From the IMG/VR virus record IMGVR_UViG_3300033388_002432, positions 1-44,139 of that record: 44,139 nucleotides of DNA; one strand, written 5' to 3'. The notes under the pieces were generated by a model. The model was given only the letters and a program-made list of their open reading frames with translations. It was not told the origin of the DNA and did no database searches. The stretch comes from a virus. Shown here piece by piece: positions 1 through 44,139 of the stretch. Made by a program: the position numbers and the translations under genes. The stretch's first letter is position 1. Each line of letters opens with the position of its first letter.

Positions 1-2
1 TA

Positions 3-122
3 AAACATAACAAAAATTATTATGTGGGTAAAACAAAAGGTTATTTTATGCCAAGAAATAGGTCTATAGATATAGATACACAATTTGAGTTTGACTTAGC
101 GGAGTTTATGTTAAAAAAATAG
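3..122 (+). CDS. 3' end of a truncated gene, unknown product
   Basis: An open frame enters from the left edge and stops at a TAG at 120-122. The visible part is about 39 residues, rich in lysine and tyrosine at first and ending FDLAEFMLKK. There is an internal ATG at 48, but the frame is open to the edge, so this is most likely the C-terminus of a longer protein. I do not recognise it. It lies on the same strand as the PhoH gene that follows after 64 bases. Confidence 0.5.
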   Translation, partial: KHNKNYYVGKTKGYFMPRNRSIDIDTQFEFDLAEFMLKK

Positions 123-138
123 ATTTTACTATATACTT

Positions 139-182
139 TAATGATAAGACACTATATCATTAATTAGTATAAACACTAATTA
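139..182 (+). promoter_or_regulatory. Two abutting inverted repeats upstream of phoH
   Basis: TAATGATA (139-146) pairs perfectly with TATCATTA (155-162). Overlapping its end, TAATTAGT (161-168) pairs with ACTAATTA (175-182). The second hairpin ends five bases before the PhoH start codon. Neither is GC-rich or followed by a long T run, so an operator or translational control structure is at least as likely as a terminator. Confidence 0.35.
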
Positions 183-186
183 ATAT

Positions 187-981
187 ATGGCTAGAAGAAG
201 AAATAAAAATCTATCAGACGAAGACTTACAACAAATAGAAGAATTCGTATATAGGAAAAACCAAGAAGAGGATAAGTTCTTAACCTCAATGTCAGTACAC
301 TATAAGTGTAAAAATGAAAATCAAGGAAAAGTTAGGGATTCAATAAGAAACAATGAGATAACGATTGTTTCTGGTTTACCAGGTACTGGAAAAACTTATA
401 TCGCTTGTGCTGAAGCACTTAAGTTGATAAAATCAAAACCTAAATATAAAAAAGTACTTTTAGTTAAATCAATTACTCAGTTAAGACATGAAGAGTTAGG
501 TTCTTTACCAGGTGATTTAAATGAAAAGTTTGATCCTTTTTTAGGTTCTTTTTTAGATAACTTTGAAAAGATTATAGGAGAGTCCTTAACTCGTAAATTC
601 AGAGAGTTAGGTTTAATAAACGTCCAACCCCTAGCATTTATTAGAGGTAGAAGTATTGACAATACTATCATAATTGTTGATGAAGCACAAAATATAACGT
701 TAGACAATATGCGAACCCTAATGACACGTATAGGGGATAACTCAAAGATGGTTATCTTAGGTGATGTTAAACAAAAAGATATTAGAAATAAAAATGATAG
801 TTCTTTGGAGGTGATTATAGATAAGTTTAATAATATAGAAAACTTTGGCTGTGTAGAACTTAGAAACCCAAATGATGTGGTTAGGAATCCTATCATTAAA
901 ACCATTGAGAGTGTGTTTGATGATTTAGATGAATCCACAAATAATAATAATAATAATAATAAAGGATTGTTAAAAGGTTAA
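187..981 (+). CDS. phoH: PhoH-like P-loop ATPase
   Basis: This 264-residue protein has the full PhoH-family core. Walker A is GLPGTGKT at residues 63-70, the PLAFIRGRSID segment is at 148-158, Walker B IIIVDEAQN is at 161-169, and RIGDNSKMVILGD follows at 181-193. PhoH proteins are superfamily 1-helicase-like ATPases common in phages; a role in RNA metabolism or phosphate stress is proposed but unproven. The N-terminus (1-45) is a charged extension. The C-terminus carries a poly-asparagine run encoded by an AAT microsatellite near 938-961. It heads a plus-strand gene run and is followed after two bases by the HAD-like gene. Confidence 0.93.
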   Translation: MARRRNKNLSDEDLQQIEEFVYRKNQEEDKFLTSMSVHYKCKNENQGKVRDSIRNNEITIVSGLPGTGKTYIACAEALKLIKSKPKYKKVLLVKSITQLRHEELGSLPGDLNEKFDPFLGSFLDNFEKIIGESLTRKFRELGLINVQPLAFIRGRSIDNTIIIVDEAQNITLDNMRTLMTRIGDNSKMVILGDVKQKDIRNKNDSSLEVIIDKFNNIENFGCVELRNPNDVVRNPIIKTIESVFDDLDESTNNNNNNNKGLLKG

Positions 982-983
982 TT

Positions 984-1682
984 ATGAAAATAGGTGTATC
1001 AATAGATGGGGTATTAAGAGACTTATTAGGTAAAATAGAAGAAACCCACACTAAATACTTCCCACCTTCGGAAGGTGAGGATACTGTAGAAGTTTTAGAT
1101 TACGATTTAGAGAAATGGTTAACTTTCCCAGAAGAAGAGGTTAAACAAAACGAAATTGAGTTTGATTTAGACTTCGAGGAAGAAGTGGTTAAAGAAAAAG
1201 AAGATATTAAATTAGAAACAAAAAAAACAAGAGTAACTATACAAGAATTTTTATATGAAAAATGTACCGTAGAAGTTTTTGGTTATGCGGAAGAGTCTGT
1301 TAGTTCTGCTGTAGAATCTTTAAACAGATTAATTATAGATAATCCACAACATGAATTTATTATAATCAGTAGAGAGGGTGGTATGGCAATACCTTCTACT
1401 CACTTCTTTTTAGCTAAAACAAAATCTAGTTGCCCTAACATAAAATTTGTGACCGAATACAAAAAGGTTTGGGACTATGTAGACATTATGATTACCGACC
1501 ACCCCAAAATTATAAGCACTAAACCACTAGATAAATTCAATATCGTTATTGATAAAGATTATAACAAAAAAGTGGTACAATCAGGTCATAGGGTAAAAAC
1601 AATTAAAGAAATAAATGGAGAACTTTTAGATAATTTTGAGTTAGTGCTTGGTGGAGGTGACCCCAACCTTTATTTACGATAA
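984..1682 (+). CDS. HAD-like 5'-nucleotidase-fold protein, probably non-catalytic
   Basis: The 232-residue protein begins with a beta-strand and the signature SIDGVLRD (residues 6-13), the place where HAD phosphatases carry DxDGV. The first, nucleophilic Asp is replaced by Ser. A motif II-like serine follows in FIIISREGG (125-133) and a motif IV-like DIMITD at 167-172, so the fold resembles phage 5'(3')-deoxyribonucleotidases. Residues 29-90 form an acidic insertion between strand 1 and the cap. Missing the nucleophile, it may bind nucleotides rather than hydrolyse them. Fold assignment is fairly secure; function is not. Confidence 0.65.
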   Translation: MKIGVSIDGVLRDLLGKIEETHTKYFPPSEGEDTVEVLDYDLEKWLTFPEEEVKQNEIEFDLDFEEEVVKEKEDIKLETKKTRVTIQEFLYEKCTVEVFGYAEESVSSAVESLNRLIIDNPQHEFIIISREGGMAIPSTHFFLAKTKSSCPNIKFVTEYKKVWDYVDIMITDHPKIISTKPLDKFNIVIDKDYNKKVVQSGHRVKTIKEINGELLDNFELVLGGGDPNLYLR

Positions 1683-1722
1683 AAACTGTTTACATATGAT
1701 AAAAATTAATTAAATATAAAAT

Positions 1723-2076
1723 ATGGGTAAATTATTTAATATAGCTGACGAAGAATATTATCTAGATTTAGATAAAATATCTAATTTCATAAAAATGGAA
1801 CCGACAATAGATGAGATATTGGAGAGGAGAGAAATAAATGTATTGTCTGGTAATACTGAAATAGAATATATGATCCCAAACCCAGATAGTGGGGGTCAAA
1901 TGATTGATGTTGTAAAATGGGAAACAGTTAGAACATTAATAGAATCACTTTTACAAGAAAATGGTATTATAGACGAATCGATGGGTTTTAGAAAGTTGGA
2001 AAGCCAACTATCCATACCTTTTAGGTTAGCCTTTAATACATTACTAAAAAACAAATTAATAAAGAAAAATGGATAA
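1723..2076 (+). CDS. Conserved hypothetical protein
   Basis: This 117-residue, mostly helical, charged protein has no motif I recognise. Its C-terminal third (FRKLESQLSIPFRLAFNTLL, then KNKLIKKNG) looks like a small helical domain. Its last eight bases overlap the start of the following glycosyltransferase gene, so the two are likely translationally coupled. Confidence 0.7.
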   Translation: MGKLFNIADEEYYLDLDKISNFIKMEPTIDEILERREINVLSGNTEIEYMIPNPDSGGQMIDVVKWETVRTLIESLLQENGIIDESMGFRKLESQLSIPFRLAFNTLLKNKLIKKNG

Positions 2077-3172
2077 ATTAAACACACAAGAAATTGTAGA
2101 AACATTAAAAACAAATTTAAAGAAGATGGAAGAAAAAGATTTTTCAATCTACTTCTTCGTAATTGACACAAATGGTGCACCAACTGGTGCTGTGGCTAAC
2201 ATATATGAACATGTCAAAATGTTAACAGAACTAGGTTACCAAGCACATATATTACATGAAAAAAATGAATACTCAACTAAACAACTAGAGTATGTTAAAT
2301 CTTGGTTAGGTGAAGAATACTCTTCTTTGTCACACGTATCGATAGAAGATAAAGAAGTTAAAATAAATATGACGGATATTATTATGGTACCAGAATTATT
2401 CGCTAATGTTATGGAACAGACAGTTAATTTACCAGGTAAAAGAGTTGTGTTTTGTCAATCATATGATTATATAACAGAAACGTTACAACCAGGTAAGACT
2501 TGGTTAGATTACGGTATTACTGATTGTGTGACTACAACAGAAAAACAAAAAGAGTATATAGACAACCTTTTTAATGGTAAAGTAACTACTAATGTGGTAC
2601 CAGTGGGTATTGATAAAAGATTTGTTAAAAATACTGAACCAAAAAAACCAATAGTAGCTATAATGACTAGAGACCAAAGAGATACTGTTAAGATATTTAA
2701 AAACTTTTATATTAAGTATCCACATTTAAAGTGGGTTACATTTAGAGATATGCGTGGAATGACAAAAGATGTTTTTTCAGAAGCTTTAAAAGAGTCATGT
2801 GTTTCCATATGGGTTGATGATATAGCTGGTTTTGGAACCTTCCCAATCGAATCAATGGCTTGTGGAACTCCTGTCATTGGTAAGTTACCTAACCTATCAA
2901 ATGGGTGGATTACCGAAAAAAATGGTATATGGGTAGATAATACAGTTATTATCCCAGAATTACTATCACAGTATCTACAATCTTGGTTGGAGGACGCAGT
3001 TCCTTCTGATATATTCTCGGAGATGGATACAACTGTAGATGATTACTCTGAAACAATTATGAAAAGTTCTGTAGAATCTGTTTATGGTGAACTTTTTAGT
3101 AATAGAGAAAAAGAAATAAAAGAAACTTTAGCCAAATATGAGGTTAATAATTTAGAAGAAAAAAATAATTAA
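2069..3172 (+). CDS. GT-B glycosyltransferase, family 1/4-like
   Basis: The 367-residue protein has a Rossmann-like N-terminus (FFVIDTNGAPTGAVANIYEH, residues 29-48) with the glycine-rich acceptor-side loop. The C-terminal donor site is AGFGTFPIESMACGTPVIG (253-271), matching the E-x7-E region of GT4-type retaining glycosyltransferases. No signal peptide or membrane segment is visible, so it acts in the cytoplasm. With the GT-A protein that follows three bases downstream, it could glycosylate modified phage DNA bases, virion proteins or host surface sugars. The sequence does not say which, and the acceptor is unknown. Confidence 0.85.
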   Translation: MDKLNTQEIVETLKTNLKKMEEKDFSIYFFVIDTNGAPTGAVANIYEHVKMLTELGYQAHILHEKNEYSTKQLEYVKSWLGEEYSSLSHVSIEDKEVKINMTDIIMVPELFANVMEQTVNLPGKRVVFCQSYDYITETLQPGKTWLDYGITDCVTTTEKQKEYIDNLFNGKVTTNVVPVGIDKRFVKNTEPKKPIVAIMTRDQRDTVKIFKNFYIKYPHLKWVTFRDMRGMTKDVFSEALKESCVSIWVDDIAGFGTFPIESMACGTPVIGKLPNLSNGWITEKNGIWVDNTVIIPELLSQYLQSWLEDAVPSDIFSEMDTTVDDYSETIMKSSVESVYGELFSNREKEIKETLAKYEVNNLEEKNN

Positions 3173-3175
3173 AAA

Positions 3176-3988
3176 ATGGAAACTAATTTAACAGTAATAA
3201 TGCCAATATTAACATTGGATGAAAAAGAAAAAGATTTATTTGCTAACGCTGTAAAAAGTATTGAGGACCAAAAGGTTGGTGTAGACAAATTATTAATAGT
3301 TGTGCCTAAAAATAGTGAAGCTAAAAAAACTTTAGACTCTTATGATTTTTCAGATGAAATTAAATCTATAACAACAGTATTGGAAAATGAAGGTGATACG
3401 GATTTCTCCACACAAGTAAATTTAGGTGTAGAAAATTGTAAAACCGAATGGTTCTCAATCCTAGAAGTGGATGATATTTACTCTTCTATATGGTTTGATA
3501 ATTTCATCGAATACAGAGAACATTATCAAAACGTTGATTTATTCTTACCAATAGTGTTAGATGTAAATGATGAAAACCAATTTTTACATTTTAGTAATGA
3601 ACCTGTGTGGGCTAGAGATTTTAGTGAAAAAATGGGTTATGTAGACTACGACTCATTATTAAATTTCCCCAACTTCCAAGTGTGTGGTTCTATAATCAAA
3701 ACAGAAGCATTTAATTCAGTGGGTGGTTTAAAGTCTAGTGTAAAAATGTTCTTTAATTATGAATTCCTACTAAGGATGTCTTATTATGATAAGACAATGA
3801 TGACCATACCTAAAATAGGTTATAAAAAATATAACATGAGAGAGAATTCTTTATTTTGGAAATATAAAAACGATAAAGAATACTTCATGGACCCACTAGA
3901 ATCCAAGTTTTGGTACAATACCTCAAAGAAAGAATGTTATTTTAAAAACGATAGAGGGATAAAATACGCAGGAGAAAACGTGGAGTAA
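3176..3988 (+). CDS. GT-A glycosyltransferase, family 2-like
   Basis: The 270-residue protein starts with the GT2 pattern LTVIMPILTLDEKEKDLFAN (residues 5-24). A DxD-equivalent metal/nucleotide site follows, EWFSILEVDDIYSS (91-104). The NFPNFQVCGSIIKTEAF segment is typical of the acceptor half. It is three bases downstream of a GT-B enzyme and probably co-transcribed, suggesting a two-step sugar addition. Substrates cannot be read from the sequence. Confidence 0.8.
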   Translation: METNLTVIMPILTLDEKEKDLFANAVKSIEDQKVGVDKLLIVVPKNSEAKKTLDSYDFSDEIKSITTVLENEGDTDFSTQVNLGVENCKTEWFSILEVDDIYSSIWFDNFIEYREHYQNVDLFLPIVLDVNDENQFLHFSNEPVWARDFSEKMGYVDYDSLLNFPNFQVCGSIIKTEAFNSVGGLKSSVKMFFNYEFLLRMSYYDKTMMTIPKIGYKKYNMRENSLFWKYKNDKEYFMDPLESKFWYNTSKKECYFKNDRGIKYAGENVE

Positions 3989-3992
3989 AGAG

Positions 3993-4766
3993 ATGTCCGA
4001 GAAAAAAACTAGGGGTAGAAAACCCAAAACAAAGCCTTATTTTGGTCAAGAACAAGAACAGGCTGTTAGAGAATTTTTATCCCTAGGTGGTTTAGTAGAA
4101 GATGAAAATACACAAGATGGATACAGATGGACTGGTTCAACAGAAGATGTTGTAAAACGAGAAAAAATATATAGAGAATACTTAAGGGCACCACTAAATA
4201 AAATGGTGGAAAGTATTATCAGAAAATATAAATTATACCCAAAATCGTTAACATATGAAGACGCTCATTCAGACGCTCTTTCATTTTTAATGATAAAATT
4301 CCATAAATTCAAACCAGATAAAAACAAAAAGTCTTATTCATACTATGGTACTGTATGTAAACACTATCTTTTAGGTAAACTAATAAAGGAAGATAAAAAG
4401 ATGAAATCTATCTTACCTTATGAAGATTATTCCACATCCATAGAAAACGATGAGGATAAAAGTTACACAATAGATGAAGATGATTTAGATTTAACTGTTT
4501 TTATAAAAAAAATATCCGATACTATAAAAGAAGAAATGGAAGATAAGATACTGACTGAAAATGAATTTAAGGTAGGTTCTTCTTTAGTTAGAATATTAGA
4601 TGAGTGGGATAATATATTTAGTGATGAATCTGGTAAAAATAAAAAATATAATAAAAACCTAATTCTTTTATATATGAGAAACATGACATCACTAACCACA
4701 AAAGATATTAGAAACGCTATGAAAAGGTATAAAGTGATATACCAAGTCCTTAAAGACGATATATAA
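3993..4766 (+). CDS. Late-transcription sigma factor, T4 gp55-like
   Basis: This 257-residue protein has a lysine-rich N-terminus, then a sigma-70 region 2-like helical core (about residues 55-140). The core includes SLTYEDAHSDALSFLMIKFH and the FKPDKNKKSYSYYGTVCKHY segment, followed by basic LIKEDKKMK. This resembles T4 gp55, the minimal sigma that directs host RNA polymerase to late promoters. A long acidic stretch follows, then a helical C-terminus. The ATG lies 4 bases after the previous stop. It is the natural candidate to read the ATATTTAT elements listed below. Family assignment is by pattern, not alignment. Confidence 0.75.
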   Translation: MSEKKTRGRKPKTKPYFGQEQEQAVREFLSLGGLVEDENTQDGYRWTGSTEDVVKREKIYREYLRAPLNKMVESIIRKYKLYPKSLTYEDAHSDALSFLMIKFHKFKPDKNKKSYSYYGTVCKHYLLGKLIKEDKKMKSILPYEDYSTSIENDEDKSYTIDEDDLDLTVFIKKISDTIKEEMEDKILTENEFKVGSSLVRILDEWDNIFSDESGKNKKYNKNLILLYMRNMTSLTTKDIRNAMKRYKVIYQVLKDDI

Positions 4767-4779
4767 AACACAACACCAT

Positions 4780-4789
4780 AATATTTATT
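4780..4789 (+). promoter_or_regulatory. Candidate late promoter element (AATATTTATT)
   Basis: One of 17 NATATTTATN elements in gene-sense orientation; it lies 14 bases before the ATG at 4804 and would drive the 4804-8444 structural operon. Confidence 0.55.
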
Positions 4790-4803
4790 AAATAAAAGAT
4801 ATA

Positions 4804-5163
4804 ATGGCTAGACCAAAGAAAAAAGAGGTTAAACTAAATACAGATAGTTTTTTATCTATAGCACAAGAAGCGTATAATGAACTTGTTGAACAAAGAACAA
4901 CGGCTATCAGACAAATCAACGAAAATAAGAAAAAGGTTGAGATAGACGATGTTCACGATTTAGTTAATATTAACAAAGCAAACACTGACTTATTAAAGTT
5001 AGTAGATGTTACGATAGATAAAAAGTTATCTTTGGTTAAATTAATTAGTCAATTAGTATTCAAAGGAGAAGGTACTAATAGTACTAAATCTGATGAAAAA
5101 TTATTACCCGAAGATATAGAGTTATTAAAAAACATGTTTGAGGATAAGGATGACCAAAAATAA
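4804..5163 (+). CDS. Small helical protein, possible late-transcription coactivator
   Basis: The 119-residue protein begins with the basic MARPKKKEVK. It is mainly helical and ends in an acidic/hydrophobic tail, LLPEDIELLKNMFEDKDDQK. In T4, the coactivator gp33 (112 residues) and gp55 both use short hydrophobic-acidic C-terminal motifs to hold the sliding clamp; the LLKNMFE tail and its place directly after the sigma gene would suit such a role. It could equally be a small structural or packaging protein, since it sits at the head of the baseplate operon. This is a hypothesis only. Confidence 0.5.
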   Translation: MARPKKKEVKLNTDSFLSIAQEAYNELVEQRTTAIRQINENKKKVEIDDVHDLVNINKANTDLLKLVDVTIDKKLSLVKLISQLVFKGEGTNSTKSDEKLLPEDIELLKNMFEDKDDQK

Positions 5164-5171
5164 ATACTAAA

Positions 5172-6620
5172 ATGGGTTTTATTAGTGATAAAAGTGAATT
5201 ATTTGGTGAAGTGGCGGCTACTAAAGCCGTTCAAGACTTATTCCCACAATTAAACAAGTCGTTTGATACTTTTGATTCTGTAAAATCTAAGTCTGGTAAT
5301 GTAATACCTATGTTATTAGATTTACTAAAAGAGTTGTCAGGTAAAGAATTAAAAAAACATTTTAATGAATTACTGAAAAAATCTGATAAAATAGAAAATA
5401 AAGTAAAAGATAGAATAGCTAAAGAAATATTAAAAAAATCTAATAATAACAACTTCCAACTATCAGAAATTAACAACCCTATTTTAAAAACCAATGTAAA
5501 AAACATTGATGTAGATGGTACATTAAAGGTTGATCCTAATACAGATTTAGGTAAATTTTATTATGGTAAAGCTGCAGAAACAATACCTAATTTACCTGGT
5601 GAACCTCCTTCAGTAAATGTTTCCGTGGAACCTGGTGGGGATTTTACTAAATTTCTATTCGATGTTAAACAAACGGGTTCTGGTAATTGGAAGAATATTT
5701 TAAATGCTGATTGGGGTAATAATGACCAACTATCTTTTGGTATTAATCCCGAATACTTATCAAACAATTCATTAGAAAAATTCCTAAAAGACTTTTTAGA
5801 TAGTGTCAAGATTATAGACCTAAGTCAATTGTTTAGTACAATATTAGATGTTATATTTGGGGCAGTATCATCTTTGACTGATGCTGGTTCAGAATGGTTA
5901 GAAGATAAAATTAAATTAAAAAAAATAGTAGATGACGATGATTTTTTCAAGTTCAATAAAAAAGAGATGGAAGAAATAAGGTTTAAAACAAAAAGTATAT
6001 CAAATGGTGATAATCTTGTAAACCTAGGTTGTGGTACCTCTGCGAATAATGTGGATATAGCAGACTTTGATGATGCGTTTAAGTTATTAACAGATAGTAA
6101 ACCTTCTCTAAGAAAAGAAGGGCTTACCAAATCCACCAATGAAATAATAAAAAAATCTACAGCTGGAGCAAGTGAAGAGAATAAAAAAACAATAGAATCA
6201 AATATAATATCTGAAATTTTCGAAAACCTAACAGCCGTAATAACTAGTCAGACCATAAAACCATTCAACACCGTTATACAACAAATGGGTGAATCTTTAT
6301 TTAATACACCCAACATAGACCCAAGTAGTAATGTGGGTGCTCCTGGTGTTGAGATAAATAATACTCTCGAAAAAAGTGGTGTCGAAGACTATGTTCAAAA
6401 ATTTAGTAATTTAAATACTTGTATAGTTAAAGACATATATTCAATATTAGTTGAGTTTTTATTCGATATAGTAAAATCTGAAGTATTAAAATTAATACAG
6501 AAAAAAGTGGCTTTAATTGCGGCAGACCAATTACAAAACCATAAACAACATATCGATAAAGCTAGAGAATTACTAAAAACAATAACTAATCTATTATCCT
6601 TTATAAATAATTTAAAATAA
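5172..6620 (+). CDS. Probable virion (baseplate-region) protein
   Basis: The 482-residue protein is unrecognised. It has a helical, lysine-rich N-terminus (residues 25-100), a central proline/glycine section and a long helical C-terminus (about 415-482). No signal peptide is present. It is preceded by A-rich TAAATACTAAA and sits between the small 4804 protein and three further genes leading to the baseplate hub. Context points to a tail or baseplate component. Confidence 0.65.
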   Translation: MGFISDKSELFGEVAATKAVQDLFPQLNKSFDTFDSVKSKSGNVIPMLLDLLKELSGKELKKHFNELLKKSDKIENKVKDRIAKEILKKSNNNNFQLSEINNPILKTNVKNIDVDGTLKVDPNTDLGKFYYGKAAETIPNLPGEPPSVNVSVEPGGDFTKFLFDVKQTGSGNWKNILNADWGNNDQLSFGINPEYLSNNSLEKFLKDFLDSVKIIDLSQLFSTILDVIFGAVSSLTDAGSEWLEDKIKLKKIVDDDDFFKFNKKEMEEIRFKTKSISNGDNLVNLGCGTSANNVDIADFDDAFKLLTDSKPSLRKEGLTKSTNEIIKKSTAGASEENKKTIESNIISEIFENLTAVITSQTIKPFNTVIQQMGESLFNTPNIDPSSNVGAPGVEINNTLEKSGVEDYVQKFSNLNTCIVKDIYSILVEFLFDIVKSEVLKLIQKKVALIAADQLQNHKQHIDKARELLKTITNLLSFINNLK

Positions 6621-6621
6621 A

Positions 6622-7071
6622 ATGGCAGTACAAGTAAAAACAAATAGTAAATCTGGTTCTAACAGTGGTATTGATTTTAGTAAAGCTAAAGAGGTTATAA
6701 GAGCTTTATTAAACTTATTTAAGGTACCATCATTACCAGCACCCCCAGTATCTAAGAGAATAGCTTTATCAGCTGTTTTAAGACCTGGTTTATCAGCAAC
6801 AAAAATAACGGGTGAAATAATTAAAAGACAAGCTGAAGCTGGAGCTATAATCGGACCAAATGATGACGGTTCTGAAAATATCTCTGAAAAAATGGAAAGA
6901 ATTAGAGTAGAGGAAATAGTAAAAGCTATTGTTTCTGATGCTAGGATAACCATAATAAATTTACCAGGACAAAGGGTAACTGCTAGTGGGGTTACACCAC
7001 CTGGTGGTGGACCAGTACAAGTACTCGGTACTTCCCTAACAACTAGTAATGGTTATGGTGTAATATCTTAA
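6622..7071 (+). CDS. Probable virion protein
   Basis: This 149-residue protein starts one base after the previous stop. It has a helical middle (GEIIKRQAEAGAIIG, then ISEKMERIRVEEIVKAIVSD). The C-terminus is rich in glycine, proline and threonine (SGVTPPGGGPVQVLG), as in small tail or baseplate parts. I do not recognise the family; structural role is inferred from the baseplate operon. Confidence 0.6.
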   Translation: MAVQVKTNSKSGSNSGIDFSKAKEVIRALLNLFKVPSLPAPPVSKRIALSAVLRPGLSATKITGEIIKRQAEAGAIIGPNDDGSENISEKMERIRVEEIVKAIVSDARITIINLPGQRVTASGVTPPGGGPVQVLGTSLTTSNGYGVIS

Positions 7072-7074
7072 TTT

Positions 7075-7260
7075 ATGGATACTAAATTAAAAATAGAAAA
7101 TTTATCTAACTCTGAACTAGAGTTACTGAGAAAACAAAAAAAAGATGAGTTTGAGTCCGTTAGGTTCAAAATAGTTAAAATGTATGACCATTGGAGTTCG
7201 ATAGAGAAAGATTATTTAGATATTAACGAAGAGATAAATAAGAGGAGTGGTAAAAGATAG
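7075..7260 (+). CDS. Small coiled-coil protein
   Basis: This 61-residue, highly charged protein (ELELLRKQKKDEFESVRFKI) is predicted by eye to be entirely helical. It starts three bases after the preceding gene and ends two bases before the hub gene, so it belongs to the same operon. A small baseplate or assembly adaptor is possible; no family is recognised. Confidence 0.6.
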   Translation: MDTKLKIENLSNSELELLRKQKKDEFESVRFKIVKMYDHWSSIEKDYLDINEEINKRSGKR

Positions 7261-7262
7261 TG

Positions 7263-8444
7263 ATGACATATAACGAAGGTAAAGTATTAAATGTTGAACA
7301 GTCATTTAACCTGATGGCTAATCTAATGAAAAAGACTAAGACCGTATATTATGGTAAAGTCGTTTCAATAGAAGATCGACTAAATGAAGGTAGAATAAAA
7401 ATTAGTATTCCAGAGTTCGACAAAAATAGTGAGGTTTTCTGTAAAGACATACAACCTAAGAGTACACAGGGAAATGAGGTTAACCTTAAGAGAGTCCCAC
7501 AAACTCCTACTGGTGGTATTGGTCCAGATAGTTCCTCTACTAACATTATAGACAACATATCACAAGTAAATAGTATCACAAAAAAGTCAAAAATAAGTAA
7601 CCCTGAAGTAACTGATAATCCTTGTACAGAAATTCCTTATGCGGTACCATTAATACCAAAACAGTTTCAAGTGATGCCAAAAGAGGGAGAAATGTGTATG
7701 GTATTAATATTTGATGCTAATAAACCTCAAGATAACCGTACTTGGATAGGTCCCCTAATGTCTGATAAATCAAAAATAAATTTTGAAGACTCTGATTCTG
7801 GTGGTGATTTATTAAATTCAAATGTGATACCTAAAAATTCTAGAAATAAAACTGAAAATAGAACAGAATCTGGTGACGATTTAAGGAAGAAAGGGGGGTT
7901 TACTGGTGGATTTCCAGAAAAATTAGATATAGCTATAATGTCTAGAAATAATGCTGACATAGTTATGCCTACATTTAGTGAGTTGGGTGATAATTTAACT
8001 AAAAATGGTGAAGTTTTAATAAGAGCTGGTAAATTTAATTTTGTTAAATCGACCAAAAACGGTAAAAATCTATCATTAAACAGTACTAATCCTGGTTATT
8101 TAAGGTTGAAGGTTACCAATGGTAATACAACTCACACAACCTTATTTTCAGATTATATTGACTTGGTTTCTTACAAAAATAATGATAGTACCCTCGGTGT
8201 TCCAAGGGTTTTTAATGTCAACCCAATAGTAGAAACAGATGAAGAAATTAAAACTTTTCACGATTCTTTATCACCTTTGGTTAGGGGTGACTTATTAATT
8301 AGTTTCTTAGAATTACTAAGAAATTATGTGAAAAACCATAACCATCCTTACCATAAAAAATCGGCTACTAACGCAAATTCTAAAGAAGAAATAGAAAAGT
8401 TTGACTTAAAATCTATAATATCACCACACATTAGAATTAATTAA
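7263..8444 (+). CDS. Baseplate hub protein, gp5-like OB-fold
   Basis: The 393-residue protein carries an N-terminal OB-fold of the gp5/VgrG baseplate hub type. VYYGKVVSIEDRLNEGRIKI opens the barrel and MPKEGEMCMVLIFDANKPQD plus RTWIGPLMS closes it (about residues 28-165). The C-terminus has NYVKNHNHPYHKK, a His-rich segment common in gp5-like proteins. No lysozyme domain is inserted, unlike T4 gp5. I chose the ATG at 7263 rather than a GTG at 7260 that overlaps the previous stop codon. It is the last gene of the 4804 operon. Confidence 0.75.
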   Translation: MTYNEGKVLNVEQSFNLMANLMKKTKTVYYGKVVSIEDRLNEGRIKISIPEFDKNSEVFCKDIQPKSTQGNEVNLKRVPQTPTGGIGPDSSSTNIIDNISQVNSITKKSKISNPEVTDNPCTEIPYAVPLIPKQFQVMPKEGEMCMVLIFDANKPQDNRTWIGPLMSDKSKINFEDSDSGGDLLNSNVIPKNSRNKTENRTESGDDLRKKGGFTGGFPEKLDIAIMSRNNADIVMPTFSELGDNLTKNGEVLIRAGKFNFVKSTKNGKNLSLNSTNPGYLRLKVTNGNTTHTTLFSDYIDLVSYKNNDSTLGVPRVFNVNPIVETDEEIKTFHDSLSPLVRGDLLISFLELLRNYVKNHNHPYHKKSATNANSKEEIEKFDLKSIISPHIRIN

Positions 8445-8454
8445 GATATTTATA
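8445..8454 (+). promoter_or_regulatory. Candidate late promoter element (GATATTTATA)
   Basis: Starts immediately after the hub stop codon and lies 13 bases before the ATG at 8468, in gene-sense orientation. Confidence 0.6.
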
Positions 8455-8467
8455 GTAAAAGAAATAG

Positions 8468-9976
8468 ATGAGTGTTTATAGAACATATTTTAATAAAGAT
8501 ACAGTAATAGTCAAAAACTCTTGTGCTAATACAGGTAGAAACCCAATAGCTGAGATATTTCACGGTGGTTCTTTGGATGGTAATAGATTAACCTATTCTA
8601 GATACCTTTTCAATATAGACCTAACTGATTTAATACAAAAAAAAGATAATAAAGAGTTGTTTACTAATAAAATGACTCATGAAATTAAAATTACTAACAC
8701 TTCTTGTTTCGATAAAGAAACTTATTGTAAAACTGTGTCTAGTTCTTGTGGTCACGTTAAAAGAGCAACCTCATTTAACTTAATATTATTTGAAATACCT
8801 GAGTCGTGGGATGAGGGTAATGGTTATGATTATATTGAATCTAGTGTTGTTACTTGTGATGATGGTGACAAACCATATTGTGAGGGAGCTGCCAATTGGG
8901 AAGATAGGGAGTTTAATACCCCATGGTCTCAACTAGGTGTGTATACTATTCCTTCGGCTTGGTATTCTGGTTCTACATCTGGTTATACTGGAACTACAGT
9001 AAATCTTATTAAAGGAACACAACATTTTGATAGGGGTAGTGAAAATTTATGTATAGACGTATCCGATTACATCAATGGGTTAATTAGTAGTGGTGTAACA
9101 GAAGCTAATTTAGGTGTAGCTTTTGAATATATTGAAGAAAATGTGTTATCTGAAGATACATTTTATGTAGGATTCTTCACAAAAGACACTCAGACCGTAT
9201 ACGAACCGTTTATGGAGACTTTATACGATGATACTATAAAAGATGACAGAGACAACTTTATAATCAATAAGAGCAACAATTTATGTCTATATGTAAATGC
9301 TGGTGGTGAGAGAGTAAATGCTGACATCTCAGGTGTTACCATATATGACCATGAAGATGAAATTTATGAGGTGATATCACCATCTGGTATTACACAAGTC
9401 AGTACTGGTGTTTATTGTGTTTCAGTAAATGTACCAAAGACATCTAATTATTGTGGTAATATACAATTCTATGATACGTGGAGTGGTGTTACAATAGATG
9501 GCAATAATTTGGGTGATATAGAATTAGATTTTATTGTTAAAGAACAAGATTCTTATTATAACATAGGTTCTAACAATAGTGCTGGAGCTTCTGGACTAGG
9601 TGTGGGTGATTCCAACAACCTATCCATATTTGATTATGAATTCGCATTTAATGGAATTCAAAGAAGGGAAAAAATTAAGAGAGGTGATACTAGAAGAGTT
9701 AATGTGATTGCTAGAATACCCTTCACATACGACCAATCACAAGCTTTAGATGGTATATTTTACAGAATATACATTAAAGAGGGTGAAATAGAAATACCTT
9801 ACGTTGAATGGAATGAAGTTAGTAGAACCCCAGACGGTAATTTCTTCTTTATAGATACATCTTGGTTAATCCCCAACGACTATTACATGGAATTTAAAAT
9901 AACCTCTGGTAATGAGATAAGAACTTACCAAGACATTATACCATTTGAAATAGTTTCTGAAAAAGATTGGTGTTAA
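8468..9976 (+). CDS. Large virion protein, probably tail or surface
   Basis: The 502-residue protein is rich in aromatic residues, glycine and threonine and looks all-beta. The early segment RLTYSRYLFNIDLTDLI resembles carbohydrate-binding jelly-roll modules of the DNRLRE type. It is followed by a region with ten cysteines between about residues 79 and 200. The C-terminal part (SQALDGIFYRIYIKEGEIEI) looks Ig- or fibronectin-like. It has its own candidate late promoter and ends at a terminator. I infer a tail or surface decoration role; the cysteine content is unusual for a cytoplasmically assembled protein. Confidence 0.65.
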   Translation: MSVYRTYFNKDTVIVKNSCANTGRNPIAEIFHGGSLDGNRLTYSRYLFNIDLTDLIQKKDNKELFTNKMTHEIKITNTSCFDKETYCKTVSSSCGHVKRATSFNLILFEIPESWDEGNGYDYIESSVVTCDDGDKPYCEGAANWEDREFNTPWSQLGVYTIPSAWYSGSTSGYTGTTVNLIKGTQHFDRGSENLCIDVSDYINGLISSGVTEANLGVAFEYIEENVLSEDTFYVGFFTKDTQTVYEPFMETLYDDTIKDDRDNFIINKSNNLCLYVNAGGERVNADISGVTIYDHEDEIYEVISPSGITQVSTGVYCVSVNVPKTSNYCGNIQFYDTWSGVTIDGNNLGDIELDFIVKEQDSYYNIGSNNSAGASGLGVGDSNNLSIFDYEFAFNGIQRREKIKRGDTRRVNVIARIPFTYDQSQALDGIFYRIYIKEGEIEIPYVEWNEVSRTPDGNFFFIDTSWLIPNDYYMEFKITSGNEIRTYQDIIPFEIVSEKDWC

Positions 9977-9985
9977 AAAAATAAA

Positions 9986-10007
9986 AAGGTCTGATTTCTC
10001 AGACCTT
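9986..10007 (-). terminator. Rho-independent terminator between convergent genes
   Basis: AAGGTCTGA (9986-9994) pairs perfectly with TCAGACCTT (9999-10007) around a four-base loop. On the minus strand it is followed by a TTTTTATTTTTTT tract, so it best terminates the 11690-10038 operon. It may also stop the plus-strand gene ending at 9976. Confidence 0.85.
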
Positions 10008-10037
10008 CCTAACTATCGATATAGTTTGTTCGCAATT

Positions 10038-10496
10038 TTATTTTTGTAGCCAATAGATTGTACCGTCAGTCCCAACCCCAAATTCATGTGGGTGTTGTTT
10101 CATGTAAGACTCAGCGTAAGACTTGAACAATCCATCAGCATCTTCGGATGAAGTACCGTACCCTAGTTTAACCTTACCAGTTTCTTTGTTTATCTCAATA
10201 CCTAATTTAGCTAAGTCTCTAGTTTCTGTTTTAGTTACTTGGTCTTTTAAAGCTTTTTGATAATATTCAACCCTATCTTGTTTATCTTGTGCCGCTTGTT
10301 TATCCATCTGATATACTTTAATACCACCAGCTAATAGTGTGATAGCCACCAAACCCCTAGCTATCCAATCTTTGATACCTTCATCTAAATTCTGTATTTC
10401 TTCTTCTGTTAAGAAATGTTTTGTTTTTAAAACATGGTTTAATTCTAATCTTTGATTAGCTTCCTTAATAACCATTCTTTTATCCTGTCTTCTCAT
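10038..10496 (-). CDS. Accessory protein with capsid-targeting-like N-terminus A
   Basis: The first 34 of 152 residues are identical to those of the neighbouring 10503-11000 protein. They start MRRQDKRMVIKE (I-K-E then A at residue 13) and include a second site FLTE at 28-31; both fit T4 gp21 cleavage. The mature part is unrelated to its neighbour: one probable membrane helix (WIARGLVAITLLAGGIKVYQ, about residues 44-63), then a charged coiled segment and GYGTSSEDADGLFKSYAES. No enzymatic motif is seen. It is the last gene of the leftward operon. Confidence 0.75.
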   Translation of the reverse strand: MRRQDKRMVIKEANQRLELNHVLKTKHFLTEEEIQNLDEGIKDWIARGLVAITLLAGGIKVYQMDKQAAQDKQDRVEYYQKALKDQVTKTETRDLAKLGIEINKETGKVKLGYGTSSEDADGLFKSYAESYMKQHPHEFGVGTDGTIYWLQK

Positions 10497-10499
10497 TTT
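10393..10499. repeat. 107-bp direct repeat, copy 1 (N-terminal cassette)
   Basis: By reading base by base it is identical to 10897-11003. It spans the start codon and first 34 codons of the 10038-10496 gene plus three upstream bases. The genes differ completely after the repeat ends. Confidence 0.95.
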
Positions 10500-10502
10500 G
10501 TC

Positions 10503-11000
10503 TTAATTTTGTTCTAATTTATTTGTTAATCTTCTTTTAGCCACATCATTATCTATTATTAAGTACTCATCAACTATATATGTACCTAAATTACCCAAAG
10601 TAAACCCATCTATTATTTGACCATCTTTAAGTTTTGATTTTAGACTATATAATGTATTACCAGATACTAAATTGGGGAATATTGAAATTAAAGTAGGCAA
10701 TCTTTTTGTTATACGTTTTTTTAGTTGTGATATAATTTCGTATTTATATTTAGGTAAAACATTTAACGTTTCTTTATCCATTTGAGGTTGAACAAATAGG
10801 TCATTAAAGTCCGTTTGTTCTATTTCTTTTTCTGCTTGTTCAAACTTACTATTCGATTTTTTAAACCTATCAAATATACCCTCATTCGATACACCATGTA
10901 TTTCTTCTTCTGTTAAGAAATGTTTTGTTTTTAAAACATGGTTTAATTCTAATCTTTGATTAGCTTCCTTAATAACCATTCTTTTATCCTGTCTTCTCAT
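10503..11000 (-). CDS. Accessory protein with capsid-targeting-like N-terminus B
   Basis: The protein has 165 residues. The N-terminal 34 residues equal those of the next gene; after residue 34 it continues HGVSNEGIFDRFKKSNSKFE. The body is basic and helical, with KYEIISQLKKRITKRLPTLI and a C-terminal segment LGNLGTYIVDEYLIIDNDVA. No family is recognised. If cleaved at I-K-E or L-T-E, the mature protein would begin at residue 13 or 32. Confidence 0.75.
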   Translation of the reverse strand: MRRQDKRMVIKEANQRLELNHVLKTKHFLTEEEIHGVSNEGIFDRFKKSNSKFEQAEKEIEQTDFNDLFVQPQMDKETLNVLPKYKYEIISQLKKRITKRLPTLISIFPNLVSGNTLYSLKSKLKDGQIIDGFTLGNLGTYIVDEYLIIDNDVAKRRLTNKLEQN

Positions 11001-11003
11001 TTT
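10897..11003. repeat. 107-bp direct repeat, copy 2 (N-terminal cassette)
   Basis: Identical partner of 10393-10499, offset by 504 bases. Perfect identity, including synonymous positions, indicates recent duplication or gene conversion. Confidence 0.95.
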
Positions 11004-11281
11004 TATTTACACAGTAAATTAGCTATCTTATGTTGGTAGGTGTTTAAGTTATCCAAATCATTACCCAATCGGTCATTATCCTTCTTCAACTGAATTAGTA
11101 ATTTTTCTATTTTTGGGTCATCTTCTTTTGAGACGTGTGATTTATTAATCAAATCAATTAAGTCTTCGTAAGTATCAACACTAAAATCGTCACATATATT
11201 ACGTTCAGCACTATTAGAGTTAGCTAAATCAGTTTGTTTATCTGATTCTTCTTTTAATATCTTACGTATTAAACTTCTCAT
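11003..11281 (-). CDS. Small protein with type 1 targeting-like peptide
   Basis: The 92-residue protein begins MRSLIRKILKE, with a cleavage-type L-K-E at residues 9-11 followed by E. The rest is acidic and ends in a helical, probably coiled, segment (KIEKLLIQLKKDNDRLGNDL). It ends 2 bases upstream of the 10503-11000 start codon, within one operon. Function unknown; a packaged internal head protein is inferred. Confidence 0.7.
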   Translation of the reverse strand: MRSLIRKILKEESDKQTDLANSNSAERNICDDFSVDTYEDLIDLINKSHVSKEDDPKIEKLLIQLKKDNDRLGNDLDNLNTYQHKIANLLCK

Positions 11282-11282
11282 C

Positions 11283-11690
11283 TTAATAATAATTACGACC
11301 TTCGTTTCTAGCCTTTTCTCTCATATAATTTTGGTACTGACGTTGTTTTTCTTTCCGTTTCTTAGCTTCAGCCACCTCCTTATCTTTATTCGCTATTTGA
11401 TAATCATTGATTTTACTTTTCATTTTAGAAACCTTAGTAATAAATTTACCAAAATCTTCAGAGAACTTATCTATTTCACTGTGATAACCATCAGAACCAG
11501 ATACTGCATTAGCAATACTATCTTTAAACTCCATCTTTAGATCTTCTAAAGCTCTTTCTAATTTATCCACGGCTGGATAAGCTGGATGTTTAGTTACTGT
11601 AGTTTTTTTAGTTTCCTTTTCTTCTTCTTTTATAACTTTCTTAACTAGGTACTCTAATTGAGACTCGTTTATTTTTATTACTTTTTTCAT
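11283..11690 (-). CDS. Small basic protein with type 2 targeting-like peptide
   Basis: The 135-residue protein begins with MKKVIKINESQLEYLVKK and reaches V-I-K-E at residues 19-22. This is the longer of the two N-terminal peptide types in this window. The body is helical and very lysine-rich at the C-terminus (AEAKKRKEKQRQYQNYMREK), suited to contact with DNA. It is the first gene of the operon and has a candidate late promoter 17 bases upstream. Confidence 0.7.
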   Translation of the reverse strand: MKKVIKINESQLEYLVKKVIKEEEKETKKTTVTKHPAYPAVDKLERALEDLKMEFKDSIANAVSGSDGYHSEIDKFSEDFGKFITKVSKMKSKINDYQIANKDKEVAEAKKRKEKQRQYQNYMREKARNEGRNYY

Positions 11691-11707
11691 TACAAATTTG
11701 TTTTTTA

Positions 11708-11717
11708 TATAAATATC
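11708..11717 (-). promoter_or_regulatory. Candidate late promoter element (GATATTTATA)
   Basis: Minus-strand sense element 17 bases before the start codon at 11690; it would drive the 11690-10038 operon. Confidence 0.55.
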
Positions 11718-11747
11718 TAAGTTTTTATAAAAATTTTTAATAAAATG

Positions 11748-11778
11748 TTTGTTACTTTGTAAAAAATAACTATATTTG
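11748..11778 (+). promoter_or_regulatory. Bacteroidota-type host promoter
   Basis: TTTG (11748-11751), 19 bases, then TATATTTG (11771-11778) matches the Bacteroidota -33/-7 consensus TTTG / TAnnTTTG. It lies 29 bases before the ATG at 11808. Host RNA polymerase should recognise it without phage factors. Confidence 0.75.
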
Positions 11779-11807
11779 TACTGTTAATAGTAAAAAAAGA
11801 AAAAAAA

Positions 11808-12548
11808 ATGGCAAAAATTAAGGAGTTAAAAGAAAGAAACCCAAGTTATAACATTGATGTGATTAATGTCTTATCTGAAATGGACCCAACTAAAACAAAT
11901 AAGTACTTACCTTTTATGATAAAGTGTACTTCTGATTGGGTTACTTGGATTAATAGTGAACTTAAAAATGAAACTTTTAAGGAGATGTTTGAAGTGATTA
12001 AAGATTTCGAAGATTTATCTGAAAGAAATCTTTTAGATAATAAAGATATCTACTCTTACGAATCCAATCAAGACATTATTGAAGCTGTTAAATTAGCTAA
12101 AGAAAAAATTACACGTTCTGAAGTTAAAAAGAAAGAAACCGAAGTATTATTTGAAGATGATAGATGGTTGGTTTTATTCCCATTAAGTGTTAGAAGTTCT
12201 AACTTATATGGTAAAGGAACGAAATGGTGTGTTTCTAGTGAAGACCATAACTATGGTAAATATTACAAACAATACACTGATAATGGTATTTTAATTTTTG
12301 TAATAGATAAAAAAGTCACTGACGCCGAATCTCGAACCAATGACTTCGCTAAAATAGCCTTTCATAATGACCTAAAGAAATCAGATGGGATTACCCTTTG
12401 GGATGTGAAAGATTCACAAATGGGAGTTAGTAACGCCATGAAAGTCTACTCCATGTTACCTAGTGAAGTTATGGATATTATTAACAAAAGGTTAGAGAGT
12501 GGTTTAACAAATAAAGAACAAGCTCAAAAAAGGGGTGTTAGGGAATAA
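11808..12548 (+). CDS. TKWCVS-motif phage protein of unknown function
   Basis: The 246-residue protein has an N-terminal segment VLSEMDPTKTNKYLPFMIKC (residues 24-43). The C-terminal domain is built around LYGKGTKWCVSSEDHNYGKY (about 138-157) and NGILIFVIDKK. I associate this two-part pattern with phage proteins of unknown role; I cannot name a Pfam family with confidence. The invariant-looking Trp-Cys and tyrosine/histidine cluster suggest an active or binding site. Unlike neighbouring operons it has a host-type promoter and its own strong terminator, so it is a monocistronic, probably early gene placed among late genes. Confidence 0.75.
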   Translation: MAKIKELKERNPSYNIDVINVLSEMDPTKTNKYLPFMIKCTSDWVTWINSELKNETFKEMFEVIKDFEDLSERNLLDNKDIYSYESNQDIIEAVKLAKEKITRSEVKKKETEVLFEDDRWLVLFPLSVRSSNLYGKGTKWCVSSEDHNYGKYYKQYTDNGILIFVIDKKVTDAESRTNDFAKIAFHNDLKKSDGITLWDVKDSQMGVSNAMKVYSMLPSEVMDIINKRLESGLTNKEQAQKRGVRE

Positions 12549-12567
12549 CCTAAGTTCTTTATTACTG

Positions 12568-12596
12568 AAAAAGGGAATCTAAATGATTCCCTTTTT
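12568..12596 (+). terminator. Strong Rho-independent terminator
   Basis: AAAAAGGGAATC (12568-12579) pairs with GATTCCCTTTTT (12585-12596) around a 5-base loop, followed by further T residues. It ends the 11808 gene and can also act on the converging minus-strand operon that ends at 12620. Confidence 0.9.
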
Positions 12597-12619
12597 TTTT
12601 ATATTCAAGTTATTAATTA

Positions 12620-13474
12620 CTAACTAAAAACTTCAAAAGAAATCGATGTGTTAGGGTCATTACTAGTAATTGTTATGATATGATCTAAATTTACTTTACA
12701 ACTAAAATTAACAACCGCTGAAGTGAACATTGTTAAAAACACTACATAATCATCAGATGTATATGGTGAACCTGGACCAACATAACTAACATTATCTAAA
12801 GATAAATTAGCGAAACTCAACGGTTCGTAATCACCAAGTGGTCCAGTAACCAAACAACCTTCAGTTAATGGTGTGTTTAACCTTATAAAAGTATTGTCAC
12901 TACAAGAGACTGAATTATCTGAGGCACCTAAATCTATTGCCGCCACTACAGACGGGTTACTATTACTAACTACAGCAAAAGGTACTAAATATAAATTAGT
13001 AGCTGGTTCGTTCAGAGTTATCTCACCCACCAAACGGTATTTCTTAACAAAAATAGGGGTACCACTCTCATCTATGGTACTATTATCACTAATTTCTTGT
13101 AAACTACAGTAAGCGGTTGAATTTGGGTAACCTGCTATACCAGACATATCAAACTCTAATAAATCATTATTAGATGTACTAGTAAATAAACCGAATTTGT
13201 TTGTATTACCTTTTATACTATCCGATGTACTATTCCTACCAGCTTTTTTTAAGTATTGATTAAGTAAAAACCAATACTGTTTTCTGGAAAATACGTTTTT
13301 TATTGTTAAGTTACCAGATAATCCTTTTTCTTTTAAAAAATTGACAAATAAACCAGCGTTACTGTTTTTATCACTAAGAGTAGAAAAGAAATTATCTAAA
13401 GTTTTATTACCCACAGATAGTAAATTTATACCTACTGCAGAATTTAATTGTTTTAATCTATTATATAAAGCCAT
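12620..13474 (-). CDS. Unrecognised structural protein downstream of the capsid genes
   Basis: The 284-residue protein has a helical N-terminal third (NRLKQLNSAVGINLLSVGNK, FFSTLSDKNSNAGLFVNFLK) and a beta-rich remainder rich in Ser, Thr, Asn and Val. It starts one base after the end of the 13476-14189 gene and is clearly co-transcribed with it. The position beyond the major capsid gene suggests a neck, decoration or fibre-attachment part, but no motif confirms this. Confidence 0.6.
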   Translation of the reverse strand: MALYNRLKQLNSAVGINLLSVGNKTLDNFFSTLSDKNSNAGLFVNFLKEKGLSGNLTIKNVFSRKQYWFLLNQYLKKAGRNSTSDSIKGNTNKFGLFTSTSNNDLLEFDMSGIAGYPNSTAYCSLQEISDNSTIDESGTPIFVKKYRLVGEITLNEPATNLYLVPFAVVSNSNPSVVAAIDLGASDNSVSCSDNTFIRLNTPLTEGCLVTGPLGDYEPLSFANLSLDNVSYVGPGSPYTSDDYVVFLTMFTSAVVNFSCKVNLDHIITITSNDPNTSISFEVFS

Positions 13475-13475
13475 T

Positions 13476-14189
13476 TTATCTTTTATTTAGTTTAGTTGAT
13501 ACATTATCTAGTTTAGCGGGTAAACCATCTTTTATCGCTTCTTTCCTTTCTTTTTTAGTAACTCTTTCCATCACTATATTGAGTGGTAATTCACCAGCTT
13601 TATTTGAAAGTATTTTAGGGTTAAATATTATTTCTCTTTCTTGAAATCCTTGTACCCCAACTAAAACTTTTGATTCTCCGAATTTTTGAATTTCATTTAC
13701 AACATCAGAACTTAAGAATATTACACCCTCTCTAACAAATATTGGAGCTTCAAGTAACTCCCATTTTCCTTTTTGATCTTTTCTAACGTAAAATTCTACA
13801 ATAGTTTGATAAACTCTATCATTACTTATTTTATTTTTATCTTGGTCGTAAATAAGTCCAAAAGTTGTCGGAGGTTTTTCTAATTCCACTATGAATAGTA
13901 TTTCTTTTGGTGTTCTAACATTTTCCCATTCAGAATTTTCAGTAAATTCACCCGTAGTAAATGCTCTTGTAACCCACTCTACAGATTTAGGATCTTTTGC
14001 TTGATACTCCCACCCTTTTCTCTTTTCACTAAATACAAACCTCACATCTGTATTCCCAAGGGGAGTCTTTATAGTACTTGTAGGTATTTCTGTTTTTGGT
14101 AATACATCGAACATACCATATTTAAAGGTAATATCTCGACCCTCTGTATCCACAAATTTATATACCCCAACTAATGCGTATTCTGCCAT
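13476..14189 (-). CDS. Unrecognised structural protein downstream of the capsid genes
   Basis: The 237-residue protein is predominantly beta (YALVGVYKFVDTEGRDITFK; GVIFLSSDVVNEIQKFGESK) with a basic C-terminal tail (RVTKKERKEAIKDG). It is separated from the major capsid gene by a terminator and has its own candidate late promoter 36 bases upstream. Size and place would fit a neck or head-completion protein such as T4 gp13-15, but I see no diagnostic similarity. Confidence 0.6.
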   Translation of the reverse strand: MAEYALVGVYKFVDTEGRDITFKYGMFDVLPKTEIPTSTIKTPLGNTDVRFVFSEKRKGWEYQAKDPKSVEWVTRAFTTGEFTENSEWENVRTPKEILFIVELEKPPTTFGLIYDQDKNKISNDRVYQTIVEFYVRKDQKGKWELLEAPIFVREGVIFLSSDVVNEIQKFGESKVLVGVQGFQEREIIFNPKILSNKAGELPLNIVMERVTKKERKEAIKDGLPAKLDNVSTKLNKR

Positions 14190-14225
14190 TTTATGTATTT
14201 TTTTAATTTTATTATTATCTCTTTA

Positions 14226-14235
14226 AATAAATATC
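14226..14235 (-). promoter_or_regulatory. Candidate late promoter element (GATATTTATT)
   Basis: Minus-strand sense element 36 bases before the start at 14189, just beyond the capsid-gene terminator, so it restarts transcription for the 14189-12620 operon. Confidence 0.5.
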
Positions 14236-14253
14236 TAGTAATTTAGTTAAAAT

Positions 14254-14280
14254 AAAAAAGGGGGACTAAATTAGCCCCCC
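14254..14280 (-). terminator. Terminator of the major capsid gene
   Basis: On the minus strand a stem of G and C blocks (CCCCC at 14275-14279 with GGGGG at 14260-14264, extended past one bulged A by a CT/AG pair) is followed by CTTTTTTATTTT. It lies 24 bases beyond the capsid stop codon. Confidence 0.8.
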
Positions 14281-14303
14281 TCAGTTATTATTTAAGATTT
14301 ATA

Positions 14304-16103
14304 CTATCTTAATTCTCTAACATCAAATGTACGAATACCATCAACGTTGATTGTTCCGTAGAAACGGTTATTAACCATTTTCTTAGCGTAACGAGTCATG
14401 ATACCTTTAACAGGTACGAAGTTGAACGGGTTATACATTGTAGGTGTCAATTGTAATGGAACGTAAGGTGCGTAAATGTACCCAGTATCCAATAATGATT
14501 GACCTTTATGTCCAAGTAACACGGTGTTAGCTGGAGCGTATGGGTCTCTGTATACAGTATATCTACCTGATAAAGAACCTACTCTCTCAATACCCATGTT
14601 ATAGTTATCTTGTTCCGGAGAAGCGTTAGATACGTGGAAGTACTCTAAGTCATCAAAAATAGCTGATACCTCAGAAGAAACCACGATAAAGTTAGCCCCA
14701 CCTCTTAAAGTAGACTTATGGATTTGTGCTGAAATTTGGTTGATTGCCGTAATCAAAGTCTGGTTCCAATCTTTTTGAGTGTAAGCAGCTTGACCAGAAG
14801 GTAATCTCTTCCATCCGTCATAATCCCATCTTAGTGTCCAAGCCGCACCTGTTCTTAAGTCTCTTAAGATTTCACGGTCAATTTCCGCCGCAACTTGTTC
14901 TGATAATAATGCTGTCAATTCAGCTTCAGCATCAATGTTATGGAATGCTGATACATCTTGTGCTAACTCAGGAGTCCAAGTAGCTCTTAGTTTTCTTTCT
15001 GTTACAGAAACCGTTACAGATTCTAATTCGAAAGAAACTTCTCCCATTTGAGATTCAAGTTCTAAGTTTGCGTACTGTCTGAAAGTAACTGCGAAGTTAG
15101 TTCCACCTAAGTCAGTTGAAGCAACACCAGGAACGATAGAAGTTGTTCCAGAAGCAGCTCCGATGTAACCATCTAAAGTACCACCTTCACATGTTGCACA
15201 TACTGGGTGAGTTAAATCAGCCTCTAAGTATATACATCCATCAGCGTCACAGATATCACCATAATCAACGATACCTCTTCCGTATTTTTGAGTAACAACT
15301 CTAACTGGTACTTGGTCACCAGAATTAAAGATAGTTTCACCATCTTTATCAACGATAGGACCATCAACAGTTACCATTAATGATGCTAAGAATTCTTCAG
15401 AATCCATTTCATTTCCGTTAGGACCAGTTAATCTACCAGCTCCAGCGTCATTGAAGTTACACATTTTAAGGATTTGAGTTCTAACCGAACCGTCACCAGC
15501 AAATGCAGAAACACCACCAGTAAATTCATTACCAGCTTGACCATCAGTACATGCTGTCCAAACAACTGGAGTAGCGTCAGTTACAACAACAGTAATTTTA
15601 CCTTTTGATTGGTCAAACATTCCGTCATTGTAGAATCTATCATAAAGATTCTTAGCACATTCAGAATAAGTAGTCTCATCACAACCTGCTGATACACAAG
15701 TAGTAACTACTGGTTCACCATGTTTTGCTGTACCACCTGATGCTGGCCATCCGTTTTCGAAAATTCTGTCAGATGTTTTAGGTACGAAGTAGAACAATTT
15801 ACCGATTGGTAAGTTCATAGCTTGTACAGATACGATATCGTTAGCTAATAATTTAGAAAATACTCTTCTAACGATTGGGAAAACTACAGTTTCGAAAGAA
15901 CCAGAGTTCCCTGCGTCAGTAGTTTCGCTAATTAGAGAAGATGCAGTGTTTTCATATAACAAAGCAATGTTTTCTCTTGTGTGACCATTAAGTCCTTCTA
16001 AGAACCCTAAGTCATTCCATTTAGAGACAGTCGCTTCACGAACAGCTTTTTGGTGCTTAAGTCCGATGTTACCAACTTCTCCTGATTTTAATAAATATCC
16101 CAT
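14304..16103 (-). CDS. Major capsid protein, T4 gp23-like
   Basis: This 599-residue HK97-fold capsid protein belongs to the T4 branch. Matching segments include VSVQAMNLPIGKLFYFVP (residues 91-108), the ERKLRATWTPELAQDVSAFH block (369-388), and the C-terminal YIYAPYVPLQLTPTMYNP and MTRYAKKMVNNRFYG. A gp21-type site SLISE ends at Glu60, matching the place where T4 gp23 loses its first 65 residues. It is about 80 residues longer than T4 gp23. The extra length fits a cysteine-containing region at 136-305, with a C-x4-C-x11-C-x2-C cluster at 285-305. It follows the scaffold gene and has its own terminator. Confidence 0.95.
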   Translation of the reverse strand: MGYLLKSGEVGNIGLKHQKAVREATVSKWNDLGFLEGLNGHTRENIALLYENTASSLISETTDAGNSGSFETVVFPIVRRVFSKLLANDIVSVQAMNLPIGKLFYFVPKTSDRIFENGWPASGGTAKHGEPVVTTCVSAGCDETTYSECAKNLYDRFYNDGMFDQSKGKITVVVTDATPVVWTACTDGQAGNEFTGGVSAFAGDGSVRTQILKMCNFNDAGAGRLTGPNGNEMDSEEFLASLMVTVDGPIVDKDGETIFNSGDQVPVRVVTQKYGRGIVDYGDICDADGCIYLEADLTHPVCATCEGGTLDGYIGAASGTTSIVPGVASTDLGGTNFAVTFRQYANLELESQMGEVSFELESVTVSVTERKLRATWTPELAQDVSAFHNIDAEAELTALLSEQVAAEIDREILRDLRTGAAWTLRWDYDGWKRLPSGQAAYTQKDWNQTLITAINQISAQIHKSTLRGGANFIVVSSEVSAIFDDLEYFHVSNASPEQDNYNMGIERVGSLSGRYTVYRDPYAPANTVLLGHKGQSLLDTGYIYAPYVPLQLTPTMYNPFNFVPVKGIMTRYAKKMVNNRFYGTINVDGIRTFDVRELR

Positions 16104-16130
16104 TTTTTTAGGTTTTTTAATTTTTTGTTA

Positions 16131-17369
16131 TTAGTGCTTATATTGGTAATCCCAAAGTTTCTTCATTTTTTCTAACTCTGGATTAACATACACTTGTGAT
16201 TCATTAATTTCTGTTGATGAACCACTTGTTTTAGTTTCATTTAATTTTTCCTCAACAGATTCTTTGATAGGTTCTTTTTTAGAAATCTCTTTTACTAAAC
16301 CTTTATAGGTAGCTTTAGATTCCTTCAAAGTTTTAACGTCATCAAATCTCTTGATTATTTCTAATTTTTCTTCTTTTGTAGTTGTGTTCTCTGTGAACAA
16401 TCTAACTGAATAAGTTAAATTACTATTGAAAACGGCTACTTCATTAAGTTTATCTCTAAATTGTTTTAAAGCGTCAACCATTTTGTTGTAGTCTTCTTTT
16501 AATGTTTCATTTTCACTAGTGATAGAACCTACTTTATTTTTAAGATCTTTGTTTTCGTTAATTAATTTTAAGAACTTTGGTTTTTTAGACTCACCCATTT
16601 TCATACGATTACTATTGATATCAGCAGATTTTCTATTAGGTTGCTTACTTGCCTTAGAAAGTGTTCTTGGGGATTTACCCTCTTCCATGTCATCCATGTA
16701 ATCACCTCCAGACATTTCGTCTTCCATTTCATCCTCATCATCTTCATCATCTTCATCATCTAGTACCACTTGGTATTCGACTTCTTCTTCAGACTCATCT
16801 TCGTTATCAAGTTCCATAGGGTCCATATCTCCCATTTCTGGTTCCATGTCAACCATATCTGCTTCCATGTCCTCCATTTCACTTTCCTCACCACCAAGTT
16901 CTATTCTGTACTCAGCACCAGTTTCTGTGTCTTTAATCTCAACATTACCACCATCAGTTACAACCTCTATTTCATCATCGTCACTCATTTTCTTGAATAC
17001 GTTGATTACTTCAGGCATTTCTGTTGTTGTTAAGTCAATACTCTCAACATCATCCATTTCGATTTCACCATCCATGGTTTCATCATCCATTTCTAGTTCA
17101 CCCATTTCTAGGTCAACTTCTTCACCAGCACCGCTGGCATCCATTTCATCAGAGTCACCTAACTCTAGGTCTAATAACTCTAACTCTTTCTCTTCATCTT
17201 CATCCTCCGTTAAACCAATCGAACCTTCTAAAGATTCCTTTACCATTTCTTCAATTTCTGAACTCATTGTACGAGTCAGTATTTCTTTTGCGTTGGCTTC
17301 GAAAGCTTTCTCAATTTGAGCGCTTTCTAAAAGGGCTTCATCGATGATAGACTTTCTTTCTTTTGCCAT
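16131..17369 (-). CDS. Prohead core scaffold, gp22-like
   Basis: The 412-residue protein lies directly upstream of the major capsid gene, as gene 22 does in T4. The N-terminus (1-45) is helical. Residues about 55-235 are extraordinarily acidic, with DEDDEDDEDEMEDEM-type runs, and the C-terminal half is a lysine/glutamate coiled coil (LKLINENKDLKNKVGSITSE). Several I/L-x-E sites (for example IDE-A at 9-12) suit destruction by the prohead protease after assembly. Similarity is in composition and position rather than sequence identity. Confidence 0.8.
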   Translation of the reverse strand: MAKERKSIIDEALLESAQIEKAFEANAKEILTRTMSSEIEEMVKESLEGSIGLTEDEDEEKELELLDLELGDSDEMDASGAGEEVDLEMGELEMDDETMDGEIEMDDVESIDLTTTEMPEVINVFKKMSDDDEIEVVTDGGNVEIKDTETGAEYRIELGGEESEMEDMEADMVDMEPEMGDMDPMELDNEDESEEEVEYQVVLDDEDDEDDEDEMEDEMSGGDYMDDMEEGKSPRTLSKASKQPNRKSADINSNRMKMGESKKPKFLKLINENKDLKNKVGSITSENETLKEDYNKMVDALKQFRDKLNEVAVFNSNLTYSVRLFTENTTTKEEKLEIIKRFDDVKTLKESKATYKGLVKEISKKEPIKESVEEKLNETKTSGSSTEINESQVYVNPELEKMKKLWDYQYKH

Positions 17370-17400
17370 TTTTTATTTTTTTTTTAAAAAAATTATTATT

Positions 17401-17425
17401 AAAAACAGCGCAACGAGTTGCGTGT
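17401..17425 (-). promoter_or_regulatory. Leader hairpin with T tract upstream of the scaffold gene
   Basis: CGCAA (17409-17413) pairs with TTGCG (17418-17422), extended past a bulge by ACA/TGT. On the minus strand it is followed by GTTTTTAATAA. It lies between the candidate late promoter at 17431 and the scaffold start at 17369, so it would form in the 5' leader and could attenuate or stabilise the transcript. Confidence 0.45.
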
Positions 17426-17430
17426 TTCTC

Positions 17431-17440
17431 AATAAATATG
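17431..17440 (-). promoter_or_regulatory. Candidate late promoter element (CATATTTATT)
   Basis: Minus-strand sense element 61 bases before the scaffold start; with the plus-strand element at 17492 it forms a divergent pair. Confidence 0.5.
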
Positions 17441-17491
17441 TTAAAAGTGTGGAAAAGTTTTATTTTTTTATTTCTCTTGTTAAAAAAGAAG

Positions 17492-17501
17492 GATATTTAT
17501 T
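17492..17501 (+). promoter_or_regulatory. Candidate late promoter element (GATATTTATT)
   Basis: Plus-strand element only six bases before the ATG at 17508, implying a very short or absent 5' leader. Confidence 0.55.
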
Positions 17502-17507
17502 TTCTGT

Positions 17508-17912
17508 ATGAGAAGTCTAATTAAAAAAGTATTGAGTGAAGCTGGTGTATCAGACACTAAAAAACCAAAGTATTTGATAAGTAAATTAAAAAATAAGATT
17601 GTGGATGATTTGGGTAAGGTTTACCTAGATGTCACAGGTAACAAACTAGTACTACCACCAATAGATATTAAAATAGATGATACCATAAAAGATGGTAAGA
17701 TAGCAGGATTTAACCATCCTAAAAATGGTGAGAATGGTAAAATGGGTATTAAATCTAAAGCTTTAGAGGATGTAGAATACTTAAAGTGGGTAATAACTCA
17801 CGAACTTATACATGCCGCAGTTGGTGAAGACTTACCCAAATCAGAAGAACATGAGGGTTTATTTAAAAAATTAGCTGAAAAGATTAATTTACCTAAAGAA
17901 TATTGGGATTAA
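17508..17912 (+). CDS. SprT/zincin-like metallopeptidase with type 1 targeting peptide
   Basis: The 134-residue protein starts MRSLIKKVLSEA, with L-S-E at residues 9-11 as a gp21-type site. The C-terminal half has WVITHELIHAAVG: a HExxH zinc motif at 98-102. A third probable ligand, His115, is in EEHEGLFKKL, the spacing and HxxxF context of SprT-like peptidases. The rest of a SprT zinc ribbon is absent, so it is a minimal catalytic domain. It is the only plus-strand gene within the head module, with its own promoter element and terminator. I infer a protease packaged in the head and delivered at infection, or used during head maturation. Confidence 0.75.
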   Translation: MRSLIKKVLSEAGVSDTKKPKYLISKLKNKIVDDLGKVYLDVTGNKLVLPPIDIKIDDTIKDGKIAGFNHPKNGENGKMGIKSKALEDVEYLKWVITHELIHAAVGEDLPKSEEHEGLFKKLAEKINLPKEYWD

Positions 17913-17938
17913 AAAAAAGACCCATTTCTGAGTCTTTT
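17913..17938. terminator. Bidirectional terminator
   Basis: AAAAGAC (17915-17921) pairs with GTCTTTT (17932-17938), with T runs on both strands (eight T on the minus strand). It separates the metallopeptidase gene from the converging 17962-18195 gene. Confidence 0.85.
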
Positions 17939-17961
17939 AATAATTTAAAGATTTTTATTTG

Positions 17962-18195
17962 TTATGCTGGAACAGCAACTCTAATAACATCTTCGATTGG
18001 TGATTTAACTGCCGATACAATTTCATAATCTAAAACGGTACCTTCTAAATATTGGTGTGTTCTAGTTTCGGCTTCAGTACAACTCATTGAGTCTACTAAG
18101 TACTGTGTTTTGATTTTTTTTGTTTTTCCGTTTGATTCGTTAATAGTCTCAAACTCTACTTTTACTAAAAAGTAATTTGTAATTTGGTCATCCAT
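17962..18195 (-). CDS. DUF4494-like small protein
   Basis: The 77-residue protein has the pattern KVEFETINESNGKTKKIK then TQYLVDSMSCTEAETRTHQY, which I recognise as the Bacteroidota/phage DUF4494 type (YLVdAlSxTEAEar). No function is known for that family. It is the last gene of the 19123-17962 run and ends at a terminator. Its presence supports a Bacteroidota host. Confidence 0.65.
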   Translation of the reverse strand: MDDQITNYFLVKVEFETINESNGKTKKIKTQYLVDSMSCTEAETRTHQYLEGTVLDYEIVSAVKSPIEDVIRVAVPA

Positions 18196-18267
18196 TTTTT
18201 TAAACTTTTTTAAAATTAATAATTATTGGTTTAATAATATGGAAAATAAATTTAGTTGTGAATAGTT

Positions 18268-18789
18268 TTAATTGAAAAAAGTATTTCCTCCCGTTGCTCT
18301 AGAAAATCTACCTTTAAACATGTTATTACTTCTTATCAAAGTATCACCATATTTTTTAGCTTTAGGTAAAAATTCCATCACTAGTTTTTTGAGTTCTTCT
18401 TCGTATTCAGATTTTGTGTAAGTAGAAACCATATTAGATATTAACCTAATTCTTTTTACTAATGATTTAAGGTGTGTAATAAATTTTTTACCACCCTCAA
18501 TAACATCATCCTCCGTAAAATCTTTTAAAACGTTTTCAGTGTCTTTAATCACCTCAGACGTAACCTTATCTAAATCACCAATAATAGAATTAGATAAAGA
18601 GAACTTACTATAACCTTTTTCACTATCTAATAGTGAGTTTGCTATATCCGTTAGTAAATCCATTAAGATTTGATAACTACTAGTTAATATACCCATGCTA
18701 GCTCCAGCATGTTGACCCATGACACTTAAATCATCATAACCACCAGCCTCCTTGAGGAGTTCTTCCTTTATTATTTTACGGATATCCAT
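18268..18789 (-). CDS. Helical protein with type 1 targeting-like peptide
   Basis: I place the start at 18789 (MDIRKIIKEELLKEAGGYDD), not at the ATG at 18834, which would overlap the upstream gene by 38 bases. The 173-residue protein then begins with a basic peptide holding I-K-E at 7-9 and L-K-E-A at 12-15, both gp21-type sites. The remainder is all-helical (SMGILTSSYQILMDLLTDIA; FITHLKSLVKRIRLISNM) with no enzyme motif. Its position next to the protease gene suits an internal head or core protein, like T4 gp67/gp68 or the internal proteins. Confidence 0.7.
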   Translation of the reverse strand: MDIRKIIKEELLKEAGGYDDLSVMGQHAGASMGILTSSYQILMDLLTDIANSLLDSEKGYSKFSLSNSIIGDLDKVTSEVIKDTENVLKDFTEDDVIEGGKKFITHLKSLVKRIRLISNMVSTYTKSEYEEELKKLVMEFLPKAKKYGDTLIRSNNMFKGRFSRATGGNTFFN

Positions 18790-18796
18790 AAAATAA

Positions 18797-19123
18797 TTAC
18801 TTTTTCTCTTTAGAAGCGTCTCTAATACTACCAATAATACCAGCTATCTGACCTTTAGGTACACCCACCATTTCAGCAAACCTAACAATAGCTTCAGCTT
18901 TTGGTTTTGGAGCTGTTCTATCAGCTATCTTATTAAAAAATGTCATCACCGCACTAGTACTAGACATTTTATTAAAAAAATCTTTAACTAATTTACTCCC
19001 TTCTTCATCGTTATCACCCTCATCAGATGAGTTAGGATCCATTTCTTCTTCTCTAATAATTTTTTTGACTAATAACTCTAAGTCAGATTCGTTTAATTTT
19101 ACAATTCTTTTTTTCATTTTCAT
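18797..19123 (-). CDS. Small protein with type 2 targeting-like peptide
   Basis: The 108-residue protein begins with MKMKKRIVKLNESDLELLVK and K-I-I-R-E, with I-R-E at residues 23-25. A short acidic linker (NSSDEGDNDEEGS) follows, then a helical domain, FFNKMSSTSAVMTFFNKIAD and VGVPKGQIAGIIGSIRDA. A start at the third codon (19117) is also possible. It begins 116 bases below the protease gene end and is preceded by an unusual GC-rich tandem repeat. Confidence 0.7.
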   Translation of the reverse strand: MKMKKRIVKLNESDLELLVKKIIREEEMDPNSSDEGDNDEEGSKLVKDFFNKMSSTSAVMTFFNKIADRTAPKPKAEAIVRFAEMVGVPKGQIAGIIGSIRDASKEKK

Positions 19124-19137
19124 TTTTTTTTTAATTT

Positions 19138-19169
19138 GCTTAAGCTGCTTGCTGCTTAAGCTGCTTGCT
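19138..19169. repeat. Tandem 16-bp repeat, two copies
   Basis: GCTTAAGCTGCTTGCT occurs twice in a row (19138-19153 and 19154-19169), followed by GCGCAAC. The palindrome GCTTAAGC in each copy allows an 8-bp stem with an 8-base loop in the leader of the 18797-19123 gene. It stands out as GC-rich in an AT-rich intergenic region. Confidence 0.85.
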
Positions 19170-19204
19170 GCGCAACTTATATATTTAAATATTATATTAA
19201 TATT

Positions 19205-19232
19205 AAAAGATCTAAATTAGATCTGATCTTTT
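19205..19232 (-). terminator. Probable terminator of the prohead protease gene
   Basis: AAAAGATC (19205-19212) pairs with GATCTTTT (19225-19232), with an alternative inner stem AGATCTA/TAGATCT. It lies just after the protease stop codon. GC content is low, so strength is uncertain. Confidence 0.55.
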
Positions 19233-19239
19233 TTTTTAA

Positions 19240-19971
19240 TTACAATAAAAATTTATCTAAACTATCTAATAAGTCAGAGTCATCTTCTATTATTAATTTT
19301 GTTTTATCCCCTTTGGTAGACTCCATGAAAGGTTTTAAATCTTTTTCCGAGGTAGATATCCAAGAACCTGGTGTTGATGGAGAAGTAACTATATCCCAAC
19401 AAATTAATTCAAAATCATCCTGTACAATATTCTTACCATTTTCATTCTTTAAAGAACCCACTCCTCTAGATGAGATACCAACGGTCCAACCCTTCCTAAT
19501 CATATTTAATACTTTATCACCGACAGATGAAATAATACCTGATTTAAGGTAACCTGGTGTTGTATCTAACTCCATTTTACCCATAAGTGTTCTACCATTC
19601 CACCAAATCTCTGAAATCATATGTGAAACTCTGTCAGCATCAATAATTGAAGACTCTGGGTGGTTTAATTCTCCTAAAGAAGTACCCATATCTATAAACT
19701 CTTGGTACCTCTTAGATTCTCTTTTTAATATCTCTTCTGGGTATACTCTCCCATTCTTGTTCTCTACACCCCATTTTTGTAATACGGCATAAATTTCTAT
19801 TTTATCTGGTAGTGTACCATCTTGACCTAAATTTATTCCTGATTTGAATTCATTGATTAGGTTATGGTTAGAACATACCCCATCTTGGCAAGTTAGTTCG
19901 GAAGATACGAATCCAGAATCGTATTCCACTAGATACCCATACCCCTCTTCTCCTGGTTTTAATATTTTCAT
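19240..19971 (-). CDS. Prohead maturation protease, T4 gp21-like
   Basis: The 243-residue serine protease of the herpesvirus-assemblin/T4 gp21 fold shows NKNGRVYPEEIL (residues 71-82), the catalytic-His block LGELNHPES (His104), and the nucleophile block TVGISSRGVGS (163-173, Ser167/Ser168). SPSTPGSWI follows at 198-206. The T4 enzyme cleaves capsid, scaffold and internal proteins after Glu in I/L-x-E sites inside the prohead. The same motif recurs at the N-termini of many small proteins here. The N-terminus has an extra Cys-containing segment (TCQDGVCSNH) absent from my memory of T4 gp21. Own promoter element upstream and terminator both sides. Confidence 0.92.
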   Translation of the reverse strand: MKILKPGEEGYGYLVEYDSGFVSSELTCQDGVCSNHNLINEFKSGINLGQDGTLPDKIEIYAVLQKWGVENKNGRVYPEEILKRESKRYQEFIDMGTSLGELNHPESSIIDADRVSHMISEIWWNGRTLMGKMELDTTPGYLKSGIISSVGDKVLNMIRKGWTVGISSRGVGSLKNENGKNIVQDDFELICWDIVTSPSTPGSWISTSEKDLKPFMESTKGDKTKLIIEDDSDLLDSLDKFLL

Positions 19972-19985
19972 ATTTATACTTTTTC

Positions 19986-19995
19986 TATAAATATG
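19986..19995 (-). promoter_or_regulatory. Candidate late promoter element (CATATTTATA)
   Basis: Minus-strand sense element 14 bases before the prohead protease start codon at 19971. Confidence 0.6.
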
Positions 19996-20015
19996 CTGTA
20001 ATGGTTTAAAGCAAA

Positions 20016-20040
20016 AAAAAAGAGACCTAAGTCTCTTTTT
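20016..20040 (-). terminator. Terminator between the 20043 gene and the protease gene
   Basis: AAAAAGAGAC pairs with GTCTCTTTTT (20031-20040) around loop CTAA. On the minus strand it is followed by about nine T in total, three bases after the 20043-20480 stop codon. Confidence 0.88.
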
Positions 20041-20042
20041 TA

Positions 20043-20480
20043 CTAACCTTTAGTTTTAAAAAATTTGAAATCTTCATCCCTTTCAAAAAATCCAGTGATT
20101 AACTTTTCAGATATGTCACCAACCTCACTTATTAAATTTTTAGAGGTTAAAGGTAGTAATGGTTCTTTTTTAAATAATGTTAATTCTACTGACATATAAC
20201 TACGTTTATCCTTTCTTATACCAGAAGACGCCATATTAAAATCTACTATACTCTTTTTTTTATAGAAAAAATCGTCTCTAACAATATCATATAATTTTTT
20301 TTTAATACCTTTAGCTTTTTGTTTCATTATTGGTTCGTAACCAGATTCTACATACTCAGTCGGTTTACCCCAAGCTGATATTTGAATATATATTGATTTT
20401 GGGTTCTTATTGTCTACAGTACCCGAAACCACATTATATCCAAAAGGTAGGTCTAATTTTATTTCTTTTCCTCTTCCCAT
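20043..20480 (-). CDS. Hypothetical protein in the head region
   Basis: The 145-residue protein mixes beta (IYIQISAWGKPTEYVESGYE) and basic helical parts (MKQKAKGIKKKLYDIVRDDF). No family is recognised and no ATATTTAT element is seen upstream. It is flanked by terminators on both sides, so it is probably monocistronic. A head or neck role is possible from context only. Confidence 0.6.
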   Translation of the reverse strand: MGRGKEIKLDLPFGYNVVSGTVDNKNPKSIYIQISAWGKPTEYVESGYEPIMKQKAKGIKKKLYDIVRDDFFYKKKSIVDFNMASSGIRKDKRSYMSVELTLFKKEPLLPLTSKNLISEVGDISEKLITGFFERDEDFKFFKTKG

Positions 20481-20545
20481 TTTTCGTCATTTTATTGTAA
20501 TTCATTGTTATTTTTTAATTAATTATAAACATTTTAAAGCACAAA

Positions 20546-20574
20546 AAAAAGCCCCCTAAATTTTAGGAGGCTTT
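20546..20574 (-). terminator. Terminator after the 20593 membrane protein gene
   Basis: AAAAGCCCCCTAAA pairs with TTTAGGAGGCTTTT (20561-20574) with one mismatch; the minus strand then carries a T8 run. Confidence 0.85.
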
Positions 20575-20592
20575 TATTGTTTTAATTTCTTA

Positions 20593-20886
20593 CTAAGTTT
20601 TGGGTTCTGACTTACTAGTTCCCACTACTTTAACCATATCTAAAAACTTACCACCAAATACATACCCACCAAATAATACCATGGCGTACTCTAATGCCTC
20701 TGTAATTAATTTAAATTTATCAACATCCAAATCACTACCCTTATGCATACCACCAACCAATAAAATACCTAGTGTTAAATAGTAAGCTAAAACTGACCAA
20801 AGTAGATAAACTCTACCCTGAGAGTATTTACCTCCCTCAGTTAACATGTCTTGAAATATTTTCATTACTTTTCTTATTAAAATCAT
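20593..20886 (-). CDS. Two-helix membrane protein, possible holin
   Basis: The 97-residue protein has two hydrophobic segments, YLLWSVLAYYLTLGILLVGG (about 28-47) and YAMVLFGGYVFGGKFLDMV (about 67-85). They are separated by a short charged loop, and the tail is basic. A start at MKIFQD (20865) is also plausible. Small two-TM proteins next to another membrane protein are typical of holin/lysis modules, but no endolysin is seen nearby. It lies 25 bases after the membrane-anchored GAF-like gene, in one operon. Confidence 0.65.
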   Translation of the reverse strand: MILIRKVMKIFQDMLTEGGKYSQGRVYLLWSVLAYYLTLGILLVGGMHKGSDLDVDKFKLITEALEYAMVLFGGYVFGGKFLDMVKVVGTSKSEPKT

Positions 20887-20911
20887 AATTAAAAAAACAT
20901 TAAAATTGTTA

Positions 20912-21520
20912 TCACACCCGAAGATGATTCATTAATACACCACCCAAAGTGGAGGATTGTACTAAAACGTTGTTAACCACATCGTCATCTAATAAAGCTT
21001 TTTTCTTCGTATAGTCCAAACCTAAAACACCAATGAACCTATCATCAATAGTTTTAATAGCGAATAAATAAGTGGACTTACACCCATTATCCTCTGCTAT
21101 GTACTTTAACCCATACGTCAATATATCATCATCTTTAAGGTTAGGTATCTCAATGATATCAGCGAACACTAAACGGTTCATAGATTTAGAGAACAAATTT
21201 ACTGGTATGTTTTGAAAACTATGTTGTATTGAAGACACCCCTGTGTCAACAGTTTCATACATTACAGAAAATTTCGCTATTGATTTACCTGTCGGATAGA
21301 AGTGGCCTCCATTATGAAATTGGGTAACCCATACTCTATCGGCTTTAACACCTTCTCTTATTTCTTCGATTTTATGTTGAACTAGTTCACTAACCTTTAA
21401 GGCCTCAGTGACCATATCTGGTTTGTTCTTTTTCTCTAATCTACTCTTTAATATTAATAATACTACTGGACCCATTACACCAGTAATAAACGCGATTATT
21501 ACACTAAATATATTTTCCAT
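20912..21520 (-). CDS. Membrane-anchored GAF-like protein
   Basis: The 202-residue protein starts with a membrane helix (FSVIIAFITGVMGPVVLLIL, residues 5-24) and a basic stop-transfer stretch. The cytoplasmic part looks like a GAF domain: VKADRVWVTQFHNGGHFYPT, then CKSTYLFAIKTIDDRFIGVL. GAF domains bind small ligands and sense state. Adjacent to a holin-like protein, it could tune lysis or sense superinfection; this is inference from context. Own candidate late promoter upstream. Confidence 0.65.
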   Translation of the reverse strand: MENIFSVIIAFITGVMGPVVLLILKSRLEKKNKPDMVTEALKVSELVQHKIEEIREGVKADRVWVTQFHNGGHFYPTGKSIAKFSVMYETVDTGVSSIQHSFQNIPVNLFSKSMNRLVFADIIEIPNLKDDDILTYGLKYIAEDNGCKSTYLFAIKTIDDRFIGVLGLDYTKKKALLDDDVVNNVLVQSSTLGGVLMNHLRV

Positions 21521-21538
21521 TTTTAATTCTGTTGTTTA

Positions 21539-21548
21539 AATAAATATT
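21539..21548 (-). promoter_or_regulatory. Candidate late promoter element (AATATTTATT)
   Basis: Minus-strand sense element 18 bases before the start at 21520, overlapping the last bases of the upstream gene. Confidence 0.5.
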
Positions 21549-22344
21549 ATTCATCTTCTAGATTATTTTTTAAATCGTACAACTTTAATATATTTTTATT
21601 TAAACTCTCAGTATCTTCTAACATGGAGTAAATTAAATCTTTGGTTTCAAGTAACTTTTCTTTTATATTAATGTTGTCTTTATGAGAATTGATTTTAGTA
21701 TTTACAATACTTATAGTCTCTTTAACTAAAGTACTTATTACTTTTTCACCTTCTTCTATGTTATTCTCACGTAAAACTTTTAAAATACTCTTCTCTTGTT
21801 CTGTTAGGTCAGAATACTTCTCATTAAACTTATTAGTAACTATTTCCAAAAACTTTTGGGTGTCTACACCTTCTTTTATATATTCCCCACTGTCATCCAC
21901 TATAGTAGGTTTTTTTTCAGACATCAACCATTCGATCAACTTAGACTTACTTTCTTCTATTTTATTTAAGGTAGATGCCTTTAAATCTGTTGATAAAACT
22001 ATTTCTAAATTACTATGTAAATCTTTTTTACTTAAACTATCTAAAGCAATACCATGTTCATTTAAAATAGAAACTAATTTTTTATTTTCAGAAACTAAAG
22101 ATTTATCATTTGTAAATTTATTAAACAATGATATAGATTCTTTTAGATAATCATTTGCTCTAATTTCACTCTTTATCGTATTATTTTCTATATTCTTATA
22201 AACAATAAAAGCTGTTCTCAAAGTCTCACTTTCCTTTAAAGTTTTTATGAATTTTTTAAATAATACTTTCCCCTCTTCATTTTTGTTGGAGTAAGATTCT
22301 ATTAACTTGTCAGTAAATATATCTTTTAACGTACCAAAGTCCAT
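21547..22344 (-). CDS. Helical coiled-coil protein between portal and protease
   Basis: The 265-residue protein is almost wholly helical and charged (LLETKDLIYSMLEDTESLNK; SLFNKFTNDKSLVSENKKLV). In T4 the genes between portal and protease encode prohead core proteins gp67 and gp68; position and coiled-coil character suit a core protein here. No sequence signature confirms this. It has its own candidate late promoter. Confidence 0.65.
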   Translation of the reverse strand: MDFGTLKDIFTDKLIESYSNKNEEGKVLFKKFIKTLKESETLRTAFIVYKNIENNTIKSEIRANDYLKESISLFNKFTNDKSLVSENKKLVSILNEHGIALDSLSKKDLHSNLEIVLSTDLKASTLNKIEESKSKLIEWLMSEKKPTIVDDSGEYIKEGVDTQKFLEIVTNKFNEKYSDLTEQEKSILKVLRENNIEEGEKVISTLVKETISIVNTKINSHKDNINIKEKLLETKDLIYSMLEDTESLNKNILKLYDLKNNLEDE

Positions 22345-22359
22345 ATTAATTGTTTATTA

Positions 22360-22369
22360 TATAAATATA
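22360..22369 (-). promoter_or_regulatory. Candidate late promoter element (TATATTTATA)
   Basis: Minus-strand sense element 15 bases before the start at 22344. Confidence 0.55.
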
Positions 22370-22374
22370 CGGAA

Positions 22375-24258
22375 TTATGTTAATATATCACTTTCATCGA
22401 AATTTTCTTCCTTCAATAACCTATCAATACCATCAGTCATCATGATAATATCCTCATTTTTCTTTTTACCCTCCAATAGAAGATTGTCAATAACACCTTC
22501 ATCACCTCTAAAACCTTCACCGAAACCTTCAGTATCACCTCCAGTATCACCTCCGAATCCACCTCCAGTATCATCTCCGAATCCACCTCCAGTATCATCT
22601 CCGAATCCACCTCCAGTATCACCTCCGAATCCACCTCCAGTGTCCCCACCTTCAGTGTCTACAGTGTCTTCACCACCCATTTTTTGAGTCATAATATCAC
22701 CATACAATTTATCTACTTTATCGAAATAACCAGTCTTAGTTATGACTTCGGGTGTTTTTTCTAATTCAGCTGCTGCAGCTTTCTCTAGTCTCTGTTGTTC
22801 CAAATCTAACTTTATTTCATCTTCAGACCAATTGAATATGTTCTTTTTAGCCCACGTATGTGAGGTTGGTGCTATACCATCAGTAGCGGCAACTAAATCT
22901 TTGTATAATAATACTTTCTCTTTCCACTGTTCTACCTTTAACATTTCACCTTGTGTCGATGGGTTGTTTAATGATAATTTAAAGTTACTAAGTTCTTCAT
23001 GGAAACCTAACATATATAGGTGTACTATAGCTATTTTATTTAATTCTTGTATCATAGCTTGTTGTATCCTATTGATAGTTCTCGCAAATCTAATGTCCAT
23101 TAAAGCTAAATTTTTACCCTCACCAATAGGTTCCTCAAATCCTAAAAACGTTTTAGGTACTCTAAGTGCTGTTACCATCTTTCTTTGTATAAATTGTATA
23201 TCAGCTATTTGGTCTAGATTAGTTGCTCCAGGTAGGGTCTCTATAGGACTCTGTGCGTTAGGGTCTCTAACGGGTACAAAATAATCTTGGTCTACGGCTA
23301 AAGTATTGTACCTAACGTCTAGTTGACCTGTTTTATTATCTGCTGTCTGAGTTCTTTTAAATTTATTAGCAACCTTCTGAACATAAGATTCCACATCCTC
23401 ATCGTCTATGTTACCTACATATACTTTAAACACTCTTCTTTCTGGTGCTCTAGTTACACGATACACTAACATAGCGTCCTCCGCTAATAATAATTGCCTC
23501 CAAGTTCTCCTAACCTTATCTAAAACAGATGTACCATATGGTAATTTTCTGTCATCACCTAATAATCTAAAATGAGCTACTTCCCACGCGTTGAAACTTA
23601 TGTTCTTTGATTTCCATTCGAACTTAACTTCTTTTTTGGAATCATCATTTGTGGTAGAGTTTGTTTCATTATAATCAAAATTATTAGAATCACTCCTACT
23701 TATTTCAATATTTGTTAATTGTGTGGCTCCAATTACACCATATTTATAGTTTAATTTTAAATGTACAAAATTGTCACCGTATTTACATGTATTTCTTGTC
23801 CACATTGGTAGATTGGAATGAATATCTAAAACATTAAAAAATAAGTCTTCTAAAACTTTTTTAATCCTAGAAGAATCTGAATATATAGACATTATCTGAC
23901 CTTGTTCATTTAAGGTACAACTTTCTTCAGCCATTGTTTCAAGAGAAACGGCTATTTCTGGTGTAAACTCCATAGCCTCATAGTCCATGTAAGAAGCCAA
24001 CCTAGTAGTTTCATAGTATGTAGCTTTTTGATACATGTCATTCTCAATTTTTTGCCATTGAGAATCTAAATAACTTTGTTGTTGTAGTTGTAATTTAGTC
24101 TTTTCGAATTCCTCCCTAGACTTACTAACAATTAGGTCTTTATCTGTTAAATTATACTTTGGGTTAAGGTTAGTATCACTTCTCATGGTACCCCCACCTT
24201 GACCAAAAACTGTGAACAACTTTTGATATATAGTTAGGTTATCTTTTTTATCTGCCAT
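22375..24258 (-). CDS. Portal protein, T4 gp20-like
   Basis: This 627-residue portal subunit would form the ring through which DNA is packaged. Typical T4-family segments are DKVRRTWRQLLLAEDAMLVY then RVTRAPERRVFKVYVG, KMVTALRVPKTFLGFEE, and MDIRFARTINRIQQAMIQEL. It is about 100 residues longer than T4 gp20. The extra length is a C-terminal tail with four to five 9-residue GGGFGDDTG-type repeats (about 535-575), then an acidic helix ending NFDESDILT. The gene lies between terminase and protease genes as in T4. Confidence 0.93.
   Translation of the reverse strand: MADKKDNLTIYQKLFTVFGQGGGTMRSDTNLNPKYNLTDKDLIVSKSREEFEKTKLQLQQQSYLDSQWQKIENDMYQKATYYETTRLASYMDYEAMEFTPEIAVSLETMAEESCTLNEQGQIMSIYSDSSRIKKVLEDLFFNVLDIHSNLPMWTRNTCKYGDNFVHLKLNYKYGVIGATQLTNIEISRSDSNNFDYNETNSTTNDDSKKEVKFEWKSKNISFNAWEVAHFRLLGDDRKLPYGTSVLDKVRRTWRQLLLAEDAMLVYRVTRAPERRVFKVYVGNIDDEDVESYVQKVANKFKRTQTADNKTGQLDVRYNTLAVDQDYFVPVRDPNAQSPIETLPGATNLDQIADIQFIQRKMVTALRVPKTFLGFEEPIGEGKNLALMDIRFARTINRIQQAMIQELNKIAIVHLYMLGFHEELSNFKLSLNNPSTQGEMLKVEQWKEKVLLYKDLVAATDGIAPTSHTWAKKNIFNWSEDEIKLDLEQQRLEKAAAAELEKTPEVITKTGYFDKVDKLYGDIMTQKMGGEDTVDTEGGDTGGGFGGDTGGGFGDDTGGGFGDDTGGGFGGDTGGDTEGFGEGFRGDEGVIDNLLLEGKKKNEDIIMMTDGIDRLLKEENFDESDILT
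22536..22652. repeat. 27-bp tandem repeats in the portal gene
   Basis: About four near-identical 27-bp units (ACCTCCGAATCCACCTCCAG core) encode the Gly-Phe-Asp repeats of the portal C-terminus. Copy number may vary between relatives. Confidence 0.85.
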
Positions 24259-24291
24259 TATAATGGTATTTTAAACATTTTATTTATTACA

Positions 24292-24301
24292 TATAAATAT
24301 G
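24292..24301 (-). promoter_or_regulatory. Candidate late promoter element (CATATTTATA)
   Basis: Minus-strand sense element 33 bases before the portal start codon at 24258. Confidence 0.55.
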
Positions 24302-24345
24302 CTAACCAAATATAAACACATCCCTAATTAATGTGAATAGTACGG

Positions 24346-24594
24346 TTAACTTACATAATCACAATCTACATACGCAAAATTATTTCCGTTGGTCGTATCC
24401 ACTTCAAATACGTAACCAACAATATTATCATAAGGACCATAACAATCACGAAACTCTGATTTTTTAGTGCTATTATTACCATTAGTCGCATTCTCTCTTG
24501 CTGGTACCTTCCATGTATATCTTAAAGTACCCGCACCAGGTCTATTATTTGCTCTACCCTTAAATGGGTTATTTGAAGAATATTGTTTACTCAT
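24346..24594 (-). CDS. Hypothetical protein between terminase and portal
   Basis: The 82-residue protein overlaps the terminase stop by four bases, so it is translationally coupled to it. It is rich in Asn, Gly and Tyr (NNPFKGRANNRPGAGTLRYT; YVFEVDTTNGNNFAYVDCDY) and looks like a small beta protein. No family recognised; a small head or tail structural part is possible. Confidence 0.6.
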   Translation of the reverse strand: MSKQYSSNNPFKGRANNRPGAGTLRYTWKVPARENATNGNNSTKKSEFRDCYGPYDNIVGYVFEVDTTNGNNFAYVDCDYVS

Positions 24595-26438
24595 TTCCTA
24601 TTTTTTTTAAATCCAGCCATACCACTAAATAACCACATATGTTCTTGTGTTTGTGTTAGTGTTTGTTTATTTTTTTTCAAACTTTCGTTGTCAGTGTAAA
24701 AACCAGTATTTATAACCTCACTCAAGACATCATCATCTTCAGCATTACCTACATGAACAGACCAACTACTAACCATAGCTTTAGCCTGACCCTTAGATTT
24801 TTCTAGGTCTTTAAAAGAAGTTGCTGCAACAAAACAACACATAGCTATCGACATCAATAAATCATCATGATAACCTTTCATATGGTCAGCTCTACCCCCA
24901 ATGAAGACAAAAGTCTCTATTTCCATTAAAGCTCTTTTAGAACGAATTTTAAATGAGTCCATTCTAATAGCCTCTTCTAATTTGGATACTATTGTATTTC
25001 TATTTTTTTGAAAGTTTAAACCAGGTAATTTCCCTCTATCCATGTGTTTTTGTAATGCCTTGTTGTTTTCAACAGAGTCTATACCAACAGTAATATCATA
25101 GTAAAGATTCTTTTTTGGATAACCTAGTTCTATTAATTTTAAAACAACAGAAGCTCCCCAACCACCAGTAATATCAACTACGATAAATGCGTTATAAGAT
25201 TCACCGTAGTATTTACATATTTCACCTAGTACATCTGGAGCGACTTTACCGTGATACTCAGCAACTTGATTACCAGTAGTGAAATCCCAAATAACGAGAC
25301 CAGCAAAATCATCTGAAGAACCAGAAGAAGGGTCAGCAGCCAATATATATTGATGACCTTCTATAGGGTCCTCCCAAATCCACATATTACCATCTACCCA
25401 CTCTTTTCTAATAGGTTCCTTAACATTATCCCTCTCTTGTCTGTTTTTGTATTTATCATCAATAACATTATCACCAGAACCAACAAAGGAACATAATAAT
25501 TCTTGTGCTATAGATCTTGTATTATGATTTAATTGAGCACACATATCATCAAACCACTTAGACCTAGGTGTGTAACCATTTTTAATCATTTCATCCCACC
25601 TACTCTCAGGTACCTTAGAATCTTCCCCAAAACCACTTTTAGGGTCTACTATTTCTTCAACGACATCACCACTTTTCTCGTCACGTAAAATCCAAGACAT
25701 ACCCGAACCATCGTTTTTACCGTTATAACGTGGGTCTTCATACCATTTCATCGAAACAATATTAAAATTATTTTTACCTCTTTCAGCTGTTGTATAGGCT
25801 TTATGATAAAGTGGATCATGACCATTTGGTGTTGAGATTAGTATTGACCTACCACCTGTCGATAAGGATGGTTGTGCTGCCGTATAAAACTCTTCCCCTT
25901 TGTTACCCTCAATAAAGGCTGCTTCATCAACAACAATACAAGAAGGTGTATACCCCCTAAGAGCATCTTTTGAGGAAGCCACCGCTTTCACCTCAGAACC
26001 ATTCCATAATTTATAGTGTGAACTAGAATTTTTCTCTGGGTCAAACCAAGTCTCAGAACCAGCAGGTCTATATACATCCATCCAACTAGGTAGTTGAGTA
26101 GTGAAATCCCTAATTTTTTTTAAAAACTCTTTAGCGGTTTCTTGTTTATTAGCTGCAACCAATATCTTTTGCGTACTTTTGTTAGAAGCCAAAGCTGTTA
26201 ATATAGCTAAATAGGCAGCTGTCGTTGTGGATATACCAGCCTGTCTAGGTTTCATCACTATATTGTGGTCGTTAATACGATAAGCATCTACTAACTCTTT
26301 TTGTCTTGGAAACAACTTGAAAGGTACAAAACCACCTTGAGTCCTATCCTCAGTTTCTAAGTAAGATTCTATTGCGTATATAGGGTCTTTAATAGATTTA
26401 CCGATCTCATATAACATCTGTGTTTTAGTTAAACTCAT
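24591..26438 (-). CDS. terL: Terminase large subunit, T4 gp17-like
   Basis: The 615-residue packaging motor has both domains. The ATPase has a Walker A-type loop MKPRQAGIST (62-71), Walker B CIVVDEA (167-173) and coupling motif STPNG (202-206). The RNase H-like nuclease has acidic residues in AADPSSGSSDDFAG (D369, D376/D377), VVDITGGWG (D422) and the C-terminal YHDD (523-526). Length matches T4 gp17 (610). A candidate late promoter lies three bases before the start codon. Confidence 0.96.
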   Translation of the reverse strand: MSLTKTQMLYEIGKSIKDPIYAIESYLETEDRTQGGFVPFKLFPRQKELVDAYRINDHNIVMKPRQAGISTTTAAYLAILTALASNKSTQKILVAANKQETAKEFLKKIRDFTTQLPSWMDVYRPAGSETWFDPEKNSSSHYKLWNGSEVKAVASSKDALRGYTPSCIVVDEAAFIEGNKGEEFYTAAQPSLSTGGRSILISTPNGHDPLYHKAYTTAERGKNNFNIVSMKWYEDPRYNGKNDGSGMSWILRDEKSGDVVEEIVDPKSGFGEDSKVPESRWDEMIKNGYTPRSKWFDDMCAQLNHNTRSIAQELLCSFVGSGDNVIDDKYKNRQERDNVKEPIRKEWVDGNMWIWEDPIEGHQYILAADPSSGSSDDFAGLVIWDFTTGNQVAEYHGKVAPDVLGEICKYYGESYNAFIVVDITGGWGASVVLKLIELGYPKKNLYYDITVGIDSVENNKALQKHMDRGKLPGLNFQKNRNTIVSKLEEAIRMDSFKIRSKRALMEIETFVFIGGRADHMKGYHDDLLMSIAMCCFVAATSFKDLEKSKGQAKAMVSSWSVHVGNAEDDDVLSEVINTGFYTDNESLKKNKQTLTQTQEHMWLFSGMAGFKKNRK

Positions 26439-26440
26439 AA

Positions 26441-26644
26441 CTATAAATATCTATCAAACCCAAATGGCCAGTTATTCATAATCATCTCATGATAACTATT
26501 ATTGGGATTGTAAGGTTCTTTGTTGATAAAATATGTAGTTCTACCCTCGATCGATTTGACCTCAAAAAGTACTATATCATCATCTACCGATAAAACATAT
26601 TTTTTTTCTACTGATTGTGATAATATGTATACAGATTTTTCCAT
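26441..26644 (-). CDS. Hypothetical protein upstream of terminase
   Basis: The 67-residue beta-rich protein (VYILSQSVEKKYVLSVDDDI; SIEGRTTYFINKEPY) ends two bases before the terminase start. A small terminase subunit is expected near here in some phages, but this protein lacks the long coiled coil typical of gp16-like subunits, so I do not assign it. Confidence 0.6.
   Translation of the reverse strand: MEKSVYILSQSVEKKYVLSVDDDIVLFEVKSIEGRTTYFINKEPYNPNNSYHEMIMNNWPFGFDRYL
26442..26451 (-). promoter_or_regulatory. Candidate late promoter element (GATATTTATA)
   Basis: Minus-strand sense element overlapping the end of the 26441-26644 gene and exactly three bases before the terminase ATG. Confidence 0.6.
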
Positions 26645-26647
26645 ACA

Positions 26648-26657
26648 TATAAATATT
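26648..26657 (-). promoter_or_regulatory. Candidate late promoter element (AATATTTATA)
   Basis: Minus-strand sense element exactly three bases before the ATG at 26644, the same geometry as at the terminase gene. Confidence 0.6.
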
Positions 26658-26670
26658 CTATTAGAAATTA

Positions 26671-26705
26671 AAAACCCACCATAGTAGCGAACTTTAGTGG
26701 GTTTT
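26671..26705 (-). terminator. Probable terminator of the 31342-26737 operon
   Basis: AAAACCCAC (26671-26679) pairs with GTGGGTTTT (26697-26705) around a 17-base loop; the minus strand reads on into TAATTT. A second small stem, ATAACAG/CTGTTAT, overlaps the stop codon. Confidence 0.65.
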
Positions 26706-26736
26706 GTAGTCCGTAGACTATAACAGTCCTAATCTG

Positions 26737-28659
26737 TTATTTCTTATTTAGTAGTGACCCTAATTGTCTCACTAAATCCATATCACCAGAATCTAGGGCT
26801 AAATCTATTTCACGTTCTAATTCTCTTTTAGACATTGATTCATAGTTAGTCTCATCAGATTCATCATTAGCCAAGACATCATCCATATCAATCTTAGGTG
26901 TATCATCTTCTGGTGGTGTTAGAGTATCACCATCTTCTTCACCATCTTCTTCCTCATAACCACCAAGGACCTCATCTGAAGATTCTTGTCTTAACTCTTC
27001 CAAAGCTTCGTCAGCTAATCTCCTAACTTTATTCTGTGCATCCCCACTTCCAGATATCAAACCTTCTATGGTTGAGTTAAACTCATCATCTCCCAAACCT
27101 TGTAACATATTCCAAGTTAACGAAAGAACCTCTTGGTTATCCACTGGTATTTGTTGTACAAACTTCTCCCATATTTTAGCACCTAACCTAATATCATTAG
27201 TTTCTGATTCTAAATTATCTGTTTTATCTAAGACATACTTTCTTTCTTCTGAATTTTCTGGTAAACCCCATAAAGACATTAATTCTAGTACACCTTTACT
27301 TAATTCATGTAATAGAAATGGGAATACCATTCCTTGTGCTATTATTTTAGGTTTCTGTGGGTTAGATAAATCTAATTTAACGTTACCAGCGTGAATACCA
27401 CTCTCGCCTTCAGATTTTATAGATTGATTATCCAATAAAAAGTAGTTTGCGTCATTGGCCGCCATAACATTAGAGTAGTGTTGACCCAGCTGTGGGTTTT
27501 CTTGTCTAAGAACGTCATCCATGTGATGTAGATTTTGTGATTTTCTAGCCGCTCCATGAATCATTGCGTTAGTTAATCTACGTCTCTTCACTTTTGGTTT
27601 TAATTCGTCAGAAGTTTTATCTTGTGGTGGGGGCGTATTACCCTTTTCCATTTTTAAGTTTTGTCTATTAATCGTACCAATCTTAACACCCACTTGATTA
27701 GACATCTGTTCTATTTGTTCTGGGGATGCGTCAGAACCAATCAACATTTGTGGTGGTAAACCAACTATTTTAGCATCAAACTCAACAGCATCAATGGGAA
27801 TATTAAATTCCTTTCTAATCATATCAACAGCTTTTCTTTCTAAATTTTCAATACCTAAACGATACTCTTCTTTAGCAGACTCAACTAATGAACCCATCAA
27901 TAATCTTTGAACGTCCATTAAACTAACGTTTGTTCTACCAGTTTTTCTCCTTATAGAGTCAGCAATATCACCAAAAGACTCTTGTGCTAATTGGTTTGTC
28001 ATTTCTCTACTTAAAATATCTCTATAGTCGTTATCACCACTTTCGAAACTATTTCTCACACTATCTTCCATATTTGCTTCAGTAATTATTTGATTTCTTA
28101 AATCAGATTTTTTAATAATACGTTTACCTTCAGCAATAATACTCATAATTTCTGACTCAGACAAATTTATCTCTGTTTTTTTGATAGATTCTGAAGTTTC
28201 CCCCTTATCTATTGTGGCGGTTTGGTTATCTTTTGATACCCTCAGTTTATTAGAATCTTTTGGTTCCATTTTTTCTATTTTTTCTTTATACTTATTAAAG
28301 TCTTCTGGATTATTAAATTCACCCTTATCATTAACACCTATATCATATTTGTCGGCGGGTACCTCTCTAGTAACATCCTCCACTTCCGACAATTCCTCAT
28401 CATTTAAAAGGTAAGGTTGTTTTTCGTTTTCCTCACTCTCATCTAACTCATTAAATTGGTTAGGTTTTAAATTTAAGACTTCAATAGACTCATTACAGAC
28501 ATATTTTGTAACTTTTACGTTGTATAATTCATTAAATTTTTTCACTTGTTTTAAACCTATTTTTTGATACATCTCTTCGGTAGTATATACTCTACGATGT
28601 TCTAAATGTTTTGTTTGGGAATCTCTCGCCTCAAGGATATGGAAAATTTTATTACTCAT
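26737..28659 (-). CDS. Large virion-type protein with targeting-like peptides at the N-terminus and inside
   Basis: This 640-residue protein starts MSNKIFHILEARD, with an I-L-E-A site at residues 8-11. It then has an acidic, low-complexity section. At 160-195 a second stretch, EINLSESEIMSIIAEGKR and SDLRNQIITEA, looks just like the two targeting peptide types but internal. The remainder is helical (TNVSLMDVQRLLMGSLVESA) with IHGAARKSQNLHHMDDVLRQ and an acidic tail (GGYEEEDGEEDGDTLTPPED). No enzyme family is recognised. It is the last gene of a four-gene operon of acidic proteins; an internal head protein processed at several sites is inferred. Confidence 0.65.
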   Translation of the reverse strand: MSNKIFHILEARDSQTKHLEHRRVYTTEEMYQKIGLKQVKKFNELYNVKVTKYVCNESIEVLNLKPNQFNELDESEENEKQPYLLNDEELSEVEDVTREVPADKYDIGVNDKGEFNNPEDFNKYKEKIEKMEPKDSNKLRVSKDNQTATIDKGETSESIKKTEINLSESEIMSIIAEGKRIIKKSDLRNQIITEANMEDSVRNSFESGDNDYRDILSREMTNQLAQESFGDIADSIRRKTGRTNVSLMDVQRLLMGSLVESAKEEYRLGIENLERKAVDMIRKEFNIPIDAVEFDAKIVGLPPQMLIGSDASPEQIEQMSNQVGVKIGTINRQNLKMEKGNTPPPQDKTSDELKPKVKRRRLTNAMIHGAARKSQNLHHMDDVLRQENPQLGQHYSNVMAANDANYFLLDNQSIKSEGESGIHAGNVKLDLSNPQKPKIIAQGMVFPFLLHELSKGVLELMSLWGLPENSEERKYVLDKTDNLESETNDIRLGAKIWEKFVQQIPVDNQEVLSLTWNMLQGLGDDEFNSTIEGLISGSGDAQNKVRRLADEALEELRQESSDEVLGGYEEEDGEEDGDTLTPPEDDTPKIDMDDVLANDESDETNYESMSKRELEREIDLALDSGDMDLVRQLGSLLNKK

Positions 28660-28673
28660 GTCTTATTTTTTTA

Positions 28674-29090
28674 TTAAAAATCGTTTGTTATTTTATTTTC
28701 TTTATATTTTAACACTAAGTCATACTCATAAAGTTGTTCATCTACAGAGTCTTTAGTATCCCCAAAATTAAATACTCTACGTTTCTTAGGTATTTCTTCA
28801 TACTCTTCCTCTAATTGTTCCCAACCCAAGGCAATAATACCCTCAACCGCATTATAAATATCACGAACACCATCTTCTTGAACTAATTCCATGTTGAATA
28901 AATTTGTTTTAAGTGTACCAACAGTTTTAATAATGTTTTCATCGGGTGATAACTCTCTAGTCTCAGTCATAACAGAAGACTCATACCAAGCATCATCCCA
29001 CTCCCAATCTATTGAATCTGAAAAGAGGAACTCAAAAATGTGTTCCCCTTTAAATGTTGTCCCTATTCTGTTAATATAAATTAAATACAT
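28674..29090 (-). CDS. Hypothetical acidic protein
   Basis: The 138-residue protein has an N-terminal beta section (YLIYINRIGTTFKGEHIFEF), tryptophan-rich IDWEWDDAWYESS, and a helical acidic middle (IIALGWEQLEEEYEEIPKKR). It overlaps the end of the 29090-31039 gene by one base. No family recognised. Confidence 0.65.
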   Translation of the reverse strand: MYLIYINRIGTTFKGEHIFEFLFSDSIDWEWDDAWYESSVMTETRELSPDENIIKTVGTLKTNLFNMELVQEDGVRDIYNAVEGIIALGWEQLEEEYEEIPKKRRVFNFGDTKDSVDEQLYEYDLVLKYKENKITNDF

Positions 29091-31039
29091 TATTCAAACT
29101 CTACTTCATCTTCAGCTTTTGGACCTGGTTCCTCACCTGGTGTAATTGATGGTGGTGGTGTAAATGGTCTTCTTGAAGGTCTCTCACTTGGAGACTTTCT
29201 TTCTGGTTTACCAGGTTTTGTATCTGGTTGACTTGGTCTTTTATCTGGAGTTCTTTGTGGTGCTGGACTCATTTCTATATCTTCTACCATATCTATCTCT
29301 AATTCTTGTTTTTCTTTTTTAGTTAAATCTTCTCCAAAAATTTCGATAAAATCTTCGACACTGTCAACAGGTTCACCTGAAAAGTTATTACCTTTCATTT
29401 CACCAACTTCAATATCACCTACAGAGTTAATTCTAGAAACAAGAACTTTTTTACCATCACCATTAATGATATCTAAATAAATTACACTTTCTTCTGGGTC
29501 TTCAGATGTTGCCTTTTTTCTTAATTCAACACCCATCCCATATCTTTTAACAACAGTCTCAACGTCCTTATAAGCTTTTTCTTGTTCGTAAGTTTCCATT
29601 TGGTCGTTTAAGTGGTCTTCAGTCATATAATCACCTTCTTCCATAAACTCAGTGTCATAAGGTAATTTATGTTTTGACCATTTTTCAACAGGGTCCAAGT
29701 CATAACCTGGTGCTGATTGTTTGTGGTAATGTTTTGATATATCTTTTTCAGCTTGTTTATAAGCCGTTTTATATGGTGACCTACTATACTTTTTAGCCAC
29801 ACTAATTTTAGGACCGTAAAGGGCTTCCATTTCTTCTGGACCCATTTCGTCTTCCTCAATATCCAATAATAATTTATCTTCAACATTCTTATCTTCAGGT
29901 TTAGCAACTTTATCATCTTCGTCACCACCTAATTCAGTATCTTCTTCTTTATCTTCTGATTCATAAGCTCTGGTTAACCCACCGTTGTATCTATTGGCTC
30001 CACTAACATCTATATTAGTATCCTCATCCATGTAAGAATCATAATCATCATACTCACTATCTGATTCAGTTGGTTCCCAATTATATTGACTCATACCATC
30101 AAATTCGTCATCCATGTAGTTGTCATAACTTTCTTCCATTTCCATTTCTTCAGATGGAACTTCTTCTTCTTCAGAATTATCACCGTTGTCTTCGGAACTT
30201 TTAACAGTTTTAATAATATCTTTTTTATCTTCAGAATCCATAGTATCTAAATCTAAAGCTGATAATACGGATTTAGCAACCCATTTCTGCATATCAGAAG
30301 AAATATCCTCAATATCTCTAAGTTGTTGACCTAATTTACCAGTGGTACTTTGTATGTCTTTTATTTCATCTTCGGTATCATCAAAAGATTCTTCTTCAGA
30401 CTCACCACCTTCTTCAGACTCAAAGTCAAAAGATTCTTCTCCAGACTCATCACCTTCTTCAGTTTCAAAGTCAAAAGATTCTTCCTCAGTTTCTTCACCT
30501 TCTTCAGATTCAAAGTCAAAAGATTCTTCCTCAGTTTCTTCACCTTCTTCAGATTCAAAGTCAAAAGATTCTTCACCACCTTCTTTCTCTTCCTCATCAC
30601 CAAAACTGAAGTCATCTTCTACAGAAGACTCAACTTCTTTAGGTTCTTCTTTTTTAGATTTTTTTTTGTTTAGTTTTAAGACATATTTTTTTTCATTTAA
30701 AGAATCAGATTCTAAAATGTTAACGTTACTAACATCAAAATGATTATTAATTTCTTCAAACATTAAATTTAAATGTTTTGCTGCTTCACTAAAAGATTTA
30801 AAATTGTTTTTACCTTTATTAGCAACACCACCCACATAATCAAAATCAGACTCTTTTAGTTTTTCTGTAGTCTTACTTTCTTTTATATAATATTTTTTAT
30901 TCTCTCTACTAATAGCGTATGTATTACCATTAATACATTCTTTAACCAAGTCAAAAGATGATAAATCATTACCCTCTTTTGTTGAACTGATATTAGATAA
31001 AACTAACATCTTATCTAAAGTACTTTTTCTCATTTTCAT
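29090..31039 (-). CDS. Large, very acidic repeat protein
   Basis: The 649-residue protein has an ordered N-terminal domain (NGNTYAISRENKKYYIKESK, about residues 1-125). It continues with four copies of a 15-residue acidic repeat FDFESEEGEETEEES (about 155-215), more acidic low-complexity sequence, and a proline-rich tail (QRTPDKRPSQPDTKPGKPER). The N-terminal domain resembles small phage domains that sense or bind in the head, but I cannot name it. Extreme negative charge resembles prohead core components and DNA mimics. Its place upstream of the 640-residue protein suggests a joint structural role. Confidence 0.6.
   Translation of the reverse strand: MKMRKSTLDKMLVLSNISSTKEGNDLSSFDLVKECINGNTYAISRENKKYYIKESKTTEKLKESDFDYVGGVANKGKNNFKSFSEAAKHLNLMFEEINNHFDVSNVNILESDSLNEKKYVLKLNKKKSKKEEPKEVESSVEDDFSFGDEEEKEGGEESFDFESEEGEETEEESFDFESEEGEETEEESFDFETEEGDESGEESFDFESEEGGESEEESFDDTEDEIKDIQSTTGKLGQQLRDIEDISSDMQKWVAKSVLSALDLDTMDSEDKKDIIKTVKSSEDNGDNSEEEEVPSEEMEMEESYDNYMDDEFDGMSQYNWEPTESDSEYDDYDSYMDEDTNIDVSGANRYNGGLTRAYESEDKEEDTELGGDEDDKVAKPEDKNVEDKLLLDIEEDEMGPEEMEALYGPKISVAKKYSRSPYKTAYKQAEKDISKHYHKQSAPGYDLDPVEKWSKHKLPYDTEFMEEGDYMTEDHLNDQMETYEQEKAYKDVETVVKRYGMGVELRKKATSEDPEESVIYLDIINGDGKKVLVSRINSVGDIEVGEMKGNNFSGEPVDSVEDFIEIFGEDLTKKEKQELEIDMVEDIEMSPAPQRTPDKRPSQPDTKPGKPERKSPSERPSRRPFTPPPSITPGEEPGPKAEDEVEFE
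30382..30590. repeat. 45-bp imperfect tandem repeats
   Basis: About four units with the shared core CTTCAGATTCAAAGTCAAAA encode the acidic 15-residue repeats of the 649-residue protein. Confidence 0.85.
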
Positions 31040-31051
31040 ATGTTTTTAATA

Positions 31052-31342
31052 TTAACCTTTTATATTGTTAAAACCACCTGTTGTAACACCACCTTGTCCT
31101 GGAGGTCCTTGTCTAAAAGCCTCAGGTTTTTTGTTACCTAATAAAGATATGTTTGAACTACCAGAAATATCTGAACTAGAACTAACTGTCAACTCTAATA
31201 TGATAGGTGAACCTGTTGGTGTTGGTAAGGCACTACCTTTATATACCAATGTTCCTCCATCTTGGACATATACTTGGTAATACGTGTAAGCTGAATAAAT
31301 AGCCTCAGCTGGTGTGTGTAATATAGAATAACTAGTTCCCAT
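31052..31342 (-). CDS. Small beta-rich virion-type protein
   Basis: The 96-residue protein starts MGTSYSILHTPAEAIYSAYT and reads as a beta sandwich (YYQVYVQDGGTLVYKGSALP; PIILELTVSSSSDISG) with a glycine-rich tail (RQGPPGQGGVTTGGFNN). The composition is that of a capsid decoration or fibre-tip protein. It heads the operon 31342-26737 and has its own candidate late promoter. Family unknown. Confidence 0.6.
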   Translation of the reverse strand: MGTSYSILHTPAEAIYSAYTYYQVYVQDGGTLVYKGSALPTPTGSPIILELTVSSSSDISGSSNISLLGNKKPEAFRQGPPGQGGVTTGGFNNIKG

Positions 31343-31357
31343 AATTTTGTCTTTTTA

Positions 31358-31367
31358 TATAAATATG
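31358..31367 (-). promoter_or_regulatory. Candidate late promoter element (CATATTTATA)
   Basis: Minus-strand sense element 15 bases before the start at 31342, heading a four-gene operon. Confidence 0.55.
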
Positions 31368-31384
31368 TTTATTATTGTTTAAAT

Positions 31385-33259
31385 TTATGTGTTAGGTTCG
31401 AATTTATTAAGTTCTTCATTGTATACGTAAGAATCGGAAGGCATAACACCCGACTTTAAATGATAATAACACTCACCCAAAAGGTTTGAGACAGCTGAAC
31501 CACTAAAATTATTAGGTGGGTATAAAATGTGGAATTCAGCAACTATTTCATAATCATCCCCAACCCAAGCACTATTACTATTTTTTTTCTCTGTTTCAAA
31601 AAAATCTTGTCTTAAAATAGTGGGGGTACCACTACCATCCTGATCATTAAACACCACAAAATCAACTCTTTCCCATGAATCAGTTTCTTTAACACCCTCT
31701 ACCCAATCAAAATCTTTTGTTTCGTCAAGAAAAGAAGATGGTAATAAATGTTTTTTAAATTTATCGACTTTAGATAACATTAAATATAAGATACCACCTG
31801 GTAATATAGAAGCTACAGTAAACCCAGCCAATTTAAGAATATCTTTAAGTTGTTCGGTTACCTTATCTTTCTCTTCTTTAGATAGGTTTTGACCACTTTT
31901 TATTGAGTTTACTAAAATTTTATAAGCTTCTTTAGTTTCACCACCTTCTTGTTTTACTTTAGAAAGAAACTTATTGAATTTTTTTTTTAATTCACCCTTA
32001 CTCATATTTTTTTTACTAAATAATTCTAGTAATTTACCCTTTTTTATCCTGTGTTCAACATTATATGTTAAAAAATTGGTTACATGATGATTCAACTTAT
32101 TAGAAACCAACTTTGGGTATTCAGAGTTTAACCAATTGATTAAATCCTCCTCATAATTGAACTTTGGTAATTCTACATATTCTAAAGTATCGTAGTCTCC
32201 CATATCTCCCGAATAATCAATAGGTAATTCATTGGAAACACCCTCCCAATAAGGTGTTGCGTAAAAAACATACTCAGGTATGGTAGGTGATTCCCAAAGA
32301 ACCGATCCACTATGACCATCTATTGAATACTGCCAATCACCATATTTTAATTTGCTTGTTATAGTATTGAAGTAATCCATAACAATGTTAAAATGACCCT
32401 GATACGCAGTACAACATTCTTTTTTTATAGGGGTTTTAGGTGTGACATCCCTTATCCAATCCAAAGAATCATCTAACATTGACTCTATCAAGGTATTTAA
32501 TTTAGTCGATTCTAGTGTTACTGAATTATCATAGGCCACAGTTTTAATATCATACAACCTATCTAACATACCATTACGCCTTAAAACTTTAAAAACAATA
32601 TTTTCAACAGAAAACTCACCACCAGTCTCTAGACCAGACTGACGCATTTTTTTGATTTTTTCAGTTAATTTATCTACACGTTTAATTGTGACCTCATTAT
32701 CTACCTCATCCATTTCATCATAAATCTCTTCCACCCTATCCATTAGACGGTTAGATTTTTCTTTCACAGATTTGTCATTAAATGATATTTTTTGTTTTTT
32801 GGGTTTAGTCACCCACTCATCTTTTAATATGGAATAAACACCAGTAGAGTGGTGTGGTTCGTTTATATCTTGTACATACAATTCCACATCATAACCATAA
32901 ATGGTAACGTCATGTTCTTTATTCCAATTAGAACTTTTAGATTTAAGAAAGTCCTGTACCAACTCCTCATCTACTGGAATATCATCATAATCCACCACAA
33001 TATGTAAATCAACATCAGAGTACTTAGACCAATTATAATTAGCCAAAGAACCAGTCATGGTTACGTCCTCAATATCAACTTTAGGTAATTCCAAAGACTC
33101 AAAATAATCGTCAGCAATCTTTAACAAAGTTTTTCTAACGTCAGATTTCATTTTTTGATCTTCATCCCATATTTTAGGATTAAGTTCATCCTGCACTTTA
33201 AAACCAGATAAATCTATAGATCTATCAGATTTTTCAATTTCTTTCTCATTTACCTCCAT
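31385..33259 (-). CDS. Nucleotidyltransferase-domain protein with LETM1-like C-terminal segment
   Basis: The 624-residue protein has a pol-beta-type nucleotidyltransferase core, MTGSLANYNWSKYSDVDLHI: GS, ten residues later DVD. A third acidic position follows in YDVELYVQD. A central region of unknown fold comes next, then near the end LKLAGFTVASILPGGILYLM and KKHLLPSSFLDE, which resembles the hydrophobic LETM1/ribosome-binding segment of phage proteins. Two DW motifs (DSLDWIRDV, KDFDWVEGV) recur in a neighbouring protein. I chose the ATG at 33259, not a GTG at 33274, because it gives the same three-base spacing from the promoter element as two other genes. Transfer of AMP or another nucleotide to a host target is possible but unproven. 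Confidence 0.7.
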   Translation of the reverse strand: MEVNEKEIEKSDRSIDLSGFKVQDELNPKIWDEDQKMKSDVRKTLLKIADDYFESLELPKVDIEDVTMTGSLANYNWSKYSDVDLHIVVDYDDIPVDEELVQDFLKSKSSNWNKEHDVTIYGYDVELYVQDINEPHHSTGVYSILKDEWVTKPKKQKISFNDKSVKEKSNRLMDRVEEIYDEMDEVDNEVTIKRVDKLTEKIKKMRQSGLETGGEFSVENIVFKVLRRNGMLDRLYDIKTVAYDNSVTLESTKLNTLIESMLDDSLDWIRDVTPKTPIKKECCTAYQGHFNIVMDYFNTITSKLKYGDWQYSIDGHSGSVLWESPTIPEYVFYATPYWEGVSNELPIDYSGDMGDYDTLEYVELPKFNYEEDLINWLNSEYPKLVSNKLNHHVTNFLTYNVEHRIKKGKLLELFSKKNMSKGELKKKFNKFLSKVKQEGGETKEAYKILVNSIKSGQNLSKEEKDKVTEQLKDILKLAGFTVASILPGGILYLMLSKVDKFKKHLLPSSFLDETKDFDWVEGVKETDSWERVDFVVFNDQDGSGTPTILRQDFFETEKKNSNSAWVGDDYEIVAEFHILYPPNNFSGSAVSNLLGECYYHLKSGVMPSDSYVYNEELNKFEPNT

Positions 33260-33262
33260 ATT

Positions 33263-33272
33263 CATAAATATC
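33263..33272 (-). promoter_or_regulatory. Candidate late promoter element (GATATTTATG)
   Basis: Minus-strand sense element three bases before the ATG at 33259, divergent from the element at 33275. Confidence 0.55.
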
Positions 33273-33274
33273 AC

Positions 33275-33284
33275 AATATTTATT
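33275..33284 (+). promoter_or_regulatory. Candidate late promoter element (AATATTTATT)
   Basis: Plus-strand element seven bases before the ATG at 33292. Only two bases separate it from its divergent partner. Confidence 0.55.
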
Positions 33285-33291
33285 AAATGTA

Positions 33292-33843
33292 ATGAGAAAT
33301 ACTATTAAGAAAATATTAAAAGAAAATGATTTTGATTGGACTAAAGATGTTGAACCTATTAGTGTAGAACAAATAGAGGATAAAATTGATGTTATAACTG
33401 ACTATGGGGCCAGCAATTGGTTTTTAAATCATATCGCCAAAAAAGTACATGGATTAGGTTTATTAAATAAAGAACTGAATCTATTGACCGATATAATAAA
33501 ACAAGTGGCAGAAACCTCACAAGAAGACGGTAAACAATTGGGTTGGGGAGAAGGTAATAGAGAGGGTTACAATGAAGGTTTTACAGAAGGAGAGAAAGAT
33601 TGTGAAGATGACATCAATCATCTTCTACAAAACGCTCAGGATGAAGGTTACGATGAAGGTTACACTGATGGACTTAAACAAGGAGAAGAAGAAGGTAAAG
33701 ACCAAGCCGAAAAAGAATTTAATGAAATAAAGGAAATTGTATATAATAAAGGTTTCGAAGAAGGTAGGATGTATGAGGCTGGTTTAGATTCCGAAGAATA
33801 TGAAAAAAGACAAAGTGGATTAGACTTTGAATACGAAAATTAA
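33292..33843 (+). CDS. Type 1 targeting-peptide protein with EG-x-x-EG repeats
   Basis: The 183-residue protein begins MRNTIKKILKENDFDW: a type 1 peptide ending at L-K-E (9-11), directly followed by a DFDW motif also found in the divergent nucleotidyltransferase. The middle is a repeat region with glycine every four residues (GWGEGNREGYNEGFTEGEKD; DEGYDEGYTDGLKQGEEEGK), a GxxxG-like helical pattern as in FliH-type proteins. Highly acidic. Function unknown; likely a packaged filamentous or helical protein. Followed six bases later by another targeting-peptide gene. Confidence 0.7.
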   Translation: MRNTIKKILKENDFDWTKDVEPISVEQIEDKIDVITDYGASNWFLNHIAKKVHGLGLLNKELNLLTDIIKQVAETSQEDGKQLGWGEGNREGYNEGFTEGEKDCEDDINHLLQNAQDEGYDEGYTDGLKQGEEEGKDQAEKEFNEIKEIVYNKGFEEGRMYEAGLDSEEYEKRQSGLDFEYEN

Positions 33844-33849
33844 TTAAAA

Positions 33850-34179
33850 ATGAAAAAAATTATAAGATTAACTGAGTCACAAATGGCTAAATTAACTGAA
33901 GTTAGAATAAATGAGGTAACCGCGGCCGAAGTGGCTAAAGTATTAGAAACTATACCTTGTACGGGTCAGAGTGTTAAAAGTTTAATATCTAAAAAATTGT
34001 TAGAATATGGGTTCAAGGATGTTACTGTCAAATTCCTAAATTATGGTGAAAGTAATAAATTATTAAATTACATAGTTCACACAGAAGGACCTATTTTTAT
34101 GGTAGAGACCGTTAGTAATTCCAAAGTATCACCACCTTGTATGGAGGTTCTTAGTGTTATACCATACCTAAGAACTTAA
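33850..34179 (+). CDS. Small protein with type 2 targeting-like peptide
   Basis: The 109-residue protein starts MKKIIRLTESQMAKLTEVRI, then N-E-V; L-T-E (15-17) and I-N-E (20-22) are possible cleavage points. The mature part is alpha/beta (VLETIPCTGQSVKSLISKKL; VTVKFLNYGESNKLLNYIVH). No family recognised. It ends one base before the converging KTSC gene. Confidence 0.7.
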   Translation: MKKIIRLTESQMAKLTEVRINEVTAAEVAKVLETIPCTGQSVKSLISKKLLEYGFKDVTVKFLNYGESNKLLNYIVHTEGPIFMVETVSNSKVSPPCMEVLSVIPYLRT

Positions 34180-34479
34180 TTAATCTTTATGATTAATAAT
34201 CTCTTCTTTTAGAATTAGTAAATCCTCTTCACTTAAAGAGATTAACTTATTATAACCATATTTACTCATCGTCTTATTAAAAACTGAACCTTGGCTTTCA
34301 GATACCTCGAATCTAACGTAATCCCTATTCATAATATTTTTATACACGTACCTAGTTCCAGACTTAAAGGTTAACTTTAAAGTATTCTTAGATTTATCAT
34401 ACTCAGAATGTAATATATTACTAGAATCTATTAAACACTCAACAATACCGTCTTTTTCTGTTTTTTTTATTACTGCCAT
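34180..34479 (-). CDS. KTSC domain protein
   Basis: The 99-residue protein contains the KTSC-domain pattern SSNILHSEYDKSKNTLKLTF then KSGTRYVYKNI and ESQGSVFNKTM (residues about 18-72). KTSC domains are small beta barrels found in bacteria and phages, often fused to lysyl-tRNA synthetase-like or nucleic-acid proteins; their role is unclear. The C-terminus adds a helix (LSEEDLLILKEEIINHKD). It overlaps the upstream 34470-34694 gene by ten bases, so the two are coupled. Confidence 0.8.
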   Translation of the reverse strand: MAVIKKTEKDGIVECLIDSSNILHSEYDKSKNTLKLTFKSGTRYVYKNIMNRDYVRFEVSESQGSVFNKTMSKYGYNKLISLSEEDLLILKEEIINHKD

Positions 34480-34694
34480 ATCTTGTAGGATTCAACACTT
34501 TTTAAATTAAACACTTTCCCAATTACATTATCCTCATTTTTTGTCTCTATAACCATACTATTACCGTTAATAGTCATAAAAGAGTTTTTAAAGTCGACAG
34601 TATAAGTACCACTATCAAAACCGTCTTCATCGTTTGGATCGTTTTTAATAACTAGTGTTATATTAAAAAGTTCTTTATATTGATTATTTATCAT
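34470..34694 (-). CDS. Small beta protein
   Basis: The 74-residue all-beta protein (YKELFNITLVIKNDPNDEDG; SFMTINGNSMVIETKNEDN) is not recognised. It is translationally coupled to the KTSC gene and led by a host-type promoter, so the pair is probably expressed early or middle. Confidence 0.6.
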   Translation of the reverse strand: MINNQYKELFNITLVIKNDPNDEDGFDSGTYTVDFKNSFMTINGNSMVIETKNEDNVIGKVFNLKSVESYKIWQ

Positions 34695-34731
34695 TTATTT
34701 ATTATTGAAGTTTTATTATTTTTAAACACAA

Positions 34732-34762
34732 CAAATATAGTTATAATAAATAATAAATCAAA
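34732..34762 (-). promoter_or_regulatory. Bacteroidota-type host promoter
   Basis: On the minus strand TTTG (34762-34759), 19 bases, then TATATTTG (34739-34732): the same spacing as the promoter at 11748. It lies 37 bases before the start at 34694. Confidence 0.7.
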
Positions 34763-34802
34763 CAGCTTGTTAATTTTAAATATTTAACCTATTATTGTAG
34801 TA

Positions 34803-37268
34803 ATGAAAAATATGAATAAAGAAATAAAATCCATAATTAAGAGGTCTTATACTGAATCACTTAATTCTGGGTCTAACATGATAGAACCAGTACACATATT
34901 AATTTCTATAATTAGTGATGAGGATAATATCGTAATAGAAACCATTGAGTCAATGGGGTTTGAAACAGAAGATTTAATATCTAGATTAGAAGGATATCAA
35001 AGATTAAAAGTAAAAAACCCTAGTTTAAAGAAAAAATTACTATATTTGAGCAGTGAATCTAATTTAATAATAAACAGTTGTGAATTAGAATCAGATAAAT
35101 TAGGTGATTCCTATGTGGGTGTTGAACACTTAATGTTATCTATATTGAGAATAAAAGAACTTGGGTGTACACAAGTTTTAACAAATAGGAATATAACTTA
35201 TAAAACATTTAAAGAAAAATTAACACAAATAAAAAAAGAAGTAAATATGAGTGGAATAGCTGATGATTTTAATGATGGTAAAAGTAGTTACTATAAAAAA
35301 CCAAAAGGGGAAAAAACAGACACACCTATTTTAGATAACTTTGGTAGAGATATAACAAAGTTAGCCGAACAAGGTAAGATCGACCCAATAATAGGACGAA
35401 ATGATGAAATAGAGAGGGTTACACAGGTCTTATCAAGAAGAAAAAAGAATAACCCTCTTCTAATAGGTGAACCTGGAGTGGGTAAAACCGCCATAGTAGA
35501 AGGTTTAGCCTTGAAAATAATTGAGAAGAAATGTCCAAGGGTACTTTTTGATAAAAGGGTGGTCTCACTAGACCTAGCATTATTAGTGGCTGGAACCAAA
35601 TATAGGGGTCAATTCGAAGAAAGACTTAAGGGTATTATGGATGAATTAGAGAAAACTTTTGATGTTATATTATTCATTGATGAAATACACACAATGGTTG
35701 GTGCTGGTAATTCGTCTGGTTCTTTAGACGCTTCTAATATATTAAAACCAGCTTTAGCTAGAGGTGAAATACAATGTATAGGTGCTACAACACTGGATGA
35801 GTTTAGAGAGAACTTTGAAAAAGATGGGGCTCTAACTAGAAGGTTTCAAACGGTATTGATAGACCCACCATCAAACGAAGATACTTTAACTATTTTAGAT
35901 AATATAAAAGACCGTTACGAAGATCACCATAAAGTTTCGTACACAGAAGAATCAATAAAAGCTTGTGTTAAATTAGCTGGTAGATATATTACGGATAGAG
36001 AACAACCCGATAAATCTATAGATATTCTAGATGAGGTTGGGGCTAGAAGTCAAACTAAAATAGAGGCACCTAAAGAAATAATTACTTTAGAAGAAAACAT
36101 CTTGAAAATAGATGAGAAAAAGAAAACAGTTATAAAAGCTCAAAAGTATGAAGATGCTGCTAATCTGAGAGATGAGGAGAGAAAGTTAAAACAAGAGTTA
36201 GAGAATAAAACAACTGAGTGGTTAGAGTCCATCAACACTGAAAGAAGGGTAATAACATCAGAAAATGTCGCTGAAGTGGTGTCAAAAATAACTGGTATAC
36301 CCGTTAACAAAATAAACCAATCAGACTTACAAAAACTAAAGAGTATGTCTAAGGATTTGAAAGGTTTAGTTATCGGTCAAGATGATGCTGTTGAACAAGT
36401 AACCAGAGCTATTAGAAGAAATAGAATGGGTATAAAATCAGAGGATAAACCTATCGGTTCTTTTATGTTCCTAGGCCCTACTGGTGTTGGTAAAACTCAC
36501 TTAGCTAAAACTTTAGCGAAAAACATATTTGGTTCAGAAGATTCTATAATTAGGGTTGATATGTCTGAGTATATGGAAAAACATAGTACCTCTAAGTTAA
36601 TTGGAGCACCTCCAGGGTATGTTGGTTATGAAGAGGGTGGACAACTCACTGAAAAAGTACGTAGAAAACCTTACTCTGTTATATTATTAGATGAGATTGA
36701 AAAAGCCCACACAGACGTGTTTAATATTTTACTACAAGTATTAGATGAAGGGTTTTTAACAGACAGTTTGGGTAGGAAAATAAATTTTAAAAACACCTTA
36801 ATAATCATGACATCAAATGTAGGGGCTAGAAAACTACAAGACTTCGGTACTGGTGTAGGTTTTGGAACCAAAACTAAAATAGATAATCTTGAGGATATAA
36901 GAGATGGTGTCATTAATGATTCTGTTAAAAAAGCCTTTTCACCAGAGTTCTTAAACAGATTAGACGATATCATAGTGTTTAAGTCTTTAGATAAGAAAGA
37001 TATTAAGAAAATAATAGACTTACCATTAAACGAATTAATTAGTAGAATGTCTGAAATGGGATATAAATTAAATATATCACCAAAACTAAAAGATTTCTTA
37101 GTGGAGAAAGGTTATGATGAGAAGTATGGTGCTAGACCTTTAAATAGGGCCATACAAAAATATGTGGAAGATCCAATAGCGGAGAAAATGTTAGAAGGTG
37201 AATTGAAAGAGGGTTCCACTATAAAAGTTGGTGTCTCTAAAGATGACATTGTCGTTACCACTAAATAA
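34803..37268 (+). CDS. clpC: ClpC-type AAA+ unfoldase
   Basis: The full-length, 821-residue HSP100 protein has a Clp_N repeat domain (1-145). AAA1 has Walker A GEPGVGKT (222-229) and Walker B VILFIDE (288-294). A UVR-type M-domain follows (YEDAANLRDEERKL, 449-462). AAA2 has Walker A GPTGVGKT (558-565) and Walker B VILLDE (626-631). The UVR motif and length make it ClpC rather than ClpA or ClpB. The VGF loop (685-687), which ClpC uses to dock ClpP, is intact, so it could feed the host ClpP. No phage ClpP or McsA/B is seen here. It is followed by its own terminator; a weak CTTG-N20-TATTATTG is visible upstream. Confidence 0.95.
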   Translation: MKNMNKEIKSIIKRSYTESLNSGSNMIEPVHILISIISDEDNIVIETIESMGFETEDLISRLEGYQRLKVKNPSLKKKLLYLSSESNLIINSCELESDKLGDSYVGVEHLMLSILRIKELGCTQVLTNRNITYKTFKEKLTQIKKEVNMSGIADDFNDGKSSYYKKPKGEKTDTPILDNFGRDITKLAEQGKIDPIIGRNDEIERVTQVLSRRKKNNPLLIGEPGVGKTAIVEGLALKIIEKKCPRVLFDKRVVSLDLALLVAGTKYRGQFEERLKGIMDELEKTFDVILFIDEIHTMVGAGNSSGSLDASNILKPALARGEIQCIGATTLDEFRENFEKDGALTRRFQTVLIDPPSNEDTLTILDNIKDRYEDHHKVSYTEESIKACVKLAGRYITDREQPDKSIDILDEVGARSQTKIEAPKEIITLEENILKIDEKKKTVIKAQKYEDAANLRDEERKLKQELENKTTEWLESINTERRVITSENVAEVVSKITGIPVNKINQSDLQKLKSMSKDLKGLVIGQDDAVEQVTRAIRRNRMGIKSEDKPIGSFMFLGPTGVGKTHLAKTLAKNIFGSEDSIIRVDMSEYMEKHSTSKLIGAPPGYVGYEEGGQLTEKVRRKPYSVILLDEIEKAHTDVFNILLQVLDEGFLTDSLGRKINFKNTLIIMTSNVGARKLQDFGTGVGFGTKTKIDNLEDIRDGVINDSVKKAFSPEFLNRLDDIIVFKSLDKKDIKKIIDLPLNELISRMSEMGYKLNISPKLKDFLVEKGYDEKYGARPLNRAIQKYVEDPIAEKMLEGELKEGSTIKVGVSKDDIVVTTK

Positions 37269-37280
37269 TTACTACCTTAA

Positions 37281-37303
37281 ATAACCCCCTTTATGGGGGT
37301 TAT
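37281..37303 (+). terminator. Terminator of clpC
   Basis: ATAACCCCC (37281-37289) pairs with GGGGGTTAT (37295-37303), followed by CTTTT. It separates clpC from the converging 37307 gene. Confidence 0.85.
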
Positions 37304-37306
37304 CTT

Positions 37307-37513
37307 TTAATTGTTTTTTTTGTGTTGGATATACCAAACCAAAGAAGCAAAAAATCCACCATAAGCGGCAACACCTACAGCTATTTTTAAGTAGGTTGTG
37401 TCTAAGTAACCATTATACCACCAAAAAGGGTATAATACACACATAACTAACATGAACAATATTTGTAATACATGTATAGAGTCTTTTCTCATTTTTCTCC
37501 AATCCATAATCAT
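37307..37513 (-). CDS. Small two-helix membrane protein
   Basis: The 68-residue protein has two hydrophobic helices (HVLQILFMLVMCVLYPFWWY, about 14-33, and LKIAVGVAAYGGFFASLVWY, about 42-61) with charged ends MDWRKMRKDS and QHKKNN. A start at MDWRK (37507) is also possible. It could be a holin, a superinfection-exclusion protein or a tail-associated protein. No family recognised. Confidence 0.6.
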   Translation of the reverse strand: MIMDWRKMRKDSIHVLQILFMLVMCVLYPFWWYNGYLDTTYLKIAVGVAAYGGFFASLVWYIQHKKNN

Positions 37514-37623
37514 TTTTTTATAACATCTCTAATAAGAGATTAATTATCACTAAATAAAATTTAGTGTTATTACCTTAATTTTCTTTTTTCACAAAGATTA
37601 TAGGTACGCATCACCCCTCTAAT

Positions 37624-39003
37624 TTATTGGGACCCAATCCTACTCTTTAGTTCATCAACAAACTCTTTTTGAAATTTCTTCAAAAATTCTTTGCCATCCT
37701 TACCAAAGTAGGTTAACCCAGATATATTAGTGATACATTTATGACCCCCACTGTTGGCTTTAATCATATCCCAACCCGTGACGGATAACATTTTTAATGC
37801 TTTTAATTCTCTTTTTGATAAAGAGTCGTATGGTTTAGACATAACCTTTTTTATTGCCTCTACCCACCTTTCTGTTGTGTAATCTTCTGAAGTACCTTCG
37901 GGTGGTTGACCCAAACCAATAATACCATCATCAGACTCATCAAACATAGATACCATATCTTTAAAACTAAATCCGACAGAGTCTTCGTTGAAGTGTTTAC
38001 TCTTTTCAGCAAAATATTTTATACTATCTATTGTTATTTTCTTTTCTTTTAATTCCCCTTTAAACTTTTCTAAAACTACATTAGCTATTTCACCTAAATT
38101 AACACCTTTAAGTTCTCTATCTTTTTTAAATGGATTACAAGAAGCTTGTAATAACCCTAGAGGCCACGCTATAACCAAAAAATTAGCTTTTGGGTATAAC
38201 TTAAAAGGTACATACCTATCGTAAGAACCTGGTTTAAATAAAGCTCCACCCCCATATTGAGATATTATACCGAATTCTTCATCGTAGTTTACCTTATCAC
38301 TTTTACTTTGAGACTCAATATAGTTTTGTAAATTCAACTTCATTACTTCTGGAGACACATACCCATCTTCTTTAGCCATTTTAACTATATTTAGATAAAT
38401 ATTTTTAATACTTGGGGTTGAGTTCATAACTAAATACTCCAAAAACTTAGGTTTGTTTTTGTAAGCTAAAAGTAATTTATTTGTTACTAATGCCATAGCT
38501 ATTTTATTTTTAAGTAGATCTTTTTCATTGTTATACTTAAAAATATAATTCATCAGTTGTTCTGGTTTTATCCCTAGTTTAGCGAAATCAGCACTATCCA
38601 CAGTAGAAATCATTTTAATATCATCTGAGGGGAATATCTCTTTATCAGAAACAATTTGTGATATAGTCTCAACGTTTGAACGAGCTTGTCTAAACGATTT
38701 AGACGTATTATCTTCTGCCCCAATTTGTTTATCGTGATGGTCAGTGTGTATTATGAACATCGGTTTACCATGAGCAAAATCAACCAAAACAGGCATTACA
38801 TCGCCTGCGGCGGATGGTTTTTTAACAGCAAATTCTCTATCACCATATTGTATTACTTCAGAGTCAACAACCTCTATACCATTATTTTTTAAATAATCTT
38901 TCATGGCTAGAGCTGTGGTAACACCATCAAGGTCCTGATGAAAATATATTTTAGCTTTACCATATCTTTTAGCTAAGTTTTTTATATTTCTAATACCACC
39001 CAT
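37624..39003 (-). CDS. DHH-family phosphoesterase
   Basis: The 459-residue protein has the DHH phosphoesterase metal motifs in order: FHQDLDG (21-27), VDFAHG (74-79), HTDHHD (86-91) and a later STVDSADF. A C-terminal GGHK (419-422) typifies the DHHA1 substrate domain. Relatives include RecJ exonuclease, NrnA oligoribonuclease and GdpP c-di-AMP phosphodiesterase. Length and lack of OB-fold argue against RecJ, so the substrate may be short oligonucleotides or a cyclic dinucleotide. No membrane segment. A candidate late promoter lies upstream. Confidence 0.85.
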   Translation of the reverse strand: MGGIRNIKNLAKRYGKAKIYFHQDLDGVTTALAMKDYLKNNGIEVVDSEVIQYGDREFAVKKPSAAGDVMPVLVDFAHGKPMFIIHTDHHDKQIGAEDNTSKSFRQARSNVETISQIVSDKEIFPSDDIKMISTVDSADFAKLGIKPEQLMNYIFKYNNEKDLLKNKIAMALVTNKLLLAYKNKPKFLEYLVMNSTPSIKNIYLNIVKMAKEDGYVSPEVMKLNLQNYIESQSKSDKVNYDEEFGIISQYGGGALFKPGSYDRYVPFKLYPKANFLVIAWPLGLLQASCNPFKKDRELKGVNLGEIANVVLEKFKGELKEKKITIDSIKYFAEKSKHFNEDSVGFSFKDMVSMFDESDDGIIGLGQPPEGTSEDYTTERWVEAIKKVMSKPYDSLSKRELKALKMLSVTGWDMIKANSGGHKCITNISGLTYFGKDGKEFLKKFQKEFVDELKSRIGSQ

Positions 39004-39026
39004 AATTTTTAATCATTAAACTTTAT

Positions 39027-39036
39027 TATAAATATG
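39027..39036 (-). promoter_or_regulatory. Candidate late promoter element (CATATTTATA)
   Basis: Minus-strand sense element 23 bases before the start at 39003. Confidence 0.5.
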
Positions 39037-39066
39037 CTGTCACTCAACAACAATTGGGTAATGTAT

Positions 39067-39279
39067 TTACTCACCACTCTCCAGTGAGATAAGTTTATCT
39101 AAATACTGTTTAGCCTTTTTTAAATCCTCTAAACCATTTTTATCTCTCCACCTAGTAATGTACTTTACGATATTACCCTCAAAAAAATCTAATTTGTGTG
39201 TGTGAGCATAATCCCACATTTCAATACCTCTATTATAATGATTAGGGTGTATAACCCTTTCTTTATCTTTTTTTAACAT
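39067..39279 (-). CDS. DUF3310-like protein
   Basis: The 70-residue protein shows the DUF3310 pattern HPNHYNRGIEMWDYAHTH (residues 11-28), then EGNIVKYITRWRDKNGLEDL and KKAKQYLDKLI. This small all-helical family is common in phages, sometimes fused to nucleotide kinases; its biochemical role is not established. The AGGAAG just upstream of the start is one of few SD-like sequences in the window. Confidence 0.85.
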   Translation of the reverse strand: MLKKDKERVIHPNHYNRGIEMWDYAHTHKLDFFEGNIVKYITRWRDKNGLEDLKKAKQYLDKLISLESGE

Positions 39280-39306
39280 ATCTTCCTTTATTTTAAATAA
39301 ATTTAC

Positions 39307-39314
39307 TATATTTG
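39307..39314 (+). promoter_or_regulatory. Host-type -7 box, weak
   Basis: TATATTTG, followed by a TTAAATAGTAAA tract resembling that after the 11771 box. No TTTG is found at the expected -33 position, so it is weaker evidence than the other two. Confidence 0.4.
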
Positions 39315-39337
39315 TGTTAAATAGTAAATTTTAAAAC

Positions 39338-39499
39338 ATGGTAAAAATAAAATCAACCTCTATCCCACCAAAAAGAAATGACATACCCTATACTAGGGTT
39401 AATATGATAGATATTATTGATTATTGGAGTAGGGAAAACTCCTTTATAAATATGGAACTTTATTTAAGGGTATTAGAGGCTAAGACCACTCACGGGTAG
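39338..39499 (+). CDS. Small ORF behind a host-type promoter box
   Basis: The 53-codon frame starts MVKIKSTSIPPKRNDIPYTR and ends MELYLRVLEAKTTHG at a TAG. It begins 23 bases after a TATATTTG box and overlaps the converging 39480 gene by 20 bases. The composition looks like real protein (basic, then a tryptophan-containing helix). Function unknown. Confidence 0.5.
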   Translation: MVKIKSTSIPPKRNDIPYTRVNMIDIIDYWSRENSFINMELYLRVLEAKTTHG

Positions 39500-39746
39500 A
39501 TAATATTTTAATCATATCATCATAAGAGTAAGGACCAACTTTTGTTGTTAAGTTATTTACTGAGTCTGGTATTTTTTCACCCTCCCATTTAACAAATGTT
39601 TTTGTTTCATTAATAGATTTTCTAAGACTTTCTGATGAGGTCTCCATTATATCATTAAAATTCAAGGAATCAATCTCTGATACATCTAAAATCATAAAAT
39701 TTCTTTTAGTAAAATCAACTGAAGTTTTAGTAACACCACTCAACAT
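39480..39746 (-). CDS. Small protein downstream of the fibre genes
   Basis: The 88-residue protein (FTKRNFMILDVSEIDSLNFN; VGPYSYDDMIKILSTREWS) is not recognised. It starts two bases after the end of the 39749 LamG gene and is the last gene of the fibre operon. It may be a fibre chaperone or attachment protein by position. Confidence 0.6.
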   Translation of the reverse strand: MLSGVTKTSVDFTKRNFMILDVSEIDSLNFNDIMETSSESLRKSINETKTFVKWEGEKIPDSVNNLTTKVGPYSYDDMIKILSTREWS

Positions 39747-39748
39747 AA

Positions 39749-40546
39749 TTAATTTAATTTAAATCTTTTTTTAAGTACCCTATAATTTTGTAAACACTCA
39801 TCTAATGTTAATCCTTTCCTGTAAACTCTAACGATTGCTTTATCATGGGAAAAATAGTTTGTGTTAGGCATAGATTCTATTTGATTACCCAAGTCGTTTA
39901 AATTATTAGAATAATTACCCCACCAATCAATATCAAGTAAAGTACTTTGTGTTATTACATTACCATTTATTAATAGTAACCACTCACCCGTTGTGGGAGC
40001 GGTTTTCCTCATAGACATAGTTACATGATACCATTTATTTATTTCATATTCATTTATTGAAGATATGACTTGTCTATCTCCATTACCATTTTTATATCCA
40101 GCGGCTGAAATAAAATTATTATCATCTGGTGCTGTTGTCCTATATAATGGTAGCATTTGTACACCACTAGTTGTGGATGTGGTCCTAAAAATATTGGTGG
40201 CAGTACCAGCAGGCACAGTCTCCAATAACCTAAAGACCATTTCAAAAGTTAACTCAAAGTCTTTAACAGTGGTCTCACCCACCACATCACCATTTCTTAT
40301 TGATGGGTAGAAAAATCTACTCCGGCTAGTGGTACCATCTACCCCATCAAAATTTATTACTCCAGCAAAATCATTATTAAAACTATTACCACCTTCTAAG
40401 TTAACTTGATTTTGGGTACCTATACTATTCCACAAAGGTAGACCACCCCAAGATGTGTTACCAGGGACGAAAGATTTAGGGTTTGCTGAATCTAAGTATA
40501 ATTCCAACCCCCTAGTCACTAATTTGTTTGAAATTGATACACTCAT
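39749..40546 (-). CDS. LamG/concanavalin-like fibre protein, shorter paralogue
   Basis: The 265-residue protein has a concanavalin-like (LamG) lectin fold. It begins NKLVTRGLELYLDSANPKSF, has INFDGVDG in the middle and ends with HDKAIVRVYRKGLTLDECLQ then NYRVLKKRFKL, the typical last strands. Such modules bind sugars on host surfaces and sit at fibre tips. It overlaps the start of its longer paralogue's stop by four bases (ATGA). Confidence 0.8.
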   Translation of the reverse strand: MSVSISNKLVTRGLELYLDSANPKSFVPGNTSWGGLPLWNSIGTQNQVNLEGGNSFNNDFAGVINFDGVDGTTSRSRFFYPSIRNGDVVGETTVKDFELTFEMVFRLLETVPAGTATNIFRTTSTTSGVQMLPLYRTTAPDDNNFISAAGYKNGNGDRQVISSINEYEINKWYHVTMSMRKTAPTTGEWLLLINGNVITQSTLLDIDWWGNYSNNLNDLGNQIESMPNTNYFSHDKAIVRVYRKGLTLDECLQNYRVLKKRFKLN

Positions 40547-41628
40547 GATAAATCGAATCTACTTTTTATTGTATTATAATTTCTTAGTATTTCTTCCTCA
40601 GTTAAAGCTCTATCATACATCATACAAGTACCTAAACTACCATTCAAAAAAGTACCGAAAGTGGACGCAGCACCCTTACCAATATTTATTTGTCCAGAAT
40701 TCATAGTTCCAGGTCTCATTTGTGAACCATTTAAGAATGTAGAGGTACCTTGATTAACTAATTCTCCATTAACATAACACTTTAAATTACCATCAACCAA
40801 CTCACCCACATCTGTGATGGTAATTAAATTCCATTCATTTGGTTCATTACTCACCCTATCTGTGGTAAAAGTGCCTCTATCAATACTGTCCCCAATAGTC
40901 ATCCCATAATTAATCCCAATTGACATACCCCATCTCATTTGACTAGATGTACCAGACCTCCAAAGTAGATAAGCATCACCAGATGGTGTAGTACCACCAA
41001 TAGTGTCACCAGATATTTTAACAATAACACTTTCGTTATTAGGTAATGCCCCACCCCCTATAGCAAAACGGTTTTCAGCAATTGCCTTTGTTATAGTACC
41101 ACCAGTACCTATAGTAACCTCAAAAGAGGTTAAATTTCTAGAAGCTTGTGTAGGGGTAACACCACTCCAATTCTCACCAATAACCCCTGTATAAGTTCCT
41201 GGTGTGTATGTTGTACTAGCTGTTAATGCCGGTGTTTTTAGAAAATAATCATTACCACCACCCCAAAACATAACACCACCTTGTCCTGTTGTACCCGATT
41301 TAACCCAGGCTGACATAGTAAATGTTTTTGGTTTGTACCTATAAAATGGTTGTTGTAACTGAACCGCTTCACCAGAATTAGAGGGGAATCTAATAAAATC
41401 ATCCGTACCATCAAAAGTTATGTATTTAAAATCACTAGATATCGTAGGTTCATTAAAAAACGTACCCCCAAATGGTGTAGAACTTGTTAAATCTATTATT
41501 GTACCACCAGTTAAACCTAAATCTCTATCTCTAGATTTAAAATTAAATGGGTCCAAATAAAAAACTAAACCATCTGTTATAACTTTAGGTGATATTTGTG
41601 CGTTTTTACCTTTTACTATAATAGCCAT
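40543..41628 (-). CDS. LamG/concanavalin-like fibre protein, longer paralogue
   Basis: The 361-residue protein has the same architecture as its downstream neighbour. VITDGLVFYLDPFNFKSRDR opens it, YITFDGTDDFIRF and FTMSAWVKSG follow, and LGTCMMYDRALTEEEILRNY plus NTIKSRFDLS closes it. An inserted Thr/Gly-rich section (about 140-230) explains the greater length. A paired lectin design suggests binding of two glycans or a heteromeric fibre tip. Confidence 0.82.
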   Translation of the reverse strand: MAIIVKGKNAQISPKVITDGLVFYLDPFNFKSRDRDLGLTGGTIIDLTSSTPFGGTFFNEPTISSDFKYITFDGTDDFIRFPSNSGEAVQLQQPFYRYKPKTFTMSAWVKSGTTGQGGVMFWGGGNDYFLKTPALTASTTYTPGTYTGVIGENWSGVTPTQASRNLTSFEVTIGTGGTITKAIAENRFAIGGGALPNNESVIVKISGDTIGGTTPSGDAYLLWRSGTSSQMRWGMSIGINYGMTIGDSIDRGTFTTDRVSNEPNEWNLITITDVGELVDGNLKCYVNGELVNQGTSTFLNGSQMRPGTMNSGQINIGKGAASTFGTFLNGSLGTCMMYDRALTEEEILRNYNTIKSRFDLS

Positions 41629-41630
41629 AA

Positions 41631-43181
41631 TTATATACTTCTCACAATCGTCTTAACCACCCAACCCGTGGTAGCACCAGTTAATGTTCCTATTAATGAA
41701 GCTTCTGAACCATCAGATGATACTGTAAATGTCAATGGTGTTGTGGAACCTATATCGTTTGTAACGTTTTCTCTATACTCAACAGTAGAACCACTCCAAA
41801 TAGACATTATAGTACCAGCTCTAACACCTAATGTATTAGAAACTGTGTAATCAAAGAAAGCTCCAGTGTAAGCACTTATGGGAACTGAGTAGATGGTTTG
41901 TGCACCAGAACTACTAAAACTAGTTTTTACTGTTGTATTGAGACAAGGTGCTTGATAATTTCCTATATGAACAGTGTCATCATCGTAAACCTCTAATATC
42001 GGTAATCCAGATATATCACTAACTGAAAATAAAGAACCCGTTAAATTATCACTTATACTAAATAGTTCCCCATTGGACCCTTCTACTGTTAACAATGGTT
42101 CTGTACCTCCAGAACCTATTATACTTAGTAAATTTTGATTATCTCCTGACATAGTTGTTTGACCATTAACAGTTAAACCCGTCATAACACTAATGTTTGA
42201 TACTAAATCTGGTAAACCACTATTTTGACTTATTGTAAAATTATTATTTAAATATGTAAATCCTGTAACATTAGACACAACCCCCAAATCAACCTCATAA
42301 GTAGAACTATCTGATTTAGTAAAGGTGATTTCACCAGTAGTGTTATCGTAAGTACCACCTGTAGTAAATGTATCTGTAAAACCACTTATGAAACCACAGA
42401 CATCAAAAGTGGTTCCACTGTTTGTACCAAATGTAACACACCCAGTAGTTAAATCATAAGTACCACCTGTTACATTAATATCGTTATCACTGTAAAGTGC
42501 TGCTGCGTTAGTAACGTTAAAAGTACCTCCTGTAGTATTTGTGAATGTTAATTGTTGAGTGGCAAAATCTGCGTTTCCACTATTAACAAAAACATTATTA
42601 TCTGAAGCTAATGAACTTAAATCTACAGTAATTTGTGGTTCTCCCAGATTTCTATTTATCTCTAAATCTGTACCATTTAATGTTGCTCCTGTAACGAAAG
42701 TATCTGTAAAGCCACTTACAAACCCACAAACATCAAAAGTAGTCCCACTATTTGTCCCAAATGTGACACATCCATTAATAGGGTTATATGTTCCACCAGT
42801 TACATTAATATCGTTATCACTAAACAGTGCTACAGCATTAGTAACATTGAATGTTCCACCCGTAGTATTTGTAAATGTTAATTGTTGTGTAGCAAAATCT
42901 GCGTTTCCACTATTAACAAAAACATTATCACCAGTTGTAGTACTACCAGTTAATGAGGATACATCCACAGAGAAAGGTGTAAACCCAACGGTACCATCAA
43001 AATCTAAGGATGTTGTAATTGAATTATAGGTACCACCTGTTACGAAAGTATCCTGTGTTGTTATTTGATCCTCTAATTGGTATAAACAACTTCTAAGATT
43101 TAAAAAATTTCCGTCTAATTCGTTAAAAGTTAATTTACTACCTTTAATTGTTCTTAATACTAATGGGCAATTTATTGGCAT
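41631..43181 (-). CDS. Tail fibre protein with 110-residue repeats
   Basis: The 516-residue protein begins with NCPLVLRTIKGSKLTFNELD, a common fibre N-terminal attachment motif. It is followed by two copies of a 110-residue beta unit (residues 86-165 and 196-275 nearly identical), each with SGNADFATQQLTFTNTTGG and CVTFGTNSGTTFDVCGF. A partial third copy begins near residue 44. The C-terminal domain is beta-rich (TIYSVPISAYTGAFFDYTVS). It heads the fibre operon with its own promoter element. Confidence 0.82.
   Translation of the reverse strand: MPINCPLVLRTIKGSKLTFNELDGNFLNLRSCLYQLEDQITTQDTFVTGGTYNSITTSLDFDGTVGFTPFSVDVSSLTGSTTTGDNVFVNSGNADFATQQLTFTNTTGGTFNVTNAVALFSDNDINVTGGTYNPINGCVTFGTNSGTTFDVCGFVSGFTDTFVTGATLNGTDLEINRNLGEPQITVDLSSLASDNNVFVNSGNADFATQQLTFTNTTGGTFNVTNAAALYSDNDINVTGGTYDLTTGCVTFGTNSGTTFDVCGFISGFTDTFTTGGTYDNTTGEITFTKSDSSTYEVDLGVVSNVTGFTYLNNNFTISQNSGLPDLVSNISVMTGLTVNGQTTMSGDNQNLLSIIGSGGTEPLLTVEGSNGELFSISDNLTGSLFSVSDISGLPILEVYDDDTVHIGNYQAPCLNTTVKTSFSSSGAQTIYSVPISAYTGAFFDYTVSNTLGVRAGTIMSIWSGSTVEYRENVTNDIGSTTPLTFTVSSDGSEASLIGTLTGATTGWVVKTIVRSI
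42357..42926. repeat. 330-bp-period repeats in the tail fibre gene
   Basis: About 240 bp is repeated at 42687-42926 and 42357-42596, encoding near-identical fibre segments. Scattered synonymous differences show the copies are not brand new. Confidence 0.85.
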
Positions 43182-43195
43182 TTTCTTTTTTTATT

Positions 43196-43205
43196 TATAA
43201 ATATC
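43196..43205 (-). promoter_or_regulatory. Candidate late promoter element (GATATTTATA)
   Basis: Minus-strand sense element 14 bases before the fibre gene start at 43181. Confidence 0.6.
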
Positions 43206-43224
43206 TAATCAATCAGAAAGATTA

Positions 43225-43842
43225 TTAGTAACTTATTTTACCTAGGTAATGTTCACCACCTTCGTCATCATCTTCAGTGGTAAAGTCGTCCTGAAAAATA
43301 GTATGAGCCATATCACCTGTTGTATTTACTAAAATCTCATTAGAAATCCAATCATCCCGATCAAAGTAAAAACCACCAGCCGACATCATTTGAGGTATAT
43401 CCCTAAAATGACCTTGTTCATTGATGAAATAATCTACAGGACCATACATATCTATTTCAGACTCTATTTCGTCTGTTCTACCATCGACATAATCTGTTTT
43501 ACATTCTTCAATTAACTGTTCGAATTCACCTTCTTTTTCATCTCTCTGCATCTCCAAATCAGTTATTTGTTCATCCATTTCTTCTATCTCTTCTTCGGTT
43601 TCTGCGTATTGTCTTTGGTCTGACTCAAGGCTATCTATATCACTATCTAAATCTTCGATTTCAGATTGTAGATTATCATAGTCTAAACCTCTACCCTGTT
43701 CTACACATATTTCACGGTCATCAAAGCCATCTAACATATATGTAGCTTCTTCCTCCGCGTAAGCCCTTGAATCATTCATTGTTATATAACTTTCTAAACT
43801 ACTTGGGTCCATGTACTGAAATACCTCACTTTCATCCATCAT
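43225..43842 (-). CDS. C-terminal part of a split acidic coiled-coil protein
   Basis: The 205-residue frame opens MMDESEVFQYMDPSSLESYI. It has a long acidic coiled coil (NLQSEIEDLDSDIDSLESDQ through about residue 110) and a folded C-terminus (YGPVDYFINEQGHFRDIPQM; GGEHYLGKISY). Just before its first Met, the same frame encodes SITDYYE, the end of the adjoining small protein. Removing one copy of a 38-bp duplication would fuse the two frames. Likely once one gene; whether this part is now translated by restart is unknown. Confidence 0.6.
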   Translation of the reverse strand: MMDESEVFQYMDPSSLESYITMNDSRAYAEEEATYMLDGFDDREICVEQGRGLDYDNLQSEIEDLDSDIDSLESDQRQYAETEEEIEEMDEQITDLEMQRDEKEGEFEQLIEECKTDYVDGRTDEIESEIDMYGPVDYFINEQGHFRDIPQMMSAGGFYFDRDDWISNEILVNTTGDMAHTIFQDDFTTEDDDEGGEHYLGKISY

Positions 43843-43903
43843 TTCGTAATAGTCTGTTATAGATTACTTTCATCCATCATTTCGTAATAGTCTGTTATAG
43901 ATT
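43828..43903. repeat. Perfect 38-bp tandem duplication
   Basis: The 38 bases at 43828-43865 are repeated exactly at 43866-43903. As 38 is not a multiple of three, the extra copy shifts the frame and creates a stop, dividing one gene into the 43857 and 43225 frames. Confidence 0.95.
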
Positions 43904-44096
43904 TTTCCATATCATCCTCATCACCAACAGCATAGTACTGATTATCATCTTCATCTAAATAAATCCTTAATTTGTACCATAAATCATTTTTGACTGGGGT
44001 GATATTACTGTGCCCAAGTAAATTTTCTAAAGCCTGTGCTCGATTATCATCATCGATCCATTCACTACCGGTGGGACGTGTTGGGTAATTATCCAT
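43857..44096 (-). CDS. N-terminal part of a split protein, possibly open beyond the edge
   Basis: The 79-residue frame (from MDNYPTRPTGSEWIDDDNRA) ends SITDYYEMMDESNL, where the last two residues and stop come from the 38-bp duplication. Upstream of the ATG the frame stays open to 44138 (RLPKRLIDNLNQYH), with no promoter or ribosome-binding signal. The gene may therefore start beyond the window. It is acidic, with LWYKLRIYLDEDDNQYYAVG as a probable small domain. Family unknown. Confidence 0.55.
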   Translation of the reverse strand: MDNYPTRPTGSEWIDDDNRAQALENLLGHSNITPVKNDLWYKLRIYLDEDDNQYYAVGDEDDMEKSITDYYEMMDESNL

Positions 44097-44139
44097 GTGA
44101 TATTGATTAAGATTATCTATCAGTCTTTTAGGTAATCTT

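Follow-up and report, generated by a model that had tools for sequence, protein, structure and literature searches.

Capsid-targeting leaders in T4 and their probable counterparts in an uncultured phage

In bacteriophage T4, a short N-terminal leader suffices to load proteins into the prohead, after which it is removed by gp21, a protease whose cleavage motif is L/I-X-E (PMC9026906). The T4 internal proteins IP1-3, which block host restriction enzymes, have only their N-terminal leader in common (PMC12373910). In the giant phages of the phiKZ/SPN3US type, many head proteins are cut after glutamate by a gp21-like protease (PMC9026906). At the DNA level, the adjacent T4 genes ipII and ipIII share an exact repeat of 47 bp, of which 15 bases precede the ATG and the other 32 start with it. 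The repeat covers the codons of MKTYQEFIAE, whose last residue is the cleavage-site glutamate, plus 2 more bases, and unrelated sequence follows. T4-type phages also harbor mobile regulatory cassettes (promoter/stem-loop), small repeated intergenic modules that promote the shuffling of accessory genes.

The stretch of DNA analyzed here (the window) is a complete metagenomic IMG/VR record of 44,139 bp from an uncultured phage of the T4 superfamily. It is probably a fragment of a larger genome, because a relative that is ~86-95% identical over most of the window (IMGVR_UViG_3300030102_006934, hereafter the 380-kb relative) spans 380 kb. The window encodes a gp23-type major capsid protein and a gp21-type prohead protease of the S77 family, the presumed processing enzyme for the leaders described below (Table 1). 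Three repeats lie elsewhere in the window: a 45-bp tandem repeat present five times (30336-30646), from which a 649-aa protein takes the acidic repeat ESFDFESEEGEETEE, 12- and 24-bp repeats in the head-gene region (22512-22655), encoding the Gly/Asp-rich tail (GGGFGDDT) of a 627-aa protein, and a 38-bp tandem repeat with 87% identity at the beginning of a 205-aa gene (43816-43891).

The locus under study resembles T4 ipII/ipIII in that two adjacent genes with unrelated cargo begin with a leader that is identical at the DNA level and has L/I-x-E at its end, in a genome encoding an S77 protease. The T4 leader is 10 residues long (MKTYQEFIAE), whereas that of the window comprises ~31 residues of unrelated sequence, and the repeat includes 3 bases before the ATG rather than 15. 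Because direct reading revealed no resemblance between the two leaders beyond x-L/I-x-E, the window leader is better said to work like the T4 leader than to be its homologue. A further difference from T4 is that relatives of the window phage carry several leader families per genome, exchanged between cargoes. Unlike the ejection proteins of phiKZ/SPN3US-type phages, those of the window would accompany a gp23-type capsid and an S77-family protease, and short leaders are common to unrelated small proteins. Unlike the mobile regulatory cassettes of T4-type phages, the window repeat is coding sequence starting 3 bases before an ATG, not an intergenic promoter/stem-loop module.

Judged by its capsid protein (~42% identity), Flavobacterium phage immuto (NC_055915) is among the closest cultured phages, and it likewise has gp23/S77 head genes. 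In immuto, adjacent genes also begin with related leaders, MADNFNLRSFLTENKLTKN...LKE and MENFDLKKFLVENKLTTN...LKE, identical at 45 of 75 bases before the sequences become dissimilar, although this leader family is not that of the window. At L115 4661-5961 of immuto, the related leaders DNFNLRSFLTENKLTKN and ENFDLKKFLVENKLTTN occur on adjacent genes, one of which is annotated as a cob(I)alamin adenosyltransferase.

One leader in front of two unrelated proteins

The two leader copies form a single maximal direct repeat of 107 bp that is 100% identical and cannot be extended, as the earlier note had observed. On the minus strand it reads AAA, ATG, codons 2 to 34 and CA, the first two bases of codon 35. 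The block thus has 34 codons with the ATG counted among them, rather than the start codon and 34 more given in the earlier note. The encoded peptide, MRRQDKRMVIKEANQRLELNHVLKTKHFLTEEEI, comes from the start and 33 further codons, and the repeat also takes in bases on either side. At the base composition of the window, the longest repeat expected by chance is ~16 bp, and ~10^-49 repeats of 107 bp are expected. Transcription runs from the cargo 2 gene (11000-10503) to the cargo 1 gene (10496-10038), both of which are intact and in frame. Beyond the leader the two bodies do not align, in agreement with the complete divergence noted earlier, and BLAST similarity between the proteins ends at residue 48/49. 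The predicted protease site, L29-T30-E31, sits three codons before the end of the repeat.

Two copies of the leader are found in the record and one in the 380-kb relative, while a degenerate pattern for LNHVLKTKHFLTEE revealed none in other IMG/VR contigs. Likewise, 85,000 prokaryote genomes were scanned for a 32-base exact piece of the leader without a match. Across ~1.4 Mb of relatives, the only other long in-register leader repeats on unrelated bodies were of 25 and 22 bp, besides a 72-bp case beside an N gap.

Neither cargo was assigned a function by PHROGs, Pfam or sequence searches of solved structures. Matches to SeleniumBinding and to a transcriptional regulator were discounted as weak. 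The AlphaFold2 models of the two cargoes are poor (pLDDT 68 and 50), a PDB fold search with cargo 1 gave no match at E below 0.9, and tblastn with cargo 2 against 50,697 phage records gave none.

Table 1. Positions of the leader genes, head genes and associated sequence features; coordinates are those of the window unless another record is named.
Feature	Position	Strand	Remarks
Gene with cargo 1, 152 aa, body starting near NLDEGIKDWI	10038..10496	-	91% identical in the 380-kb relative, same leader
Leader copy 2, 107 bp, before cargo 1	10393..10499	-	Exact repeat, identical to copy 1
Predicted protease site L29-T30-E31, cargo 1 gene	10404..10412	-	L/I-x-E motif, T4 gp21 specificity (PMC9026906) and family test
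Gene with cargo 2, 165 aa, body starting near NEGIFDRFKKSNSKFEQ	10503..11000	-	Body 73% identical to L007 7084-7524
Leader copy 1, 107 bp, before cargo 2	10897..11003	-	Exact repeat
3' end of the repeat, GAAGAAATACA (E-E-I)	10897..10907	-	GAGGAAATACG at this place in the old leader of L007
Predicted protease site L29-T30-E31, cargo 2 gene	10908..10916	-	L/I-x-E motif, T4 gp21 specificity (PMC9026906) and family test
Neighbor gene	11003..11281	-	Short leader MRSLIRKILKE, then E
Neighbor gene	11283..11690	-	Leader MKKVIKINESQLEYLVKKVIKE, then E; same cargo in L035 behind MRIRDRKNNMLKANKQVLGILKE
gp23-type major capsid protein	14304..16103	-	PF07068 E=4.9e-72
Leader gene with SprT-like body (under the Pfam cut-off)	17508..17912	+	Leader MRSLIKKVLSE, then A
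Leader gene	18268..18789	-	Leader MDIRKIIKE, then E
Leader gene	18797..19123	-	Leader MKMKKRIVKLNESDLELLVKKIIRE, then E
gp21-type prohead serine protease (Peptidase_S77)	19240..19971	-	PF03420 E=3.5e-28; phrog_207 E=1.4e-41
Leader gene	33292..33843	+	Leader MRNTIKKILKE, then N and a DFDW motif
Leader-like gene	33850..34179	+	MKKIIRLTESQMAKLTEVRINE
14-bp direct repeats TATTGGTTACAAAA	380-kb relative, 160232 and 161347 (L021 232-245 and 1347-1360)		

The same cargoes behind other leaders

Both cargoes occur elsewhere with a different N-terminus, which supports the cassette shuffling proposed in the earlier note. A 73% identical cargo 2 is found in L007 behind a leader that runs MKHSQLKQLIKEE...VLNE, the junction reading MKHSQLKQLIKEEIRSVLNE and then GLFDRF, and cargo 1 recurs in L004/L006 (41-42% identical) behind MNKEFLHMQKLAGLITES. 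Similarly, the gene at 158962 of the 380-kb relative and that at 14575 of L035 share one body behind different leaders, with identical DNA near the junction from AAAGAAGATATTTTAGAATTA (K-E followed by D) onward. The body of the MRRF-leader gene of the 380-kb relative is found in L035 behind MKNLKEIKLMMERLESPRLTQTELNHKKNLLKE. Here the DNA is the same over AAAGAAGATATTTTAGAATTAAAACAAATGTCTAAACAAATC but different before it, which places the breakpoint at the K-E codons of L/I-K-E. The body of the 135-aa gene, too, occurs in L035, where its leader is MRIRDRKNNMLKANKQVLGILKE.

Clustering of the boundary at L/I-x-E was seen in a larger set of leaders and cargoes drawn from 80 capsid-gene loci, in which the families RYMFFSNLEQ, TSDxGGRGSYxAPL and APIDYEGPERM each stand behind several leaders. 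L/I-x-E lies at most 12 residues from the start of the shared cargo in 35 of 44 distinct leaders from seven cargo families, a count to be read with the motif being short and the leaders helical and glutamate-rich. In 5000 trials with shuffled leaders, the mean was 10.7 and the highest count 22 (p=2e-4). These shuffles control composition only, and some of the cargo families tested had been picked from a list of changed N-termini.

At the junction of cargo 2, the short match between the 3' end of the repeat and the corresponding bases of L007 (GAAGAAATACA and GAGGAAATACG) is a possible microhomology seam where the exchange may have happened. The residues H-G-V-S-N-E behind the new leader appear to be left over from the end of the leader that cargo 2 had before. 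Because this remnant reads V-S-N-E rather than L-x-E, L/I-x-E is matched solely by the site within the block, a point counted against the preferred explanation.

Other leader genes are scattered over the window (Table 1), and leaders of the MRR type are found on at least 6 unrelated bodies, one of them an AAA_33 P-loop domain. In L016 (11859-14330), from the 380-kb relative, enzyme domains can be recognized in leader-like genes: an MRRF leader precedes an AAA_33 P-loop domain, and MKYFIRKRLLEE precedes a NUDIX domain. Shortly past the L/I-x-E of many short leaders lies the motif [DE][FW][DE]W[VIAT], typically DFDWVKD, and 20 of its 21 distinct early occurrences fall in leader-like proteins. 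This motif was seen at 33292-33843 of the window, in L013-L031 of the 380-kb relative, and in L035 and L036.

Adjacent pairs of older appearance are also present. The MKHS genes of L007 are alike at 35 of 39 bases and then at 31 of 81, and the MRRF genes of the 380-kb relative are alike at 60 of 93 bases. These two pairs and that of immuto are older versions of the same leader sharing. Over the 380-kb relative, adjacent genes shared a leader class in 13 cases against 9.6 by chance, which is not significant (p=0.11).

The locus in a close relative

In the window, the order of the locus is the 135-aa gene, the 92-aa gene, the MRRQ leader with cargo 2 and the MRRQ leader with cargo 1. The 380-kb relative has the 135-aa gene, an MRRF-leader gene, the 92-aa gene, the MRRQ leader with cargo 1 and an MRRY-leader gene, so that the identical leader occurs there once, on cargo 1 only, and cargo 2 is absent from the locus. 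Between relatives, the locus has gained and lost entire leader genes. All three copies of the leader are identical (0 of 107 bases differ between window and relative), whereas 45 of 355 bases differ in cargo 1 (a 462-bp match at 90.3%, with all changes outside the block). However, divergence between the two phages is patchy, the 135-aa gene being ~99% identical, hence the identity of the leader alone gives no date for the copying.

In the 380-kb relative, 14-bp direct repeats (TATTGGTTACAAAA) stand on both sides of the MRRY-leader gene, which has no counterpart in the window. One copy, TATTGGCTACAAAA, with one base different, is kept at the junction in the window. These flanks fit a deletion or an insertion by recombination between short repeats, a process reported for T4 (PMC9391042).

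Origin and probable function of the leader

The explanation favored here, with a probability of about 0.78, is that the 107-bp block is a portable leader for T4-like capsid targeting, with a predicted cut after L-T-E (residue 31), which was recently recombined onto cargo 2. A small protein would be guided to the core of the prohead by its first ~31 residues, and a gp21-type protease would then cut after L-T-E, so that the cargo remains in the head until its ejection into a new host. Joining of the leader to cargo 2 by recombination, perhaps where GA(A/G)GAAATAC forms a short match across the seam, would have produced tandem genes with one leader and unrelated cargoes. The duplication is exact, the bodies are unrelated, the same cargoes occur with other leaders, and the boundaries cluster at L/I-x-E. 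That the leader proteins are packed, cut and ejected is probable by analogy with T4. The lack of visible resemblance to the T4 leader and the non-significant grouping of leader classes along the 380-kb relative count against this explanation. The earlier description of the leader as a targeting peptide gains support from L/I-x-E at the junctions, the gp21-type protease in the window and the precedent of T4 ipII/ipIII.

The most serious competitor, plausible but held at less than even odds, concerns only the route and not the function: a leader that is portable as well, but on a cargo 2 gene that came whole from another phage already having this leader, with the leader serving as homology arm for the recombination. 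It would give the same leader-cargo 2-leader-cargo 1 anatomy, it agrees with the gain and loss of complete leader genes at the loci of relatives, and recombination at the leader may itself explain why the leader, but not cargo 1, is unchanged in the 380-kb relative. Against it, neither the search with cargo 2 nor that with the leader pattern in IMG/VR found a phage with the leader on cargo 2 alone. The earlier note had the leader copied onto a new cargo; a new joining of leader and cargo is upheld, which may have come about by copying within this genome or by arrival of a ready-made fusion with cargo 2.

It is improbable that the shared N-terminus is a swapped module with a role other than packaging, such as translation control or the binding of a partner common to these proteins. 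The leaders are modeled, at low confidence, as short basic/amphipathic helices, which would suit such a role, but their boundaries coincide with the gp21 cleavage motif. The repeat also holds just 3 bases upstream of the ATG and therefore no promoter or ribosome site, and a constraint on DNA or RNA is argued against by the silent sites that differ among related leaders (CAG/CAA and GAA/GAG between the window and L040).

Because the record is metagenomic and the repeat shorter than a typical read pair, a chimeric join of two strains at a shared 107-bp sequence might be suspected. This is very unlikely, since both genes are intact and in frame, the junctions between leader and cargo 2 and between the end of cargo 2 and the next leader each require their own spanning sequence, a false join at a single repeat would not yield a second copy, and swapped leaders are seen independently in other assemblies. 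Least credible are ancient full-length paralogues, the alternative raised in the earlier note, here taken as tandem genes whose bodies diverged beyond recognition while gene conversion held the leaders identical, as the bodies lack similarity, each has homologues behind unrelated leaders in other phages, and the 380-kb relative carries just one of the two genes.

An extension of the portable-leader explanation is that the codons of the protease site are themselves the recombination seam. On this view, the need for each leader to finish with (L/I)-x-E, after which acidic residues usually come, would put GAAGAAGAA-like stretches at every leader/cargo boundary of AT-rich genomes, and in-frame recombination of unrelated leaders and cargoes could proceed through such short matches. 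The result would be a self-perpetuating cassette system that loads new proteins into the head, an idea that is doubtful at present.

Significance for T4-like phages

Leader swapping as a means by which the cargo set grows, as put forward in the earlier note, is supported, but it is not a new mechanism, since leader sharing between internal proteins is known from T4. The kind of arrangement is thus already described, while the leader families, their length and their reassortment in this clade are new. T4-like phages are known to evolve in this way, and the locus is a fresh and clean case from a new clade with new leaders, which shows how such a leader/cargo fusion looks when fresh. More broadly, large T4-like phages of an uncultured clade reassort leaders and cargoes, and the breakpoints lie at the predicted cleavage site. 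Because T4 proteins with such leaders block host defenses, a catalogue of leaders would be useful for finding injected proteins, and would pick out, by sequence alone, dozens of candidates per genome, most of them without an assigned function.
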